Below, piece by piece: positions 1 through 64,000 of a stretch of 64,000 nt of DNA. The notes beneath the pieces are model-generated. The model was not told where the DNA came from. It did no database searches and worked only from the letters and a program-made list of their open reading frames with translations. How positions within the stretch are numbered: position 1 is the stretch's first letter; every line of letters starts with the position of its first letter. Source of the stretch: Kineosphaera limosa NBRC 100340 (GTDB lineage: Bacteria; Actinomycetota; Actinomycetes; Actinomycetales; Dermatophilaceae); assembly GCF_000298215.1 (NCBI RefSeq), contig NZ_BAHD01000019.1:1-64000 (forward strand). Direction: 5' to 3'. The translations under genes were made by a program, and so were the position numbers.

Positions 1-618
1 GACGCCCAGATCGTCCCCGCCGTGCTCGGGACCCGCGGAGAGCTCCTCGACCTGGGGCACGCGCACCGGCTCGCCAAGCCCGGGCTGGTCACCGCCCTCG
101 AGCTCCGCGACAAAACCTGCACCTACCCAGGCTGCCGAATACCGGCCGCCTGGACCGACAAACACCACCTCATCCACTGGGCCAACGGCGGACCGACCAC
201 CGAGTGGAACATGGCCTGCGTCTGCCGGCACCACCACACCGTCATCCACCGGCACGGTCACATCGGAAAGGTCACCCCCAACGGGGTCGAATGGACGCGC
301 GCCGACGGCACCCCCATCGGCAACCACCCACGCCACAACGACACCTCACCAACCACGACACAGTGGACGACGACTGCCATGACGACGGCGACAACAGCAG
401 CGACACCGACCACAGCAGCCGGGACAACCACAGCGGCGACGTCGACCAGAGCAGCGACAGTGCCAGCGACGACCACGGCAACGGCTGCGACGACAACGGC
501 TGCGACGACAACGACGGACGGGCCGTCGCTCCTGCTTGGGGGCGAAGCCCGCACCCAGGCCCAGCCGCCCGAACTCAAGACACTGAACAGCGCCCGACCC
601 ACCATCACCACCAAGTAG
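1..618 (+). CDS. HNH endonuclease (DUF222-type), C-terminal part
   Basis: The frame is open from the window edge, so the N-terminal part lies outside. The visible part carries an HNH nuclease signature: a CTYPGC cysteine pair, then TDKHHLIHW and CRHHHTVIH, which is the C-terminal layout of the DUF222/HNH proteins common in multicopy in actinomycetes. These are presumed metal-dependent nucleases of unknown role. After the HNH domain (window positions from about 340) the protein becomes a long Thr/Ala low-complexity tail that ends at the TAG at 616-618. The tail DNA is an ACGAC-type repeat that would read as an Asp/Ser-rich chain in another frame, so it is probably repeat expansion. The HNH assignment is firm; the function is not known. 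Confidence 0.85.
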   Translation, partial: DAQIVPAVLGTRGELLDLGHAHRLAKPGLVTALELRDKTCTYPGCRIPAAWTDKHHLIHWANGGPTTEWNMACVCRHHHTVIHRHGHIGKVTPNGVEWTRADGTPIGNHPRHNDTSPTTTQWTTTAMTTATTAATPTTAAGTTTAATSTRAATVPATTTATAATTTAATTTTDGPSLLLGGEARTQAQPPELKTLNSARPTITTK

Positions 619-837
619 CGAGCGCGGCGAACACCCAGGGCGCCCCGCGCCTCGCGAGCGCCTGCCGACGCCACCTCCTCAGCGACATCCCTCAGCGACG
701 TCACTCAGCGGCGCCCCCTGGCCGAATCCTCATCGCGGCCGGCCCCACTTGCCAAGACTCCGGCAAGCATGAACCCGAGCCGTCGAAGGCGGCGTACCCG
801 GTCAAGGAGACACGTACTAGCCAGGTGGGCTGCCGCG
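619..837. other. Intergenic, no gene seen
   Basis: This lies between the convergent HNH tail and the His-rich gene. Open frames that cross it are antisense shadows. No clear hairpin, tRNA or promoter was seen. Confidence 0.4.
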
Positions 838-981
838 TCAGTCGTGGTGGTTGTGGTGGGGGTGCTCGCACTCCTCGCGGGAGTGGCCCTCCGGTCCGTG
901 GTCGTGCTCCTCGAACGGGTGGTGCTTCTCGTCTTCTTCGTGGCGTCGGGCGTCTTGGGACTCGCCGTGCTGGTCGCTCAT
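838..981 (-). CDS. Small His-rich, acidic protein (47 aa)
   Basis: Short gene starting with ATG at 981, preceded at good distance by GGAGG (GTGGAGGACGAC before the ATG). The 47 residues are about one quarter His with many Glu/Asp: HEEDEKHHPFEEHDHGPEGH in the middle and HPHHNHHD at the end, plus one Cys. There is no signal peptide or membrane segment. Such composition suggests binding of Ni, Zn or Cu, but I recognise no family. It follows the GH3 gene on the same strand after about 110 nt and could be the last gene of that operon or independent. The Shine-Dalgarno and composition favour a real gene. The hydrophobic Val-rich ORF on the other strand is simply its antisense. Confidence 0.6.
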   Translation of the reverse strand: MSDQHGESQDARRHEEDEKHHPFEEHDHGPEGHSREECEHPHHNHHD

Positions 982-1093
982 GTCGTCCTCCACTGTTCTC
1001 GCGTCACTGCGTGATCCTCCGATCCTCACCCATCCGCGGGTCCGCAGGCCCCGCAAGCGCGACAAGGAATGCGGCAGAGCATCCGGAGCACGC

Positions 1094-3343
1094 TCAGCCG
1101 GTGATCGTGAAGGGCGCCGCCAGCAGCGCCTCGTCCCGCGACGACGGACCGATGAGCAGCTCGAACCGGCCCGGCTCGACGACCCGCCGCCCGGCCGCGT
1201 CGACGATGCTGCACTCGGCCGCCGGCAACGACAGCTCCACGACGCGTCGCTCACCGGGGGCGAGCGCGACCTGCCGGAAAGCCTTGAGCTCCTTGTCGGC
1301 CCAGCTCACCGAGGTGACGTCGTCGCGCACGTACACCTGCACGGTCTCGACCGCGGGCCGTTCGCCGGTGTTGCGAACCGTCAGCTCCGCCCGAACCTCG
1401 CCCTCGGCTCCCACCGTCGGGGTCAGCACTCGCGCATCCGCGTACTCCACGCTCGTGTACGACAGGCCCTCGCCGAACGCGAACGCCGGCCGCTGCGTGA
1501 GGTCGGCGTAGCGGTCGCCGTGCTGGCCGCGGATCTGGTTGTAGTACGTCGGCTGCTGCCCGACGTGCACCGCGAAGGAGATGGGGAGCCGGCCGACCGG
1601 CTCGATGTCACCGAGGATCAGCTCGGCGATCGCCCGACCGCCTTCCATGCCGGGGTTGGCCACCCAGACGATCGCGGCCGCATCCCGCGCGGAGGCGGGG
1701 AGCACGAGCGGCTTGGAGGCCAGCAGCACGACGACCATCGGCGTCCCCGTGGCGGCCAGCGCGTCGAGCAGCGCGACCTGGCCGCCGACCAGTTCGAGGG
1801 TCGCCGTCGAACTGGCCTCGCCGACCAGCTCGATCCGGTCGCCGACGACCGCCACCACGACATCCGCGGACTGCGCCGCAGCGACCGCCTCGGCGATGAG
1901 CTCGGCATCCGGCGGCGCGGGCACGACGATCGGAGACCGAGGCTGGCCGTCGGGGAAGAACGCACCCGCGGGGTCCGGCTCGACCGTGAGGATGTCGGCG
2001 CCGCGCGCCGACGTGACGGCCCACTGCTCGGGCACCGCGTCGCGCAATCCGTCGAGCACCGTCGTGATCATCGACCGCGGGTGGCCATCGGGCAGCCAGT
2101 CGGCCTGCCCGGAGTTGCCCGCCCAGTCACCGAGCTGGGTCTGCGCGTCGTCGGCCAACGGCCCCACGACGGCCACCGTCCGCGCCCCCGACTCCCGCGA
2201 CAACGGCAACGTGCCGTCGTTCGCCAGCAGCACCAACGACTTTCGCGCCGCCTCGAGGTTGAGCTCGCGGTGCGCGGCGTTGCCGACGACCAGCTCGATC
2301 CGCTCCCGCGAGGGGCGCCGCGGGTCCTCGAAGAGCCCCAGCTCGAACTTCAGCGTGAGGATGCGGGCGACCGCGGCGTCGAAGTCGGTCGGCGCCAACA
2401 GCCCGGTCTCGACGGCCTCCAGGGCCCCCTCGAAGAAGCGGGGCGTCGTCATGATCATGTCGTTGCCGGCCTTGACCGCGGCGGCGGCGGCGTGGGCGTA
2501 GTCGGGCTGGATCCGCTGCTCCCACACCATCCGGCCGACGTTGTCCCAGTCGGTGACGAGCGTGCCGGTGTAGCCCCATTCGCCGCGGAGCACCTCGTTG
2601 AGCAGCCAGTCGTTCGTCGTGATCGGCACGCCGTCGGTGCTCTGGTAACCGAGCATGAAGGTGCGGCAGCCCTCCTTGGCGACCCGCTCGAACGGCGGCA
2701 GGAACCACGAGCGCAGCTTGCGCCGCGAGATGTCCGCCTCGCTGGCATCCCGGCCGCCCTGGGTCTCGGAGTAGCCCGCAAAGTGCTTGGCCGTCGCCAG
2801 GATCGCCGTCGGGTCGCTCAGTCCCTCGCCCTGATAGCCGCGGACCATCGCCGCGGACAGCTCCCCGATGAGGTGCGGGTCCTCGCCGAACGTCTCGTCG
2901 ACCCGGCCCCAGCGCAGGTCGCGGGCGATGCACAGCACGGGCGAGAAGGTCCAGTGCACCCCGGTCGCCGCGACCTCCACCGCCGTGGCCCGGGCGACCC
3001 GTTCGAGCAGGTCGGCGTCCCAGGAGGCCGCCATGCCGAGTTGGGTCGGAAAGATCGTGGCGCCCTCGAAGAAGGAGTGGCCGTGGATGCAGTCCTCACC
3101 GATGAGCAGCGGGATCTGCAGCCGGGTCTGCTCGCGCAGGTCGTGCGCGCGCAGCACCCGCTCCGGGGAGGTGTGCAGCACCGATCCGACGTGCTTTCGC
3201 AGGATCTGATCTTCGAGATCTTCGCGGGCGTCGAGCTGCATCATCTGCCCGACCTTCTCCGCCACGGTCATGCGGGCGAGCAGGTCGGCGACGCGCTGCG
3301 CGACGGTGCGGTGGGTGTCGGTCAGGGGCAGCACAGCGCTCAC
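1094..3343 (-). CDS. bglX: Glycoside hydrolase family 3 beta-glucosidase
   Basis: A 749-aa retaining exo-beta-glucosidase of the BglX type: GH3 N-terminal barrel, GH3 C-terminal domain and a C-terminal fibronectin-III-like domain (about residues 650-735). The catalytic nucleophile is Asp265 in LVTDWDN. KHF (in ATAKHFAGY) and the GEDPHL segment are the usual substrate-site motifs. No signal peptide is visible, so it probably acts in the cytoplasm on imported oligosaccharides. GTG at 3343 was chosen because GCAGGAGA precedes it and the protein then has normal family length; the frame is open much further upstream. It is the last large gene of the ABC importer operon, about 50 nt after the dppC-like gene, so import and hydrolysis of a beta-glucoside is the natural reading. 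Exact substrate is unknown. Confidence 0.92.
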   Translation of the reverse strand: MSAVLPLTDTHRTVAQRVADLLARMTVAEKVGQMMQLDAREDLEDQILRKHVGSVLHTSPERVLRAHDLREQTRLQIPLLIGEDCIHGHSFFEGATIFPTQLGMAASWDADLLERVARATAVEVAATGVHWTFSPVLCIARDLRWGRVDETFGEDPHLIGELSAAMVRGYQGEGLSDPTAILATAKHFAGYSETQGGRDASEADISRRKLRSWFLPPFERVAKEGCRTFMLGYQSTDGVPITTNDWLLNEVLRGEWGYTGTLVTDWDNVGRMVWEQRIQPDYAHAAAAAVKAGNDMIMTTPRFFEGALEAVETGLLAPTDFDAAVARILTLKFELGLFEDPRRPSRERIELVVGNAAHRELNLEAARKSLVLLANDGTLPLSRESGARTVAVVGPLADDAQTQLGDWAGNSGQADWLPDGHPRSMITTVLDGLRDAVPEQWAVTSARGADILTVEPDPAGAFFPDGQPRSPIVVPAPPDAELIAEAVAAAQSADVVVAVVGDRIELVGEASSTATLELVGGQVALLDALAATGTPMVVVLLASKPLVLPASARDAAAIVWVANPGMEGGRAIAELILGDIEPVGRLPISFAVHVGQQPTYYNQIRGQHGDRYADLTQRPAFAFGEGLSYTSVEYADARVLTPTVGAEGEVRAELTVRNTGERPAVETVQVYVRDDVTSVSWADKELKAFRQVALAPGERRVVELSLPAAECSIVDAAGRRVVEPGRFELLIGPSSRDEALLAAPFTITG

Positions 3344-3396
3344 GGCGGGTCTCCTGCGGTGATGGGGGTGATGGAGTCGGCTCGGGTGAGCGGGGC

Positions 3397-4419
3397 TCAG
3401 GAGGCGCCGGGGCGCCGGACGGCGGTGACGCCCTGGTTGGCCTTGACGCCGCGTTTGCGCAGCTGCCGGGCGCGTTCGCCGGCGGAACGCAGCCGCGGGT
3501 TGACGTACTCGTCGATGCCGAAGTTGATGAGCGAGAGCGCCATGCCCAGGAGGGCGATGCACAGGCCAGCGGGGATGTACCACCACCAGAAGTCGGGGAA
3601 GGCGCCGTTCTGCTGGGCCCAGAAGAGGATCGTGCCCCAGTTGAGGTTGGTGATCGGGATGACCCCGATGAACGCCAGGGTGGTCAGGCCGAGGATCGCG
3701 GCGGTCACGGTGCCGACGAAGCTGGAGGCGATGATCGCGAGCAGGTTCGGCAGCATCTCGCGGGTGATGATGCGGTGGATCGGCTCGCCGTTGGCGCGCG
3801 CGGCCTGCACGAAGTCGCGGTTGCGCAGCGACATCGTCTGAGCGCGCAGCACGCGCGCGCCCCACGCCCAGCCGGTGATCGCCAGGACCGCGGAGATGAG
3901 GAAGAGGCTGGGGTTGTCGTACTGCGAGGCGATGATGATCATGAGCGGCAGCCCGGGCAGCACGAGGAAGACGTTCGTCAGCGCCGACAGCGACTCGCTG
4001 CGCCAGCCGGTGACGTAGCCGGCACAGACGCCGACGATCACCGCGATGACGGTGGCGATGATGCCGGAGAGGAAGCCGACGAGCAGCACGCCGCGGGTGC
4101 CGTAGATGAGCTGGCTCAGTACGTCCTCTCCCATGTGGGTCGTGCCGAGCAGGTGCGCGGCCGACGGCGCCTGGCGCAGGGCGCTGAAGTCCTTGTCGAG
4201 CGGTCCGTAGGGCGCGAGGACGTCGGCGAAGAGCCCGACGAGCACAAAGAAGCCGAGGATCGCCAGGCCGGTCAGCGACTTGCCGTTGCGGAACATCGCG
4301 AACGACGCGGCGAGCCCGGAGGTGCTCGCAGACCTGCCCGCCGCCTTCTGAGGCGGGGTCGACTCGAGCGCGGCGTCCGTCTCGGCGGCCGCGAGCTCGC
4401 TGGTCGTGGGGGTGCTCAT
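3397..4419 (-). CDS. ABC transporter permease, DppC/OppC type
   Basis: A 340-aa inner-membrane permease with an N-terminal cytoplasmic extension of about 45 residues, the OppC N-terminal segment, and five to six membrane helices. The EAA loop that docks the ATPases is clear: VQAARANGEPIHRIITREM followed by LPN. It would pair with the DppB-like permease encoded immediately upstream (3-nt gap). Family members move peptides, nickel or oligosaccharides. The neighbouring GH3 enzyme and solute-binding protein make an oligosaccharide likely here (inference). Confidence 0.92.
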   Translation of the reverse strand: MSTPTTSELAAAETDAALESTPPQKAAGRSASTSGLAASFAMFRNGKSLTGLAILGFFVLVGLFADVLAPYGPLDKDFSALRQAPSAAHLLGTTHMGEDVLSQLIYGTRGVLLVGFLSGIIATVIAVIVGVCAGYVTGWRSESLSALTNVFLVLPGLPLMIIIASQYDNPSLFLISAVLAITGWAWGARVLRAQTMSLRNRDFVQAARANGEPIHRIITREMLPNLLAIIASSFVGTVTAAILGLTTLAFIGVIPITNLNWGTILFWAQQNGAFPDFWWWYIPAGLCIALLGMALSLINFGIDEYVNPRLRSAGERARQLRKRGVKANQGVTAVRRPGAS

Positions 4420-4422
4420 GGC

Positions 4423-5406
4423 TCAGGCCTCCATCTGGCGAGCGCGCGGGTCGAGGGCGGCGTAGGCGAGGTCGGCGAGGATATTGGCGACCAGCACGGT
4501 GAGGGTGATGACGAGGAAGAGCCCCTGCATGAGCGGGTAGTCCTTGGCGTTCGTCGCGTCGAGCAGCAGCTTGCCGACGCCGGGGTAGGAGAAGACGAGC
4601 TACATGACGAGCGTCCCCGAGACGATGAAGCCGAGGGAGAGCGCGAAGCTCGACAACTGCGGCAGGAGCGCGTTGCGGGCCGCGTAGTGCCACAGCACGC
4701 GCCGGGGGGTGAGGCCCTTGGCCTGCGCGACGGTGATGTAGTCCTCGTCGAGCACGGTGAGCATCATGTTGCGCATCCCCAGGATCCAGCCGCCGAGGGA
4801 GGCGACGACGATCGTCAGGGCCGGCAGGGCGCCGTGCTTGATGACCTGCCCGATGAAGTCGAGGCTGAGGTTCGGGACGGTGCCTTTGCCGTACGCGTGC
4901 GAGGCGGGGAACCAGCCGAGGGTGGTCGAGAGCACCGCGATCGCGATGAGCCCCATCCAGAAGTACGGGACGGTCGAGAAGAACGTCGCGACGGGCACCG
5001 CGAAGTCGGCCTTGCTGCCGCGGCGCCACCCGATGAGGGCGCCGAGCGAGGTGCCGATGAGGAACGACATGACGGTCGCCAGGCCGACGAGACCGATGGT
5101 CCACGGCAGCGCCGAGTCGATGACCTCGGTGACGGGCGCGAGCCCGCGGGAGAACGAGCGGCCGAGGTCGCCGCTGAACAGCAGCGCCCAGTAATCGAGG
5201 TACTGCTGGAGGATCGTCTTGCTGCTGTCCAGGCCGAAGAGCGTCTTGAGCGACTCGGCCGCCTCCGGGCTGATGCGACCCTGGTTCTTCAGCAGGTACG
5301 CGCTGACCGGGTCGCCCTTCATCATCCGGGGCAGGAGGAAGTTGATGGTGATGGCGGCCCAGGCGGTGAAGAGATAGAACACCGAACGCCGCAGGAAGAA
5401 CTTCAC
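4423..5406 (-). pseudogene. ABC transporter permease, DppB type, with internal stop codon
   Basis: The reading frame from ATG 5406 encodes a typical DppB permease: N-terminal helix, then the EAA loop VAQAKGLTPRRVLWHYAARN. It hits a TAG at 4602-4600 after 268 codons, inside the next helix. The same frame continues with LVFSYPGVGKLLLDATNAKD and on to a TGA at 4425-4423, giving 327 aa, the normal length. The stop sits where the family usually has Glu (TLVxELVFSYPG), so a single G-to-T change (GAG to TAG) explains it. All other genes of the operon are intact and overlapping. Either the importer has just been lost, the stop is read through, or this is a sequence error. Truncation would remove 58 residues, including the last helix. 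Confidence 0.85.
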
Positions 5407-6232
5407 GACCGCGCTCCTTCCGTGCTCGTCGAGGGGGTGGATGCGGGCGCGCCGAGCGCCGCGAAGTGTTTGTCCGGGTCGGGAGAGGCGTCGCGCAGGG
5501 TCCGCGTGTACTCGTGCTGCGGATCGAGGATGACGTCGTCCGCGGGACCTCGTTCGACGACGACGCCGTGGTGCAGCACCATGAGTTCGTCGCTGAAGTG
5601 GCGGGCCGTGGCGAGGTCGTGGGTGATGTAAAGGACGCCGAGGTTCGACTCGCGCTGCAGGTCGGCCAGCAGGTTGAGCACCCCGAGCCGGATCGAGACG
5701 TCGAGCATCGAGACGGGCTCGTCGGCGATGAGCAGCGCGGGCCGGGAGGCGAGCGCCCGGGCGATGGCGACGCGCTGCCGCTGCCCGCCGGACAGCTCGT
5801 GCGGGCGGCGGTCGATGACCGCGTCGGCGTCGAGACGCACCCGCTCGAGCAGCCGGCGCACCTCGGTCTCCACCTCGTCGCGCGGCACGACCTTGTCGAG
5901 GCGCAGCGGCCGCTCGACGTGATAGCGGATCGTGTGGGCCGGGTTGAGCGAGGCGAACGGGTCCTGGAACACCATCCGCACCGCCTGGCGATAGCGGCGC
6001 AGGGCCCGACCGGAGCGCGGGATCGGCACCCCGTCGAGCAGGATCTGCCCGCTGGTCGGGGTCTCGAGCTGGGTGAGGATCTTGGCGATCGTCGACTTGC
6101 CGCTGCCGCTCTGGCCGACGAGGGCGATCGTCTGCCCGGAGCGCAGGGTGAAGCTCACGTCGTTCAGGGCGAGAAACTCACCGGAGCCGCGCACGTGGTA
6201 GCGCTTGGTGACATTGCGGAACTCCAGAACAC

Positions 6233-6236
<4 letters not shown>
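5403..6236 (-). CDS. ABC transporter ATPase, DppF/OppF type
   Basis: A 277-aa ATP-binding subunit with Walker A GQSGSGKST, signature LSGGQRQRV, Walker B LLIADEPVSMLD and the switch His in YITHD. The final 30 residues resemble the oligopeptide transporter C-terminal extension (LDPQHEYTRTL). It would form the ATPase heterodimer with the DppD-like protein encoded just upstream, with which it overlaps by 4 nt (ATGA). Its 3' end overlaps the dppB-like start by 4 nt, so the operon is tightly coupled. Confidence 0.93.
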
Positions 6237-7096
<860 letters not shown>

Positions 7097-7138
7097 GGGG
7101 TTCCTCTTCGAACTCGGGGCGCAACTAGGGGATGTTCT

Positions 7139-7181
7139 CCCGCCCGGCGGCAGGCTGGCAGCGCCTGCCGCCGACGGCGGG
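7139..7181 (-). terminator. Stem-loop between solute-binding protein and ATPase genes
   Basis: Inner arms CGGCGGCAGG (7145-7154) and CCTGCCGCCG (7164-7173) pair perfectly. Outer arms CCCGCC (7139-7144) and GGCGGG (7176-7181) extend the stem. There is no U-tract. In importer operons such a stem after the binding-protein gene usually causes partial termination or stabilises its mRNA, giving excess binding protein; that role is inferred. Confidence 0.6.
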
Positions 7182-7190
7182 AGCGGCGGC

Positions 7191-8876
7191 TCAGCTGGCG
7201 GGCTTGAGCTTGGTGAGGATCAGGACGGCGCTCGGCTGGGTCGGGTCGGCCGGAGCGTACGGGTCCTGCTCGCCGGGCCAGCCGACGTAGTTGCGCGTGT
7301 TGTACGAGCCGATGAACGGGCGGGTGCCGACGGGCATCGCGGGGACCTGCTCGACGAAGACCTTCTGGACCGTGTCGAGCGCGGTCTTGCGGGCGTCGTC
7401 ACTCGTGGCGTTGGCGTAGGCGTTCAGCGCGGCCGTCGCCTCCGGGCTATCGAAGCGGCCGAAGTTGAAGTCGGCCTCCTTGCCGGCGGGCTTGAGGAAG
7501 CGGCCGTCCATGATGTCGCTGTACAGGTCGTAGGGGGTGGCGCCGGTGTCGGTCCAGTGCAGGATCGCCTGGAAGTCGCCCTTGCCCTTGGCCGCCCACC
7601 ACGTGTCGGCGTCCGGGGTCTTGACGGCCGCCTCGACGCCGAGGGCCTTGACCTCGTCGGCGATGAGGCTGATGCCGGTGACGTAGTCGTTCCAGCCCTG
7701 CGGCACCTGCAGCGTGAAGGTGACGGGCGCTCCCTCCTTGTCCAGTAGCTTGTCGCCGCTGTAGGTGTACCCGGCGTCGGTCAGCACCTTCTTGGCGCCC
7801 TCGACATCCACGGAGTAGTTCTGGCCCTGGTAGGCCGAGGCGATGTAGGAGTCACCGACGGGCGTGGGCAAGCCGGTCACGGAGGTGAGCGCGGGAACGC
7901 CACCCTCACGGGCGATCGCCATGTGCTTCTCGCGGTCAACCACCATGTTGATGGCCTTGCGGAAGGCGACGTCGTTGAAGGGCTTGGTCGTCGTGTTGAC
8001 GAACATCGCGTCGATGCCCAGCCCGTTGGCGGCCCAGTAGACGTTGTGCTCGGCGTCCTTGTCGACGTAGGCCGACTTGACGTTGGGGATGAACGCCTGG
8101 GCCCAGTCGGCGTCGCCGTTGGCCAGCGCGGTCGTCAGCGCGGTGTTGTCGTTGTAGGAGACGTAGTAGAGCTTCGGCACGGCGGGCGTGCCGCCCCAGT
8201 AGTCGTTGCGCGCGGTGAGTTCGACGCTCTGGGTGCTGAACTGGCTCAGCGTGTACGGGCCGGTGCCGACCGGCTTGAGGTTGACCTCCTTGGCCGGGTC
8301 GGCCACCTTCTCCCAGACGTGCTTGGGCACGATCTGCTTGTGCAGGACCTTGTCCTGCTTGACGTACATCGAGTTCGCGAACGTGAGGGTGACCTTGTTG
8401 CCCTCGACCTTGACCGCCTTCAGGCCCAGGGCCGCGGTGTCGAGCTCCTTGTGCTTCATGAACAGGTCGAAGGTGAAGCCGATGTCGGCGGCGGAGAACG
8501 CCTGACCGTCGTTCCACTTCACCCCGTCACGGGCGGTCAGGACGACGGACTTGTAGTCGTCGGCCCACGCAATGTCGGAGGCGAGCCAGGGCTGCGTCGG
8601 CTTCGTCGGGTCGATGAGGTTGACGACGCCCAGCGGCTCGAGGATCGCGTTGATGTAGCCGAGCTTGAGGCCCGAGGAGTCACCCACCCAGGGGTTGTTC
8701 GACTCGGTGGCCAGGGCGCCGTCCGGTTTGGCGATCGTCAGGGCGGCCGTGCCCTGCGTCGCCGCGGCAGCGTCGCCGGTCGGAGTGGAGGCGGTGTTCG
8801 AGTCGCCCGATCCGCAGCCGGCCAACATCACGGCGCCGACGACGGCACCGGCGACGAGCGAGGTCTTGAGCCTCAT
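7191..8876 (-). CDS. Extracellular solute-binding protein family 5 (lipoprotein)
   Basis: A 561-aa periplasmic-type binding lipoprotein. ATG 8876 is chosen because GAGAAGGAGAAGC precedes it and the protein then begins with a clean signal peptide and the lipobox MLAGC (lipidated Cys21), followed by a Ser/Thr/Ala linker. The body shows family-5 motifs such as NDGQAFSAADIGFTFDLF and the VGTGPYTL block. It delivers substrate to the Opp/Dpp-type permeases encoded downstream. Family 5 covers peptide, nickel and oligosaccharide binders. The GH3 gene in the same operon points to a beta-linked oligosaccharide, but the sequence cannot prove it. Confidence 0.93.
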   Translation of the reverse strand: MRLKTSLVAGAVVGAVMLAGCGSGDSNTASTPTGDAAAATQGTAALTIAKPDGALATESNNPWVGDSSGLKLGYINAILEPLGVVNLIDPTKPTQPWLASDIAWADDYKSVVLTARDGVKWNDGQAFSAADIGFTFDLFMKHKELDTAALGLKAVKVEGNKVTLTFANSMYVKQDKVLHKQIVPKHVWEKVADPAKEVNLKPVGTGPYTLSQFSTQSVELTARNDYWGGTPAVPKLYYVSYNDNTALTTALANGDADWAQAFIPNVKSAYVDKDAEHNVYWAANGLGIDAMFVNTTTKPFNDVAFRKAINMVVDREKHMAIAREGGVPALTSVTGLPTPVGDSYIASAYQGQNYSVDVEGAKKVLTDAGYTYSGDKLLDKEGAPVTFTLQVPQGWNDYVTGISLIADEVKALGVEAAVKTPDADTWWAAKGKGDFQAILHWTDTGATPYDLYSDIMDGRFLKPAGKEADFNFGRFDSPEATAALNAYANATSDDARKTALDTVQKVFVEQVPAMPVGTRPFIGSYNTRNYVGWPGEQDPYAPADPTQPSAVLILTKLKPAS

Positions 8877-8978
8877 TGCTTCTCCTTCTCGTGGTGGAAC
8901 CACCGGGCCCAGCGGCACGCAGCGGACGAAACGACTCCGGCCGATCCAAGGACGTCGGCGTCTCGAGAAAAGGTTACC

Positions 8979-8996
8979 CACTTGTCAGTAAGTGGC
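8979..8996. promoter_or_regulatory. Inverted repeat CCACTT-N6-AAGTGG, putative TetR operator 1
   Basis: Perfect 6-bp arms with a 6-nt spacer lie in the divergent region between the solute-binding-protein operon and tetR. The size suits a TetR-family operator. It is about 100 nt upstream of the importer start and about 45 nt upstream of tetR, so it could control both. Confidence 0.5.
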
Positions 8997-9005
8997 GCAA
9001 GAGGG

Positions 9006-9018
9006 TGGTTACTAACCA
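9006..9018. promoter_or_regulatory. Palindrome TGGTTA-C-TAACCA, putative TetR operator 2
   Basis: A perfect 6-1-6 inverted repeat lies 22 nt before the tetR start codon, next to the first inverted repeat. It is well placed for autoregulation by the divergent TetR protein. Confidence 0.5.
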
Positions 9019-9040
9019 GAAAGTCAGCTACCTTCGCCGT

Positions 9041-9679
9041 ATGACCACCCCCAAGCGCCGCCCGCGATCGCGCCCCGAGACCCTGCGCAAGCGCGCGGAG
9101 ATCCTGCGGGCCGCCGTCGAGATCTTCGGCAGCAAGGGGTACGCCAACGGCACGCTCGCCGAGATCGCCGAGCACGTGGGCCTGACCCACGCGGGGGTGC
9201 TGCATCACTTCGGCTCGAAGGACCAGCTGCTGCTGGAGGTGCTGCAGTACCGGGACGAGAGCGACGTCGCCGAGCTCGACACCAAGCACATCCCCGACGG
9301 CCCGGAGTTCTTCGCCCACCTCGTGGCCACCGCGTTCCTCAACGCCCAGCGGGCCGGCCTCGTGCAGGCCTACACCGTGCTGTCCAGCGAGTCGGTGACC
9401 GACGACCACCCGGCGCGGGACTACTTCGTCGAGCGTTACCGCGCACTGCGTTCGGAGGCGGAGCACGCCTTCGAGGTCATGTGCGCGCAGCGGGGCGTGA
9501 CGTCACCCGAGGCGATCACGCAGGGTTCGGCGGGCGTCCTCGCCGTCATGGACGGCCTGCAGGTGCAGTGGCTGCTGGATCCGCGCAATGTCGACCTCGG
9601 CAAGGCGAGTGAGTTCGCCATCGAGGCCATCGTCGCCGCCGTACTCGGGGCCGGCGACGGAGCCGGCCGAGTCGACTAA
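9041..9679 (+). CDS. TetR/AcrR-family transcriptional regulator
   Basis: A 212-aa regulator. The N-terminal helix-turn-helix spans about residues 15-65 (ILRAAVEIFGSKGYANGTLA, then HVGLTHAGVLHHFGSKDQLL), followed by an all-helical ligand domain. ATG 9041 was chosen over longer in-frame starts because upstream codons run through the operator region and into the divergent gene. It is transcribed away from the Opp-type importer/GH3 operon and is likely its local repressor, responding to a sugar or glucoside (inference). Its 3' end overlaps the convergent next gene by 4 nt. Confidence 0.9.
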   Translation: MTTPKRRPRSRPETLRKRAEILRAAVEIFGSKGYANGTLAEIAEHVGLTHAGVLHHFGSKDQLLLEVLQYRDESDVAELDTKHIPDGPEFFAHLVATAFLNAQRAGLVQAYTVLSSESVTDDHPARDYFVERYRALRSEAEHAFEVMCAQRGVTSPEAITQGSAGVLAVMDGLQVQWLLDPRNVDLGKASEFAIEAIVAAVLGAGDGAGRVD

Positions 9680-10404
9680 CTCCTCTGGCCGGTCGCCGAC
9701 GTGGCGCCGGGGGCGCCCGCGCTCAGCAGCGCGTCGAGGAGGTCGTGGCCGAGGGCGGTGCCGGTGCGCCCTTCGTCGGGCAGACCGTGGGCCGAATACC
9801 AGTCGTGCGGCGCCTCCGGGTGTGGCCCGCAGACTCCCACCCAGCCGCGCCCGAACGGGCAGACCAGGGCCGCGATGTCACCGGTGGCGGCGTACCGCGC
9901 CACGACGCTCGTTCCGGGGGGGACCGCAGCGGGTAGCCGGAACAAGGGTCCGTCCTGAAAGAAGATGCGGGACGGAGTCGGTGAGCCGCGGTGGGTGATT
10001 GCGACGAGCGTGTCGGCGCGGGTCGTCACGTCCGCCCCCGGAGCGCCGACGTAGGGGTCGGCCTCGGCTCCCGGCGGCAAGAGGGCGAACCCCCGCCAGC
10101 TGTCCGCCAGGTACCCGCCCATGCAGATGCCGAGGTAGCGCCCGCCGCTGCGAACGAACTCCCGGATCAGCGGACCATGGCCCTTGACTGCCCGGTAGGC
10201 ACGCTCCAAGCTCCGGCCGCCGCCCGGCTGCACGTACAGCGCCGCCCCGGCCAGCGTCGCGCGGCCGAACCCTTCGCGCTCACCGACGAAGCGCACCTCG
10301 AAACCGACGTCCGCGCTGGTCAGCAGTTCGGCTGCCGCTTGCGGACATTCGGCGCAGGCGGCCGCGCCGCGGTAGATCAGCGCGATCGGGCGGACTCGCG
10401 TCAT
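9676..10404 (-). CDS. BPL_N-domain protein, glutamine-amidotransferase-like
   Basis: A 242-aa protein with a class I amidotransferase-like fold of the biotin-protein-ligase N-terminal (BPL_N) type. The nucleophile-elbow motif is GICMGGYLA with Cys94, preceded by a GGGRS loop (residues 61-65); a GPHPEAPHDW segment occurs near residue 195. It starts at ATG 10404 after GGAGAGGAT; the longer frame to 10488 has no ribosome site. BPL_N proteins lack the ligase domain and their substrates are not established. It is divergent from the aminomutase/Pls genes and may belong with them, but nothing in the sequence proves it. Confidence 0.75.
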   Translation of the reverse strand: MTRVRPIALIYRGAAACAECPQAAAELLTSADVGFEVRFVGEREGFGRATLAGAALYVQPGGGRSLERAYRAVKGHGPLIREFVRSGGRYLGICMGGYLADSWRGFALLPPGAEADPYVGAPGADVTTRADTLVAITHRGSPTPSRIFFQDGPLFRLPAAVPPGTSVVARYAATGDIAALVCPFGRGWVGVCGPHPEAPHDWYSAHGLPDEGRTGTALGHDLLDALLSAGAPGATSATGQRS

Positions 10405-10578
10405 ACCGCCATCCTCTCCGGGCCGTCGCGGCATTAACACGCGGGGCTGAGTTAACGCAAAGACCAAGCTGTGAAAACTCTCAGACAAGCGCTACGGTTT
10501 GTCCCGGCGAAACAGTTGGACGGTCGACTTGGACAGTCGCCCGATCCGCCGAAGCATCAGAGATCACAGGGGATTTCC
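10405..10578 (+). promoter_or_regulatory. Divergent promoter region upstream of the aminomutase gene
   Basis: A possible sigma-70-like pair is TGTGAA (10470-10475) and TACGGT (10493-10498) with a 17-nt spacer, leaving a leader of about 75 nt before ATG 10579. There are no clear operators. The assignment rests on eye matching only. Confidence 0.3.
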
Positions 10579-12123
10579 ATGGCCAGTGTCACGACGATCG
10601 GCGTGCCCACGCAACGCCGCAACGGACACCGCAGCGAGACCAACGTCACGGAGCTGGACGGCACGGAGCTGAGCAGCGCAGAGCTGCCGGGCATCGAACT
10701 GAACGGCACCGCACTGAACGGCACCGCACTGAACGGCACCGAGCGCGCCGCACCGCGGTCGCCCGCCTACAACTACGCGTTCACCGAGTTGGTGGAGCCC
10801 GACTGGCGGCGCCTGCCCGGATGGCGCGACGTCAACTCCGCCGACTGGCGTTCGGCGCAGTGGCAGCGGGCGCACTGCGTGAAGAACGCCGCCCAGTTGC
10901 GCGCGGTCATGGGGGACCTGCTGCCCGAGTTCGTCTACGCCGATCTGGCCCGCGACCAGGCGCAGTACTCCTCGATGCAGATGCTGCTCACGCCGCAGAT
11001 CGTCAACACGATGGTGCCGCACGAGGCGCCCGACGCCGACTCGTTCTACGCCGACCCGGTGCGCCGCTACATGCTGCCGCTCGCCTCCGATCGGGCCGCG
11101 CAGTGGTCGAGCCACCCGCTGGCCTCCCGCGATTCGCTGCACGAGCACGAGATGTGGCAGGTGGAGGGGCTGACCCACCGCTATCCGACGAAGGTGCTCG
11201 CCGAGTTGACCTCGACGTGCCCGCAATACTGCGGGCACTGCACCCGCATGGACCTCGTCGGCACGTGGACGCCGCAGGTCACCAAGCTGAGGTTCATCGG
11301 CAAGCCCGTCGACCGGTACGCCGCGATGATGGAGTACCTGCAGGCCACCCCGGGGGTGCGCGATGTCGTGGTGTCCGGTGGCGACGTGGCCAACGTGCCG
11401 TGGCCCACCCTGGAGCACTTCGTCGACCGGCTGCTGACCATCGACTCGATCCGCGACATCCGGCTGGCCAGCAAGGGGCTGGTCGGGCTACCCCAGCATT
11501 GGCTGCAGCCGGCCGTCGTGGCCGGCATGGAGCGCCTGGCCCGCACGGCCCGGGAGCGTGGGGTGCAGATCGCGATCCACACCCACACGAACTCGGCACA
11601 GTCCGTGACGCCGCTCGTGGCGGAGGCGGCGCGCACGATGCTGCACACCGGCATCCGCGACGTGCGCAACCAGGGGGTGTTGCTCGCCGGCGTCAACGAC
11701 ACCCAGGAGCAGCTGCTCGACCTGTGCTTCGCGCTCCTGGACGGCGCCGGGATCATGCCCTACTACTTCTACCTGTGCGACATGATCCCGCACGCCGAGC
11801 ACTGGCGGCTGCCGGTGTCGAAGGCGCAGGATCTGCAGTTGTCGATCATGGGCTTCCTGCCCGGCTTCGCGACGCCGCGGATCGTCTGCGACGTGCCGTA
11901 CCTGGGCAAACAGTGGGTGCACCAGCTCGTTGACTACGACCGCGAGCGCGGCATCACCTCGTGGCAGAAGCGCTACCTGACGAGCATCGAGGCCGACAAC
12001 GGCGCCGAGCGCACGTACCGCTACTTCGACCCGGTGCAGTCGCTGCCCGAGTCGGGCCAGGGGTGGTGGCGCACTCAGTCCGCCGACCCCACCGGCGCAG
12101 TGTTGGAGTCCCTGACGTCGTGA
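10579..12123 (+). CDS. Lysine 2,3-aminomutase-like radical SAM enzyme (KamA family)
   Basis: A 514-aa radical SAM, PLP-dependent aminomutase. The cluster motif is CPQYCGHC (Cys214, Cys218, Cys221). The two Asp residues that hold the lysine side chain in clostridial KamA have counterparts here: Asp374 in AGVND and Asp401 in YLCDM. The PLP lysine is probably Lys444 in DVPYLGKQWV. These features favour conversion of L-lysine to L-beta-lysine over a glutamate or arginine mutase. ATG 10579 follows CAGGGGATT. The first 55 residues hold six five-residue repeats (ELDGT, ELSSA, ELPGI, ELNGT, ALNGT, ALNGT) outside the usual KamA domain. The stop overlaps the GTG of the Pls-type synthetase gene, so beta-lysine may be its substrate (inference). 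Confidence 0.85.
   Translation: MASVTTIGVPTQRRNGHRSETNVTELDGTELSSAELPGIELNGTALNGTALNGTERAAPRSPAYNYAFTELVEPDWRRLPGWRDVNSADWRSAQWQRAHCVKNAAQLRAVMGDLLPEFVYADLARDQAQYSSMQMLLTPQIVNTMVPHEAPDADSFYADPVRRYMLPLASDRAAQWSSHPLASRDSLHEHEMWQVEGLTHRYPTKVLAELTSTCPQYCGHCTRMDLVGTWTPQVTKLRFIGKPVDRYAAMMEYLQATPGVRDVVVSGGDVANVPWPTLEHFVDRLLTIDSIRDIRLASKGLVGLPQHWLQPAVVAGMERLARTARERGVQIAIHTHTNSAQSVTPLVAEAARTMLHTGIRDVRNQGVLLAGVNDTQEQLLDLCFALLDGAGIMPYYFYLCDMIPHAEHWRLPVSKAQDLQLSIMGFLPGFATPRIVCDVPYLGKQWVHQLVDYDRERGITSWQKRYLTSIEADNGAERTYRYFDPVQSLPESGQGWWRTQSADPTGAVLESLTS
10651..10743 (+). repeat. 15-bp coding repeats giving pentapeptide units
   Basis: Three near-perfect tandem copies of CTGAACGGCACCGCA start at 10699, 10714 and 10729. 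More diverged copies of the same 15-bp period lie upstream from about 10651. In frame they encode xLNGT-like pentapeptides at the N-terminus of the aminomutase. Confidence 0.75.
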
Positions 12124-15100
12124 ACAGCGTGCAGCACCTCCTCGCGGGCAGCCCCGCAACCGCAACCGATGAGCTCGGGGCTCCGGCGCTCACGCTGTCG
12201 GAGTTGTTCGCGGCCCAGGTGGCGGCGACCCCCGACCAGGTCGCCCTCGCGTGCGGTGAACGACGTTGGACCTATCGCGAAGTCGACGAGCTCAGCGCCC
12301 GACTGGCGGAGCGCTTGCGCGCCGCCGGAGCCACGCCCGGCACCTTCGTGGCGCTGCACTTCGAGCGCTCCGAGCGGCCGATCATCGCGATCCTGGCGTG
12401 CCTGAAGGCCGGGGCGGCCTATGTGCCGATCGATCCCAGCTACCCGGGCGAGCGCATCGAACACATCGTCACCGAGCTGACTCCGGTCGCGCGGCTCACC
12501 GAGTCGAGTCTCATCGAGCGGGCGGGCGGCGCCTACGGGCAGACACCGACGATCCTGCTCGACGACGGCTGGGAGCGGGACGGGACCCTCTGCCCACCGG
12601 GCCAGGCCGGGACGAACGAGGGGCCGGCCCCCGACGACTTGGCCTACGTCATCTACACCTCGGGCACGACGGGCCGACCCAAGGGCGTCATGGCCGAGCA
12701 CGCGCACGTCAGCCGCTACGTGGCGGCCTTCAACGAGGCGTGCGGCACGGGGCCCGACGACCGTGTGTACCAAGGGTTCTCGCTGAGCTTCGACGGCTCG
12801 GTCGAGGAGATCTGGATGGCGTTCTCCAACGGCTCGACGCTGGTCGTGCCGACCGCCGACGCCCCCCGGTTCGGCGCCGATCTGGGCACCTACCTCACCG
12901 AGTTGGGCGTCACGTACTTCTCGACGGTGCCGACGATGCTGGCCACCATCGACGCGGTGCCGAGCCTGCGCACGATCGTGCTGTCGGGAGAGGTGTGCCC
13001 GCCCGAACTCGTCAAACGGTGGGCGCGCGACGACCTGGCACTGCTCAACGTGTACGGCCCGACGGAGGCGACGGTCAACACGACGATCGCCCGGTGCCGG
13101 CCCGACCGGCCGGTGACGATCGGGCGCCCGCTGCGCGGCTACGACCTGCACATCGTCGACGAGAACTTGCGCATCGTGCCGCCCGGCACCAAGGGCGAAT
13201 TGCTGGTCAGCGGCCCCACCCTGGCTCGCGGCTATCTCAACCAACCGGAGTTGACCGCCAAGCAGTTCGTCGACGACCCGCCGATCGAGGGGGTGGCCCG
13301 CGCCTACCGCACGGGCGACCTCGTGCGCCTCGGCGAGGACGGCGACCTGGAGTTCTTCGGGCGCATCGACACGCAGGTCAAGATCCGCGGCTACCGTGTC
13401 GAGCTCGCCGAGATCGAGTCGGTGCTGCGCGAGGATCCGCAGGTCAAGGAGGCCGTGGTCCGCCTCGTCGGGCGCGACGGGCTGCAGCAGTTGGCCGCCT
13501 GCGTGACCCTGGTCGACGCGCTGACCGATGGGTCGCTGGACCGCGACCGGGTGCTGTCGCTGCTCGAGGGCCGCATGCCCGCCTACATGATTCCGGCCTA
13601 CCTCGACGTGATCGAGGTGCTGCCGCGCACGACGAGCGGCAAGGTCGACCGCAACGCCCTGCCGACGCCGCAGCACCCGCTCGTGCGGGTCGACCGCGAG
13701 GTCGTGGCCCCGCGCACCGCGTTGGAACAGCAGGTCGCCGGCGTGTGGCGCGAGGTGCTCGGAGTGCCCGACGTGTCGGTCACCGACGACTTCTTCCTCG
13801 ACCTCGGCGGCCACTCGCTGCTGGCGGCACGCGTGGCCACGGCGCTGCGCCCGCTCGTCGGTCGCGCGGTGGCGGTCCGCGACGTCTACGAGTCGCCCAC
13901 CCTGGAGGCGCTTGCCGAGCGCATCGAGAAGATGCCGCCGGTCGACACCGCGGCCGACACGGCCTCCGGTCTGGGGTCGCCCCCGCGCCGGTTCACGCGG
14001 ATCGCCTGGCCCCGACGAGCGCTGACGTACGTGTTGCAGGGCCTGTCGATGTACCTGCTCGCCGCGATGACCGTCACGCCGCTGGCCATCATCATCGTTG
14101 TATTGCGTGACTGGTACATCGGGGTCAACTCGCCGCTGCGGGCCGTGCTGCTCGTGCTGGCGGTGCTGCTGCTGACGTGGCCGGTCAACCTGACGATCGC
14201 GCTGAGCGCGAAGTGGCTGCTGATCGGCCGGTACAAACCGGGCGACTATCCGCTGTGGGGCTTCTTCTACTGGCGGTGGTGGCTCGTCAACCGGTTGCAG
14301 GCGTTCAGCGGCCTGAACGGCCTGACCGGCACCCCGCTGCAGGGCTTCGTCTTTCGACTCATGGGCGCCAAGGTCGGGCGCAACTGCACGATCGACACCG
14401 CCCAGTGCTCGGCGTGGGACCTGCTGCGGATCGGCGACGAGGTGAGCATCGGTGCCGACAGCCAGTTTCTCTGCTACCGCATCGAGGACGGCATGCTGCG
14501 CCTGGGCACCGTCGAGATCGGCGACCGGTGCTTCGTCGGGCTGCACTCCGCCCTCGGCCTCGGGGTGCGGATGGAGGACGACGCCCGGCTGGAGGACCAG
14601 TCGTTGCTGCCCGACGGCGCAGTCGTGCCCGCCGGTCAGGGGTGGGCCGGTTCGCCTGCGGCACCGGCGTCGGTGCCCCTGCCCGCGATCATCGGTGGAC
14701 GGCACCGCATGGCGCCGCGCCGCACGCGCAGCGGGCGTCCCCGTCGCACCGCGCGTCGCCTCTGGTTCGCACTGGTGCATCTGGTCGCCGCCTCGCTGCT
14801 GGCGAGCGTCACGGGGCTGCCCGGGCTGGGCTTCCTCGCGGCGCTGGTCATCGCGGCGATCCTGGGCGGCTGGGGCGGGCTGGGCGTCGCGCTGGTGCTG
14901 TCGGTGCCGCTCAGCGTGATCGTCTCGTGCCTGGTCGTGGCGGCCGCGCGCCGGCTCGTGCTGTGGCACATCGAGCCGGGCCGGTACCCGGTCGAGAGCT
15001 GGATCTACGTGCGCAAGTGGCTTTCCGACGGCATCATGGCGGCGAGCCGCGCGATGCTCCTACCGGTGTATACGACGCTCTACCTGCCGCCGTGGCTGCG

Positions 15101-16175
15101 GCTCATGGGCGCCAAGATCGGCCCCCGGGCCGAACTGTCGACGGTCTGGAAGTTCGCGCCCGAGCTCATCGAGGTCGGCGCGGAGAGCTTCTTCGCCGAC
15201 GGGTCGATCGTCGGCGGTCGCCGCGTGAACCGGGGCACGTTCCAGGTGTCGCGCAACCGCATCGGAGCCCGCAGCTTCGTCGGCAACGGCGCGGTGCTCC
15301 CCGTCGGCTCCAGCCTCGGTGACAACAGTTTGCTGGGGGTGCAGTCGATCCCGCCGCGCGAGCCCGCCACCACACCGGACGGCTCGGACTGGCTCGGCGC
15401 ACCCTCGTTCCGGCTCACGCACCGGCCCAAGGTCGGCAACTTCGACGACTCGGTGATGTTCCGCCCGACCCGGGGGCTCTACGCGCAGCGGGCCTTCATC
15501 GACGCCCTGCGCATCCTCATCCCGGGCTACATCGGGCTCACCTCGTTCGTCGCGTGGGTGGCGCTGATGTACCTGTCGTTCACGCGGCTGGGCATGTGGA
15601 CGACGTTCGCGCTGGCGCCGGTCATCTCGCTCGCCCTCTCGCTCTGCGCGATCTTCGTCGTCGCGCTGCTCAAGCTCGTGGTGATGCGCACGTTCCGGCC
15701 GGTCATCAAGCCGCTGTGGTGCCGGTACGTGTGGCTCAACGAGATGGTCAACGGCGCGTTCGAGTCGGTCGTGGCGCCGGCGCTGACGCCGTTCTTCGGC
15801 ACGCCGTTCGTGGCGCCGCTGCTGCGGCTCATGGGCTGCCGGATCGGGCGCCGCGCCTACATCGCCACCGCGCTGTTCTCGGAGTGGGACCTCGTGCGGC
15901 TCGGCGACGACGTGGCCCTCAACCACGGCGTCGTCGTGCAGAACCACCTCTTCGAGGATCGGGTGTTCAAGAGTTCGTACCTGGAGGTCGGGTCGCGGGT
16001 CTCCGTGGGCAACATGACGGTGCTGCTCTACGACTCGGTGATCGAGGACGACGTGAGCGTCGGGCCGCTGTCCCTGGTGATGAAGGGGGAGACGCTGGCC
16101 GCCGGCACCCGCTGGCACGGCATCCCCATCGCGCGCGACGACACCCCGGTGAGCGTGAGCGTGGACCGCCGTTGA
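12120..16175 (+). CDS. Pls/PosA-type membrane NRPS (poly-amino-acid synthetase)
   Basis: A 1351-aa protein with the architecture of epsilon-poly-lysine synthetase. The adenylation domain (about 20-515) has YTSGTTGRPKG at about 179, NVYGPTEATVN, YRTGDLVRLG and TSGKVDRNAL. A carrier domain follows with GGHSLLAAR, phosphopantetheine Ser566. Then come three pairs of membrane helices (about 635-700, 875-945, 1120-1190), each followed by a hexapeptide-repeat acyltransferase-like domain. There is no thioesterase. Pls enzymes polymerise one amino acid iteratively at the membrane. By eye the specificity pocket reads D-G-E-S-V-S-V-V-N; the acidic third position suits a basic side chain. GTG 12120 overlaps the aminomutase stop (GTGA), so translation is coupled. 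The likely product is a lysine or beta-lysine oligomer (inference). Confidence 0.85.
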   Translation: MNSVQHLLAGSPATATDELGAPALTLSELFAAQVAATPDQVALACGERRWTYREVDELSARLAERLRAAGATPGTFVALHFERSERPIIAILACLKAGAAYVPIDPSYPGERIEHIVTELTPVARLTESSLIERAGGAYGQTPTILLDDGWERDGTLCPPGQAGTNEGPAPDDLAYVIYTSGTTGRPKGVMAEHAHVSRYVAAFNEACGTGPDDRVYQGFSLSFDGSVEEIWMAFSNGSTLVVPTADAPRFGADLGTYLTELGVTYFSTVPTMLATIDAVPSLRTIVLSGEVCPPELVKRWARDDLALLNVYGPTEATVNTTIARCRPDRPVTIGRPLRGYDLHIVDENLRIVPPGTKGELLVSGPTLARGYLNQPELTAKQFVDDPPIEGVARAYRTGDLVRLGEDGDLEFFGRIDTQVKIRGYRVELAEIESVLREDPQVKEAVVRLVGRDGLQQLAACVTLVDALTDGSLDRDRVLSLLEGRMPAYMIPAYLDVIEVLPRTTSGKVDRNALPTPQHPLVRVDREVVAPRTALEQQVAGVWREVLGVPDVSVTDDFFLDLGGHSLLAARVATALRPLVGRAVAVRDVYESPTLEALAERIEKMPPVDTAADTASGLGSPPRRFTRIAWPRRALTYVLQGLSMYLLAAMTVTPLAIIIVVLRDWYIGVNSPLRAVLLVLAVLLLTWPVNLTIALSAKWLLIGRYKPGDYPLWGFFYWRWWLVNRLQAFSGLNGLTGTPLQGFVFRLMGAKVGRNCTIDTAQCSAWDLLRIGDEVSIGADSQFLCYRIEDGMLRLGTVEIGDRCFVGLHSALGLGVRMEDDARLEDQSLLPDGAVVPAGQGWAGSPAAPASVPLPAIIGGRHRMAPRRTRSGRPRRTARRLWFALVHLVAASLLASVTGLPGLGFLAALVIAAILGGWGGLGVALVLSVPLSVIVSCLVVAAARRLVLWHIEPGRYPVESWIYVRKWLSDGIMAASRAMLLPVYTTLYLPPWLRLMGAKIGPRAELSTVWKFAPELIEVGAESFFADGSIVGGRRVNRGTFQVSRNRIGARSFVGNGAVLPVGSSLGDNSLLGVQSIPPREPATTPDGSDWLGAPSFRLTHRPKVGNFDDSVMFRPTRGLYAQRAFIDALRILIPGYIGLTSFVAWVALMYLSFTRLGMWTTFALAPVISLALSLCAIFVVALLKLVVMRTFRPVIKPLWCRYVWLNEMVNGAFESVVAPALTPFFGTPFVAPLLRLMGCRIGRRAYIATALFSEWDLVRLGDDVALNHGVVVQNHLFEDRVFKSSYLEVGSRVSVGNMTVLLYDSVIEDDVSVGPLSLVMKGETLAAGTRWHGIPIARDDTPVSVSVDRR

Positions 16176-17326
16176 GCAGTTCGCGCATCGCGGCCCTCGA
16201 CCTGGCCCGGGGGCTGGCGCTGATCGGCATGCTGGCGGTGCATGTCTTTCCGACGTTCGACGCCGACGGGTCGGCCTCGCTGGCGACGCAGGTCGCCGCG
16301 GGCCGCTCGTCGGCGACGTTCGCGATGATGGCGGGCGTCGGGCTGGCGCTGGTCACGGGCGGCTCGACCCCGGTGCGTGGTGCGGAGTTGGCGCGGTCGT
16401 GGGCGTCAATCCTCGTGCGGGCGGCGCTGATCGCCCTGATCGGCCTGATGCTGGGGTACGTGACGGCCTGGGGTGGGCTGGAGGTCTACGTCATCCTGCC
16501 GTTCTACGCGGTGATGTTCGTGCTGGTGCTGCCCTGGCTGCGGGTGCCGCCGGCGGGGCTCTTCGTGGCCGCGGGGGTCGTGGCGTTAACATCCACGTTC
16601 GCCATCGAATGGGTGACCGGCGGGGTGCCGCTGCTCGATCCGGCTCCGGACCCGGACCCCACGCTCGGTGACGCCCTCGCGCACCCGATCGGGCTGCCGC
16701 TCTACCTGCTGACCGGAGGGTCGTATCCGGCGTTGGTGTGGGTGTGTTTCCTGCTCGCCGGCCTGGGTCTGGGGCGCCTGGACCTGCGCTCGCCGCGGCT
16801 GGCCGCGTGGTGCGTCGGGGTCGGGAGCGTCGTGGCGGTCGGCGCCTGGACGATCTCGCAGATTCTGCTCTACCCGCTCGGGGGGCTGCGGCACCTGCGC
16901 CGTGCGGCCCCGGAGGACTGGTCGGACGAGCGGCTGTTGTGGGCGCCCCATCCGGGGGAGTTCGACACCTGGTGGTGGTACGCGCTGCGGGCGCCACACT
17001 CGGACGCGCCGCTGGCGCTGTGCATCGCGATGGGTTCGGCGGTGGCGATCTTCGGTGTCACGCTGCTGGCCGCCCGGTCGGCGGCGGTGCTGCGGGTGCT
17101 CTCGCCCTTGTCGGCCGCAGGCAGCATGGTTCTCACGCTCTACTGCGCGCACATCGTCGTGCTCGCGACCGGCCTGTTCGACGACAGCCCCGGACTGCAG
17201 TTCGTCATGCTGCTCGCCGCGATGCTCGCGTTCGCGGCCTGGTGGCGCCCACGGCATCGTCGCGGTCCGCTGGAGGCGCTCATCGCCATCCCGGTCGCCG
17301 CGGTCCGCCGCCGGGGTACTCCCTGA
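16172..17326 (+). CDS. Membrane acyltransferase-like protein (HGSNAT/DUF418-type)
   Basis: A 384-aa polytopic membrane protein of eight or more helices. It opens with RIAALDLARGLALIGMLAVH, the signature start of the heparan-alpha-glucosaminide N-acetyltransferase catalytic (DUF1624)/DUF418 group, which moves acyl groups across the membrane. The start is taken as TTG 16172, overlapping the Pls stop as TTGA. No ATG fits, and an earlier start would run through the Pls C-terminus. Its coupling to the Pls-type synthetase suggests it acylates, exports or otherwise tailors that product (inference). A C-terminal Arg-rich tail faces the cytoplasm. Confidence 0.75.
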   Translation: MSSSRIAALDLARGLALIGMLAVHVFPTFDADGSASLATQVAAGRSSATFAMMAGVGLALVTGGSTPVRGAELARSWASILVRAALIALIGLMLGYVTAWGGLEVYVILPFYAVMFVLVLPWLRVPPAGLFVAAGVVALTSTFAIEWVTGGVPLLDPAPDPDPTLGDALAHPIGLPLYLLTGGSYPALVWVCFLLAGLGLGRLDLRSPRLAAWCVGVGSVVAVGAWTISQILLYPLGGLRHLRRAAPEDWSDERLLWAPHPGEFDTWWWYALRAPHSDAPLALCIAMGSAVAIFGVTLLAARSAAVLRVLSPLSAAGSMVLTLYCAHIVVLATGLFDDSPGLQFVMLLAAMLAFAAWWRPRHRRGPLEALIAIPVAAVRRRGTP

Positions 17327-17387
17327 TTCACGGGCTGCCGACCCTGACTTTCACCCTCCTCGGGGCGATTGCGCCTGGTCGAGTCGT

Positions 17388-17417
17388 TCTACGCCGTAGA
17401 GTTCTCTACATCGTAGA
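17388..17417. promoter_or_regulatory. Two palindromes TCTAC-N3-GTAGA upstream of the CPBP-tetR pair
   Basis: Two perfect 5-3-5 inverted repeats, TCTACGCCGTAGA (17388-17400) and TCTACATCGTAGA (17405-17417), lie 17 bp apart and end just before the GAGAGGAAAG ribosome site of the CPBP gene. They look like a double operator. The TetR-family protein encoded second in this operon is the obvious candidate binder. Confidence 0.65.
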
Positions 17418-17428
17418 GAGGAAAGACC

Positions 17429-18364
17429 ATGGCCCGTCACTCAGACGCCGGCGAGCACCTCGCCCACCCGATCGGGACGCAGCACACCCCAGTCATCGAG
17501 CCGATCACGTACCGATACAACCGGCCGGTTGCCTTCTACACGCTGGCCACGGCGATCCCGTGGGCCTTGTGGTTGGGCGCCGCCTACCTGAGTCACCTCC
17601 CCGACCAGAGCACGGCGGTGCGCCTCGGGACGGTCGTACTGGGGTTGACGGGCCTGGCGGCGCCCGTGGGGGTCGTGTGGTGGTTGGTGCGCGACAAGCC
17701 GGAGCTGCGCGCGGACCTGCGGCGGCGGCTGTTTGTGCGCCGGGGGGTGCCGGGGTTCTATCTGCTCTGCGCGGTCGGTTTGTTGCCGGCGAGCCTGCTG
17801 GTGGCGCAGGCGATCTCGCTGCTGTTCGGGTACAGCCCGGAGCAGTTCGAGCTGCGTGGCGGCTTCAGCTTTACGTCCGGGCTGCTGCCGGTGTGGCTGA
17901 TTCTGGTGCTGGCGCCGATCCTCGAAGAGATCGCCTGGCACGGCTACGGCACCGACTCGCTGGTGACGCGGATGCGGCTGATCACGGCGTCGCTGGTGTT
18001 CACGGTGATCTGGACCGTGTGGCACCTGCCGCTGGCCCTCATCGAGGGCTACTACCACAGCGAGGTCGTGCAGGAAGGGTGGCTGCACGCGCTGAACTTC
18101 CCGCTGAGCATGATCCCGTTCGTGCTGCTCATGAACTGGCTCTATTTCCGCACGGGGCGCAGCATCTCGGTGACGATCGTCTTTCACCTGGTCGCCAATT
18201 TCGTCAACGAGATCTTCTTGACCCATCCCGATTCCAAGCTCATCCAGACGGTCTTGCTGCTGGTGCTGACGGCGGTGATCGTGATGCGGGAGCGGGAGTT
18301 GTTCTTCACCCCACCGCCGCGCCGCGTCTCGACCCGGGCCGGAGCCGGGGCGGCGAGCGCGTGA
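17429..18364 (+). CDS. CPBP-family intramembrane metalloprotease
   Basis: A 311-aa membrane protein with about eight helices and the CPBP (CAAX protease/Abi) motifs. The EExxxR-type motif appears as LEEIAWHGYG, with Trp-His where Arg-Gly is usual. A second motif is WHLPLAL and a third FHLVANFVNE. ATG 17429 follows GAGAGGAAAGACC. CPBP proteins are membrane proteases or immunity-type proteins; none of the local genes looks like a bacteriocin precursor. It is followed after 12 nt by a TetR gene, making a probable autoregulated pair. Confidence 0.85.
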   Translation: MARHSDAGEHLAHPIGTQHTPVIEPITYRYNRPVAFYTLATAIPWALWLGAAYLSHLPDQSTAVRLGTVVLGLTGLAAPVGVVWWLVRDKPELRADLRRRLFVRRGVPGFYLLCAVGLLPASLLVAQAISLLFGYSPEQFELRGGFSFTSGLLPVWLILVLAPILEEIAWHGYGTDSLVTRMRLITASLVFTVIWTVWHLPLALIEGYYHSEVVQEGWLHALNFPLSMIPFVLLMNWLYFRTGRSISVTIVFHLVANFVNEIFLTHPDSKLIQTVLLLVLTAVIVMRERELFFTPPPRRVSTRAGAGAASA

Positions 18365-18376
18365 CACAGTGAGGCC

Positions 18377-19021
18377 ATGACGACGGGGCGCGAGCGGCCG
18401 GTGTTGAGCCGGGAGCGGATCGTCGCGGCGGCGTTGGCGATGGTCGACGAGCAGGGCGTCGAGGCGCTGTCAATGCGCAAGCTGGGACAGCGGCTCGGGG
18501 TCGACCCGATGGCGGTCTACCACTACGTGCCGAACAAGGCGGCGCTGTTCGACGGCATCGTGGAGCACGTGTGGCAGGGTGTGCGGCTGCCGGCGCCGAC
18601 CGAGGGCGAGACGTGGCAGGGCGTGCTGCAGGCGGTGTTCACCACGTTCCGCGCGCGCCTCTTGGAACATCCGCACGCGGTGGCCCTCATCGGCACTCGC
18701 CCGACGACGACCCCGGCGATGCTCACCCTCATCGACGCCAGCTTGGGCCGCCTGGCCGCCGCGGGACTGCCCGGGCAACGGGCGATGCCGCTCATCGACT
18801 GCCTGTCGGCCTTCACGATCGGCAAGGTGCTGGCCGAGGTCAGCGACCCCTCCACCTCCGGGGAGAGCGTGCCGCAGGCCGTCGAATCAGCCGTGGCCGG
18901 CATGACGCACCAGACCCACCCCCACCTGCTGGCCACCCTCATGGCGGGGTACGCCTTCACCCCCGAGGAGCAGTTCGAAACCGGCCTGCGCGCCCTCATC
19001 CAGGGCTGGCCCACCGCCTGA
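18377..19021 (+). CDS. TetR-family regulator with tetracycline-repressor-like C-terminus
   Basis: A 214-aa protein. Its HTH (about residues 14-60: LGQRLGVDPMAVYHYVPNKA and following) matches the TetR(Class)-like group rather than AcrR, and the remainder fits the TetR_C_1 ligand domain. It lies 12 nt after the CPBP gene. The two TCTAC-N3-GTAGA palindromes before that gene are the probable operator. The inducer is unknown. Confidence 0.88.
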   Translation: MTTGRERPVLSRERIVAAALAMVDEQGVEALSMRKLGQRLGVDPMAVYHYVPNKAALFDGIVEHVWQGVRLPAPTEGETWQGVLQAVFTTFRARLLEHPHAVALIGTRPTTTPAMLTLIDASLGRLAAAGLPGQRAMPLIDCLSAFTIGKVLAEVSDPSTSGESVPQAVESAVAGMTHQTHPHLLATLMAGYAFTPEEQFETGLRALIQGWPTA

Positions 19022-19517
19022 CCTCGCCACCGGCGGCACCCGACCCCGATATCTCTCATACGGAATCGTTTGCTTCGTGACGCGCGCACCGTGAAACACG
19101 TCAGCGACACCGTCCTCGTCGAAGCCCTGGCACCGTACGCGCGACGCTACGGCGCACCTCCCGGCGATGGAGAGGCGCTCCTGTCGCGCCTCCTTCAGGA
19201 ATCGGGAGTGCCCACCTCCGTGTCCCGGGCGGTAGCCCTCGCTGAACCCGGCTACCCGGTGCGTCAACCGCTTACCGACTGGCCAGCCAGCACCAGGAAG
19301 GCAGTGCGATGACGATCAACGCCTCGCCGGGGGCCGTGGCCGCGCGCCTGGTCCCCATCCTGTCCGGTGAGCGCGCCACCGGCAGGTGACATCCCGTCGA
19401 AGGCTGGCGCGACTGACCCCTTCGGCCCCCTTGGCACGCGCGGTAGCACGAGCCAGATCGCGTGACCAGCTAACCGTTCGAGGGTGGGGGGACTCAGGGG
19501 GCGACTTGGCCCACACG
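19022..19517 (+). other. Low-information stretch with a possible small ORF
   Basis: An 80-codon frame (19070-19312) and an overlapping 26-codon frame (19308-19388, ATGA overlap) are open on the plus strand, but neither has a recognisable domain or a convincing ribosome site. GTG 19091 would give a 74-aa protein. This may be the remains of a gene. Nothing else was seen before the iron box. Confidence 0.3.
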
Positions 19518-19539
19518 CGGGTAAGGCTAGCCTTACCCG
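19518..19539. promoter_or_regulatory. Iron box (IdeR/DtxR/DmdR-type operator)
   Basis: A perfect 22-bp palindrome with 11-bp arms (CGGGTAAGGCT and its complement) matches the core of actinobacterial iron boxes (TWAGGTWAGSCTWACC). It ends 1 nt before the ATG of the siderophore-interacting protein gene. Under iron-replete conditions an IdeR/DmdR protein would repress the gene. Confidence 0.85.
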
Positions 19540-19540
19540 T

Positions 19541-20389
19541 ATGGCCAAGACTCGTCGTGTCCCGAAATCCGCCACCGTCGTGCGCACGGAGCAGGTGGCC
19601 CCCGACTACGTCCGGGTCATCCTGGGGGGCGAGGACATCGCGGCGATGGCGCCGCTGGAGTTCACCGATCACTACGTCAAGCTGCTGTTCGCTCCGGCCG
19701 GCGCGGACTATCGCTGGCCGTTCGACCCCGACGCGATCCAAGGGACGCACCCGCGGGAGGCATGGCCGGTAACGCGGACGTACACGATCCGCTGGCTCGA
19801 CCGGGAGGCCGGTGAGCTGGCCCTCGACTTCGTCGTCCACGGCGATTCCGGGCTCGCTGCCCCGTGGGCGGCCACCGCCCAGCCCGGTGACACGATCGGC
19901 TTCTTCGGCCCCGGCGGCGCGTGGGCGCCCTCACCATCGGCCGACGTGCACCTCTTCGCCGGCGACGAGTCGGCCGCGCCGGCGATCGCGGCCTCCCTCG
20001 AGGCAATGCCGCCGGGCGCCCGGGCCATGGTCCTTGTCGAGACCGCGGACGCTGCCGGCCACATCCCGCTCCCGGAACGCGCCGGCATCGAGGTGACCTG
20101 GGTGCACCGCGACGAGGAGGGGCTCGGCTACGGGCACAGCCTCGCCCGCGTCGTGCGCGCCACCCCCTGGCCGCACGGGCGGGTCGAGGCGTTCGTTCAC
20201 GGCAACGCCGACATGATCAAAGACCTGCGCCGCTACCTCTTCGTCGAGCGCGGCCTCCCGCGCAACCAGGTGTCGATCTCCGGCTACTGGCGCACGGACC
20301 ACACCGAGGACCGGTGGCAGTCGAGCAAGGGCGAGTTCGTCGCCCAGATGGAGGCCGAGGAGAAGGCCCTCACCCGCAGGCGCCGCTGA
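19541..20389 (+). CDS. Siderophore-interacting protein (ferric-siderophore reductase)
   Basis: A 282-aa SIP/ViuB-family flavoprotein that reduces Fe(III)-siderophore in the cytoplasm. FAD-binding residues are in RTYTIRWLD (about residue 87-95). The NAD(P)-binding half has LFAGDESAAPAIA and the C-terminal signature GYWRTDHTEDRW. The start at 19541 directly follows the iron box, with no room for a Shine-Dalgarno site. TAGCCT (19528-19533) could be a -10 giving a leaderless mRNA. It is convergent with the GNAT gene 11 nt away. No siderophore synthesis genes are nearby. Confidence 0.92.
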   Translation: MAKTRRVPKSATVVRTEQVAPDYVRVILGGEDIAAMAPLEFTDHYVKLLFAPAGADYRWPFDPDAIQGTHPREAWPVTRTYTIRWLDREAGELALDFVVHGDSGLAAPWAATAQPGDTIGFFGPGGAWAPSPSADVHLFAGDESAAPAIAASLEAMPPGARAMVLVETADAAGHIPLPERAGIEVTWVHRDEEGLGYGHSLARVVRATPWPHGRVEAFVHGNADMIKDLRRYLFVERGLPRNQVSISGYWRTDHTEDRWQSSKGEFVAQMEAEEKALTRRRR

Positions 20390-20400
20390 CGACGCCCGCA

Positions 20401-21003
20401 TCAGGCCGGTGGGCTCCAGGGGCGCGCGTCCGTGCCGAGCACAGCCATGTAGTGCACGTCGACCCACCCGTCGTCGAAGCGCAGCGCCTGCCGCCCGATC
20501 CCTTCGTGGACGAAGCCGACCTTTTCATAGACGTGTCGGGCGCGAGGGTTGAAGTCGTACACCTCGAGGGTGATGCGGTGCAGTCCCATCGTGGTGAGTC
20601 CGTGCTCGACGATGAGACGGGTGGCTTCGGTGCCGAGGCCTCGCCCACGACCGGCCGCACCGAGAAGGGTGCGGAACCCGCACGCACGGTTGCCGTGGTC
20701 CCAGTCGTTGAGCACGACCTCGCCGACGAGGGTGCCGGATGAGTTGTCGATGACAGCCAGCACGAGCCGGTCGTCGGCGACGGCCCATTCGCCGTAGATC
20801 TGCCGGAGCCGTTCGATCGGAACCTCGTCGGGCTTCTCCGCGCTGGAATGGACCGACCCGGTCAGCCGGGCGATCTCGTCATCCGCACGAATGAGTGCGT
20901 CGATGGCGTCGGCGTCCGCAGCCTGAATCGGACGAAGGGTTACCAGGGTGCCGCACAGAGTCGGCTTCTCGCTGAACGGTGTCGATCCCACGCAGCCCAG
21001 CAT
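20401..21003 (-). CDS. GNAT-family N-acetyltransferase (RimJ/RimL-like)
   Basis: A 200-aa acetyltransferase. It begins with the LVTLRPIQAADADAID block and has the acetyl-CoA pyrophosphate loop in GRGRGLGTEATRLIV (about residue 120), then EVYDFNPRARHVYEKVGF, typical of RimJ/RimL-type enzymes acting on protein N-termini or small amines. The substrate is unknown. It stands alone, convergent with the siderophore reductase gene. Confidence 0.88.
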   Translation of the reverse strand: MLGCVGSTPFSEKPTLCGTLVTLRPIQAADADAIDALIRADDEIARLTGSVHSSAEKPDEVPIERLRQIYGEWAVADDRLVLAVIDNSSGTLVGEVVLNDWDHGNRACGFRTLLGAAGRGRGLGTEATRLIVEHGLTTMGLHRITLEVYDFNPRARHVYEKVGFVHEGIGRQALRFDDGWVDVHYMAVLGTDARPWSPPA

Positions 21004-21103
21004 GTGCTCAGTCCTTTCGGAAACGCACCTTTGGGGCTAACCAGTCTCCAACCTCCCCCGCGGCGTCGGCGCCGTCGTAGCCGTAGGTCACTAATTCATC
21101 ACA

Positions 21104-21493
21104 TCACGGCGACACGAGCTCGAATTGAATATTTGACTCGTTATCCGAGAGTACCACTTCGAACGGATATTTGTAGACATTCGCAGAGCAGTCGATGATG
21201 ACCGATCCATACTTATCCTTAACAGGATCACTACAGCCACGCTGCCCTAGATCCAAGATCAGACTACTCCGCTTGGCCTCCGGCACAAAAGCGTAGACAA
21301 CCAGACCACCTCCGCTATCACAATCGGATACGAAGTGCTGGCTCCGGATGTCCGTAAAGCTCCTAGTTAGCCAGTCCCCAAACTCCCCCGAATCCTCTAA
21401 CGAGTATTGCGCACAACTGGCTCTTTCGGACCGTGAAGAGCAGCCAGACAAAGAGAACGTCATAACGACACACGCCAAACAGCTGACGACCAT
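21104..21493 (-). CDS. Putative lipoprotein, 129 aa, atypical composition
   Basis: A small exported lipoprotein. The signal peptide begins at ATG 21493 (MVVSCLACVVMTFSLSGCSS) with lipobox LSGC. The mature part contains several Cys and many Ser/Asp, with no known domain. The start codon overlaps the stop of the asparagine-synthase-like gene (TGATG), and no independent ribosome site is seen, so it is probably translated by coupling. Codon use is clearly more AT-rich than neighbours, suggesting recent acquisition. The function is unknown. Confidence 0.6.
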   Translation of the reverse strand: MVVSCLACVVMTFSLSGCSSRSERASCAQYSLEDSGEFGDWLTRSFTDIRSQHFVSDCDSGGGLVVYAFVPEAKRSSLILDLGQRGCSDPVKDKYGSVIIDCSANVYKYPFEVVLSDNESNIQFELVSP

Positions 21494-23610
21494 CAGCAAT
21501 CGATGAATGTTCTCATCGCGATGCTCGATCCGTCGGCCCCCGGGGGGCCGACGGCTACAGCCGCACCCCACGTCGCCGCGCCTCCCGGGCCCCTTGAGCG
21601 CAGCACCGCTCCCATCGATGTGCCCCGCACACGGCGCCACACCCGCGTGGCGGCCAACCCTCGAGACAGCCTGCGGGCCAACGGCACCGCACTGCGAGGG
21701 GGTGCCTGTTCGGTGCTCACGGCTCCTACCTGCCGGGGCCGCGGCGCGCCATCGACCGCAGCAGCGGCCGGCGCGGTCGGCGGCGACGGTGGCGACGGCG
21801 GCGGCGGTGGCGGGACCCACGCCACGACCGGGCGATCAGTAGGCCGGTCGTTCCATTCATCAAGGTGATCCTCGAACGCCCCGCGCCACACGACCGCCCT
21901 CAACACACGCTCCTGGCGTGCGTCCGTACGCCCCGCCACCGAGGCCGCCCACAGCGAATCCACCAGCGCCGGGTCGAAAGCCGCCGCCCAGGCCTGACGA
22001 TCGTGGATCAGACTGTTCACCGCGTCTCGGTCCGCCGCATCGCCCACCCGAATCACCCGAGGCGCCGCAGGACGAGCCGCAGCCGGCATACGCTCGTACT
22101 CGGCCGGATAGTACGGCGGATCAGCCCACTGCGGCACGAGCCGGCGCGTCAACTCACGATGCAGCACATTCGCAGACCGCTCCTGCGGCGTCAGACTCAA
22201 AGCCGCCCGCAAGAACCCCGGCGCCAGCAACGGAGAAATCACACCCGTCCGCTCACCCGTCGACCCCCACCGCCGGATCCGCTCCCGCAGATAGAAGACG
22301 TCCAGAACCGTGGCATCCCGATAACCGCGATCAGCGATGCTCCGCAACGTACCCAGAATCTGCTCCCGCACCAGTGCGCGAGCCTGCGGATCAGCGCCCG
22401 CGACCGGCGCGTACCGAGCGACAATGCTGTCTGCGAAGCGGCCCAGCATTTCCTCCAGCGGCAGGCGCTCCAATTCCTCCCGGGCAGCTGGGTAGAAATA
22501 GCCGTGAGCCACCTCACCCCCCGCTCCGCCGATCGCCAAAGGGTGGGCAACGTCGAGAGATCTCGGCGCCGGGTAATGCAGGTAACTGAACGGGCGCATC
22601 CCCTCAGCAAAGCGATGCCAGGCTCGCGCGTTGGCCATAGCCTCCCAGGGCGGCGGCTCGCCGGCCCCACCGGTGGCCACATGCTCCACACGATGCTCCG
22701 GAGGACTCGTGAGCAAGCCCACCAGCTCGCGCGCCACCTGCAAATCACCCGGAAGCGCATCGTGCGTATGCAGACACACGTCCGCATCAGCCGCCAGAAA
22801 AGCCGCTGCGACCAACCGAGAGTCCCGCCCACCCGTCAGATCCACCACCGGACGCTGATCGAACAAGCGGGCCACCGACGCCGCCACCCCAGCAAGATCC
22901 TGTGCAGCAGCCTCGATCAGCTCCCCAGAACGCGCTGCCCGATCCGGAACCGCCCACGAGGACACGGTGTCGACCGCCGACACGCTCAGCCGCCCCGCGC
23001 GCCCATCCCACTCCAGGCACGTCGCGGCATCAATGACGCGCACCCCCTCGTACGCGCTGACCTGACCGAACAGTTCGTCGGCCACCCCGATATGAGCCCA
23101 CCCCACCTCATCCGCCCGCGCCGGCAGCCCCGCGAACGACAGCGCAGCCTCAGGCCGGTTACTCCACACCCAACCCCACGCAGTCCGCACCTCGAACAGT
23201 CGCCCGACCCCCACCGAATCCGTCAGCAGCGTGAGCCGATCCGCACCCTCGTCCAGACTCGCGCACACAAACGGCGGCGAGATGAGTTCCATCGCGCTCG
23301 GACGCCGCCGCAACGCCCGAGCCAGACGCAGCGGCGCCGACTCCAAGGGCTGCGCCTCAACCACCCGCTCGAAACCCAACGGCGCGTACAACGACGCCAC
23401 AGTCTCAGCACCGTCACCCACCCAGGCCGGCCACCGCGACCCTGCCCCGCCCTGCCACAAGGCGATGGCACAGGAGGCTGACGACGCGGTGCGGCGCGCC
23501 GGCGCCTTCGCCCACCTGGAGGCATACCTGCGCTCGACGCGCTCGATCCCCTCCAGGAGCCGCCCCCGCGACTCGCTGCCGCTCCCCGCGCACGCCACGA
23601 AAATCTGCAC
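21493..23610 (-). CDS. Asparagine-synthase-like protein
   Basis: A 705-aa protein whose middle third (about residues 240-560) resembles the asparagine synthetase C-terminal ATP-pyrophosphatase domain. The PP-loop appears as DLTGGRDSR instead of SGGxDS, as in divergent members found with polysaccharide or secondary-metabolite genes. The N-terminus has a beta-rich, glutaminase-like region but lacks Cys at position 2, so free-glutamine use is unlikely. The last 110 residues are low complexity (a PPPPPPSPPSPP stretch, then Ala/Arg-rich) and include a DNA palindrome at 21530. GTG 23610 follows GGGAAGGGT. It could form an amide or beta-lactam-like bond on an unknown substrate; no lasso-peptide protease or precursor is visible nearby. 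Confidence 0.7.
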   Translation of the reverse strand: MQIFVACAGSGSESRGRLLEGIERVERRYASRWAKAPARRTASSASCAIALWQGGAGSRWPAWVGDGAETVASLYAPLGFERVVEAQPLESAPLRLARALRRRPSAMELISPPFVCASLDEGADRLTLLTDSVGVGRLFEVRTAWGWVWSNRPEAALSFAGLPARADEVGWAHIGVADELFGQVSAYEGVRVIDAATCLEWDGRAGRLSVSAVDTVSSWAVPDRAARSGELIEAAAQDLAGVAASVARLFDQRPVVDLTGGRDSRLVAAAFLAADADVCLHTHDALPGDLQVARELVGLLTSPPEHRVEHVATGGAGEPPPWEAMANARAWHRFAEGMRPFSYLHYPAPRSLDVAHPLAIGGAGGEVAHGYFYPAAREELERLPLEEMLGRFADSIVARYAPVAGADPQARALVREQILGTLRSIADRGYRDATVLDVFYLRERIRRWGSTGERTGVISPLLAPGFLRAALSLTPQERSANVLHRELTRRLVPQWADPPYYPAEYERMPAAARPAAPRVIRVGDAADRDAVNSLIHDRQAWAAAFDPALVDSLWAASVAGRTDARQERVLRAVVWRGAFEDHLDEWNDRPTDRPVVAWVPPPPPPSPPSPPTAPAAAAVDGAPRPRQVGAVSTEQAPPRSAVPLARRLSRGLAATRVWRRVRGTSMGAVLRSRGPGGAATWGAAVAVGPPGADGSSIAMRTFIDC
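21530..21554. terminator. Perfect 12-bp stem palindrome inside the asparagine-synthase-like C-terminus
   Basis: Arms CCGTCGGCCCCC (21530-21541) and GGGGGCCGACGG (21543-21554) leave a 1-nt centre. A hairpin this stable just before the coupled lipoprotein gene could attenuate transcription on the minus strand. No U-tract follows. Confidence 0.45.
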
Positions 23611-23880
23611 CCAGCAACCCTTCCCACGCCGCAGCTAGCGATCACCGTGGGCGGGCAATGGCCTCGACTGGCGCAGGCTCGCCTCCCTCGGGGCGAGTAC
23701 GCCATGGGCCCGGTGTTTCTGTGTCGCCACCGTTTCGGCTCCCCGAAACTCCCCGCGGGACATGATCCGGCCGCGCTACCCCTTCGTCTGCGTGACTCCC
23801 GTTTGATCACTGCTCTTGCCGGCTACGAGCTCGGCGGCGCTGACTCCAAGGGACGGACCCTAGCGCGGCGTCTAACGAGG

Positions 23881-23912
23881 TTCGGCGGGCGCGAAGTACC
23901 GCGCCCGCCGAA
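23881..23912 (-). terminator. Strong intrinsic-type hairpin downstream of tRNA-Leu
   Basis: A perfect 13-bp stem, TTCGGCGGGCGCG (23881-23893) with CGCGCCCGCCGAA (23900-23912), has a 6-nt loop. It lies about 65 nt downstream of tRNA-Leu on the minus strand; the run of T adjoining the stem is on its 5' side there. Confidence 0.65.
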
Positions 23913-23954
23913 AAACCGCAGGTCAGCCCACGTCAGAGTTTGTGAGCTGAACCG

Positions 23955-23975
23955 GGCGAGTTTGTTGAACTCGCC
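23955..23975 (-). terminator. Short hairpin directly after tRNA-Leu
   Basis: GGCGAGTT (23955-23962) pairs with AACTCGCC (23968-23975) across a 5-nt loop, beginning 1 nt after the encoded CCA end of tRNA-Leu. It is probably a processing or termination stem. Confidence 0.5.
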
Positions 23976-23976
23976 G

Positions 23977-24063
23977 TGGTGCGCGAGGGGGGAGTTGAAC
24001 CCCCACGCCCTTTCGGGCACACGGACCTGAACCGTGCGCGTCTGCCTATTCCGCCACTCGCGC
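23977..24063 (-). tRNA. tRNA-Leu (anticodon CAG)
   Basis: The complement folds as a class II tRNA. The acceptor GCGCGAG pairs with CTCGCGC, the anticodon stem is CACGG/CCGTG around loop TTCAGGT (anticodon CAG), the long variable arm is TGCCCGAAAGGGCG, and the T arm is GGGGGTTCAACTCCCCC. The discriminator A and CCA are encoded (CCA = 23977-23979). It reads CUG, the dominant Leu codon in such genomes. Confidence 0.95.
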
Positions 24064-24197
24064 GCGCCGTCCTAGCCTGCCAGAGGGGGGCGAGAACTCC
24101 AAACCGGGGCGTTGACGCAGGCTGGAAGCCCCTGCGGGGGGCGCCCGGAGTCGCGCCGCCGGTACGGTCCGAGCCTGCCGTCGGAGCCGCGCGCCGA

Positions 24198-24307
24198 GTT
24201 GTCACTTTCGCGCTCGAGGTGCCACTTCCACCCAGACGAGTCGTCACTTTCGCACCCGAGTCGTCAGAAAAGGCTGACAACTGGGCCCCAAAAGTGACGA
24301 CCCGAGG
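24198..24307. repeat. Cluster of GTCACTTTCG repeats with an inverted copy
   Basis: GTCACTTTCGC occurs at 24201-24211 and 24243-24253, each followed closely by a GAG, with a diverged copy (GCCACTTCCACC) between. An inverted copy, AAAGTGACGAC (24291-24301), pairs with GTCGTCACTTT (24240-24250) across 40 nt, and a small GTCAG/CTGAC hairpin lies inside the loop. The function is unknown; it may be a REP-like element, a structured RNA or an operator array between tRNA-Leu and the DUF2891 gene's 3' end. Confidence 0.6.
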
Positions 24308-24337
24308 CGGGCTGACCTGGGGGTCGACGAGTGAGGG

Positions 24338-25360
24338 CTACTGCGGGCGGCCCGCGAGGTGGGCGAAAAGCGCGAACGTCACGAGCCAGTGGGTCAACAT
24401 GAAGTCGCCGTCGGTGACGACCGGGGCCACCGCCTCGAACAACGCCTCCGCCGCCGCCAGCACCGCAGCTCGGGCCGGCTCTGGCAGGTAGGGCGCGAGC
24501 TCACGCAACTGCCACGCCCGGGAGAGGGAGAGCCCCAGCAGGTGCGCGAGCTGGCCGTCGCTCGTGTCCTGCGTCAGCGGCGGCGTCAACAGGTGCCCGT
24601 GGGCCCCTTCGCCCAGGCCGGGCAGGTAGCCGGCCAGCCACCCCGACCGGCCGGCCTGTGGGAGCACCCGCATCATGAGCGCCGCCTGCGTCAGCGCGGG
24701 GGACAGGAAGTCGTGGCCGCTCGGCTCGGCCGAGGTATCCGCTGGGCCGTCCGCGCCGAACCAGTCAATAGCCCGCGCCCGCGCCAACTGCGTCAGCTCC
24801 GGGCGGTCCAGTGCGGCGACGGCCCGCAGCACCAAGGTCAACGCGAACGCCGAGTTGGAGTGCACCCCGTGGCGCACCGGCAGCGGCTGCGCCAACCACG
24901 CCGGCACCAACTCCACGATCTGCTCCGCCAACGGGGCCACCGGCCCCTCCCAGCGCGTGCCGCGGGCTTGCGCCGCGAGCATCAGCGCCCACCCCCAGCC
25001 GTACGGGCGCTCGAACGACGGGCGCCCCCGCAGGTACTCCACCTCCACCTCGATCGCCGCCCACGTCAGGCGCGCATCCAGCAGCTCCCGGCAACGTGCG
25101 GCCACCGGCTCGCTCAACGGTCCGTCCGCCAGCAACACCAGCAGGCTCGCCTGCATGTGCACGCTGCTGTGCCAATCCAGGCATCCCCAGAACGCCGGAT
25201 GCAGCGTTTGCGGCCGCACGTCGACATCCTCCGGCCCCGTGACGACATGGCCGGGCGCGTAGGGGTACACCGTCGCCAGCGCCTCGCAGGCCACCCGCGC
25301 CCACGCATCGGCCGGATACGTCGGGCCGCCGGGGGAGCCGACACCACTCGTCGCAGTCAT
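24338..25360 (-). CDS. DUF2891 family protein
   Basis: A 340-aa protein matching the DUF2891 family: early HPAFWGCLDWHSSVHMQ, a central RPYGWGW, and HGVHSNSAFAL near the middle, all typical His/Trp-rich motifs of an alpha/alpha-barrel fold. The biochemical role is not established. ATG 25360 is preferred. A GTG at 25387 is in frame but would place the start inside the palindrome that ends the yceI-like transcript; neither start has a clear Shine-Dalgarno. No partner genes are evident. Confidence 0.82.
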   Translation of the reverse strand: MTATSGVGSPGGPTYPADAWARVACEALATVYPYAPGHVVTGPEDVDVRPQTLHPAFWGCLDWHSSVHMQASLLVLLADGPLSEPVAARCRELLDARLTWAAIEVEVEYLRGRPSFERPYGWGWALMLAAQARGTRWEGPVAPLAEQIVELVPAWLAQPLPVRHGVHSNSAFALTLVLRAVAALDRPELTQLARARAIDWFGADGPADTSAEPSGHDFLSPALTQAALMMRVLPQAGRSGWLAGYLPGLGEGAHGHLLTPPLTQDTSDGQLAHLLGLSLSRAWQLRELAPYLPEPARAAVLAAAEALFEAVAPVVTDGDFMLTHWLVTFALFAHLAGRPQ

Positions 25361-25369
25361 GCGCTCAGT

Positions 25370-25387
25370 GTGCCGGGCCCCCGGCAC
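25370..25387 (-). terminator. GTGCCGGG/CCCGGCAC hairpin between YceI and DUF2891 genes
   Basis: Perfect 8-bp arms with a 2-nt centre lie about 35 nt past the stop of the YceI gene on the same strand. It may end or weaken that transcript. No U-tract. Confidence 0.45.
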
Positions 25388-25419
25388 GGGCTCACCGCTA
25401 CGAACAGCGCCGGCGCCGC

Positions 25420-25989
25420 TCAGGCGGCCTTGATCGCCGAGACCTCGAACTCCAGCGCGATCTTCTCGCTGACGAGCACGCCGCCGGTCTCCAGGGCCGC
25501 GTTCCAGGTGATGCCGAAGTCGCTGCGGTTGATGACGACCGAGCCCTCGAAGCCGATGCGCTCGTTGCCGAACGGGTCGACGGCCCCGCCCTCGAACTCG
25601 AACGGGACAGTGACCGACTTCGTCACGCCCTTGATCGTCAGGTCACCGGTGATCTCGAGCTGGGTGTCACCGGTCGCCTGCACCCGCGTCGAGGTGAAGG
25701 TGATCTGCGGGAAGTCGGGCGCGCCCAAGAAGTCGCCGCTGCGCAGGTGGTCGTCCCTTTGCGCGTTGCGCGTGTCGATGCTGGCGACCTCGATCGAGAC
25801 CGCGACCTGCGCGTTGGCCAGGCCCGCCTCGGGCACGAGCACCTGACCGGTGAACTCGTTGAAGCTGCCGCGCACCTTGGTGACCATCGCGTGGCGGGCG
25901 ATGAAGCCGATCCGCGTGTGGCTCGGGTCGAGGGTGTAGGTGCCCTGCAGCGCCGCGAGCGTGGTGGGGGCGGAGACGGTCGTGGTCAT
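25420..25989 (-). CDS. YceI-family protein (lipocalin-like polyisoprenoid-binding fold)
   Basis: A 189-aa protein of the YceI family, an extended lipocalin-like beta-barrel that binds polyisoprenoids in characterised members. Family landmarks are YTLDPSHTRIGFIARHAMVTKVRGSF near the start (given here as two parts: YTLDPSHTRIGF and HAMVTKVRGSF) and ITGDLTIKGVTKSV later. There is no signal peptide, so it is cytoplasmic, as usual in actinomycetes. ATG 25989 follows GAAGGGAAG. The upstream region has a TTGACA promoter and paired direct repeats, so it is probably regulated. Confidence 0.92.
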   Translation of the reverse strand: MTTTVSAPTTLAALQGTYTLDPSHTRIGFIARHAMVTKVRGSFNEFTGQVLVPEAGLANAQVAVSIEVASIDTRNAQRDDHLRSGDFLGAPDFPQITFTSTRVQATGDTQLEITGDLTIKGVTKSVTVPFEFEGGAVDPFGNERIGFEGSVVINRSDFGITWNAALETGGVLVSEKIALEFEVSAIKAA

Positions 25990-26033
25990 GACTGAACTTC
26001 CCTTCGTCGTTAACGATGCCAACACCACAAGTA

Positions 26034-26079
26034 GGTGATGCGTCATGTACATAGTGCGGCAGCATCGGTGATGTGTCAA
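26034..26079 (-). promoter_or_regulatory. YceI promoter with paired direct repeats
   Basis: On the minus strand TTGACA (26074-26079) is followed by a 17-nt spacer and CACTAT, a reasonable -35/-10 pair. GGTGATGyGTCA occurs at 26034-26045 and 26067-26078, two copies 33 bp (three helical turns) apart, one over the -35 and one downstream of the -10. This resembles a two-site operator; the regulator is unknown. Confidence 0.45.
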
Positions 26080-26233
26080 CTACATGCTCTCAGCTCACTC
26101 TCACAAGACCCCGGGTTGACCCGGAGTCAGGCCCCAGCGGCCACGTCCGGCCTGTATGTCAGTCCTGGCCGATACCCTGACGAGAAGACACCGCGGATCC
26201 ACATCGGGGACCAAGCGAAGGGAGGGGATGCTC

Positions 26234-27574
26234 GTGGGGTTGTTCGACCGTCTGGAAGGCAAGCTCGACCGGGTGATCAACGGAGCCTTTGCGCGCGCCT
26301 TCCGGGCCGAGGTCCAGCCCGTAGAGATCGCCTCAGCGATGCGCCGCGCGATGGACGAACGGGCCGCCGTCGTCGGCAAGGGCCGCACGATGGTGCCCAA
26401 CGCCTTCACCATCGAGCTCGACCCCAGCGACTACGAGCGCCTCACCATGTACGAAGACGTGCTGGTCGATGAGTTGCTGGCCGCCGTCGACGAGCACGTC
26501 GAGTCGCAGCGCTACCTCACCGAAGGACCCCTGCACGTCGACTTCGTGCAGCAGGACGACCTCAACACCGGGGTCTTTCGGGTGCGGCCCCGCGCGCAGC
26601 GCGAGGTCCCTGCGCAGCCGCGCCACTCCAGCCGCGCCCAACGGCGCTTCGAGGAGGAGCGCCGCGCCAAGCGCGCCAAGCAGCCCACCGAGCCCAAGCA
26701 CAAGCCCCGCAATCTGCCCCACCCGCCGGAGGCGACCGCCGCCGCCGAGGGACCTGCCGGGCTCGCCGGCCACGCCGCCACCGCCGCTACTGGAGCAGCC
26801 GCCGGCACGGCCGCCGCCGGACGCTCCGGCTCCTACATCGCCCGGCACGAGTCCGCCGAAGAGCACGAGGCCCGGGAGGCCCAACGGCAACGGGACCGCG
26901 ACGCCTGGGGCGACGACGAGAGCGAGCAGACGCCGGGTGATGAGCGACAGGGGGCGCCAGGGGCCCGCTCCCGCTCTCCGGAGCGCCCGCCCATGCGCAT
27001 CTACGGCGACGAGCGGCGCGACGAAGGCTGGGACGAGCCCTGGCAGAGCGAGCCCGCTCCCGAGAGCCAAGGCTCCGCCGAGCGTGGCGACCGCGACCCG
27101 AGCCGTGACTCGAGTCCCGACTCCCGGCGCGACTCCCGCACCGGCGACGACCGCGACGAGCCGTACCGCCGCAGCGAGAGCTTCCAGCCCGTCGAGCGAC
27201 CCGCCGCGCCGGCGCCGCGAGCTCCCGAGCCGGAGCCCACCGTGGCCCAGCAGGCCGCCCCACCACTGCCCGACCCGGCCCACCGCCCGTGGCTCGAGCT
27301 CGACGGCGACACCTACCCGCTGCTGGCGGCCATCACGATCCTGGGCCGCGACTCCGGCGCCGACATCACCCTCGACGACCCCGGCGTCAGCCGCCGCCAC
27401 GCCGAGTTGCGCGTCACCCACGACGGCCCGCACCTCATCGTCGGGCTGCGCGACCTCGGGTCCACCAACGGCACCTACGTCAACGGCGAACGCATCACCT
27501 CACAACGACTCAACGACGGCGACCGGGTCACCGTCGGGCGGGTCTCCTTCAACGTGCGGACCCGGAGGCGCTGA
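26234..27574 (+). CDS. fhaA: FhaA: FHA-domain protein with DUF3662 N-terminus
   Basis: A 446-aa cytosolic scaffold. The N-terminal DUF3662 domain (about 1-125) starts GLFDRLEGKLDRVINGAFAR. A long charged, disordered linker (about 130-345) follows, then the FHA domain (about 350-440) with LGRDSGADITL, SRRHAEL and LGSTNGTYVNG. In mycobacteria FhaA binds phosphorylated MviN and PknB targets to control peptidoglycan synthesis. GTG 26234 is preferred to ATG 26228, because GGAGG (26221-26225) is 8 nt from the GTG but only 2 nt from the ATG. It is the first gene of the fhaA-fhaB-pstP-rodA-pbpA-pknA-pknB operon. Confidence 0.92.
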   Translation: MGLFDRLEGKLDRVINGAFARAFRAEVQPVEIASAMRRAMDERAAVVGKGRTMVPNAFTIELDPSDYERLTMYEDVLVDELLAAVDEHVESQRYLTEGPLHVDFVQQDDLNTGVFRVRPRAQREVPAQPRHSSRAQRRFEEERRAKRAKQPTEPKHKPRNLPHPPEATAAAEGPAGLAGHAATAATGAAAGTAAAGRSGSYIARHESAEEHEAREAQRQRDRDAWGDDESEQTPGDERQGAPGARSRSPERPPMRIYGDERRDEGWDEPWQSEPAPESQGSAERGDRDPSRDSSPDSRRDSRTGDDRDEPYRRSESFQPVERPAAPAPRAPEPEPTVAQQAAPPLPDPAHRPWLELDGDTYPLLAAITILGRDSGADITLDDPGVSRRHAELRVTHDGPHLIVGLRDLGSTNGTYVNGERITSQRLNDGDRVTVGRVSFNVRTRRR

Positions 27575-27579
27575 AACCC

Positions 27580-28056
27580 ATGGGCGAACTCACCCTCACC
27601 GTCGTCCGCCTCGGGCTGCTGGTCATGCTGTGGCTGTTCATCTTCAGCATCGTCGGGGTGCTTCGCTCCGACCTGTACGGCACCCGCATCGTCACCCGCG
27701 CCCCCGGCGGTGGCGGCCGCGGCCGGGTGCGGCCGACCGCCAGTACCCCGGCCCGTTCGAAGAAGTCGTTCACCAACCTGGCCGTCATGGAGGGCCCCAT
27801 GCGGGGCACCACCGTGCCGCTCAAGGAGTCCGGTGTGCTGCTCGGCCGTAACCCCGAGTGCACCCTCGTGCTCGACGACGACTACGCCTCCGGGCGGCAC
27901 GCCCGCGTCTACCTCGACGACAAGACCTGGTACGTCGAAGACCTCGGCTCCACCAACGGCACCCACGTCAACGGTGAGAAGATCACCGCGCCCACACCCT
28001 TGCAGGCGGGGAGCCAGTTGCGGATCGGCACCACCGTCCTGGAGCTGAGGCGATAG
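27580..28056 (+). CDS. fhaB: FhaB/FipA: membrane-anchored FHA-domain protein
   Basis: A 158-aa protein with one N-terminal membrane helix (about 6-26, LTVVRLGLLVMLWLFIFSIV), a basic linker, and an FHA domain (about 75-155) with LLGRNPECTLVLDDDYASGR and STNGTHVNG. In mycobacteria FipA links Ser/Thr kinase signalling to the division machinery (FtsZ/FtsQ). It starts 5 nt after the fhaA stop; GGAGG lies at the end of fhaA. Confidence 0.93.
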   Translation: MGELTLTVVRLGLLVMLWLFIFSIVGVLRSDLYGTRIVTRAPGGGGRGRVRPTASTPARSKKSFTNLAVMEGPMRGTTVPLKESGVLLGRNPECTLVLDDDYASGRHARVYLDDKTWYVEDLGSTNGTHVNGEKITAPTPLQAGSQLRIGTTVLELRR

Positions 28057-28059
28057 GGC

Positions 28060-29313
28060 ATGAGTGTTGCCGTGCGCTTCGCGGCGCGCACCGACGTCGG
28101 TCTGGTGCGCTCGCGCAACGAGGATTCCGGATATGCGGGGCCACACCTGCTCGCCGTCGCCGACGGCATGGGCGGGCACGCGGGCGGCAACGTCGCCAGC
28201 TCCCTGGTCCTGGCGCGCCTGGCACCTCTGGACGGCGACAGCCACGGCTCCGACGACGCCCTCGAGGTGCTCGCCGACACCGTCGCCGAGGCCAACCGCT
28301 CCCTGGCCCGAGCCATGGCCGCCGATCAGGGCCTGCACGGCATGGGCACCACGCTGACCGCGTTGCTGCGCAGCGGCCCCAACGGCCTGGCCCTCGTGCA
28401 CATCGGCGACTCCCGCGCCTACCTGCTGCGCAACGGCATCTTCAGCCAGATCACCCGCGACCACTCGTTCGTGCAGTCCCTCGTCGACGCCGGCCGCATC
28501 AGCGATGAGGAGGCCGAGCACCACCCGCAGCGCAGCCTCGTCACGCGCGTGCTGACCGGCGCCCCCGAGGACGAGCCCGACCTGTCCATGCGCCAGGCCC
28601 ACATCGGCGACCGCTACCTCATCTGCTCCGACGGCCTGTCCGACTACGTCGGCCGCGCCACCATCGAAGAGGTCGTGCGCGCCGGCTACGACCCCAGCGA
28701 GACCGCGCGCCGACTCGTCGACCTCGCGATGCGCGCCGGCGCCCCCGACAACGTGACGTGCGTGGTCGGCGACATCGTCGACTCCGCCGACGGCGCCACC
28801 CAGCCGATCGTCGTCGGCGCCGTGGCCGAACGCCGCCAAGACACGACGCAGCCGCTGGTGCTCAACCCCGCGCAGAAGGCCGCCGCCCTGCGCCGCAGCG
28901 TCGTCGCCGACCTGGACGCCGACGCCGACCCCGCCGACGAGCCCCGCCGCCGCGGGCGCATCGCCCGCATTGTGGCGCTCGTGCTGATCGTCCTGTTCGC
29001 CCTCTTCGGCGGGCTGTACGGGGCCTACGCCTGGAGCCAGCAGCAACTGTTCGTCGGTGAGTCCGGGGGCAAGGTCGCGGTCTTCCAAGGGCTGCCGCAG
29101 ACCCTGGGGCCCTTCACGCTGTCCTCCGTACGCACCACCAGCGACGTCGACGTCGCCGACCTGCCCGACTTCTACCGGGAGCGGGTCGAACGCACCATCC
29201 GCGCCACCGACGAGGCAGCCGCCGAAGCCCAGATCAACGAGTTGCGGGCCCAGGCGACCGCGTGCGTCCAGCGCCGCAACGCCGGGGTGCCCTGCGGATC
29301 GGGGCAGTCATGA
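28060..29313 (+). CDS. pstP: PstP: PP2C-type Ser/Thr protein phosphatase
   Basis: A 417-aa metal-dependent phosphatase that dephosphorylates PknA/PknB and their targets. The PP2C domain (about 1-240) has VGLVRSRNEDS, VADGMGGHAGG, GTTLTAL, HIGDSRAYLL, ICSDGLSDYV and PDNVTCVVGD; the Asp residues bind Mn2+. A linker and one membrane helix (about 303-325) follow, with a short extracellular tail. It begins 3 nt after the fhaB stop and overlaps rodA by 4 nt (ATGA). Confidence 0.94.
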   Translation: MSVAVRFAARTDVGLVRSRNEDSGYAGPHLLAVADGMGGHAGGNVASSLVLARLAPLDGDSHGSDDALEVLADTVAEANRSLARAMAADQGLHGMGTTLTALLRSGPNGLALVHIGDSRAYLLRNGIFSQITRDHSFVQSLVDAGRISDEEAEHHPQRSLVTRVLTGAPEDEPDLSMRQAHIGDRYLICSDGLSDYVGRATIEEVVRAGYDPSETARRLVDLAMRAGAPDNVTCVVGDIVDSADGATQPIVVGAVAERRQDTTQPLVLNPAQKAAALRRSVVADLDADADPADEPRRRGRIARIVALVLIVLFALFGGLYGAYAWSQQQLFVGESGGKVAVFQGLPQTLGPFTLSSVRTTSDVDVADLPDFYRERVERTIRATDEAAAEAQINELRAQATACVQRRNAGVPCGSGQS

Positions 29314-30710
29314 CCACCGTCTCCAACTTCGTGCCGCGCACCCGCCGCAACGTCGAACTCGCCCTGTTGCTGCTCGCCGTCGGCATCGTGATGCTGGCCT
29401 ACGTCAACGTCGGCTTCGCCGTGCAGGGCCAGCTGCCGATCGACCTCATCACCCAAGGCGCGTGGCTGCTCGGCTTCGCCGTCGCCTTCCACCTCGTGCT
29501 GCGCTGGCGCGCCAGCTACGCCGACCCGCTGCTGCTGCCCATCGCGACCCTGCTCAACGGGCTGGGGATCGTCATGATCCATCGGCTCGACCTGGCCAAC
29601 GACCGCATCGGCTCGACGGCCATGGCCCCGCGGCAGATCATGTGGAGCGCCCTGGCGATGATCATCGCAGCCGGCGTGCTGGTGGTGCTGCGCGACCACC
29701 GCCGGTTGCGCCGTTACATGTTCACGCTCATGGTCGCCGGCCTCGTGCTGCTGCTGCTGCCGATGCTGCCCGGGCTCGGGCAGACCATCAACGGCGCCCG
29801 CATCTGGATCGCCATCGGGCCGTTCTCGTTCCAGCCGGGCGAGGTCGCCAAGATCATCCTGACGATCTTCTTCGCCGCCTACCTCGTGCAGACCCGCGAC
29901 GCCCTGTCCCTCTCCGGTCGACGCGTCCTGGGCTTCCCCCTGCCGCGCGGCCGCGACTTCGGCCCCATCCTCATGGTCTGGGTCGTCTCGCTGCTCGTCC
30001 TGGTCTTCCAGAGCGACCTGGGTAGCTCGCTGCTGTACTTCGGCCTGTTCGTCGCGATGCTGTACGTCGCCACCGAGCGGATCAGCTGGATCACGATCGG
30101 GCTGCTGATGTTCTGCGGCGGTGCCTTCGTGGCCTACCTGCTGTTCGGGCACGTGCAGCAGCGGGTGCTCTTCTGGCTCGACCCCTGGTCGGCCGAGGCG
30201 CTGGCCCAGAGCGACCAGCTCGTCCGCGGCCTCATGGGCATGGCCGCCGGCGGCCTGCTCGGCACCGGGCTGGGGCGCGGCCACCCGCAGCTGACCTACT
30301 TCGCCGAGTCCGACTTCATCATCCCCAGCTTCGGCGAGGAGTTGGGCCTCGTCGGGCTGTTCGCGATCCTCATGCTCTACGTGCTGCTCGTCGAGCGCGG
30401 CCTGCGTACGGCGCTGGGCACCCGCGACGGATTCGGCAAGCTCATCGCCGCCGGGCTGAGCTTCTCGGTGGCCCTGCAGATCTTCGTCGTCGTCGGTGGC
30501 GTCACGAGGGTCATCCCGCTCACCGGTCTGACCAGCCCGTTCCTGTCCGCCGGCGGCTCGTCCCTGCTGGCCAACTGGACGATCATCGCGTTGCTGCTGC
30601 GCATCAGCGACCACGCCAGGCGTCCCGTCGAAGACGAGGTCGTCGTGCCTCTGTCCGAAACCGTCGGCCGCGGGCGACGCAACGGCGGCGGAAAGGGGGA
30701 GCCGCGATGA
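29310..30710 (+). CDS. rodA: RodA/FtsW-family peptidoglycan glycosyltransferase (SEDS)
   Basis: A 466-aa polytopic membrane protein (about 12 helices) of the SEDS family, which polymerises lipid II. Conserved SEDS segments include NGARIWIAIGPFSFQPGEVA, FQSDLGSSLL, and the C-terminal TGLTSPFLSAGGSSLLANW. The partner transpeptidase gene pbpA follows with a 4-nt overlap, and the pair would act as a SEDS-bPBP complex in elongation or septation. Confidence 0.94.
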   Translation: MTTVSNFVPRTRRNVELALLLLAVGIVMLAYVNVGFAVQGQLPIDLITQGAWLLGFAVAFHLVLRWRASYADPLLLPIATLLNGLGIVMIHRLDLANDRIGSTAMAPRQIMWSALAMIIAAGVLVVLRDHRRLRRYMFTLMVAGLVLLLLPMLPGLGQTINGARIWIAIGPFSFQPGEVAKIILTIFFAAYLVQTRDALSLSGRRVLGFPLPRGRDFGPILMVWVVSLLVLVFQSDLGSSLLYFGLFVAMLYVATERISWITIGLLMFCGGAFVAYLLFGHVQQRVLFWLDPWSAEALAQSDQLVRGLMGMAAGGLLGTGLGRGHPQLTYFAESDFIIPSFGEELGLVGLFAILMLYVLLVERGLRTALGTRDGFGKLIAAGLSFSVALQIFVVVGGVTRVIPLTGLTSPFLSAGGSSLLANWTIIALLLRISDHARRPVEDEVVVPLSETVGRGRRNGGGKGEPR

Positions 30711-32161
30711 ACGCACCGATCCGCAAGCTCGCCCTCGTGGTCACCGCCATGTTCTGCGCCCTGTTCGTGGCCTCGACGTGGATCGTGTACGTGCAGGCCG
30801 ACGAGCTGCGCGACAAGCCGGGCAACCGGCGCACGCTGCTGGCCTCCTACAGTCAAGAGCGCGGGGCCATCCTCGTCGCCGGCGAGGCCATCGCCCGCTC
30901 CGAAGAGACCAGCGACGAGCTGAAGTACCAACGCACCTACCCCAAGGGCAAGCTGAACAGCCACCTCACCGGCTACTTCTCCTTCATCTACGGCGCCGGC
31001 GGGGGCCTGGAGTCCGCCGAGAACGGGCTCCTCGCCGGCGACGCCGACCAGCTCTTCTACCGCCGCCTCGGCGACCTGCTGACCGGCCGGCAACCCAGCG
31101 GCGTCAGCCTCGAACTGACCATCGACCCGCGCGCCCAAGAGGCAGCCCAGAACGCCCTGGGCAACCAGAAGGGCTCCGTCGTGGCCCTCGACCCCAAGAC
31201 CGGGGCCATCCTCGCGCTGATCAGCCACCCGCAGTACGACCCCAACACGCTGTCCAGCCACAACCTGGACAGCGTGCAGCAGGCGTGGGCCGCCCTCAAC
31301 GAAGACAGCGAGCGCCCGCTGGTCAACCGGGCCATCGGCGGCGACCTGTACCCGCCCGGGTCGGTCTTCAAAATCATCACCGCCGCCGCCGCGCTCTCCT
31401 CCGGCCGCTTCGACACCAACAGCCAGCTGCCCGGCCCCGCGGTGCTCGACCTGCCGCAGACCACCGCCGGCCTCGTCAACGACTGGCGCGGCCAATGCGG
31501 CGACGGCACCGTCAACCTGCTGCAGGCCATGGAGGACTCGTGCAACACGGCCTTCGGCTGGCTCGGCATGCAGCTGGGCGGCCAGGCCCTGCGCGACGAA
31601 GCCGCCAAGTTCGGCTTCGGCCAGCAGATCGGCATCCCCATGAGCGTGACTCCCAGCACGATGCCCGAACAGATGAACGCACCGCAGGAGGCGCAGTCGG
31701 CCATCGGCCAGTACGACGTGCGCGTCACTCCGCTGCAGGTCGCGATGATGTCCGCCGCCGTCGCCAACCAGGGGACCCTCATGCAGCCGTTCCTCGTCAA
31801 GCAGACCCGCGGCTCCGACCTCGAGGTCATCGACCAGACCGCGCCGCGGGAGCTGAGCAAGGCCACCACCCCCGAGGTGGCCGGCCAGCTCACGCAGATG
31901 ATGGAGGCCGTCGTCACGTCGGGCACCGGAACTCGCGCCCGCATCTCGGGCGTTCGTGTCGCCGGTAAGACCGGTACGGCCCAACACGGGGAGGGTTTGG
32001 CGCCGCACGCGTGGTTCACCGGGTTCGCCCCGGCGGACGATCCCGCGATCGCCGTGGCGGTCGTGGTCGAAGACGGCGGGGATGCAGGTATGTCAGCGGG
32101 TGGGGGCAGCGTCGCCGCCCCGATCGCCCGTCAGGTCATGGAGGCAGTGATTTCGCGATGA
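30707..32161 (+). CDS. pbpA: PbpA: class B penicillin-binding protein (transpeptidase)
   Basis: A 484-aa D,D-transpeptidase with one N-terminal membrane helix (about 7-27) and a catalytic domain. Active-site motifs are SVFK (Ser219), SCN and KTGTA. In mycobacteria PbpA is phosphorylated by PknB and acts at the septum with RodA. It overlaps rodA upstream and pknA downstream (ATGA each), so stoichiometric translation is likely. Confidence 0.94.
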   Translation: MNAPIRKLALVVTAMFCALFVASTWIVYVQADELRDKPGNRRTLLASYSQERGAILVAGEAIARSEETSDELKYQRTYPKGKLNSHLTGYFSFIYGAGGGLESAENGLLAGDADQLFYRRLGDLLTGRQPSGVSLELTIDPRAQEAAQNALGNQKGSVVALDPKTGAILALISHPQYDPNTLSSHNLDSVQQAWAALNEDSERPLVNRAIGGDLYPPGSVFKIITAAAALSSGRFDTNSQLPGPAVLDLPQTTAGLVNDWRGQCGDGTVNLLQAMEDSCNTAFGWLGMQLGGQALRDEAAKFGFGQQIGIPMSVTPSTMPEQMNAPQEAQSAIGQYDVRVTPLQVAMMSAAVANQGTLMQPFLVKQTRGSDLEVIDQTAPRELSKATTPEVAGQLTQMMEAVVTSGTGTRARISGVRVAGKTGTAQHGEGLAPHAWFTGFAPADDPAIAVAVVVEDGGDAGMSAGGGSVAAPIARQVMEAVISR

Positions 32162-33876
32162 AGTTCCACAAGGGCTCCGTCTTCGGCAACCGCTACACCC
32201 TCGGCGATCGCATCGCCGTCGGTGGCATGGGTGAGGTGTGGCGCGCGACCGACGGCGTGCTCGGGCGCACCGTCGCGATGAAACTGCTCTCGCCCTCGTT
32301 GGCCGAGCAACCCGGCTTCATCCGGCGCTTCCGGGAAGAGGCGCGCAACACCGCCATGCTGCAGCACCCCAATATCGCCGCGGTCTACGACTACGGCGAA
32401 GACGCCGGCGCCTCCTGGCTGGTCATGGAACTCGTCGAAGGCGAACCGCTGTCGACGATCATCCGCGAGGAGGGGCCCATCGAGCCCCGCCGCGCCGCCT
32501 CGATCGTCGCCCAGGCGGCCTCCGCACTGCAGGCCGCGCACGACGCCGGAGTCATCCACCGCGACGTCAAGCCCGCGAACATCCTCGTGCGCCCCGACGG
32601 GCAGGTGAAGCTCACCGACTTCGGCATCGCCCGCGCCGTCGACGCCGCCCCCATCACCCGCACCGGCGAGGTGATGGGCACCGCCCAGTACATCTCCCCG
32701 GAGCAGGCCACCGGCAAGCCCGCCGGCCCCGCCAGCGACATCTACAGCCTGGGCGTCGTCGCGCACGAGATGCTCAGCGGCACCAGGCCCTTCGACGAGG
32801 GCTCACCGGTGGCCACCGCCATGGCGCACATCCACAACGACCCGCCGCCGCTGCCCGATGGCGTCGGCCAGCCGCTGGCCGGGGTCGTCATGGCCTCCCT
32901 GGCCAAGGACCCCGGTAACCGGCCACCGAGCGCCGCCGTCGTCGCCTCCGCGCTGCGCGGTGGGCCCGAGGCCGCCGCCTTCGACTCCACCGAGGTCTTT
33001 CCGTCGGACGCCGGCCCCACCCAGGCGATGCACGGCCCGGCCCCCACGATGGTCCAGCCCCCGGCCCCAACCGGGCGAACCGGCTATCCCCCTCCGGGGT
33101 ACCCCCCGCAGGGCGGCTACCCCGGCCAGTACGGCCAGGGCTACCCCGGGTACCCCACCGGGCCGATGCCGGAGCAGAAGAAGAAGTCCAACCCGTGGGT
33201 GTGGATCGTCCCGGTCCTACTGCTGCTCGTGCTCGGCGGCTTCTTCCTGGCGCAGTCCGGGCTACTCTCCGGCGGCACCAGCCAGGAGACGACACCCCCG
33301 GTCACCCCGACGACCGAGGTGACCACCCCGACGCCGACGACACCGACCACGCAAGACAGCGTGCGCCTCGACAACTCCCGCTTCGCGGGGATGACCGTCG
33401 AGCAGGCACAAAGCGAGTTGCGCTCCCTCGGTTTCTCCCAGACGACGATCAATCAGCAGTCGAACAACGACGTCGCCGCCGAACGCGTCATCTCCATCAA
33501 CCCCTCCGGCGACGTCTCGCCGGGAGCGATCATCACCCTCAACGTCTCCACCGGTCCCGAGCAGACCACGCCCCCGCCCGCCGAGTCGCCCGAGACCACG
33601 CCGCCGCCGGACGAGGAGGAGGAGTCCCCGCCCACCGACGAGCAGTCGCCGGGCACGCAGGGGGCCGCCGACCCGGGCGAGCAGTCCGGCGCCGGCGACG
33701 CGCAGGCCGAGGGTGGCGCCAGGGGGTCGGACGCGGGCGGTGTCGCCGGCGCGAACGCGGGCGCAAACCCTGGTGGCGGCTCCGGGGACGACACCGGCCT
33801 ATCCTCGAATCAGTCTCAAGGACAGGGCAATTCAGCCGATCAGAAGGCAGTGGACCGAGAAGCCGAAGGGCGGTGA
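32158..33876 (+). CDS. pknA: PknA: Ser/Thr protein kinase
   Basis: A 572-aa Hanks-type kinase. The kinase domain (about 10-265) has the Gly loop AVGGMGEVW, catalytic loop HRDVKPANIL with Asp136, DFG in LTDFGIAR, and GTAQYISPEQ. A Pro/Gly/Tyr-rich juxtamembrane segment, one helix (about 345-365) and a single PASTA-like repeat (about 400-470) follow. The long Pro/Glu/Gly tail (about 475-572) is low complexity. Together with PknB it controls cell-wall synthesis and division. The start overlaps pbpA as ATGA. Confidence 0.93.
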   Translation: MKFHKGSVFGNRYTLGDRIAVGGMGEVWRATDGVLGRTVAMKLLSPSLAEQPGFIRRFREEARNTAMLQHPNIAAVYDYGEDAGASWLVMELVEGEPLSTIIREEGPIEPRRAASIVAQAASALQAAHDAGVIHRDVKPANILVRPDGQVKLTDFGIARAVDAAPITRTGEVMGTAQYISPEQATGKPAGPASDIYSLGVVAHEMLSGTRPFDEGSPVATAMAHIHNDPPPLPDGVGQPLAGVVMASLAKDPGNRPPSAAVVASALRGGPEAAAFDSTEVFPSDAGPTQAMHGPAPTMVQPPAPTGRTGYPPPGYPPQGGYPGQYGQGYPGYPTGPMPEQKKKSNPWVWIVPVLLLLVLGGFFLAQSGLLSGGTSQETTPPVTPTTEVTTPTPTTPTTQDSVRLDNSRFAGMTVEQAQSELRSLGFSQTTINQQSNNDVAAERVISINPSGDVSPGAIITLNVSTGPEQTTPPPAESPETTPPPDEEEESPPTDEQSPGTQGAADPGEQSGAGDAQAEGGARGSDAGGVAGANAGANPGGGSGDDTGLSSNQSQGQGNSADQKAVDREAEGR

Positions 33877-33883
33877 GTCAGGA

Positions 33884-35707
33884 GTGACGGAGGCGATCCG
33901 ACTGCTCGCCGGCCGCTACGAGGTCGGTGAGCTCATCGGCCGCGGCGGAATGGCGGAGGTGCACGGCGGCTACGACGCCCGCCTCGGCCGCGACGTCGCC
34001 GTCAAGATCCTGCGCTCCGAACTGGCCCGTGACTCGACCTTCCTCCTGCGGTTCCGCCGCGAGGCCAAGGCCGCGGCCAGCCTCAACCACCCCTCGATCG
34101 TCGCCGTCTTCGACTCCGGCGAAGACGTGATGCACGAGGCCGGCGGTGCCGAGATGCCCGTGCCGTTCATCGTCATGGAGTACGTGCGTGGCCGCACCCT
34201 GCGCGAGATCCTGCACGAGGACGGACCCGTGGAGCCGATGCGGGCCACCCGCATCATGGCGCAGGTGCTGCAGGCGCTGAACTACAGCCACCAGCACGGC
34301 ATCATCCACCGCGACATCAAACCCGCGAACGTCATGCTCGATTCCGCGGACCGGGCCAAGGTCATGGACTTCGGCATCGCCCGCGCCATCGCCGACACCG
34401 CGGCGACCATGACCAACACCAGCATCGTCGTCGGCACCGCCCAGTACCTGTCCCCGGAGCAGGCCCAGGGCCGCGACATCGACGCCCGCTCCGACCTCTA
34501 CTCCGCCGGCTGCCTGCTCTACGAGCTCGTCACGGGCCGCCCCCCGTTTGTCGGGGATTCTCCGGTGGCCATCGCCTACCAGCACGTCGGCGAGCCGCCG
34601 CAACCGCCGTCGGTGCACAACTCCGAGGTGCCGGCCAACCTCGACGTCGTCATCCTGCACGCCCTCAACAAGGACCCGGACCGGCGCTACCAGTCCGGAG
34701 ACGAGTTCGCCGCCGACCTGGAGTCGGTGCTGCGTCGCGAGCCGACCATCGCCGCCGCGGCCGCGGTCGACGCCGGAGAGTTGGCGCCCGCACCGCTGCC
34801 GGAGAAGGTCTCGGCGCCCGTGGCCCCCGCGACCACGTCGATCACCACCCGACGCGCCGACCACGACAAGAGCCAGCGCAACCGCGCGCTGCCCTGGGTG
34901 GTCGGCGTGCTGGCCGCGCTGGCCGTCACCCTGGGGTTGTGGCTGGGCCGCGACCACCTCGGCGGCGATCCCGCGCCCGTGGCCGTCCCTTACGTCATCG
35001 GGCAGCCCGAGGCCAACGCCAATCAGCAGATCACCGATGCGGGCCTCATGCCGGTCTCCCAACCTGTGGCCAACGCCGCGGCGCCCGGCACGGTCGTCGA
35101 ACAAGACCCGCGCGAGGGCGAACGCCCGCCGAACAGCACGATCCAGTTGCGGGTCTCCACCGGGCCGGGGCAGGTCGTCGTGCCCAACCTGCGCAACTTC
35201 CAGCAGGACACCGCCATCCAGAAGCTCTCGGACCTGGGCCTGGAGGTGCAGGGCATCGACCAGGTCGACAGCTACGAGGTGGCCCAGGGCAGCGTCGTGG
35301 CCACCGAGCCCAAGGCCGAAGAGAACGTGGCCGCCGGCAGCGCCGTGACGCTGAAGATCAGCAACGGGCAGACGGTCGTGCCCGAGGTCGTCGGCATGAG
35401 CGAAGCCAAGGCGCAGGAGGCGTTGAGCAAGGTGGGTCTGCGCTACCGCCGGGAGGATGTGACGAGCACCCGGTCCGTCGGCAGCGTCATCGCGCAGTCG
35501 TATCAGGCCAAGACGCGGGTACCCGTCGGCACGGAGGTCGTGCTCGACGTCGTGCGCTCCCGGCCGCAAACGCAGACGGTCACCCGCACCGAGACCGTCA
35601 CCCCCACCGCCCCGGCACCGCCCGCGACGCCCACCGACCCCGACTCGCCGTCGCCGACACCCACCTCGACCGACGACCCGCCCGCCGACGGCGGTGGCCA
35701 GCAGTAG
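33884..35707 (+). CDS. pknB: PknB: Ser/Thr protein kinase with PASTA domains
   Basis: A 607-aa transmembrane kinase. The kinase domain (about 10-275) has IGRGGMAEVHGG, HRDIKPANVM with Asp144, KVMDFGIAR and the activation loop with the TMTNTSIVVGTAQY Thr cluster. One membrane helix (about 335-355) is followed by three PASTA repeats (about 366-433, 434-500, 501-570) and a Thr/Pro/Asp-rich tail. The outside repeats bind muropeptides or lipid II. The start is GTG 33884, 7 nt after the pknA stop, with a short-spaced AGGA. Three PASTA units rather than the four of M. tuberculosis are seen. Confidence 0.94.
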   Translation: MTEAIRLLAGRYEVGELIGRGGMAEVHGGYDARLGRDVAVKILRSELARDSTFLLRFRREAKAAASLNHPSIVAVFDSGEDVMHEAGGAEMPVPFIVMEYVRGRTLREILHEDGPVEPMRATRIMAQVLQALNYSHQHGIIHRDIKPANVMLDSADRAKVMDFGIARAIADTAATMTNTSIVVGTAQYLSPEQAQGRDIDARSDLYSAGCLLYELVTGRPPFVGDSPVAIAYQHVGEPPQPPSVHNSEVPANLDVVILHALNKDPDRRYQSGDEFAADLESVLRREPTIAAAAAVDAGELAPAPLPEKVSAPVAPATTSITTRRADHDKSQRNRALPWVVGVLAALAVTLGLWLGRDHLGGDPAPVAVPYVIGQPEANANQQITDAGLMPVSQPVANAAAPGTVVEQDPREGERPPNSTIQLRVSTGPGQVVVPNLRNFQQDTAIQKLSDLGLEVQGIDQVDSYEVAQGSVVATEPKAEENVAAGSAVTLKISNGQTVVPEVVGMSEAKAQEALSKVGLRYRREDVTSTRSVGSVIAQSYQAKTRVPVGTEVVLDVVRSRPQTQTVTRTETVTPTAPAPPATPTDPDSPSPTPTSTDDPPADGGGQQ

Positions 35708-35778
35708 CGGCTCGCGCCGCGCGGCCGCGCCAGGGGTAGAGCCGGCGTGGAGCGGCGGCGTAGAGCCGGCACGACCTC

Positions 35779-36408
35779 TCAGGCGGTAACGCTGACCAGC
35801 GGCCCCAGGCCGGCCGACCGCTCGACGGCGTCGGTGTGCCCGCACAGCACGAGCCAGTTGGCCAGCAGCCGATGGCCGCCTTCGGTGAGCACGCTCTCGG
35901 GGTGAAACTGCACGCCGTGCAGGGGCAGGTGGGCGTGCCGGGCGGCCATGATGACCCCGGACGGGGTGTGGCCGTTGACGACGAGCGCAGGCCCGACCGT
36001 GTCGGCCTCGATCGCCAGCGAGTGATAGCGGGTCGCGGTGAACGGGCTGGGCAGCCCGGCCAGCACCCCCGTGCCGTCGTGCTCGACCAACGACGTCTTG
36101 CCGTGCAGCAACTCGGCGGCGCGGCCCACGACGGCCCCGGTGACCACGGCCAGCGCCTGGTGCCCGAGGCACACTCCGAGCATCGGGACGCGCAACTCGC
36201 CGCAGCGCCGGATCACCTCGATCGACGCGCCCGCCTCGGCGGGGGTGCCCGGCCCGGGGGAGATCAGCACCCCGTCGTAGTCGCCGACGGCCTCGAGGTC
36301 GACCTCGTCGTTGCGCACCACGGTGCACTCCGCGCCGAGCTGCTGCAGGTAGCCGACGATCGTGTAGACGAAGCTGTCGTAGTTGTCGACGACGAGGATG
36401 GCGGTCAC
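35779..36408 (-). CDS. trpG: Class I glutamine amidotransferase, TrpG/PabA type
   Basis: A 209-aa glutaminase subunit that supplies ammonia to chorismate-using anthranilate or 4-amino-4-deoxychorismate synthase. Motifs are NYDSFVYTI at the start, SPGPGTP, nucleophile Cys80 in MLGVCLGHQ, and the His/Glu pair in VQFHPES. GTG 36408 follows GAAGGA. No trpE or pabB is adjacent, as in the same conserved locus of mycobacteria, so it may serve both pathways. It is convergent with pknB. Confidence 0.92.
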   Translation of the reverse strand: MTAILVVDNYDSFVYTIVGYLQQLGAECTVVRNDEVDLEAVGDYDGVLISPGPGTPAEAGASIEVIRRCGELRVPMLGVCLGHQALAVVTGAVVGRAAELLHGKTSLVEHDGTGVLAGLPSPFTATRYHSLAIEADTVGPALVVNGHTPSGVIMAARHAHLPLHGVQFHPESVLTEGGHRLLANWLVLCGHTDAVERSAGLGPLVSVTA

Positions 36409-36465
36409 GAGGGGTCCTTCTGCGCTGTGGGGCCCGGTCGGGCGAGGCTGCCTCCCAGGGTACGG

Positions 36466-36511
36466 CCCAGCGGCCCGGAGCCGACCGGCCCAGCGGCCCG
36501 GAGCCGACCGG
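36466..36511. repeat. Perfect tandem repeat, 2 x 23 bp
   Basis: Two identical 23-bp units (36466-36488, 36489-36511), beginning CCCAGCGGCCCGGAGCCGAC, lie immediately beyond the stop of the DUF881 gene and before trpG. This is probably slippage duplication. Confidence 0.8.
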
Positions 36512-36512
36512 C

Positions 36513-37241
36513 TCAGCCGTCGGCGCGGGCGAAGCGGGGGCTGACGCCGGCGGTGAAGCCCGGCATCGACACGGTGCCCGGCTGCGTGACCCGATAACCG
36601 AGGCCGACGAGATCGACGTATCGGCGGTAGTTCGCCACGGTCGGATCGGCCTCCAGCCCCGCCAGCAGCCGCTGCGGATCGCCGATCGCGGTGATGACGT
36701 ACGGCGGGGAGTAGACCCGGCCCTGCAGGATCAGCGTGTTGCCCACGCACCGCACCGCGCTCGTGGCGACGACCCGCTGGTCCTGGATGGTCATCGCCTC
36801 CGCACCGGCGGCCCACAACGCGTTGACGACCGCCTGCACGTCCTGCTGATGCACGACGACGTCGTCGACCGTGTACCCCGGCGGGATGCGCCCGCCGGTG
36901 TTCGCATCGGTCAGGGCCACCGTGACCGCCGGGCCGGAGACCGGCTCGGTACCGGCAGCGGCCCCCCACGTAGCGGCCCGAGCGGTCTGTTGGGCGATCT
37001 GCGGGTCCGCCGACGCCAACGCTGCAGTCTGCGCCTCCACGTCGGCGCGCAGCTGCTCGGTGCGTAGTGCCTTGGTCTCCACGAGCCGGGTCTGGGTGCG
37101 GATGACGTCGGGCAGATCCTCCACGCCACTGCCGCGCAGATCCGAGCCGCGGGCGGCGCCGGCGCTGGTCGCGAACATCAAACCGGCGATGGCCGCCACG
37201 ATCGGCACCCCGATCGACCAGCCAGACCTGCGGTCAGCCAT
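36513..37241 (-). CDS. DUF881 family membrane-anchored protein
   Basis: A 242-aa protein with one N-terminal helix (about 7-30) acting as signal anchor, a coiled-coil-like stretch (about 45-90), and a DUF881 domain (about 95-240) with DANTGGRIPPGYTVDDVVVH and NALWAAGAEAMTIQDQRV. DUF881 proteins sit next to crgA and other division genes in actinomycetes and firmicutes; the role is unknown. ATG 37241 was chosen at the start of the hydrophobic signal. It is divergent from crgA. Confidence 0.88.
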   Translation of the reverse strand: MADRRSGWSIGVPIVAAIAGLMFATSAGAARGSDLRGSGVEDLPDVIRTQTRLVETKALRTEQLRADVEAQTAALASADPQIAQQTARAATWGAAAGTEPVSGPAVTVALTDANTGGRIPPGYTVDDVVVHQQDVQAVVNALWAAGAEAMTIQDQRVVATSAVRCVGNTLILQGRVYSPPYVITAIGDPQRLLAGLEADPTVANYRRYVDLVGLGYRVTQPGTVSMPGFTAGVSPRFARADG

Positions 37242-37432
37242 GCCCCTGCACCCTCCCGTATCTGCCCGCTGCACGCCCGATACCGCCTGTGCCGCGAGCC
37301 TTTTCGTGTCGCCTGCGCGCCGCCACCCGCGGCCGCCTGGACGATGCGCCCAGTATGCCCACGTAAACTGGGAGTTCAACGGGCCCCGGAGCATCCGTGG
37401 GCGCACCCCGAGATCGACGCAGGAGATCCACC

Positions 37433-37849
37433 GTGGCACGTCCCGACTCTTCGCCCAACGGCGAGACCCCCGATGTCGAGCTGACGGACGGGAAGGTCAC
37501 CAACGACAGCACCGAACTGGCCGGCGCTGCGGCCACCGGGGCCGAGCCTGCCGGGCCGGAGAAGGTCGCGGCCGTGCCGCCGAAGGCCCGCAAACACAAG
37601 GAGAAGAAGAAGAGGGTGCCGCGGTCGCAGCGCGGCGGCCTGCACGACGACATCGCTCGGGCGCCGGCGCCGAACCCCACGTGGTTCGTCCCCGTGATGT
37701 GCGGCCTGATGATCATCGGCCTCTTCTGGGTCGTCATCTACTACCTGTCCGCCGGCCAGTGGCCCGTGCGGGCCATGGGCAACTGGAACCTGCTGGCCGG
37801 GTTCGCATTCATCATCAGCGGCTTCATGATGACGACCCGCTGGCGCTAG
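37433..37849 (+). CDS. crgA: CrgA cell-division protein
   Basis: A 138-aa small membrane protein. The C-terminal half has the CrgA fold: NPTWFVPVMCGLMIIGLFWV, then a short loop and WNLLAGFAFIISGFMMTTRW, giving two helices. The first 60 residues are an unusually long charged, Lys-rich cytoplasmic tail. CrgA binds FtsZ, FtsQ and PBPs to coordinate septation. GTG 37433 follows AGGAG with 7 nt spacing. It is divergent from DUF881 and followed by a strong bidirectional hairpin. Confidence 0.93.
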   Translation: MARPDSSPNGETPDVELTDGKVTNDSTELAGAAATGAEPAGPEKVAAVPPKARKHKEKKKRVPRSQRGGLHDDIARAPAPNPTWFVPVMCGLMIIGLFWVVIYYLSAGQWPVRAMGNWNLLAGFAFIISGFMMTTRWR

Positions 37850-37864
37850 TCACGCTCACGAGCA

Positions 37865-37902
37865 ACGAAGCGGTGGTCCCCGACCGGGGGCCACCGCTTC
37901 GT
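37865..37902. terminator. Bidirectional hairpin between crgA and rhomboid gene
   Basis: ACGAAGCGGTGG pairs with CCACCGCTTCGT, with an inner CCCC/GGGG extension around a small loop. It lies 16 nt past the crgA stop and serves the two convergent genes. Confidence 0.75.
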
Positions 37903-37924
37903 CGTTGGGGACAGTCGACGGGGG

Positions 37925-37999
37925 TTATCCACAGGCTTATCCACGACTGGGGATGAATAACACTCGTGTAATCACAGGTGTGGAATACTCTGTGGATAA
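37925..37999. promoter_or_regulatory. Cluster of three DnaA boxes
   Basis: TTATCCACA (37925-37933), TTATCCACG (37937-37945) and the inverted TGTGGATAA (37991-37999) lie in AT-rich DNA between the convergent crgA and rhomboid genes. Two match the DnaA consensus perfectly and one differs at one position. No gene start is near, so control of transcription is unlikely; a DnaA-titrating or replication-related site is possible. Confidence 0.6.
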
Positions 38000-38038
38000 C
38001 TAGATCTGTGTCCGCTAAAAGCCGTGTGAGCTGCGGAT

Positions 38039-38965
38039 TTACGAGAAGCGGATGACCGCGTCGGCGAAGCTCGTGTCCACGATGGCGTACTTGACCACAG
38101 CCAGGGCGACGACGACGAGCAGTACCCCGGCCAGCGCCGGCCACTGCAGCCGGGCACGCTGGCGACCGCGGGTCGCCAGCAGCACACCCGCCAGCGCCAG
38201 ACCGGTGACGAAGCCACCGAGGTGGGCCTGCCAGGCGATCTCGCGGTAGATGAACGGCAGGGCCGCATTGATCGCCAGCAGCACCCACAGGCCGCGCACC
38301 GACGAGCCGCTGTGGCGCAGAAACAGCATCGTGGCCCCGAAGAGCCCGAACACCGCGCCGGAGGCCCCGACCATCGGCGTGACCCAGGCGCCGCCCATCT
38401 CCGCCCAGTTCTGGGGCGGGGACGCCAGCAGCAGGTACCCGACGGAGCCGCCGAGGGCACTGACGAGATAGAGGGTAAGGAAGCGCGCCCAGCCGAGCAT
38501 CGGCTCCAACCACTGACCGATGGACCACAGGCACAGCATGTTGAACAGGATGTGCGCGAACATCGTCGGGGAGTGCAAGAACGCGGACGTCAGGAAGCGC
38601 CACGGCTGTTCGTCACCGGTCAGGGGGGAGAACTGACCCAACAGGATGATCGAGCGGTCGGCCTGCTGCAGGAAGAACACCGCAACGCAGATCGCGATGA
38701 GCGTGTATGTGGCGGTCGGACGTTGCTGGCCGCCGCGACCGCCGAACGCCGTGCGGGGCGTCGGGGTCGCGGCGGCATCGGCGCGACGACAGTCGACACA
38801 GTGGAAGCCGACCGGTGCCGGGTGCTGACACTCCGGGCACGTGGGCCGGCCACACCGTTGGCAGCGCAGATGCGAGACCCGATCCGGATGGCGGGGGCAC
38901 GTCGGCGGACCCGGTGGCTGTGCCTGCGGATCAGGCGGCGACGGTGGCTGCGGAGGTGATGTCAT
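38039..38965 (-). CDS. Rhomboid-family intramembrane serine protease
   Basis: A 308-aa membrane protease. The N-terminus holds a zinc-ribbon/B-box-like segment with CPRHPDRVSHLRCQRCGRP and CPECQHPAPVGFHCVDC (four Cys pairs). The membrane domain (about 85-300) has the catalytic Ser in GASGAVFG and His in WQAHLGG, plus AHILFNMLCLW. This locus position, next to ppiA and crgA, is conserved in actinomycetes. The substrate is unknown. Confidence 0.92.
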   Translation of the reverse strand: MTSPPQPPSPPDPQAQPPGPPTCPRHPDRVSHLRCQRCGRPTCPECQHPAPVGFHCVDCRRADAAATPTPRTAFGGRGGQQRPTATYTLIAICVAVFFLQQADRSIILLGQFSPLTGDEQPWRFLTSAFLHSPTMFAHILFNMLCLWSIGQWLEPMLGWARFLTLYLVSALGGSVGYLLLASPPQNWAEMGGAWVTPMVGASGAVFGLFGATMLFLRHSGSSVRGLWVLLAINAALPFIYREIAWQAHLGGFVTGLALAGVLLATRGRQRARLQWPALAGVLLVVVALAVVKYAIVDTSFADAVIRFS

Positions 38966-38978
38966 GCGCGCCGAAGGA

Positions 38979-39497
38979 TCATTCGCTGATCGTCACGCTC
39001 TCGATGACGACCGGCTCCACGGGCTTGTCGTTGCGGCCGGTGGCGACGCCCGCGATGGCGTCGACAACGTCGCGGCTCTTCTGGTCGGCGACCTCGCCGA
39101 AGATCGTGTGCTTGCCCTGCAGCCACGTCGTCGGGGCGACGGTGATGAAGAACTGCGACCCGTTGGTGCCGCGGCCCATGCGCTTGCCGGCGTTGGCCAT
39201 CGCCAGGATGTAGGGCTTGGTGAAGTCCTTGTCGGGGCTGATCTCGTCGTCGAACGTGAATCCCGGGCCCCCGATGCCCTCACCGAGCGGGCAGCCGCCC
39301 TGGATCATGAAGTTCGGGATGATGCGGTGAAAGCTCAGGCCGTCGAAGAACGGCTCCGGGTTGGTGCGCCCCGCGTCGTCGCGGTATTCCTTGGAGCCGG
39401 TGGCCAGTCCCGTGAAGTTCTCTACGGTCTTGGGAGCGTGCTCGGGGAAGAGCACGATCTCGATGTCGCCATGGTTGGTGTGCAGCGTGGCATTCAT
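38979..39497 (-). CDS. ppiA: Cyclophilin-type peptidyl-prolyl isomerase
   Basis: A 172-aa cytosolic PPIase. Catalytic motifs are FHRIIPNFMIQGG (Arg of the active site), NGSQFFITVAPTTWLQGKHT and FGEV. There is no signal peptide. It is 13 nt upstream of the rhomboid gene, the conserved order near gyrA in this phylum. Confidence 0.95.
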   Translation of the reverse strand: MNATLHTNHGDIEIVLFPEHAPKTVENFTGLATGSKEYRDDAGRTNPEPFFDGLSFHRIIPNFMIQGGCPLGEGIGGPGFTFDDEISPDKDFTKPYILAMANAGKRMGRGTNGSQFFITVAPTTWLQGKHTIFGEVADQKSRDVVDAIAGVATGRNDKPVEPVVIESVTISE

Positions 39498-39641
39498 GGC
39501 CGCATCTTGTCATGACGACCTCAATCCTTCGCCGCCGACGGCACCGATAGCGCCACTCAACCGGGCGTCGGTTGGGCAGGGACGCATGCGGCAAGGCAGG
39601 ATGGGGCAGGAGCGAAAGACATCCCCGTCTAGGAGGAGCAC

Positions 39642-40379
39642 GTGTTCCAGCGCAAGACCAAGAAGGTCACCGTTCCCTCGGTGACCACCAAGCGGGTGAG
39701 CGTCCCGACGCTGGCCGGTCTGAAGAAGCAGGTGGCCGAGGTCGCCGCCGACGCCGCCAAGACCGTCGAGGTGGCCGCGCACAAGGCCGACGAACGGGCC
39801 CACGCCGCGGCCGATTCCGCCGCCAAGGAGGCCTCCGCCTCCGCCCAGGCCGTCCGCAAGGCGACCCACGACAAGGTCGACGAGACGGTCCCCAAGATCA
39901 CCGACTCCGTCGAGCGGCTGCTGGCCGCCGGCAGCGCCGCGAGCCACGACGTGGCCGAGCGCGTCGCGAGCGAGGCCAGGAAGGGCCAGAAGCTCGTCGC
40001 GGACGAGGCCAAGAAGGGCAAGGAGATCGTCACCGGCGAGAAGAAGAAGAAGGAGCGCCGCAAGAAGGGCATTCTGCGGTCACTCTTCTCCGCCCTGGTC
40101 ACCGCCGCCGCGGCCGCCGGTGTCGTCGCCTACCTGCGTAGCCGTCAGCAGGAGCCCAAGGACGACCCGTGGGCGCGCCCGCTGACCGACCCCTATATCG
40201 CCCCGGCGACCAAGACCGCCGACGTCTCCAGCGCTCCGGCCCCGTCGACGACCGCCAAGGGTGAGGAGGTCGCGCAGTCCGACCTTGCCGACACCCCGCC
40301 GGTCGACGCCGCCGAGGTCGAGGTCGTCGACCTCACCACCGAGCCGACGACCGCCGAAGGCGAGAGCCGCAACACCTGA
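39642..40379 (+). CDS. Ala/Lys-rich membrane-associated protein (DUF5324-like)
   Basis: A 245-aa protein. The first 140 residues are Ala/Lys/Val-rich amphipathic helix, like LEA or apolipoprotein-type helices (VAADAAKTVEVAAHKADERA). A KKKKERRKK stretch precedes one membrane helix (about 148-165, ALVTAAAAAGVVAYL), and an acidic Thr/Pro tail of about 80 residues follows. The shape resembles the actinobacterial DUF5324 group; the role is unknown. GTG 39642 follows AGGAGG. Confidence 0.72.
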   Translation: MFQRKTKKVTVPSVTTKRVSVPTLAGLKKQVAEVAADAAKTVEVAAHKADERAHAAADSAAKEASASAQAVRKATHDKVDETVPKITDSVERLLAAGSAASHDVAERVASEARKGQKLVADEAKKGKEIVTGEKKKKERRKKGILRSLFSALVTAAAAAGVVAYLRSRQQEPKDDPWARPLTDPYIAPATKTADVSSAPAPSTTAKGEEVAQSDLADTPPVDAAEVEVVDLTTEPTTAEGESRNT

Positions 40380-40399
40380 GCGTTGCAGCCCGCACGCAC

Positions 40400-40442
40400 C
40401 ACGACGGCCCGCCCCGGACGATTCCGGAGGCGGGCCGTCGTG
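40400..40442. terminator. Bidirectional terminator hairpin
   Basis: CACGACGGCCCGCC (40400-40413) pairs perfectly with GGCGGGCCGTCGTG (40429-40442), with a further CCGG/CCGG inside the loop. It lies between the convergent membrane-protein and FAH genes. Confidence 0.8.
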
Positions 40443-40452
40443 CGTCGGGTGC

Positions 40453-41295
40453 CTAGACCAGGCGGGTCGTGATGCTGCCCAGGCCCTTGATAGTGCTGAC
40501 GATCGTTTCGCCGGGAGCCAGGTAGCGGCGCGGCTGCCGGACGGAGCCGACACCGGCCGGGGTACCGGTGAAGATGAGGTCACCGGGCAGCAGCCGCACC
40601 ACCTGCGAGAGCCCCGAGACGACCGCGGCCACATCGAAGATGAAGTCCGCGGTTGTGCCGTCCTGCATGACCTCGCCGTCGATGGTGCAGCCGATCGCCA
40701 GCGCGTTCTTGTCGGGCAGCTCGTCGGCGGTGACGACGGCCGGCCCGGTGGGCCCGAAGCCCGGATAGGACTTGCCGAGGGAGAACTGCGGGGGTTTGAC
40801 GGCGAACTGAACGCGCCGCTCCGAGAGGTCCTGGCCGATGGTCAGTCCGGCGACGTGCTCCCACGCCTGTTCCGGCGAGACCGCCAGGGCCTCGCGGCCG
40901 ATGACGACAACGAGCTCGACCTCCCAGTCGACGCGATCGCTGGGCAGGCGGACCTGCGCGTCGGGACCCGTGAGGCAGGAGGGGAACTTGGTGAAGACCA
41001 GGAGCTCGGTGGGGATGTCGAGCCCCGCCTCCTGCGCATGGTCGCGGTAGTTCAGGCCGATGCCGAAGATCTGCCGCGGCGCGGGGACCGGCGGGCCGAG
41101 CCGGCTCACCTCGACCGGCGCGCCCTCGGGCAAGGTGGCCTGCGCGCCCCACTGCACGAACGCCTGCCACTGCTCGTACACCGCCTCGGGGTCTGGCCCG
41201 AACCGGCCGTCGCTGACCTCGGCGAGGTCGACGGCGTGGTCAGCGTGCTCTCCCACCAGGAGCACGGCCCGGCCGGCGGACGTGGCGATACGCAT
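40453..41295 (-). CDS. Fumarylacetoacetate hydrolase (FAH) family protein
   Basis: A 280-aa FAH-fold hydrolase/decarboxylase. The C-terminal FAH domain (about 75-275) begins FGIGLNYRDHAQEAG and carries the metal ligands in VDWEVELVVVIGREA and the terminal motif FTGTPAGVG. Relatives act on acylpyruvates, oxaloacetate or catechol-degradation intermediates; no pathway neighbours identify the substrate. The start is the ATG at 41295, after AAGGGACC. Confidence 0.9.
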   Translation of the reverse strand: MRIATSAGRAVLLVGEHADHAVDLAEVSDGRFGPDPEAVYEQWQAFVQWGAQATLPEGAPVEVSRLGPPVPAPRQIFGIGLNYRDHAQEAGLDIPTELLVFTKFPSCLTGPDAQVRLPSDRVDWEVELVVVIGREALAVSPEQAWEHVAGLTIGQDLSERRVQFAVKPPQFSLGKSYPGFGPTGPAVVTADELPDKNALAIGCTIDGEVMQDGTTADFIFDVAAVVSGLSQVVRLLPGDLIFTGTPAGVGSVRQPRRYLAPGETIVSTIKGLGSITTRLV

Positions 41296-41360
41296 GAATC
41301 GGTCCCTTCGTCGCGAGCGTCTGTGGCCCCCACCTTAGGAGGCCGAACACTCGCGCGCCC

Positions 41361-42251
41361 TCAGGCCCGGTCGGAGAGGGTGGTCCGAATCTCCGCGGCG
41401 ATCCAGCTGGGCTCGAGGTAGAGGCAGTGCGGCCCTCCCGCTCGTCGGGCGATACGCAGGGCCGGTCGGCCGGCGGCCAACTCGTGCAGGCCATCCCCGC
41501 CGGAGCCGTTGCGGCCTTCGCTGAGGGTCACCACGGTCACGGGCGCGTCGATGGCGGCGAGCAACTCCCGACCCGGCCGAAAGCGCGCGGCCTCCGGTTG
41601 CCTGGTCAGCGCGCGCAGGGTGTCGGGAGTGGGCCGGTAGACCCACGAGCCGTCCGGCGCGACGACGATGCAGCGGCGCAGCAGGGCGCGGATGCTGGCC
41701 GCGTCGGGGGCGGCGGCCAACCAGTCCTGCGCCGCCGGGCCGCTCTGTTCGTCGAGGAAGGTCTCCAGGGAGTCCTCGTCGGCGCCGGTGGCCCCGAGCC
41801 GGAACCGTTGGGTGAGCATGTCGACGATGACGTCGGCGCCGACGGCCTGCACCATCTCCAGCACGTCGGCCTGGCTCTCGACGACGGATGAGTCGATGAC
41901 GACGACCCCGCCCACCAGCTCCGGATGTTCGGCCGCCACCGCGGCCGCGAAACCGCCGGCGACGTCGTGCCCGACCAGCACGGGACGCCCCAGCCCTAGC
42001 TCACCGATGAGGCTGACGATGTCGTCGGGAATCTGGTCGACGGACTGCGCCTCGGCGCTGCTCTGGCCGTGCCCCCGAAGGTCGAACGCCACGACATGGG
42101 CGCTCGGCGTCAGAGCGGCGGCGACCTGCTCCCAGACGACGCTGGCGTGCGACACGGAGTGGATGAGCAGCACGTCCGGCCCGTCGCCCCCGAAGTCCAC
42201 GACCGCCAGATCCCCACCCGGCACCGCGACCCGCTGCTCCCGAACGTTCAC
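41361..42251 (-). CDS. Alpha/beta-hydrolase
   Basis: A 296-aa alpha/beta-hydrolase fold. The oxyanion segment is LLIHSVSHAS, the nucleophile elbow VGHDVAGG places Asp96 at the nucleophile position (as in epoxide hydrolases and dehalogenases rather than Ser esterases), and the catalytic His is probably in GGPHCLYLEPSW. The substrate is unknown. It is the last gene of the conserved side before the inserted carotenoid/mobile segment. Confidence 0.85.
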   Translation of the reverse strand: MNVREQRVAVPGGDLAVVDFGGDGPDVLLIHSVSHASVVWEQVAAALTPSAHVVAFDLRGHGQSSAEAQSVDQIPDDIVSLIGELGLGRPVLVGHDVAGGFAAAVAAEHPELVGGVVVIDSSVVESQADVLEMVQAVGADVIVDMLTQRFRLGATGADEDSLETFLDEQSGPAAQDWLAAAPDAASIRALLRRCIVVAPDGSWVYRPTPDTLRALTRQPEAARFRPGRELLAAIDAPVTVVTLSEGRNGSGGDGLHELAAGRPALRIARRAGGPHCLYLEPSWIAAEIRTTLSDRA

Positions 42252-42529
42252 AACAGAACCCTTTGCACCAGTTAAGTATGCGTGCCGGTTTCCAGCCGCC
42301 CGACCACATCCGAGGGAACGTTATTAACACAGGTCAGGCGTTTGCACGTCGCACTTGCGCGCTCACCGGGATGTCGCGGGTGGTGGACCTCCGTAGAGAG
42401 TTTGAGAACCCCTGCCCACACCTGAAAACCCTGTCTTTGCGCAGGTCACGGGGCTTCTACAACCACGACCAGCGCTCCTCCGAGCCTACCGTTTCCGACT
42501 CCAGGGGGCGAGTGGTGCGATCACTTGGG
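42252..42529. other. Intergenic, junction of core genome and carotenoid segment
   Basis: No gene is seen here. The sequence is less GC-rich than its surroundings and contains CGTTATTAACA near 42320, where an alpha/beta-hydrolase promoter may lie. I looked for a second copy of the tRNA-Ala 3' end (attachment core) here and did not find one. Confidence 0.35.
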
Positions 42530-42745
42530 ATGGCTCAAACCCTCCTTCGCCCGGAGCAGGTCGACGATCTGGTGGCGCAGTACCGCGAGGGCGCGACGCC
42601 CGTCGAGCTGGCGTCCCATCTTCGGAGTGAACCGCCGCACGGTGGCCACACACCTCACCCGCCGGGAGGTCACCATCCGCCGTGGACGGTTCGACTCTGC
42701 CCGCATCCATGAAGCAGCCGGCCGCTACCTCAGCGGACTATGCCG
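42530..42745 (+). pseudogene. Frameshifted C-terminal fragment of a recombinase-type HTH protein
   Basis: ATG 42530 opens a frame reading LLRPEQVDDLVAQYREGATP then VELASH. After one surplus C at 42620 the match resumes in another frame as FGVNRRTVATHLTRREVTIR. Joined, this is the helix-turn-helix tail found at the C-terminus of small serine recombinases and similar proteins (PEQV..LV..Y..G....ELA..FGV.R.TV..HL.R..V..R). The catalytic domain is absent and the frame is broken, so it is a relic. It marks the low-coordinate edge of the segment inserted between the alpha/beta-hydrolase and tRNA-Ala genes. Confidence 0.6.
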
Positions 42746-43491
42746 CGCCAGTGCAGCGACTGCGACGACCGTCGCAGCGGCCACGGCCGCCCCCGCACCC
42801 ACCACCGGGGAGGACGGCGCGCCGGCCAAGCGGCCGGCAGCGATCCAGCCCAGCCCCCAGGCCATCGCGGCCGCCACGCCCCAGGGCGCCCGCAGGACCC
42901 GGGCGAACACGACCCCGAGCAGGGTTGCCACGACCAGCACTGCGACCGCAGCGGCCTGGTTCCCGGTCGCGCCCAGGTCGACGCCCTGCGCCACCGCGGC
43001 GGCGGTGATGTTCGCGCACGTCGCCACGGCAACCCAGCCGAGGTAGAGCCCGAACGTCCCATCGAGCATGATCGCCTCAGCGGGGCCGGACGCCGCCCGC
43101 CCGGCGAGCCGCTTCATCACCAGGCCCAGGACGACGGCGAGGAGGGCGATGTCGAGCACGCTCAGCCACAACCAGCCCGCCTGCGTGATGCCCAGCCAGG
43201 CGCCGTTGAGCAAGATGGACGCCGCGGGCAGCCACCCCAGCGAGCGTGCCCGCTCGGACGCCCCGCCGGCCGGCGTCCACAACCACACGACGTATGCCAC
43301 CAGCAGCAGGTAGATCACCGACCAGATCGAGAAGGCGGGGGTGGCGGGGGCGAGCAGGGTCGCGTCGGCGGAAAAGGCGCCGCCCGCGGTCTGTTCGACG
43401 GGGTGCCCAGCAACCCGAATCCCCAGAGCGTGCCTAGACCCATGAGCAGGAGCGCGGCGGTGTCGAGGAGTCGCCTCATCCAGGTGTTCAT
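42725..43491 (-). pseudogene. TspO/MBR-like membrane protein, frameshifted
   Basis: From ATG 43491 the frame gives a signal helix (MNTWMRRLLDTAALLLMGLG) and then derails at GGGG 43400-43403 (plus strand). Adding one base joins it to VEQTAGGAFSADATLLAPAT and the long frame FSIWSVIYLLLVAYVVWLW and following, ending at 42725. The repaired protein has 255 aa and six helices, resembling the TspO-like genes found in the carotenoid clusters of Brevibacterium-type actinomycetes. TspO proteins bind porphyrins and respond to light or oxygen. The start overlaps the SDR gene stop as ATGA. The break is in a C/G run, so a sequencing indel is possible. Confidence 0.65.
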
Positions 43492-44534
43492 GCGTTCGCC
43501 TTCCTTTCGATTCCTGGTGTCAGGGTGTGCCGCGGACGGGCGAGCGCGAGGGCCGACAGCGCGCCGGCCACGGCGACGGAAGCGAGCGCGGCGCCGACCA
43601 GGGCGGACCGTCGTCCCCACCGCTTCGGATCCGCGCCCGCGAGTGCGCGACGGACGGCCTCGTCGTACCCGAGCAGGCCGCCGGCGGGGTCGCCGAGCAG
43701 GGCGGCGGCGTCCGTCTCGCGCCGGACGGCGTCGTGGATCAGGCTCCCCACCAAGGGTTTGGCGATCGCGGCGGGCACGGGGGTGATCAGGCCGACCCAG
43801 TGGGAAGCCAGCCACGGCGTGAGCACCGGCACCGTCGCCACCAGGCGGGGCCGCAGGCCCGTGACCCGTGCGTAACGCCGCATCATGTCCGCGTAGGTGA
43901 GCACCTCGTCCATCCCGATGTCGATCGTGCGGTTCACCTCCGGTGGCAGGTCGGCTGCGCCCACGAGGTAGTGGACGACGTCGGCCAACGCGATCGGCTG
44001 ACTGCGGTTGGTCAGCCACCGGGGCCCGATCATGACTGGGAGACGCTCGGTGAGGTGGCGCAGCATCGCGAACGACGCCGATCCCTCCCCCAGCACCACG
44101 CCCGCCTGCAGCACCGCGGTCGGGACGCCGGACGCCAGCAGGATGTCCCCCACCTCTACGCGGGAGGCCAAGTGCGGGGACAGGTCGCCGTCGGGGTGCA
44201 GCCCGCTGAGGTACACGATGCGCCTCGTTCCCGCCTCACCGGCCGCGTCGGCGAACCCCGTGGCCAGCGCCCGGTCACGCGCAACGAAGTCGCCTTCGTC
44301 GTCCATGGAGTGCAGGAGGTAGTACGCCACGTCGGCCCCGTGCAGCGCACGGCCCAGGACGGCGGCGTCGGCGGCATCCCCCTCGGCCACTTGGACGCGG
44401 TCGACCCAGGCGCGGTCCAGTGAGTCCGGGTGGCGGGTCAGCACGCGCACCTCCCAGCCGGCGTCGAGCAGGGCGGGCACCAAGGCTCCGCCGATGGTGC
44501 CGGTGGCGCCGGTCACGAGTGCTGTTCTGGCCAT
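43488..44534 (-). CDS. NAD(P)-binding SDR/epimerase-like protein
   Basis: A 348-aa extended SDR-like protein. The N-terminal Rossmann motif is VTGATGTIGGAL, with later HGADVAYYLLHSMDD and RRIVYLSGLHP (Tyr of the active site region), as in NmrA/NAD-epimerase-type redox sensors. A C-terminal helix lies near residues 315-335. It is in a tight operon with photolyase, CPBP and TspO-like genes. Relatives are frequent next to photolyase genes, but the reaction is not known. Confidence 0.85.
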   Translation of the reverse strand: MARTALVTGATGTIGGALVPALLDAGWEVRVLTRHPDSLDRAWVDRVQVAEGDAADAAVLGRALHGADVAYYLLHSMDDEGDFVARDRALATGFADAAGEAGTRRIVYLSGLHPDGDLSPHLASRVEVGDILLASGVPTAVLQAGVVLGEGSASFAMLRHLTERLPVMIGPRWLTNRSQPIALADVVHYLVGAADLPPEVNRTIDIGMDEVLTYADMMRRYARVTGLRPRLVATVPVLTPWLASHWVGLITPVPAAIAKPLVGSLIHDAVRRETDAAALLGDPAGGLLGYDEAVRRALAGADPKRWGRRSALVGAALASVAVAGALSALALARPRHTLTPGIERKANA

Positions 44535-44536
44535 GA

Positions 44537-45289
44537 TCAACCTCCCAGGGTGAGGACGGGGCCGAGCAGGAAGAGCATCCCGAGCGACCAGGTGAGGTGG
44601 GCGGCGATGGGTCCAGCGACGCCGCCGGTCACGCGGCGCTGCGCCGCGGTGAGCAGGCCAAGGCACGCCGCCGCGAACGTCAGCAGCGGCACCCCAGAGA
44701 ACAGCGTGGACGCTGTGTAGAGCGCCGTGGAGCCCACCAGATCCCACCGCGGCCCGAACGCGGCGTAGACGGCGCCCCGGAAGAACAGCTCCTCGGCGAT
44801 GCCGTTGACCACGGTGATCACGGCGACGACCCACACCGACCCCAACCGCGCGTGGTCCAGGATTTCGTCGACCGGAGCCCGCAGGACCGGGATCCGCGCG
44901 ATGACGAACGCGCCCGCGAGGAACAGCGTCAACAGCATCGCGCCCAGGATCAACCCCTGTAGGACGCCCCGGCTCGCGGCTCCCGAACGGGTGCGCCCCC
45001 GACCCAGCCGCAGGGGTCCGGACGCCAGCGCCCCGGCCCCCCACAGCCCGGCGACGCCCGCGGCGGCCCCGTAGAACAGGGGGTCGCCCGGACGGATGGC
45101 CAGCGCCCCGCCCAGGGCGAGCGCCCCGACCAGGACAGTGAGGGCGACCACGACACGCCGGCGCAAACGCTGCCCGCAGGGCTCCGGCAAGGGAGAGCCC
45201 ACCGGGCTGAGCAGGGACGCGCGGAAGAAGGCCCGCAGTTCGGCCACCGGACCGCGTCGGCCCACCGGCGCATCCGTCAGGTCAGGCAC
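44537..45289 (-). CDS. CPBP-family intramembrane metalloprotease
   Basis: A 250-aa membrane protein with about seven helices. The CPBP motif EELFFRG lies in VNGIAEELFFRGAVYAAF, and the second His in AGPIAAHLTW. GTG 45289 overlaps the photolyase stop by 8 nt; no other start fits this. It may be a maturation protease or an enzyme of isoprenoid-related membranes; here it is part of the light-linked operon. Confidence 0.83.
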   Translation of the reverse strand: MPDLTDAPVGRRGPVAELRAFFRASLLSPVGSPLPEPCGQRLRRRVVVALTVLVGALALGGALAIRPGDPLFYGAAAGVAGLWGAGALASGPLRLGRGRTRSGAASRGVLQGLILGAMLLTLFLAGAFVIARIPVLRAPVDEILDHARLGSVWVVAVITVVNGIAEELFFRGAVYAAFGPRWDLVGSTALYTASTLFSGVPLLTFAAACLGLLTAAQRRVTGGVAGPIAAHLTWSLGMLFLLGPVLTLGG

Positions 45290-46667
45290 GCGACCCCACC
45301 GCCCCTCGCACCTCGGCGTAACGAGCCAGCGCCTCGCGGCGTTCGGCGCCGTGATCGACGATGCGCTCGGGGTAGCCGTGTGCGTAGCCCTCTTCAACCG
45401 CCCAGGGCTCGTGGGCGGTCGCCCCCGACAGGTGCGCCAACTCGGGGACCCAACGGCGGACGTAGTGACCATCAGGGTCGAAGCGCAGCCCCTGCAGGAC
45501 GGGGTTGAACACCCGAAAATAGGGGGCGGCATCGGTGCCGGTGCCGGCGATCCACTGCCAGCCGTGGGTGTTCGAGGCGAGGTCGCCGTCGATGAGGTGG
45601 TCGAGGAACCACCGCGCACCGGCCGGCCACCACACGTGGAGGTCCTTGGTCAGGAAGCTGGCCGCGACCATGCGCACTCGGTTGTGCATCCAGCCGGTCG
45701 CCAGCAGCTGGCGCATGCCGGCGTCGACGAGCGGGAAGCCCGTGCGACCCTGCTGCCACGCCTCCACCAGGTCGGCGGAGTCCTCGTACCGGATGCCCGC
45801 CAGTGCGGGGCGCAGGTCGGCCTCCAGGCTCTCGGGGTGATGGTGCAGAACGTCGGCGTAGAACTCACGCCAGGCCAGTTCGGTGACGAAGCGCTCGGCG
45901 TCCGGCCCTCCGGACGCCTCGAGGTCGGCCAGCAGCGAGCGTGGGTGCAGGACGCCGAACTTGAGGTACGGGGAGAGCCGGGAGGTGGCGTCGAGGTCGG
46001 GGCGCTCGCGACGGGTCGCGTACCCCGCCAGACCGTCCGCGAGGAAGGCGCGCCACCGGTCTAGCGCCGCCCCCTCCCCTGCCGGGGGCAGGTCCGGGAC
46101 GCCGGGGGCGTCCAACGCAGCCTCGAGGCGGGACCACGACTCGCCCGCAGGAGCGGCGGGAGCGAGGACGAGGCTGGGGGGCTCCTGTGCCGGGGCCCGC
46201 CAGCCGTGCTCGCGCCACGCCCTGGCGAACGGGGTGAAGACCTCGAACGGCTTGCCCTCCCGGGTGCGGACCCGTCCGGGCGTGACCATGTACGGACTGC
46301 CCGTCTCGACCCAGGCGACGCCGACCTCGGCGAGCGCGTCCCGGACGCGTGCGTCCCGGGCTGCGCCGGCGGGCTCTGTCTCGGTGGAGACATGGACCGA
46401 CCCCGCCCCGCGCGCCCGGGCGAGAGCAGGCAGCACCTCGGCCGGCTCTCCCTGGAGCAGCGTGAGGTGTCCGTCATAGGCCTCCCGCAGCGCGAGCAGG
46501 GTCGCCGCCAGCCACGCTCGGCGGGCGGCCCCCGCAGTGTCGAAGAAGGCGGGGTCGAGGACGAAGCAGACCGTGACCTCGCCCCCGGCGGCGCGCTCGT
46601 GGGCTGCTGCCAGGGTGGGGAGATCAGCCCGACGCAGGTCGCGCCGGAGCCAGACGATCGCGCCCAT
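45282..46667 (-). CDS. phr: Deoxyribodipyrimidine photolyase
   Basis: A 461-aa class I CPD photolyase that uses blue light and reduced FAD to split pyrimidine dimers. The antenna (photolyase) domain is residues 1-130 (IVWLRRDLRRADLPTL). The FAD domain has the conserved TGFPLVDAGMRQL, MHNRVRMVAASF, DLASNTHGWQWIAGTG and RVFNPVLQG segments, including the Trp residues of the electron chain. It is the first gene of a minus-strand operon, divergent from the P450 and sharing a region with the 17-bp motif, so it is probably induced by light with the carotenoid genes. Confidence 0.95.
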   Translation of the reverse strand: MGAIVWLRRDLRRADLPTLAAAHERAAGGEVTVCFVLDPAFFDTAGAARRAWLAATLLALREAYDGHLTLLQGEPAEVLPALARARGAGSVHVSTETEPAGAARDARVRDALAEVGVAWVETGSPYMVTPGRVRTREGKPFEVFTPFARAWREHGWRAPAQEPPSLVLAPAAPAGESWSRLEAALDAPGVPDLPPAGEGAALDRWRAFLADGLAGYATRRERPDLDATSRLSPYLKFGVLHPRSLLADLEASGGPDAERFVTELAWREFYADVLHHHPESLEADLRPALAGIRYEDSADLVEAWQQGRTGFPLVDAGMRQLLATGWMHNRVRMVAASFLTKDLHVWWPAGARWFLDHLIDGDLASNTHGWQWIAGTGTDAAPYFRVFNPVLQGLRFDPDGHYVRRWVPELAHLSGATAHEPWAVEEGYAHGYPERIVDHGAERREALARYAEVRGAVGSRA

Positions 46668-46683
46668 GCAGCCAGCCTAGGGA

Positions 46684-46700
46684 TTGGACAAACATTGCAC
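46684..46700 (+). promoter_or_regulatory. 17-bp motif, putative LitR site in the phr/P450 promoter
   Basis: TTGGACAAACATTGCAC is a copy of the motif TTDKACAAACRTTGSAC found at three places in the carotenoid island. A P450 promoter with -35 TTGCAC (46695-46700) and -10 TAGGGT (46720-46725, 19-nt spacer) would be overlapped by it, as expected for repression in the dark. Confidence 0.6.
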
Positions 46701-46754
46701 AAGTGACCGATGCGCAAGCTAGGGTCGTGCTTGATTCACCGCGAAGGAGCCCCT

Positions 46755-47978
46755 GTGACCACGCCTGCACCCCGTCGCCGCTCGTCGCGGGCCGGCGAGC
46801 GCGAGGTCCCGCGGGTGGCCTTGGAGGACGGCCTATGGCGCATCCGATCTCTCCCGGTGGCCCGGCAGGTCTTGCGGGCGCGCCGGGAGACGACCCAGGC
46901 GGGGTTCACGGCCGAGTGGATCCCCAAGGGGTGGTTGCGGCACCACCCGATCCTGATCTCGGACGGCCCGCTGCATGATGCCCAACGCGTCAAGGTGGGC
47001 CGGTTCCTGGCCCCCGCGGTTGTCGCCGACCGTTACCTCAACTTGATGGAGCGCGGGGCTGACGCGCTGCTGGACGGCCAAGGCCGCGACGAGTTCGCCC
47101 TCGACGACCTCGCGCTGCTGTACTCGGTCGAGGTCACCGCTCACGTCGTGGGCCTGACCGAGTCACGGGTGCCGGCGATGGCCCGCCGGCTGGTCTCGTT
47201 CTTTCGGCAGCCACCGTTCGACCTGGCCAAGCCGCGCCTGGGTCGGACGCCCCGGCAGTGGGCCACGGCCGCGGCCAACGGGCTGTGGCCCCTCGTTCGG
47301 TTCCACCTGGCCGACGTGCGCCCGGCCATCCGGAAGCGGCGTCGGCTTCCGGCTGACGACATCATCAGCCACCTCATCGCCGAGGGCTACACCGACGCCG
47401 ACATCCTCGTCGAGTGCCTCACCTACGGCACCGCGGGAATGGTGACCACCCGCGAGTTCATCACGATGGCTGCCTGGCACCTCCTGGACGACCAGGACCT
47501 GGCCGATCGCTACCGGGCGGCGCAACGCCCGGAGCGGTTGGCGATCTTCAACGAGATACTGCGCCTGGAGCCGGTGGTTGGCCACCTCTACCGGCGTGCC
47601 ACGGCTCCCTTTACCCTGACCGAGGGTGACCGGACGTGGGCGGTGGCGTCCGGGGACCTGATCGACGTCGCCGTCCGCCAGGCCAACGCCGACCCGGACG
47701 CCGTGGGTGCCGACGCGCTCACCCTGTGCCCCGGCCGCCGGCTTCCGGCCGGGGTCAACCAGGCGGGGCTGAGCTTCGGCGACGGGGCGCACCGCTGCCC
47801 GGGCCAGCCGCTGGCCATCCTGGAGGCCGACGTGCTGCTCACCCGTCTCCTGGCGCGCGAACCGGTCGTGCTCGGCGAGCCGGCGCTGGGTTGGGACGAC
47901 CTCATCGCCGGCTACACACTGCGCGGCCTCCGCCTCCGGCTTGAAGCACCGGCCACCACGGCGGGGAGACAGCCCTGA
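46755..47978 (+). CDS. Cytochrome P450, probable carotenoid hydroxylase
   Basis: A 407-aa P450. The heme-binding motif is FGDGAHRCPGQ (Cys ligand), the K-helix ExxR is in NEILRLEP, and the I-helix has YGTAGMVTTREF, an AGxxTT variant. GTG 46755 follows GAAGGAG. It heads the P450-crtYc-crtYd-crtU operon (TGATG overlap with crtYc). In Brevibacterium-type clusters a P450 is thought to hydroxylate isorenieratene to 3,3'-dihydroxyisorenieratene; the same role is inferred here. Confidence 0.85.
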   Translation: MTTPAPRRRSSRAGEREVPRVALEDGLWRIRSLPVARQVLRARRETTQAGFTAEWIPKGWLRHHPILISDGPLHDAQRVKVGRFLAPAVVADRYLNLMERGADALLDGQGRDEFALDDLALLYSVEVTAHVVGLTESRVPAMARRLVSFFRQPPFDLAKPRLGRTPRQWATAAANGLWPLVRFHLADVRPAIRKRRRLPADDIISHLIAEGYTDADILVECLTYGTAGMVTTREFITMAAWHLLDDQDLADRYRAAQRPERLAIFNEILRLEPVVGHLYRRATAPFTLTEGDRTWAVASGDLIDVAVRQANADPDAVGADALTLCPGRRLPAGVNQAGLSFGDGAHRCPGQPLAILEADVLLTRLLAREPVVLGEPALGWDDLIAGYTLRGLRLRLEAPATTAGRQP

Positions 47979-48319
47979 TGGACGATCGCTACCAGTACCT
48001 GGCCCTAATGGCCGCCTGCGTGCTGGTCACCCTTCCCTTGGAGTTCCTGCTCCGGGCCCGGGTGTACCGGCGCCCGGTGCGTCTGGCCCTGGCGATGCTG
48101 CCGACGCTGGTCGTCTTCGTGGCCTGGGACATGCTCGGCATCGCGCGCGACCACTGGTCCTACAGTCCTCGGTTCACCACGGGCATCATGCTGGGCCCCA
48201 TGCCCCTGGAGGAGCTGGTGTTCTTCCTCGTGATTCCGGTGTGCGGCCTGCTCACGTACGAGGCTGTCGGCAGCGTGCTCCGGCGCGTCCGCGGCGGGGA
48301 GGAGGACGCGCATGCCTGA
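47978..48319 (+). CDS. crtYc: Lycopene beta-cyclase subunit CrtYc
   Basis: A 113-aa membrane protein with three helices (about 5-25, 35-55, 75-100). It carries the heterodimeric-cyclase motif MPLEELVFFLVIPVCG. With CrtYd it cyclises lycopene ends to beta-rings. The start overlaps the P450 stop (TGATG) and the 3' end overlaps crtYd by 8 nt, so translation is coupled. Confidence 0.9.
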   Translation: MDDRYQYLALMAACVLVTLPLEFLLRARVYRRPVRLALAMLPTLVVFVAWDMLGIARDHWSYSPRFTTGIMLGPMPLEELVFFLVIPVCGLLTYEAVGSVLRRVRGGEEDAHA

Positions 48320-48635
48320 GTACACCGTCCTCACGCTGGCGGCCATCCCCGCCGTCGCCGCGATGGAACTCCTGTGGCTCCGAACCGGCCTATTCCGCCG
48401 GGGACAGTACTGGCTCGCCATCGCGATCGTCTTCTTCTTTCAGGTCTGGGTGGACGGCTGGCTGACCAAGCTGAGCGACCCCATCGTCCTGTACAACCCC
48501 GCGCACCACAGCGGCGTCCGATTCCCCTGGGACATCCCGGTCGAGGACTTCGGGTTCGGTTGGGTGATGGTCACCCTTACCATCCTGGTGTGGGAGCACC
48601 TCGGTCGTCGCACGAGCACCCCGGAGGCATCATGA
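48312..48635 (+). CDS. crtYd: Lycopene beta-cyclase subunit CrtYd
   Basis: A 107-aa membrane protein with three helices. Its motif VEDFGFGW corresponds to the PxEDxxFxx motif of CrtYd proteins. It forms the functional cyclase with CrtYc. It overlaps crtYc upstream and crtU downstream (ATGA). Confidence 0.9.
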   Translation: MPEYTVLTLAAIPAVAAMELLWLRTGLFRRGQYWLAIAIVFFFQVWVDGWLTKLSDPIVLYNPAHHSGVRFPWDIPVEDFGFGWVMVTLTILVWEHLGRRTSTPEAS

Positions 48636-50158
48636 ACCAGCCCGGCTCTCCACGCACCCTCCCCGGCCGCGACCGGCGAGCGGTGCGCCACCCCGCGCCG
48701 GGTGGAACCGCACGCACCGGCCACCCCGGGCACGTCCTCGTCGCCGGCGGCGGCATCGCAGGGCTGGCGGCAGCCACGGTCCTGGCCGAACGCGGCGTCC
48801 GGGTCACCCTGGCCGAGGCGTCCGATCGGCTCGGCGGGCGGGTTGCCGCGTGGCCGCTGGCCGACGGGCGGACGATGAGCCGGGGCTTCCACGCCTTCTT
48901 CCGGCAGTACTACAACCTGCGCGCCCTGCTACGTCGCGTCGACCCGGAACTGGCCGTCCTCACCCCCGTGGAGGACTACCCGCTCCAACGCCCCGACGGC
49001 CTGCGCGACTCTTTCACCGGCCTGCCCACCACCCCGCCGTGGTCGATGCTGGAGTTCGTGCGGCGCAGCCCCTCCTTCACCCTCGCGACGCTGGCCCGGG
49101 TCAACGTGCCCGCGGCCCTCGAGCTACTCAGGACCCGTTTTCCCGGCACCCACGCCGCCTACGACGGCGAGTCCGCGGCGGCGTTCCTGGATCGGTTGCG
49201 CTTCCCCCCTGAGGCGCGCGCCCTGGCCTTGGAGGTGTTCGCCCGCTCCTTCTTCGCCGACCCGCGGGAGTTCGGCGCCGGCGAACTCGTGGCGATGTTC
49301 CACACCTACTTCCTCGGGTCCGCCGAGGGCCTGCTCTTCGACGTGCCGGAGGACGACTACGACACCGCCCTGTGGGCGCCCCTCGGACGCCACCTGGCGG
49401 GTCTCGGTGTCACGGTGCGCGTGGGCGCCCCCGTCACCGACCTTGCGATCGGGGCGGACCGGGTGACCGCGCTGGTTTCCGGCTACCCGATCGAGGCGGA
49501 CGCCTGCGTCCTCGCGGCCGACCCGCGCTCCGCCCGGGAGCTGATCGCGGCGCTGCCGGACGCCGACCCGGCCTGGCGGGACGCCGTCGCCGCGACGCGC
49601 AACTCGCCCCCGTTCGTGGTCGTCCGGCTCTGGCTCGAGCGCTCCGTGGACGCCGACCGCCTCGCCTTCCTCGGCACGACCGGCTACGGGCCCCTCGACA
49701 ACGTGTCGGTGCTGGAGCGCTTTGAGGCCGGCGCCGCCACTTGGGCGCGGGACACTGGTGGCTCGGTGGTCGAGCTGCACGCCTACGCCTGCGCCCCAGC
49801 GGTGGCGTCCGACCGGTCCGCGGCGGACCAGGTGGCCGCCGCGCTCGAGGAAGAGCTGCACCGGGTGTTCCCCGAGACGCGCGGGATCGCCGTTCGCCAC
49901 CGGGAGGTCCTGGTCCGCGACGACTGCGTCCTCATCACCCCGGAGCCGTGGGAGGCACGCCCCGGCGTCCAGACTCCCTCGCCCCGCCTGGTGCTGGCGG
50001 GCGACTGGGTGCGGTGCGACCACCCCGTCGCGCTGATGGAGCGTGCCGCGACGACGGGCTTCCTTGCCGCCAACGAGCTGCTCCGCGGCTGGGGCGTCCG
50101 GGGCGAGGACCTGTGGACCGTGCCCTTGCGGGGCCTCCTGGCCCTTCCCACTCGCTGA
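48632..50158 (+). CDS. crtU: CrtU: carotenoid aromatic-ring (isorenieratene) synthase
   Basis: A 508-aa FAD-dependent desaturase/methyltransferase that turns beta-rings into aromatic phi-rings. A 35-residue basic N-terminus precedes the dinucleotide-binding fold VLVAGGGIAGLAAATVLAER. RGFHAFFRQYYNLRALL and the C-terminal LVLAGDWVRCDHPVALMERA match CrtU and related CruE proteins. Together with CrtYcYd it would give isorenieratene from lycopene. It is the last gene of the operon and faces crtB across about 500 nt. Confidence 0.9.
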   Translation: MNQPGSPRTLPGRDRRAVRHPAPGGTARTGHPGHVLVAGGGIAGLAAATVLAERGVRVTLAEASDRLGGRVAAWPLADGRTMSRGFHAFFRQYYNLRALLRRVDPELAVLTPVEDYPLQRPDGLRDSFTGLPTTPPWSMLEFVRRSPSFTLATLARVNVPAALELLRTRFPGTHAAYDGESAAAFLDRLRFPPEARALALEVFARSFFADPREFGAGELVAMFHTYFLGSAEGLLFDVPEDDYDTALWAPLGRHLAGLGVTVRVGAPVTDLAIGADRVTALVSGYPIEADACVLAADPRSARELIAALPDADPAWRDAVAATRNSPPFVVVRLWLERSVDADRLAFLGTTGYGPLDNVSVLERFEAGAATWARDTGGSVVELHAYACAPAVASDRSAADQVAAALEEELHRVFPETRGIAVRHREVLVRDDCVLITPEPWEARPGVQTPSPRLVLAGDWVRCDHPVALMERAATTGFLAANELLRGWGVRGEDLWTVPLRGLLALPTR

Positions 50159-50655
50159 GGCGGTCGGTCAGCCGCCGGCACGCCGGGGGTCTCGTCGGCG
50201 TCCTGGTCGGCAACCGGAGGCTCGGGCGGGGCCGCCTGCCCGGTGTCGGGCGGCGTGAGGGGCAACAGGTGACAGTCCGCGGACAGCGCGGCGGTGCCCA
50301 GGTTCCTGCGTGCGCTGTGGGTGAGGTCGTCCAGACCGATCGCCCTCCAGAAGTCCCGGTGCTGTTCACAGTCCAGGACGGCGGTGTCCTGGCCGCACGG
50401 CGGGGCCCGGTTGCGCCCCGCGGTGACGTGCAGGTAGCGATGGCCGGAATCCCTGGACCGCCACGCGACCACCTCCGGGCGGCAGGATCGTCAGTTCGTG
50501 CGCATCTTCGACCGGGTACACGATTCCCCCTCCGCCGGTGTCCTGGACGGGTCCTCACCCGCCCTCCACGGTCTGCACCGGACCCGGCTGGCCCCCTCGG
50601 CTATCCGGGCCGGGCAACCAGTTGGATTTCCCTATCCCGGTGACCGTGTCAAGGG
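50159..50655 (-). other. Gap with a possible broken minus-strand gene
   Basis: GTG 50521 follows GGAGGGGGAATC and opens VYPVEDAHELTILPPGG, but that frame stops early. A shift near 50466-50477 would connect it to EVVAWRSRDSGHRYLHVTAG and a region with AVLDCEQHRDFWRAIGLDDL, which reads like real protein and then fades into Pro-rich codons antisense to crtU. I do not recognise the family. It follows crtB on the same strand. It may be a frameshifted small gene or a coincidence. Confidence 0.35.
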
Positions 50656-51528
50656 TCAGCGGCGCGGCACCCCAACCGTGACCGACCGCAGCGCCACGGC
50701 CAGCTTCTCGGCGTCCGGCACCCGGATGCGCCCGCCGAACACGTCGTAGCCGGCGGCCTCGATCCGGTCGAGGATCCGGCTGTACAGCACCAGGGCCGTC
50801 CCCACGCAACGCCGTGAGGCAGGGGGGAGCAGCGGGATGCCCTCCTCCGCCTGGACGTATAGGCTGCGGGCGCGCGCCACCTGCTCGGCCATCATCGACC
50901 GCCACGCCGGGGTGACTGTCCGCAACCAGGGGTCGGCGCCGTGGCGCTGCAGGTCCGCCTGCGGCAAGTAGACGCGACCCCGGTCGAGGTCCTCAGCGAC
51001 GTCACGCAGGAAGTTGGTGAGCTGGAACGCGTTGCCCAGCGCCCGCGCGGACTCCTTCGCGTCGGGTGAGTACGGCTCGAGGACCGGCAGCATCATCTCG
51101 CCGATCACGGCCGCGGAACCCTCCATGTACCCGTCCCGCAGTTCCTCCCAGGTCGCCCACGTGTTGTGCTCCAGGTCGGACGCCATGGCAGCGAAGAACC
51201 GCTCGAAGCTTTCCGGGTCGGTTCCGCGACGTCGGATGCTGTCGACGATGGCGGCCATCACCGGCTCGTCCGAGCCCTTCTCCAGCGACCGGAAGAAGGC
51301 GGCGCGGAAGGCGGACAGCCGCTCCCGGGGCGTCCCCCCCGGCGGCACGACGGCGTCGACGCGGTCGGGTTCGTCGACGATGTCGTCGGCGAGCCGGCAC
51401 AGGGCGTACACGGTGAACACGTCACGACGCTGGGCGGGCGGCAACAGGCGCGCCCCCCAGTAGTAGGTCGTGCCGTACTGCTTAGTGAGTTCCCCGCAGC
51501 GCCGGTAGCCGGCCTCGAGGTCGGTCAT
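50656..51528 (-). CDS. crtB: Phytoene synthase
   Basis: A 290-aa trans-isoprenyl diphosphate synthase-fold enzyme joining two GGPP molecules to phytoene. The two Asp-rich motifs are LADDIVDEPD and FLRDVAEDLDRGRVYLP (about residues 45-55 and 175-190). YYWGARLLP and QLTNFLRDV are also typical. The start overlaps the crtI stop as ATGA. Confidence 0.95.
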   Translation of the reverse strand: MTDLEAGYRRCGELTKQYGTTYYWGARLLPPAQRRDVFTVYALCRLADDIVDEPDRVDAVVPPGGTPRERLSAFRAAFFRSLEKGSDEPVMAAIVDSIRRRGTDPESFERFFAAMASDLEHNTWATWEELRDGYMEGSAAVIGEMMLPVLEPYSPDAKESARALGNAFQLTNFLRDVAEDLDRGRVYLPQADLQRHGADPWLRTVTPAWRSMMAEQVARARSLYVQAEEGIPLLPPASRRCVGTALVLYSRILDRIEAAGYDVFGGRIRVPDAEKLAVALRSVTVGVPRR

Positions 51529-53036
51529 CGCCGCATCTCCTGGACGCGCTGGGCCGCGAGCTTGCCCGAGATGAGCACCATCGGGATGCCCACGCCCGGA
51601 GTGGTGCCGGAACCGGCGAAGATCAGGCCGGGCACCCGCCGGTCGACGTTGCGGGGCCGGAAGGGGCCCGACTGCATCAGCGTGTGGGCCAGGGCGAACG
51701 GCGTGCCGGCCGCCATGCCCTGGGCCTGCCAGTCGGCCGGGGTCACGAGCTCCTCGGTGACGATGTCGGTGGGGTACCCGAACGAATCGAGAAACGTGAG
51801 CATCCGGTCGCGCAGCCGGGGGCCCTCGCGGTTCCACTCGAGGCGTCCGACGTGGAGGTTCGGCACCGGCTCGAGCGCGTACAGCGTGTGCGCGCCCTCG
51901 GGGGCGACCGCCGGCGCGTTCACGGACGGCACGGCGACGTACCGGGAGGGGTCGCGCATGGGAATGCCGGTCTTCATCAGGTCGGTGAACGCCTGCGACC
52001 ACTCCTTCCCGAAGTGGATGTTGTGGTGGCCGGTCGCCTCGGGAAGCTCGCCCTTGACGCCGAGGTGCCACACCAGTGCACTCGGCGAGTACTGGCCGCG
52101 GCGGGCGACCCGGGGCGGGGTCAAACCGGGCAGGAACCGCTCGTAGGCCACCGGCAGGTCGGCGGTCACCACGACCGCGTCCGCCGCCAGGCGCTCCCCG
52201 CTCTCCAGCACCACACCGGACACCGCACCGCCGGGTACCCGGGACACCTGGTCCACCGTCACCTCGTAGCGGATCTCCACCCCTGCGTCCTGCGCCGCCC
52301 GGGCCATCGCCGCGGGCACCGCGTGCATGCCGCCCTCGGGGAACCAGACGCCCTCGATCGAGTCCATGTAGGTGATTACCGCGTACAGCGCCAGCGCCTG
52401 GTCGGGCGCCAGACCTGCGTACATGGACTGGAAGGTGAACACCCGGTGCAGGCGCTCGTCGGAGAACCGGCGTGCGACCTCGGGCCCGAGACGCTTAAAT
52501 CCCCCCAGCCGGAGCAACTCCGCTACTGCGCGGGGCGAGCGGAACAGGCCCAGCGGCGAGTTGAAGTTGGCGTCGATGAAGTGGGGCAGCTCCACGTCGT
52601 TCAGCCGACGCAGCCAGACCACGAAGTCGTCGAACGCGCGGGCGTCCTTGGCGCCACTCTCGGCCTCGATTACCTCGCGCATCTTCTCGTACCCGGGGCG
52701 GACGAGCAGGCGCGATCCGTCGGCGAAGAAGGCGTGGTAAGCCGGGTCGAGCAACTGCAGGGTGACGTAGTCGCTCACGCTGCGTCCCACGGCCCGGAAC
52801 GCCTCCTCCAACAGCGGGACCATCGTGAACACGACGGGGCCGGTGTCGAAACGGAACCCGTCACGCTCGAGGATGCCATTACGCCCGCCCGGGAACGACT
52901 CGCGCTCCACGATCGTGACCCGGCACCCCCGGCCCGCGAGGTGCAGGGCGGCGGCCAGACCGGACAACCCCGCACCGACCACGACGATGTGCCCACGGGC
53001 CGCGCCCGTCCGCGCGGTCGAACCGTCCGGCGCCAT
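51525..53036 (-). CDS. crtI: Phytoene desaturase
   Basis: A 503-aa FAD-dependent desaturase converting phytoene to lycopene in the membrane surface. The N-terminal Rossmann motif is VVVGAGLSGLAAALHLAGRG and the C-terminal carotenoid-desaturase signature is FAGSGTTPGVGIPMVLISG. ATG 53036 overlaps the idi-crtE stop (TGATG), so the operon is idi::crtE-crtI-crtB with coupled translation. Confidence 0.94.
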   Translation of the reverse strand: MAPDGSTARTGAARGHIVVVGAGLSGLAAALHLAGRGCRVTIVERESFPGGRNGILERDGFRFDTGPVVFTMVPLLEEAFRAVGRSVSDYVTLQLLDPAYHAFFADGSRLLVRPGYEKMREVIEAESGAKDARAFDDFVVWLRRLNDVELPHFIDANFNSPLGLFRSPRAVAELLRLGGFKRLGPEVARRFSDERLHRVFTFQSMYAGLAPDQALALYAVITYMDSIEGVWFPEGGMHAVPAAMARAAQDAGVEIRYEVTVDQVSRVPGGAVSGVVLESGERLAADAVVVTADLPVAYERFLPGLTPPRVARRGQYSPSALVWHLGVKGELPEATGHHNIHFGKEWSQAFTDLMKTGIPMRDPSRYVAVPSVNAPAVAPEGAHTLYALEPVPNLHVGRLEWNREGPRLRDRMLTFLDSFGYPTDIVTEELVTPADWQAQGMAAGTPFALAHTLMQSGPFRPRNVDRRVPGLIFAGSGTTPGVGIPMVLISGKLAAQRVQEMRR

Positions 53037-54700
53037 CACGCCGACCGCCAGGCGATCATGCGCGCGGCCTCCGTGAGGCCGACCACGCCAGGCCTGGCGA
53101 GGGGCGCCCGATCCAGGCACGCGAGCCCCGCCTGGACCTCTTCGGCGATCAGGCGTTCCAGCATCACGTCGATGCCGGCCGCCCGCAGCGCGTCCGCCAG
53201 TGCGGGGACGTCCTCCCGGGTGAAGCCAGGTGCGCCCACCCGGTTCAGCAAGTCAGCCGCATCGCCGGCCAGGTGCTCACGGGCTAGCGACAGCAGCACG
53301 GTCGGCTTGCCCTCGTAGAGGTCGTCGCTTGCCGGCTTGCCGGTAAGCTCCGGGTCTCCCCACACGCCCAGGTGGTCGTCGCGCAGCGCGAAGGCCGAGC
53401 CCAGGTGGTCGCCGCAGGTCATCAGCGCGTCCAGAACCTCTTGGGATGCCCGTGCGGCCGTGGCCCCCAGCTGCAGCGGCCTGGTGACCGTGTAGCGGCC
53501 CGACTTCGTGCGGGCCACGTGCTCGGCGTGCCGACGGTCGCGACGTCCGGCCGCCGCGCCCGTCAGGTCGGCACGCTGGCCGGCGATCAGCTCCACCGAC
53601 AGGTCGTACCAGACGGAACGCATCGCGGTGGGCAGCCCATCGACGATTCGGTCGGCCAGGGCGTGGGCAAGGTCCCCCAGCAGGATCGCCAGGTTGCGGC
53701 CGAACACCGAGCCGTTCCCCCGAGCCGAGGCGTCCTCATGCCAAGCCTTCGCCTCGACGTGGGCCGATGGACGCCCCCGGCGCCGGTCGGACCCGTCCAT
53801 GACGTCGTCGTGGAGCAGAGCGAACACGTGGAGCAATTCCACGGCGGCAGCCGCCCGGACCATGTGCCGGTAGCCACTATCCCCGTGGACGCCGCCGGCG
53901 GAAATGAATCCCCAGTAGGCCATCGTGGTGCGGATGCGCTTGCCCCGTCCGATCAGCAAGCCGCGCAGCCACTCCGGCAGGTCCTGGCGCAACACGTCGA
54001 CCCCCAGGCCTGCTGAGAACTCCTGCCAATCCTCGGCGAGGGCCAAGAGTTCCTCCTCCAGCAGGGAGTCCACGTCGCGACGGACGGCGTCCGGGTCGGG
54101 GCTCGGGTGGTGCCCGAACGAGGCTCCCGCCGCCATCGCGGCGACCATGAGCGGCACCTGACTGGCCGCCCACGGGCTGTACACGTGCGGCGTCGCGGTG
54201 ATGGCGGCGGCGAGGCTCTCCCAGGTCACCCAGGCCCAATCGGCCACCTCGGCCGGGTCAGGGCGGGGATCCTCGTCGGCGACGAACCCGGCGTACACGG
54301 GGCACACCTCGTTCTCGACGATGCCCGAGGCGTCTGTGGCCCGATAGCGGAAGTCGGGCAGCACCGGCATGAGCGGGCCCACCATGAGACCCAACTCCTC
54401 ACGGATCCGGCGCCGGGCGGCGTCCTCGATGTCCTCACCGGGGCGCGGGTGGCCGCACGCCGAGTTCGTCCACACGCCGGGCCACGTCGTCTTGCCGAGC
54501 GCGCGCCGGGTCACGAGCACCTCCCCCCGGGCGTTGAACAGGTAGGTGGAGAAGGCGAGGTGGAGCGGCGTGGCGTCCGTGTGAACGCGCAGGCGGTCTG
54601 CGCGGCCCACCGGGCGACCCGGCTCGTCGAGCAGGACGACGTCGTCGCCGTCCGGTGAAGCGGATACGTCGTAGCGAGGGGGGCTGGCATGGCTCGACAT
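53036..54700 (-). CDS. Fused isopentenyl-PP isomerase (Idi) and GGPP synthase (CrtE)
   Basis: A single 554-aa frame with two enzymes. Residues 1 to about 185 are a type I Idi (Nudix fold): TNSACGHPRPGE holds the catalytic Cys, RRIREELG the Nudix helix, ENEVCPVYAG the catalytic Glu. From about 205 to the end is a trans-prenyltransferase: LLHDDVMDGSD is the first Asp-rich motif, DDHLGVWGDPELTGKP the second, with KxxR-type KRIRTT before. It would isomerise IPP to DMAPP and extend to GGPP for CrtB. No stop or start separates the halves; an ATG in the linker region is not preceded by a ribosome site. The linker is only about 20 residues. Such genes are normally separate. Confidence 0.88.
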   Translation of the reverse strand: MSSHASPPRYDVSASPDGDDVVLLDEPGRPVGRADRLRVHTDATPLHLAFSTYLFNARGEVLVTRRALGKTTWPGVWTNSACGHPRPGEDIEDAARRRIREELGLMVGPLMPVLPDFRYRATDASGIVENEVCPVYAGFVADEDPRPDPAEVADWAWVTWESLAAAITATPHVYSPWAASQVPLMVAAMAAGASFGHHPSPDPDAVRRDVDSLLEEELLALAEDWQEFSAGLGVDVLRQDLPEWLRGLLIGRGKRIRTTMAYWGFISAGGVHGDSGYRHMVRAAAAVELLHVFALLHDDVMDGSDRRRGRPSAHVEAKAWHEDASARGNGSVFGRNLAILLGDLAHALADRIVDGLPTAMRSVWYDLSVELIAGQRADLTGAAAGRRDRRHAEHVARTKSGRYTVTRPLQLGATAARASQEVLDALMTCGDHLGSAFALRDDHLGVWGDPELTGKPASDDLYEGKPTVLLSLAREHLAGDAADLLNRVGAPGFTREDVPALADALRAAGIDVMLERLIAEEVQAGLACLDRAPLARPGVVGLTEAARMIAWRSA

Positions 54701-54707
54701 GAAATCC

Positions 54708-54724
54708 GTCCAACGTTTGTCTAA
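54708..54724 (-). promoter_or_regulatory. 17-bp motif, putative LitR site at the idi-crtE promoter
   Basis: The minus strand reads TTAGACAAACGTTGGAC, ending 7 nt before the idi-crtE start codon side. It matches the copies at 46684 and 54775. Confidence 0.6.
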
Positions 54725-54774
54725 GGTCTGTGAGCAACGGTAGCCGGGACGAGCGATCCCGCGCAAGACAATGT

Positions 54775-54791
54775 GTCCAATGTTTGTATAA
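54775..54791 (-). promoter_or_regulatory. 17-bp motif, putative LitR site at its own promoter
   Basis: The minus strand reads TTATACAAACATTGGAC. On the plus strand it covers the spacer and -10 (TATAAA, 54787-54792) of a likely litR promoter with -35-like AAGACA (54765-54770). It fits autorepression, with the divergent idi-crtE copy 51 bp away. Confidence 0.6.
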
Positions 54792-54826
54792 ACTATCCCC
54801 ACACCTCGTCCTAAAGGGGGGAGCGG

Positions 54827-55708
54827 TTGTACACGGTCAGCCAGGCGGAAGGCCTCACCGGTATCCCCAGCACCACACTGCGCGCCTGGGAGCGCAGGTA
54901 CGGCATAATCGCGCCGCGGCGCACCGAGGGCGGCTACAGACTCTACGATGCCGCCCAGATCGCGATGCTCCGCGAGATGGCCGCCCGCGTCCAGGGCGGG
55001 ATGCGGCCGGCCCAGGCCGCCGCGAGCCTGATGGACCAGCAGCCACCCACACGCACGCGCGCGACTTCGCTGGACGCCGGCACCCCCGACCTCGTCGCGG
55101 CCGCGGCGTCCCTCGACCCCACCGCGCTGCGCGAGACGATCGACGAGGCGTTCGGCGCAGAACGGTTCGAGGACGTCGTCACGACCTGGCTCCTCCCGCA
55201 ACTGCGCCTGCTCGGGGAGGCGTGGCAATCCGGCCGGTTGACGGTGGCGCAGGAACACTTCGCCTCCGCAGGGCTGATGGCCGCCCTGGCGGCCGCCTAC
55301 CGCAACGCGTCCGGGCAGTCCCGTGGACCGACCGTCCTTGTCGGGCTGCCGGCCGGGGCACGCCACCAACTGGCCATCTTGGCGTTCGCCACCTGCCTGC
55401 GCCGGCTCGGGTCGAACGCGCTCTACCTGGGTGCAGACCTCCCCACGGAGGATTGGGCGATGACGGCGCGCGGCCAGCGGGCGAGGGCGGTCGTGCTGGG
55501 GGTGTACTCCCCCGCGGACGCCGCGTCCGCCACCCTCGTCGTGAAGGCACTAGCCGACTCGGCGGTGCCGGTGTGGGTGGGCGGCGCCTCAGCGGCGGGC
55601 GTCCGAGGGGCGGCACCACTCCCGGACGACCTCCCCGAGGCGGCACACCAACTCAACCAGGTCCTGCTGCTGCGGGGTCTCCACCCACGGGCATCACAGG
55701 TGACGTGA
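54827..55708 (+). CDS. MerR-family regulator with B12-binding-like domain (LitR/CarH-like)
   Basis: A 293-aa regulator. The MerR DNA-binding domain (1-70) reads YTVSQAEGLTGIPSTTLRAW and RRYGIIAPRRTEGGYRLY. A helical-bundle domain follows with WQSGRLTVAQEHFASA, matching the W...EH element of photosensory CarH/LitR proteins, then a Rossmann-like cobalamin domain. The usual ExHxxG/DxHxxG loop is degenerate: GARHQLAIL keeps the His ligand but lacks the acidic residue and Gly. TTG 54827 is used, after GGGGGGAG. It is divergent from idi-crtE and is the likely light- or oxygen-dependent repressor of the island. Whether it still binds adenosylcobalamin is uncertain. Confidence 0.85.
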   Translation: MYTVSQAEGLTGIPSTTLRAWERRYGIIAPRRTEGGYRLYDAAQIAMLREMAARVQGGMRPAQAAASLMDQQPPTRTRATSLDAGTPDLVAAAASLDPTALRETIDEAFGAERFEDVVTTWLLPQLRLLGEAWQSGRLTVAQEHFASAGLMAALAAAYRNASGQSRGPTVLVGLPAGARHQLAILAFATCLRRLGSNALYLGADLPTEDWAMTARGQRARAVVLGVYSPADAASATLVVKALADSAVPVWVGGASAAGVRGAAPLPDDLPEAAHQLNQVLLLRGLHPRASQVT

Positions 55709-55724
55709 GACAAGCTTCCCGCAG

Positions 55725-55842
55725 GGACTATGGCGCCAGATCTGGTCCAACCACCCCAACGAACGATTGAACAAGGAGATCCGCCGCCGCACCGACGTGG
55801 CGGGCATCTCCCCAGTGGGCGCGATCCGATGCCACAGCTGAG
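55725..55842 (+). mobile_element. Fragment of an IS256-family transposase
   Basis: A short frame from 55728 reads LWRQIWSNHPNERLNKEIRR then RTDVAGISP, which is the conserved C-terminal block of IS256-family (Mutator-type) transposases, before hitting a TGA at 55840-55842. The rest of the transposase and inverted repeats are not visible, so it is a relic next to the litR 3' end. Confidence 0.75.
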
Positions 55843-56262
55843 GTTCGGCGGTCGGGATGAGGTTCCCGGACGATGAGGCGAGGTGGTCTTGGCGATAGCC
55901 TCGCGATGTGACCGTCGGAGCTACCTCCTGGCCTGCCCGCGGCTCCGAGTCGCGGTTGCTGAGTTGATAGAAGGCGCGGACCACCCAGCCAGTCACCCGC
56001 CCTCCCCAGGTCGGGGGACAGGAACCGGCGGCCAGCAGCGGCGTCCCGGCTTGCCTTGACGATCACCCGGGTGCAGCCGTTCTTCAACAGACAACCGCGA
56101 AGCGCCGCCCATGGCAGCGCATGATGTCGCCATCGGTGTCGTAGGCGATGACGATGAGGACGGCCGGCCGTGGCCCGCCGCGCCGCGGGATGAACCTCCC
56201 CAAGGTCGGCGGAGGGCGTCGTCTGCCCAGGGGTTCCACGGAGTCGAATTCCTGGACTTTCG
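55843..56262. other. Degenerate region between IS fragment and truncated traG
   Basis: No convincing gene is found. Short frames on both strands lack ribosome sites and known domains. It probably contains rearranged mobile-element debris; codon periodicity typical of the flanking genes is absent. Confidence 0.45.
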
Positions 56263-57168
56263 TTCAACGGTCGCCCGCCCGCCGAGCTGTTTCGGTGGAC
56301 CCTCGACCCCAGCGCTGCGTCGGAGGCCGTCGCCATCCTCAACTCCCACCCGAATGCGGCGATGGGCTGGGACGACTCACTGGGCGCGATGATCGACGCC
56401 GACCCCAAGACCCGCGACAGCATCTGGCAAGGCGTCTCCCTCGCCCTCGCCGCCCTCGCAGACCCGCGCGTACTCGATGCCGTCACACCAGGCCCACACG
56501 AACACTTCGACCCCGAGACCTTCCTCACCGAACAAGGCACCCTCTACCTCCTCGCCACCGGTGCCGGAGCAGGAGCCTCCGCATCGCTGGTCGCGGCGTT
56601 CGTCGAAGACCTCATCGAAACCGCCCGCCGGCTCGCCGCCCGCTCACCCGGGGCACGGCTTGACCCCCCGTTGCTGCTCGCGCTCGACGAGATCGGCAAC
56701 CTCGCACCGCTGCCGTCACTGCCGACGCTCATGGCCGAAGGCGGCGGCACCGGGATCACAACCATGCCGGTCTTGCAGTCCCTCGCCCAAGCTCGCGACA
56801 GGTGGAGCGAGCACCAGGCCGGCGCGATCTGGGACGCCAGCATCGTCAAGATCATCCTCGGCGGCGCATCCAACAGCCGCGACCTCCAAGACCTCTCCAC
56901 GCTCATCGGCGAGCGAGACGAGTACACCGACAGCGTGACCCTCGGCGACCACGGAACCCGCTCCAACCAGCGCTCGATCCGCCGCGTCCCGATCCTGCCG
57001 CCAGACCGCATCCGAACTCTGCCATTCGGCACCGGCATCACGATGCTGCGCTCCGCGCCGCCCATCGTCACCGACCTCCGCGCTTGGCCGACCCGCGCCG
57101 ACGCCGCACAACTCCGCAGCGATCGCGACGAACTCGAAGCACTGCTGCGCCGTCGCCCCGCCTCCTGA
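56263..57168 (+). pseudogene. 5'-truncated TraG/VirD4-type conjugative coupling protein
   Basis: The frame is open from about 56263 with no start codon of its own until the ATG at 56362. It covers the C-terminal part of a TraG/VirD4 ATPase: NGRPPAELFRWTLDP, Walker B in PPLLLALDEIGNLAPLPSLP, the QSLAQARDRW sensor region and a TraM-recognition-type end (SIRRVPILPPDRIRTLPFGT). The Walker A half is missing, so it cannot be functional. It is the left-most piece of a decayed integrative conjugative element that continues with ssb, DUF4913-like and recombinase genes. Confidence 0.82.
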
Positions 57169-57253
57169 ACTTGGGCGCTTGGGTGCCGTAGCGCACCTGC
57201 CTGACAGAGCGACCCACACGCAGTTGGTCGCCCGAGTTCAGGAGGAGGCCATC

Positions 57254-57694
57254 ATGGCCATTCACACCCAGGAATCGCTGTCAGGCTTCATCGCCTCGGA
57301 GCCGTTACTCACCGAGACGACCAAGGGAGACGCCAGGTTCTTCGCCCGTATCGGCAAGGAGCACTTCCGCCGCGAGGACGACGGCTCGTTCACGCAGACC
57401 GAAACGACCTACCACCACCTGGTGATGTTCGGGCGTTCCGCTGAGCACGCGCACGCGAACTTCGCCCAGGGCGACAACTTCGTCGCCGAGGGCTACACCC
57501 GGCCGGTCAACTACGAGCGCAATGGTCAGGCGATCGAGGGCGAAGAGTTCGTCGCCAAGAAGATCGGCCACGACGCGGCCCGAACCCGCTACGAGGTCGA
57601 CCGGACGCCGCGCAATGGAGTCGGTCGGGATGCAGCGGCGTACGACCCGACGCAGCGAGCAGCAACCGCGGCGCACGCCCCGGTCAGCATGTGA
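57254..57694 (+). CDS. Single-stranded DNA-binding protein (element-encoded)
   Basis: A 146-aa protein with an OB-fold of the SSB type: ARFFARIGKEHFRREDDGSF, then TYHHLVMFGRSAEHAHANFA and GDNFVAEGYTRPVNYERNG. It lacks the acidic C-terminal tip of chromosomal SSB, as is common for ICE-encoded versions. ATG 57254 follows AGGAGG. It sits between the truncated traG and the DUF4913-like gene. Confidence 0.82.
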   Translation: MAIHTQESLSGFIASEPLLTETTKGDARFFARIGKEHFRREDDGSFTQTETTYHHLVMFGRSAEHAHANFAQGDNFVAEGYTRPVNYERNGQAIEGEEFVAKKIGHDAARTRYEVDRTPRNGVGRDAAAYDPTQRAATAAHAPVSM

Positions 57695-57713
57695 GATCGG
57701 GAGCCACGGCATC

Positions 57714-58271
57714 ATGAGCGATCAGCATGAGATGGATGAGCCGGACGTCTTCGACTCACCGCCCCGCGTCACCAGCGCGGACATGCCCGAACCGCCTCAC
57801 CCCGTGAACTGGAACCTGCTGACAGCGCACGAGCTGGAGCAGGAATGGCTCGCGCTGAACCGATGGGTTGACTGGCTGCGACGCACCTACGGCCTCACCG
57901 TCGCGGTGGTGCCGCCGTTCTGGCACCACCACCCAGAGATGGTCTGGGAGCTGTCGGCACTGCACCTGCACTGGCTGGGTGCCTACGACCCCGAGCAGAA
58001 TGCCTCCGCGCCGCTCGGCTGGCACCGCGACTTCGCCGACGCGCGAGAGCGGCTTCGCTACTGGGTCACCGCCTGCGGCACTCGTGGCGACCGCGACCGC
58101 CCGACCCGGCAAGCTGCGTGGCCCGGTGAGGAGCCAGCGCCCACCATTCAGGACTTCACCTTCACTGACCGGGACACCGAGTTCGTCGAGTTCGTGATCG
58201 CGCAAGTCCGCAAGCGCCAGGAGGCCGAAGACGAGTTCTACGCCAACCTGGCCGAAGACGAGATGCCGTAG
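57714..58271 (+). CDS. DUF4913-like protein of integrative elements
   Basis: A 185-aa soluble, acidic and Trp-rich protein with LEQEWLALNRWVDWLRRTYG, VVPPFWHHHPEMVWELSALH and WHRDFADARERLRYW. This pattern is that of the DUF4913 group found in actinobacterial conjugative elements. The function is unknown. It starts 19 nt after the ssb stop and is followed 4 nt later by another small gene. Confidence 0.7.
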   Translation: MSDQHEMDEPDVFDSPPRVTSADMPEPPHPVNWNLLTAHELEQEWLALNRWVDWLRRTYGLTVAVVPPFWHHHPEMVWELSALHLHWLGAYDPEQNASAPLGWHRDFADARERLRYWVTACGTRGDRDRPTRQAAWPGEEPAPTIQDFTFTDRDTEFVEFVIAQVRKRQEAEDEFYANLAEDEMP

Positions 58272-58275
58272 ACCA

Positions 58276-58503
58276 ATGAGCCGCTACACGAAGAAGACCG
58301 ATCGTCGCCCGTACGAGGAGCGGTCGTACTCCGTCCGGGCCGTCCACCGCGAACGCGCAGACCTGCACAAGCTCGCCGAGGTTCTCATCCGGCTGACGTT
58401 GCAGGAGACCGGCGAGAGCCGCGCGGCCCGCGCGGCCGTGCGGGTGCCCGACACCTACCGGGCGGCACCGGATGGCCTGGCCGCTTCTGAAGCCGCCCGG
58501 TAG
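58276..58503 (+). CDS. Small basic protein of the integrative element (75 aa)
   Basis: Starts MSRYTKKTDRRPYEERSYSV, is Arg-rich, and has no known domain. Such short proteins with the RPYEERSYSVRAV-type start often precede the recombinase in actinobacterial elements. It starts 4 nt after the DUF4913-like gene. The role is unknown; it could be a recombination directionality factor (inference only). Confidence 0.6.
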   Translation: MSRYTKKTDRRPYEERSYSVRAVHRERADLHKLAEVLIRLTLQETGESRAARAAVRVPDTYRAAPDGLAASEAAR

Positions 58504-58685
58504 AATGAACCGTGCAAGCCTCGCGATGCGGGGTGTTGTGGCCTAAACCTCGCCGCTCGGCGGGCAACACGCACCGAGACCATCGGGTCTCGCCCTACAG
58601 CCTTCACCGGCTGCTCTCACGATCAACACCCCTCCCACGAACAGTTGGAAGCGCGAGGGTCGAACCGCGTGAGAGTGAGCCCCAG
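58504..58685 (+). other. Recombinase leader region
   Basis: The frame upstream of the recombinase ATG is open but has no ribosome site. The stretch includes a CCGCTCGGCGGG hairpin and a GTGTTGTGGCC block. It probably holds the recombinase promoter; no clear -35/-10 was identified. Confidence 0.3.
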
Positions 58686-60764
58686 ATGACCACCATCGCC
58701 GACGATCCGGCAGCCAGCCTCATCGACCCACCCAAGACAATGGCGGCCGCCGTGTCATACCTGCGGGTCTCCACTCGCGAGCAGGCCGAGAAGGGTGGGA
58801 CCGACGAAGGCTTCTCGATCCCGGCTCAGCGCGAGGCGACCCGGCGCAAGGCCGAACAACTCGGCGCCGGCATCGTCGAGGAGTTCGTCGACGCGGGAGC
58901 ATCAGCCAAGTCGTCCGACCGGCCCGAGCTGATGCGGATGATCCAGTACGTCAAGGCCAACAAGGTCGCGTACTGCATCGTTCACAAGGTCGACCGGCTC
59001 GCTCGCAACCGCGCCGACGACGTGAGCATCCATCTCGCACTCCAACAGTGCGGGGTCATGCTCGTGTCCGCGTCGGAGAACATCGACGAGACGCCCTCGG
59101 GGATGTTGCTGCACGGCATCATGTCCACCATCGCCGAGTTCTATTCCCGCAACCTCGCCACCGAGGTCTCCAAGGGCATGACCCAGAAGGCCATCGGTGG
59201 CGGCACGAACGGGCGCGCCCCCGTCGGGTATCTGAACGTCCGCAAGCGCGACGAACTCGGCCGCGAAGTCCGCACCATCGAGCTCGATCCTGAGCGAGCG
59301 CCGATGATCGAGTGGGCGTTCAAGGCGTACGCGTCGGGCAACTGGAGCGTCAGCCAACTGCACGATGAACTCACCTCGCGCGGGCTGCGGAGCCTGCCCA
59401 CGCCGAAGAGGCCGGCGAAGCCGCTGGCGGTGTCCACCATCCATCGACTCCTGACCAACCCGTACTACAAGGGCGATGTCATCTATCGAGGCACCCGCTA
59501 CAAGGGCAACCACCCGGCGCTCGTTCCTGCCGAGGTCTGGTACCAGGTCCAGTCCGTGCTCACCGCGCACCAGTGCGCCGTCGAGGCAACCCAAGTCCAC
59601 GGCCACTACCTCAAAGGCGCCATCCACTGCGGCCAGTGCGGCTCCCGACTCATCGTCTCCAACGCGAAGAACCGCCACGGCAACGTCTACTGCTACTTCG
59701 TATGCTCTGGGCGGCACTCCAAGCGCACCGACTGCACGCGCCAGGCGATGCTCATCGAAGATGTCGAGAAGCTCGTCGAGGACTACTACACGCGCGTCCA
59801 GATCACGCCCGCCCAGCAGGATGCGCTCGCGGGCATGCTCCACCACGAGTTCGATCGGCTCATGGCTGCCGAGACCGAGGAGCTAGAACGCCTCACCACC
59901 AACCGCGACCGGCTCGAAAGCGAGCAGGACCGGCTCATGCAGGCGCACTACGCCGACGCGATCCCGCTCTCCGTGCTCAAGCGCGAACAAGACCGCATCG
60001 TCGCCGAACTCGACCAGGTGACCCGCCGCATCGACGCCCACTTCGGCGACTACGCCGAGGCCCGCGCCCACCTCGACGACGCCCTCGGCCTGCTCGCCAA
60101 CTGCGCCGACATCTACACCCGCTGCGACGACACCAACCGGCGGCTGTGCAACCAGGCATTCTTCACGAAGGTCTTCATCGACGAGGACAACGAGCTGCGG
60201 GTCGAGCACAACCGGCCCTTCGAGATGCTCCTTGATCCGCAAGTCAACGCGAATGCCCTGACCTGGGCCGCAGACGCCAACAAGGCCCGAACCTCGGCCA
60301 GCGTTTCCGTTGGCAAGGGTTCGAGCCTTGTGCGTGGGGTGGAGCCAAGGGGACTCGAACCCCTAACCCCCTGCTTGCAAAGCAGGTGCGCTACCAATTG
60401 CGCCATGGCCCCGCGCGGCGCCCGCGAGCGGGCGTCGCCGATCTTCAGTGTGACTCAGCCGTGGCCGGTTCGAGAAACCGGCGTGCCGAGGGCCCGCTGC
60501 GAGGCGGACGGTTCGGTGACCGGGGCCTCGTCGGTGAGCTCGGCCCACAGGTCGGCCTCGGCCCGCTGGACCTGGATGCGCCGGCCGACGGCGACGGCGC
60601 CGGCCGCGGCCACGGCAAGCAGGAGGAGTCGCTTCATCGTGGTTCCCTTCGTCCGTGTGCTGGCTGTGCCGCGCGGGCACGGGGCCCGCGTCACACCCGA
60701 AATGAGCAATGGGGCGGTCTCTTTTGGAGAACCGCCCCGACTCACTCGATCCGGGTGGGCCTAA
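58686..60764 (+). CDS. Large serine recombinase (integrase)
   Basis: A large serine recombinase. The catalytic domain (about 20-165) has YLRVSTREQAEKG with the nucleophile Ser, VHKVDRLARNRADDV and IMSTIAEFYSRNLA. The recombinase domain (about 180-290) has NGRAPVGYLNVRK and TIHRLLTNPYYKGD. The zinc-ribbon (CGQCGSRLIV ... CYFVCSGRH ... CTRQAM) is at about 315-365, followed by a coiled coil (about 400-450). Shared core ends near residue 540. The rest of the 692-codon frame runs antisense through tRNA-Ala (60340) into tRNA-Ile, so its native C-terminus has apparently been replaced at the integration junction. ATG 58686 is preferred over the longer open frame. Confidence 0.88.
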   Translation: MTTIADDPAASLIDPPKTMAAAVSYLRVSTREQAEKGGTDEGFSIPAQREATRRKAEQLGAGIVEEFVDAGASAKSSDRPELMRMIQYVKANKVAYCIVHKVDRLARNRADDVSIHLALQQCGVMLVSASENIDETPSGMLLHGIMSTIAEFYSRNLATEVSKGMTQKAIGGGTNGRAPVGYLNVRKRDELGREVRTIELDPERAPMIEWAFKAYASGNWSVSQLHDELTSRGLRSLPTPKRPAKPLAVSTIHRLLTNPYYKGDVIYRGTRYKGNHPALVPAEVWYQVQSVLTAHQCAVEATQVHGHYLKGAIHCGQCGSRLIVSNAKNRHGNVYCYFVCSGRHSKRTDCTRQAMLIEDVEKLVEDYYTRVQITPAQQDALAGMLHHEFDRLMAAETEELERLTTNRDRLESEQDRLMQAHYADAIPLSVLKREQDRIVAELDQVTRRIDAHFGDYAEARAHLDDALGLLANCADIYTRCDDTNRRLCNQAFFTKVFIDEDNELRVEHNRPFEMLLDPQVNANALTWAADANKARTSASVSVGKGSSLVRGVEPRGLEPLTPCLQSRCATNCAMAPRGARERASPIFSVTQPWPVRETGVPRARCEADGSVTGASSVSSAHRSASARWTWMRRPTATAPAAATASRRSRFIVVPFVRVLAVPRGHGARVTPEMSNGAVSFGEPPRLTRSGWA
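60340..60412 (-). tRNA. tRNA-Ala (anticodon TGC)
   Basis: The complement starts GGGGCCATGGCGCAATTGGT and has anticodon stem CCTGC/GCAGG around TTTGCAA (anticodon TGC), T arm AGGGGTTCGAGTCCCCT, acceptor GGCTCC and discriminator A. CCA is not encoded. Its 3' end is joined to the serine recombinase gene, so it is the probable attachment site of the element. In actinomycetes this tRNA normally sits just downstream of gyrA with tRNA-Ile. Confidence 0.95.
60455..60637 (-). CDS. DLW-39 family protein (60 aa)
   Basis: A small membrane-anchored protein: basic start MKRLLLLAVAAAGAVAVGRR forms one short helix, followed by the conserved family word ADLWAELTD. It then has a 25-residue unconserved tail ending in a TGA at 60455-60457. 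ATG 60637 follows GAAGGGAACC. The family is conserved next to gyrA and tRNA genes in actinomycetes, with no known role. It lies between tRNA-Ile and tRNA-Ala on the same strand. Confidence 0.85.
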   Translation of the reverse strand: MKRLLLLAVAAAGAVAVGRRIQVQRAEADLWAELTDEAPVTEPSASQRALGTPVSRTGHG

Positions 60765-60829
60765 CAGGACTTGAACCTGTGGCCTCTTCCTTATCAGGGA
60801 AGCGCTCTAACCGTCTGAGCTATAGGCCC
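60756..60829 (-). tRNA. tRNA-Ile (anticodon GAT)
   Basis: The complement starts GGGCCTATAGCTCAGACGGT and has anticodon stem TTCCC around TGATAAG, anticodon GAT, T arm CAGGTTCAAGTCCTG, and acceptor TAGGCCC with discriminator A. CCA is not encoded. It is downstream of gyrA and DUF3566 as in most actinomycetes. Confidence 0.96.
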
Positions 60830-60958
60830 GGATGTTCGCCGCGGGTGAGCGCGGCGCGGTGCCCTACGTTACCGCACGCGACGCTGGCGGATGAAATCGC
60901 CCCGGAGCCCCGTCGTCTCCTGCCGGATCGACGGGCGGCGCGGGGGTGCCTGCGCAGG

Positions 60959-61948
60959 TCAGCCCAGGTGCCGGACTTCGGGCGCGTTCTCCGGGATGAT
61001 GCCGTGATAGGCCGTCAGAGCTGCCAGCACGACCGTCAGCGCCACGACCACGGCCAACGCGACGAGGGCCGAGGTGTCGATGGGATCGCGCGTGGGGCGC
61101 CCGGCGATCACCGGCCCGGAGCCGCGCAGAGTGTGCCGGGCGAAGATCGCGTAGACGTAACCCGCCAGCGCCAGATACAGCGACACTTCGGCCCATTCCT
61201 GGTAGCGCACCACCGGGCTGATCGGCGCCACGACGACGACGGCCCAGTAGCCGATCATCGTCAGCGACCCGACGATCGTGTAGCTGGGCACCGCCAGCCG
61301 TGACCAGAAGGCGCCCTGTAGCCGTGGTCGCGGACCCCGGGTCAGCAGCGCCAGCGTCACCCCCGCCACGGCCAGCACGAACGAGAACAGCTTGAAGATG
61401 CTCTGCAGCGGGACGCTGCCGGACTGGATGTTGTGGATGTTGAATTCGCTCTGCTGGTTGACCTCCGACAGCGTCGGCGGGGTGCCGAAGGCCAGCGCCC
61501 GCTGCGCCCAGGAGATCTCCTCCCCGGCCAAGGCCAACGCCCCGAGGGCCACCGTCAGCAGCAGCCCCACGATCAGGGCGCCGTGCTTGCGGATCCGGGC
61601 GGCGGTGATCGTCGCGAGCACCGCGATGAACAGCAACAACGCGAACTGGGCCCACTCCACCGGCCAGTCCTCGCGCAGCACGGCGTAGTACGCGTCGCGG
61701 CGCGTCAGGTAGAGGGCGCCGAGCAGCAGGGTCCCCACGATCGGTGTCACCCAGATGACGTCCGCCAACCACGTCGGCACGCCGTCGCGGCGTGCGTCGG
61801 CGTGGGTGAAGGCGCGCCAGCGCCGCCACATCGACGCGGTCGGCTCCGCGCCGACCACCCCTGCGGTCGACTCTCCCGAGAAGGTGCGGCTGGGGGCCGC
61901 CTCCTGCGTCCCGGTAGGCGCGGACGAGCGACGAAACAGAACGGGCAT
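60959..61948 (-). CDS. Polytopic membrane protein with EEISWAQR motif
   Basis: A 329-aa protein with seven or so helices after a 60-residue soluble N-terminus. A distinctive segment is GEEISWAQRALAFGTPPTLS, then SEVNQQSEFNIHNIQ, seen in a family of uncharacterised bacterial membrane proteins (GEEISWGQR...N.Q.E.N.HN). ATG 61948 lacks a clear Shine-Dalgarno site (CCCCCTCT precedes). It lies between DUF3566 and tRNA-Ile on the same strand, an insertion relative to the usual gene order. The function is unknown. Confidence 0.7.
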   Translation of the reverse strand: MPVLFRRSSAPTGTQEAAPSRTFSGESTAGVVGAEPTASMWRRWRAFTHADARRDGVPTWLADVIWVTPIVGTLLLGALYLTRRDAYYAVLREDWPVEWAQFALLLFIAVLATITAARIRKHGALIVGLLLTVALGALALAGEEISWAQRALAFGTPPTLSEVNQQSEFNIHNIQSGSVPLQSIFKLFSFVLAVAGVTLALLTRGPRPRLQGAFWSRLAVPSYTIVGSLTMIGYWAVVVVAPISPVVRYQEWAEVSLYLALAGYVYAIFARHTLRGSGPVIAGRPTRDPIDTSALVALAVVVALTVVLAALTAYHGIIPENAPEVRHLG

Positions 61949-62106
61949 AGAGGGGGCCTCAACCGACGCCGGCCCTCGTCCCCCACGTCCGACTCGGTTC
62001 TGGACGACTGACCTAGTGCAGGGGCCCGCCCAAATTAACGACAGATGAACGCAAAGGCAATCCCGGGTTACCCCTGTGGTCCGCTCCGGAGTCTGCTCCG
62101 GTGAAC

Positions 62107-62676
62107 TCAGTCGTCGGTGAGCGTCACCTGCATGCCGCCGACGAGGGCCGCGCAGATGTTGTAGATGAACGCGGTGATCGTGGCGATGGCCGTCATGAGG
62201 ATGACGTCGACGACGGCGAACACGATGGACAGCGACAGCACGCGACCGAACCCGAGGATGTCGATGACGCTGAACCGGTCGTCCGGCGCGGTGGCCGACT
62301 GCAACTCGTTGAACGTGTCGTTGATCGTGGCGAAGACGCCCATCGAGTTGAGCATGAGCCACAGCGCGGCGACGACGACGACCATCGCGATACCCAGGGC
62401 CACCGACAGCAGGAAGCTGATCTTCATGACCGAGAACGGGTCGATCCGCGAGACGGTGAGCCGAGCCTTGCGCGGTTCACCGTCACCGGGCGCCGCAGTC
62501 GGGCTCATGCGACCCTGCGGTCGCGGCGCCGGGCGCGCCGGGCGACGCGACGCCTGACCCGGACCACCTTGGCCACCCTGACTAGGGCGACCCGCTCCCG
62601 GCGAGGTCGACGAGCCAGGCGAGACGCCCCCTCGGGGCACACCACCGGTGCGCGTACTACCGCCTGTCGTGCTCAT
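62107..62676 (-). CDS. DUF3566 membrane protein
   Basis: A 189-aa protein. The N-terminal 65 residues are disordered and Gly/Pro/Ser-rich. The DUF3566 domain (about 70-189) begins ARLTVSRIDPFSVMKISFLL and has two helices with SVIDILGFGRVLSLSIVFAV between them and TAFIYNICAALVGGMQVTLT at the end. It lies 19 nt after gyrA, a conserved pair in actinomycetes, and probably shares the gyrA transcript. The function is unknown; mycobacterial homologues have been linked to growth and virulence. Confidence 0.92.
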   Translation of the reverse strand: MSTTGGSTRTGGVPRGGVSPGSSTSPGAGRPSQGGQGGPGQASRRPARPAPRPQGRMSPTAAPGDGEPRKARLTVSRIDPFSVMKISFLLSVALGIAMVVVVAALWLMLNSMGVFATINDTFNELQSATAPDDRFSVIDILGFGRVLSLSIVFAVVDVILMTAIATITAFIYNICAALVGGMQVTLTDD

Positions 62677-62695
62677 TCACGGACCTCCGCCGCTC

Positions 62696-64000
62696 TCATT
62701 CGACCGGTGGCGACAAGGGATCGTCGCCGTCGGACATCGTCTCGTCCGCCTCCACCTGGGCCGATTGCTCCTTCGACGGTACGCCACCGGCCCCCGCCTC
62801 GTCAGTTTGCGAGTCCGTTTGCAGCTCCGAGTGCCTCGCCGCACCCTCCGACTCGGGCTGCTGCTGGTCGCCCGCGGCACCCTCGTCGCTCACGCCGAGC
62901 TCCGGCTCGCCCTGGCCCTCGGGGTCGTCCTCGCCCTCCTCGAGCTCCGGCGCGGTCTCGGCGTTGCGGGCCACCGCCACGATGGCGTCGCCGCGATCGG
63001 GCTTGGCGAACTGCACCCCCATCGTGTTGCGCCCGGTGCGCCGAATCTCATCGACGCGGGAGCGCACGACCTTGCCCTTCTCCATGACGACCATCACCTC
63101 GTCGTTCTCCCCGACGATGAGGGCACCGACGAGGTCGCCGCCGCGGTCGGAGAGCGCCGCGACCCGCACGCCCAGGCCGGCCCGCCCCTTGACGGGATAG
63201 TCCGAGGCGGGGGTGCGCTTGGCCAGGCCGTTCTCGAAGACGACGAAGACGTCCGGGTCGGTGTCCTGGGCGACCAGCCCCATCGCCAGGAGGTCGTCGC
63301 CGTCGCGGAACTTCATGCCGGTGACGCCGCTGGTGGCCCGGCCCATCGGGCGCAGCACGTCGTCGGAGGCGTGGAATCGGCTCGACTGGCCCTTGCGCGA
63401 GACCAACAGCAGGTCGTCCTCGGCCGCCGCCACTCGGGCTCCGACCAGTTCGTCGCCGTCGCGCAGGTTGACGGCGATGAGGCCGCCGCTGCGGGGGGAG
63501 TCGTACTCGGACAGCCGCGTCTTCTTGACCAGGCCCGCGCGGGTGGCCAGCACGAGGTATGGCTTGGCGTCGTAGTCCTTGAGCGCCAGGACCGCCGCGA
63601 TGGACTCTCCGGGCTGGAACGCCAGGAGGTTGGCCACATGCTGACCTTTGCTGTCCCGGCTCCCCTCGGGCAGCTCGTAGGCCTTGGCTCGGTACACCCG
63701 GCCGAGGTTGGTGAAGAACAGCAGCCAGTGGTGCGTCGTCGTCGTGAAGAAGTGCTCGACGATGTCGTCGCCGCGCAGCTGCGCCCCGCGCACCCCCTTG
63801 CCGCCCCGCTTCTGGCTGCGGTACTCATCGACCCGGGTCCGCTTGGCGTAGCCGCCGCGGGTGATCGTCACAACGACCTGCTCGGTGGGGATGAGGTCTT
63901 CCATCGAGACGTCACCACCGAAGGGCACGATCTCGGTGCGGCGGTCGTCACCGTAGCGGGCGGTGACCTCCGTCAGCTCGTCGGAGACGATGGTCCGCTG
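62696..64000 (-). CDS. gyrA: DNA gyrase subunit A, C-terminal part
   Basis: The frame continues beyond the window, so only the last 434 codons are visible. It holds the end of the breakage-reunion domain and the six-bladed C-terminal DNA-wrapping domain. The GyrA-box appears as [11 protein letters not shown]. Repeated blades are visible as [48 protein letters not shown] and [11 protein letters not shown]. After the last blade it has an unusually long acidic, Glu/Ser/Gln-rich tail of about 90 residues, ending at a stop at 62696-62698. Confidence 0.95.

Follow-up and report, generated by a model that had tools for sequence, protein, structure and literature searches.

A coupled kamA-pls-acyltransferase operon in Kineosphaera limosa, a candidate source of epsilon-poly-L-beta-lysine

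The window analyzed here, a stretch of 64,000 nucleotides from Kineosphaera limosa NBRC 100340, carries three plus-strand genes in which each junction is a four-base overlap (Table 1). Both overlaps, GTGA and TTGA, lie where a preliminary description of this DNA had placed them, and they suggest that translation of the three genes is coupled. A Shine-Dalgarno-like AGGGGA is located upstream of the kamA ATG. The GC contents of the kamA (0.69), synthetase (0.71) and acyltransferase (0.73) genes are little different from the mean of the window (0.70). A gene for a CPBP-family membrane protein follows about 100 bases 3' of the acyltransferase gene and is separated by 12 bases from a TetR-family regulator gene, both on the plus strand; membership of these two genes in the operon is unproven. 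Upstream of kamA, a gene encoding a BPL_N domain is oriented divergently.

Table 1. Features of the operon and of the genes downstream of it (positions in the window).
Feature	Coordinates	Strand	Details
kamA-like gene, radical SAM lysine 2,3-aminomutase	10579..12123	+	ATG 10579, TGA 12123; 514 aa
GTGA overlap, kamA stop/synthetase start	12120..12123	+	read from sequence
Pls-type polyamino acid synthetase gene	12120..16175	+	GTG 12120, TGA 16175; 1351 aa
TTGA overlap, synthetase stop/acyltransferase start	16172..16175	+	read from sequence
TmAT-superfamily membrane acyltransferase gene (HGSNAT_cat/DUF418)	16172..17326	+	TTG 16172, TGA 17326; 384 aa
CPBP-family membrane protein gene	17429..18364	+	PF02517; NF041656 196 bits, under cut-off 425
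TetR-family regulator gene	18377..19021	+	Pfam TetR_N and TetR_C_1

The synthetase contains an AMP-binding domain (PF00501, 31-374), a PP-binding domain (PF00550, 538-603) and a Pls/PosA terminal domain (TIGR02353, 640-1338), in a numbering that begins one codon before the GTG. The last of these matches covers positions 2-695 of 695 and scores 579 bits, well over the cut-off (423 bits). The carrier-domain motif LGGHS is at 562, and hexapeptide-type repeats were detected in the terminal domain (Hexapep_2, 34.7 bits). Hydropathy analysis located hydrophobic blocks at 641-697, 880-951 and 1132-1196, each of which could hold a helix pair. The A-PCP-(TM-C)x3 layout of Pls enzymes that had been proposed for this protein was thus borne out by the domain matches and the three blocks. 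The A-PCP-terminal domain architecture, with TIGR02353, is common to this enzyme and to the Streptomyces albulus-type Pls that is accompanied by the peptidase PldII.

Alignment of the A domain, at code positions that we take to be those of GrsA, gave the specificity code DGESVSVVNK. An epsilon-poly-L-beta-lysine synthetase was reportedly described from Streptoalloteichus hindustanus by Yamanaka in 2022. The published code of the S. hindustanus enzyme is DGESISVVNK, and the same source associates Ala as the second code residue with lysine and Phe with Dap and Dab (PMC10522769). As read here, the synthetase of S. hindustanus DSM 44523 (L117) has the code DGESVSVVNK, which agrees with that of the window at 10/10 positions; both match the published code at 9/10, with V for I at position 5. 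Comparison of the binding pocket with Pls enzymes of known specificity, as the preliminary description had proposed, therefore aligned the window with S. hindustanus and not with the alpha-lysine code DAESIGTVVK. That description had assigned beta-lysine homopolymers to Streptomyces, an attribution to be corrected, since the producer named in PMC10522769 is S. hindustanus. By itself, the code would also be compatible with promiscuous loading of L-alpha-lysine. A second synthetase in the same genome (L041), which adjoins an M1 peptidase, has the alpha-lysine code DAESIGTVVK, so that the window operon is not the alpha-lysine locus of this genome.

The relationship to S. hindustanus extends beyond the code. 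L117 was the top row when the named genomes were scanned with the window synthetase (57% identity, residues 24-1351). The 16 synthetases with DGES codes, including that of the window, form one clade in the synthetase tree (support 100/99), which was recovered in 100% of 200 bootstrap trees. The window and L117 both fall within a six-row actinobacterial subclade (100/100), and the immediate neighbor of the window enzyme is from Actinoplanes (98/93).

Residues 77-443 of the aminomutase align to L-lysine 2,3-aminomutase 2a5h with an E-value of 1e-40; the E-values in the profile and 2a5h comparisons ranged from 1e-40 to 1e-173, and chance similarity was ruled out. The radical SAM CxxxCxxC motif corresponds to C214, C218 and C221. 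By alignment, D401 and D438 are the counterparts of D293 and D330 of 2a5h, which we take to be the pair that binds the epsilon-amino group of lysine. R223 presumably matches the carboxylate-binding residue and K444 the PLP-binding residue, although K444 is one residue nearer the Asp than its counterpart in 2a5h. The lysine 2,3-aminomutase residue set (CxxxCxxC, Arg, two Asp, PLP Lys) is therefore complete. Among 42 KamA rows, Asp is found at position 401 in 42 and at position 438 in 41, and all seven residues are kept in 13/13 rows linked to Pls. Of the earlier assignment of D374 and D401 as the lysine-binding pair in a KamA-type enzyme, the enzyme type and D401 stand; D374 lies in a GVND loop (D in 35/42 rows), and the second Asp is D438. 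The scores are under the NCBIfam cut-offs for this family (TIGR03820, 155 versus 525 bits; TIGR00238, 149.5 versus 199 bits), as are those of three KamA relatives that were scanned. The window enzyme is, from its sequence, a divergent KamA.

KamA of the window type was found in 21 of 58 genomes searched as relatives, that of the window included, and the other copies are 64-70% identical to it. Of these 20 copies, 19 (all but that of L039) have Kdd next to them, and 14 also have KamD or KamE within the fetched stretch. Reference copies of all three proteins exceed the NCBIfam equivalog cut-offs. These relatives probably act in lysine degradation. As they adjoin kdd, L-lysine is also the likely substrate of the window KamA, which shares the catalytic residues of the actinobacterial degradation enzymes. 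By phylogeny it differs from them, being placed with Pls-linked instead of Kdd-linked copies. In a tree of the 42 KamA rows, in which long branches among the distant rows call for caution, the window falls in a 29-row branch (100/100) with 22 Kdd-linked and five Pls-linked rows. There it groups (99/96) with the Pls-linked copies from Actinoplanes and Pseudonocardia and is separated from those copies of its own family that are linked to Kdd. Five changes are needed to account for the Pls-linked label on the tree.

The association between KamA and the A-domain code was surveyed across several sets of genomes. Within the order, a synthetase scored above the cut-off in 73 of 248 genomes; 76 regions were fetched from these and the A domain was readable in 72. 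The codes were DAESIGTVVK in 68, DAESIGTIIK in one, DFEYNGTVTK in two and DFEALSVVTK in one, and KamA was present in the fetched stretch of 0/72. The named genomes yielded 79 loci, of which 24 combined a complete code with a terminal domain: KamA accompanied 10 of the 15 with DGES-type codes and none of the nine with other codes. These two sets were pooled with seven loci from searches of the class and the genus. In the pool, KamA was found in the flanks of 10/15 DGES synthetases (window excluded) against 0/88 with other codes (Fisher p = 1.3e-10), a statistic computed on related, non-independent rows and with named loci found by their likeness to the window. The flanks reach about 9 kb at most and end at contig ends, in some cases after a few bases; at least 3 kb was available on both sides in 13/15 DGES rows and 70/76 DAE rows. 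Inclusion of L140, L142 and L146, loci that are partial or have only an A domain, changes the proportion to 11/18 DGE-code loci against 0/88, again with the window excluded. Rows lacking a full code were omitted (L087, L103, L105, L113, L129, L131, L138 and L180, the last of which adjoins KamA).

Five of the 15 other DGES synthetases, among them L124, which lies close to a contig end, have no KamA in their fetched flanks; each of the five genomes has a KamA-family match elsewhere (32-69%). S. hindustanus DSM 44523 has no KamA and no acyltransferase homologue within 8 kb of its synthetase, in contrast to the window, where both are coupled to it. Its close KamA (69%) is on another contig with KamD, KamE and Kdd, and the one other match, a distant homologue without an equivalent of D438, lies about 34 kb from the synthetase on the same contig. 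PMC10522769 calls the aminomutase gene of S. hindustanus adjacent, a wording with which this genome layout is at odds.

DGES-type codes with a linked KamA also occur in Bacteroidota, Planctomycetota, Pseudomonadota and Acidobacteriota, some of them in metagenome assemblies. Among closer relatives the type is rare: no further DGES-type A domain was found at E 1e-85 among 296 genomes of the class, and the five other genomes that passed this threshold all had DFE codes and lacked KamA in the stretch fetched. KamA and Pls of Pseudonocardia xinjiangensis (L118) are preceded by a gene of aspartokinase type (AA_kinase and ACT) and a DHDPS-family gene, and in Citricoccus (L144) a DHDPS-family gene lies 5' of Pls. 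Aspartokinase and DHDPS enzymes supply lysine synthesis, and the DHDPS family includes other aldolases.

Neither of the other two genomes from the genus, which are drafts, contained a match to the window KamA. Their readable synthetases have the codes DFEYMGTVTK or DAESIGTVVK, and one fragment (L228) has no readable code. Vertical inheritance of the KamA-Pls pair across the genus was considered and is not supported, as both draft congeners are without a match to this KamA and have other codes. From the same observations, the pair was probably gained as one unit.

Taken together, the A-domain code, the clade shared with a characterized enzyme, the linkage to KamA and the lysine-degradation setting of the KamA relatives make it very probable that the product of the operon is epsilon-poly-L-beta-lysine or a corresponding oligomer. 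The beta-lysine homopolymer reading of the preliminary description thereby receives strong indirect support. KamA would move the amino group of L-lysine from the alpha to the beta carbon, and the A domain would adenylate the resulting L-beta-lysine and load it onto the carrier domain. The terminal domain, in the membrane, is predicted to form isopeptide bonds between the carboxyl and epsilon-amino groups of successive monomers, so that the chain would be built at the membrane. We infer the substrate, the polymer, its export and its antibiotic role.

As an alternative, the synthetase might polymerize L-alpha-lysine while the aminomutase belongs to lysine breakdown or to some other pathway and owes its position to accident. 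The dominance of the alpha code in the order and the location of most KamA relatives beside lysine-degradation genes would fit this. Nevertheless, we consider it very unlikely: the window code differs from the alpha code, the kamA and synthetase genes overlap, and the KamA-Pls linkage recurs in separate KamA lineages. Moreover, a KamD search of the window's genome gave no match, although by tblastn the same query finds KamD in the loci of the relatives.

It is likewise very unlikely, and if anything still more doubtful, that a short oligo-beta-lysine is joined to another molecule instead of forming a free homopolymer. Streptothricins are decorated by beta-lysine oligomers in this way (PMC9606270), and the coupled acyltransferase could signal a conjugate. 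However, streptothricin chains are grown by a stand-alone A domain (PMC9606270), whereas the window enzyme has a full terminal domain, and the annotated neighborhood, which spans roughly 1 to 23 kb of the window, contains no further NRPS. According to PMC10522769, no epsilon-poly-lysine is made without the terminal domain.

In the alpha-lysine system, pldII is translationally coupled to pls, and its product degrades epsilon-PL and is needed for self-protection (PMC9223678). An M1 peptidase occupies the gene slot directly 3' of the synthetase in 71 of the 104 synthetase loci, and from their position and length these neighbors are inferred to be PldII. They were found in 67/76 DAE, 4/11 DFE and 0/16 DGES loci, a contrast that is partly one of lineage, the M1 queries being actinobacterial and many DGES rows belonging to other phyla. 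In the window, no M1 peptidase is found 3' of the synthetase. The operon thus differs from the S. albulus-type Pls-PldII arrangement in having neither the alpha-lysine code nor the peptidase.

The slot is filled in the window by the third gene, which probably encodes a transmembrane acyltransferase. Its identification as a membrane acyltransferase had been proposed earlier and agrees with matches to PF07786 (46.6 versus 22 bits) and DUF418 (24.8 versus 23.6 bits), both above the cut-offs. PMC12423673 gives DxxR, FxxxxG and an Arg in TMH3 as motifs of the TmAT superfamily, with DxxRx10H in the AT3 type, and describes the family as carrying acyl groups from acyl-CoA to outside acceptors. The window protein contains D10xxR13x10H24, F50xxxxG55, R83 and Y324, and these residues do not vary among the five synthetase-linked sequences compared, of which the window protein is one. 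It therefore has the DxxR, FxxxxG and TMH3 Arg of the superfamily (HGSNAT, AT3, DUF418/YeiB) together with the AT3-type His, and differs from these proteins in being coupled to a polyamino acid synthetase. AlphaFold2 applied to two acyltransferase sequences (window and L144) returned a pLDDT of 39.

An acyltransferase homologue lies directly 3' of the synthetase on the same strand in six of the 104 loci; in L051, which is outside this count, it adjoins the synthetase on the opposite strand. Two of the six have DGES codes (the window and L144), one has DAESIGTIIK (L050) and three have DFEY-type codes (L052, L240 and L241), so that its presence does not track the monomer. No locus has both this gene and the M1 peptidase in the slot (p = 0.0007, computed on non-independent rows).

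There is close to an even chance that the protein is a general envelope acyltransferase or a transporter linked to the synthetase by accident. Homologues (E 1e-20) are present in 112 of the 248 order genomes, that of the window included, and only three of the 111 others adjoin a surveyed synthetase (G100, G112 and G045, at ranks 3, 5 and 14). For the same reason, the idea of an acyltransferase family dedicated to Pls is not supported. Among DGES-code loci, the window included, the gene occupies the 3' slot in 2/16. Against accidental linkage stand its same-strand position in the six loci with three kinds of code, its mutual exclusion with the peptidase that fills the slot in 71 loci, and the fact that two of the six loci belong to the window's own genus and carry another code.

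If the linkage is functional, the enzyme would take an acyl group from acyl-CoA in the cytosol and pass it to an acceptor outside, for which the emerging polymer is a candidate. An acylated product of the operon is a guess. More specifically, the acyltransferase might cap amino groups of the poly-beta-lysine extracellularly, on the growing chain or after its export, and so replace a PldII-type peptidase in self-protection, because a chain of beta-amino acids would resist such a peptidase. We regard this as a rather unlikely reading; if true, the product would be an acylated polycation of a kind that is not known to us.

Pls is present in coryneform bacteria, and the main text of PMC8117764, which describes this, mentions neither beta-lysine nor an aminomutase. 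In the titles and abstract openings of the open-licence literature, no KamA-Pls-acyltransferase operon and no acylated poly-beta-lysine were found. The product class is already known; what is new is that the genes are tightly coupled, the lineage of the host and the partner enzyme, which may modify the polymer, and the coupled acyltransferase is the most interesting part of the operon. In the literature cited, epsilon-poly-beta-lysine is tied to one producer, and the window operon would be a second, tightly coupled source. The A-domain code and KamA may be used together for picking likely poly-beta-lysine producers. Most alpha-code synthetases but none of the beta-code enzymes surveyed have the peptidase as a neighbor, and a few loci have the acyltransferase in that slot, which raises a testable question of how the polymer is tolerated.

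The A-domain code of the window synthetase, DGESVSVVNK, is also found in a short A-PCP reading frame of Streptoalloteichus hindustanus (L140), which shares 58% identity with the A-PCP part of the window synthetase and has no terminal domain. Distant KamA-type genes, 28–31% identical to the window KamA and with the key lysine-mutase residues conserved, each adjoin one of the DGE-code synthetases L128, L125, L146 and L180, whose hosts belong to Planctomycetota, Bacteroidota and Pseudomonadota. Among the relatives, a single KamA locus is without the lysine-degradation gene Kdd (L039, genome G024); roughly 2 kb from it lies an A domain of NRPS type that shares 31% identity with the window synthetase.

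Within the window's genus, the synthetases L240 and L241 carry the code DFEYMGTVTK, and both are paired with an acyltransferase of the window kind. The codes DFECLSAVTK (synthetase L236, genome G506) and DFEALSVVTK (synthetase L049, genome G187) had no match among those in the literature excerpts consulted. An aspartokinase-like gene lies about 1.4 kb from L236.

Coordinates of the additional synthetase-type features
Feature	Location	Positions	Property
Second Pls synthetase, L041	Kineosphaera limosa, G000:C137	6505-10425	alpha-lysine code
A-PCP reading frame, L140	S. hindustanus	7968-9764	599 aa

An M1 peptidase adjoins L041 in the window's own genome. Because this second Pls and its peptidase are present, the gene content suggests that the strain may produce two different polycations.
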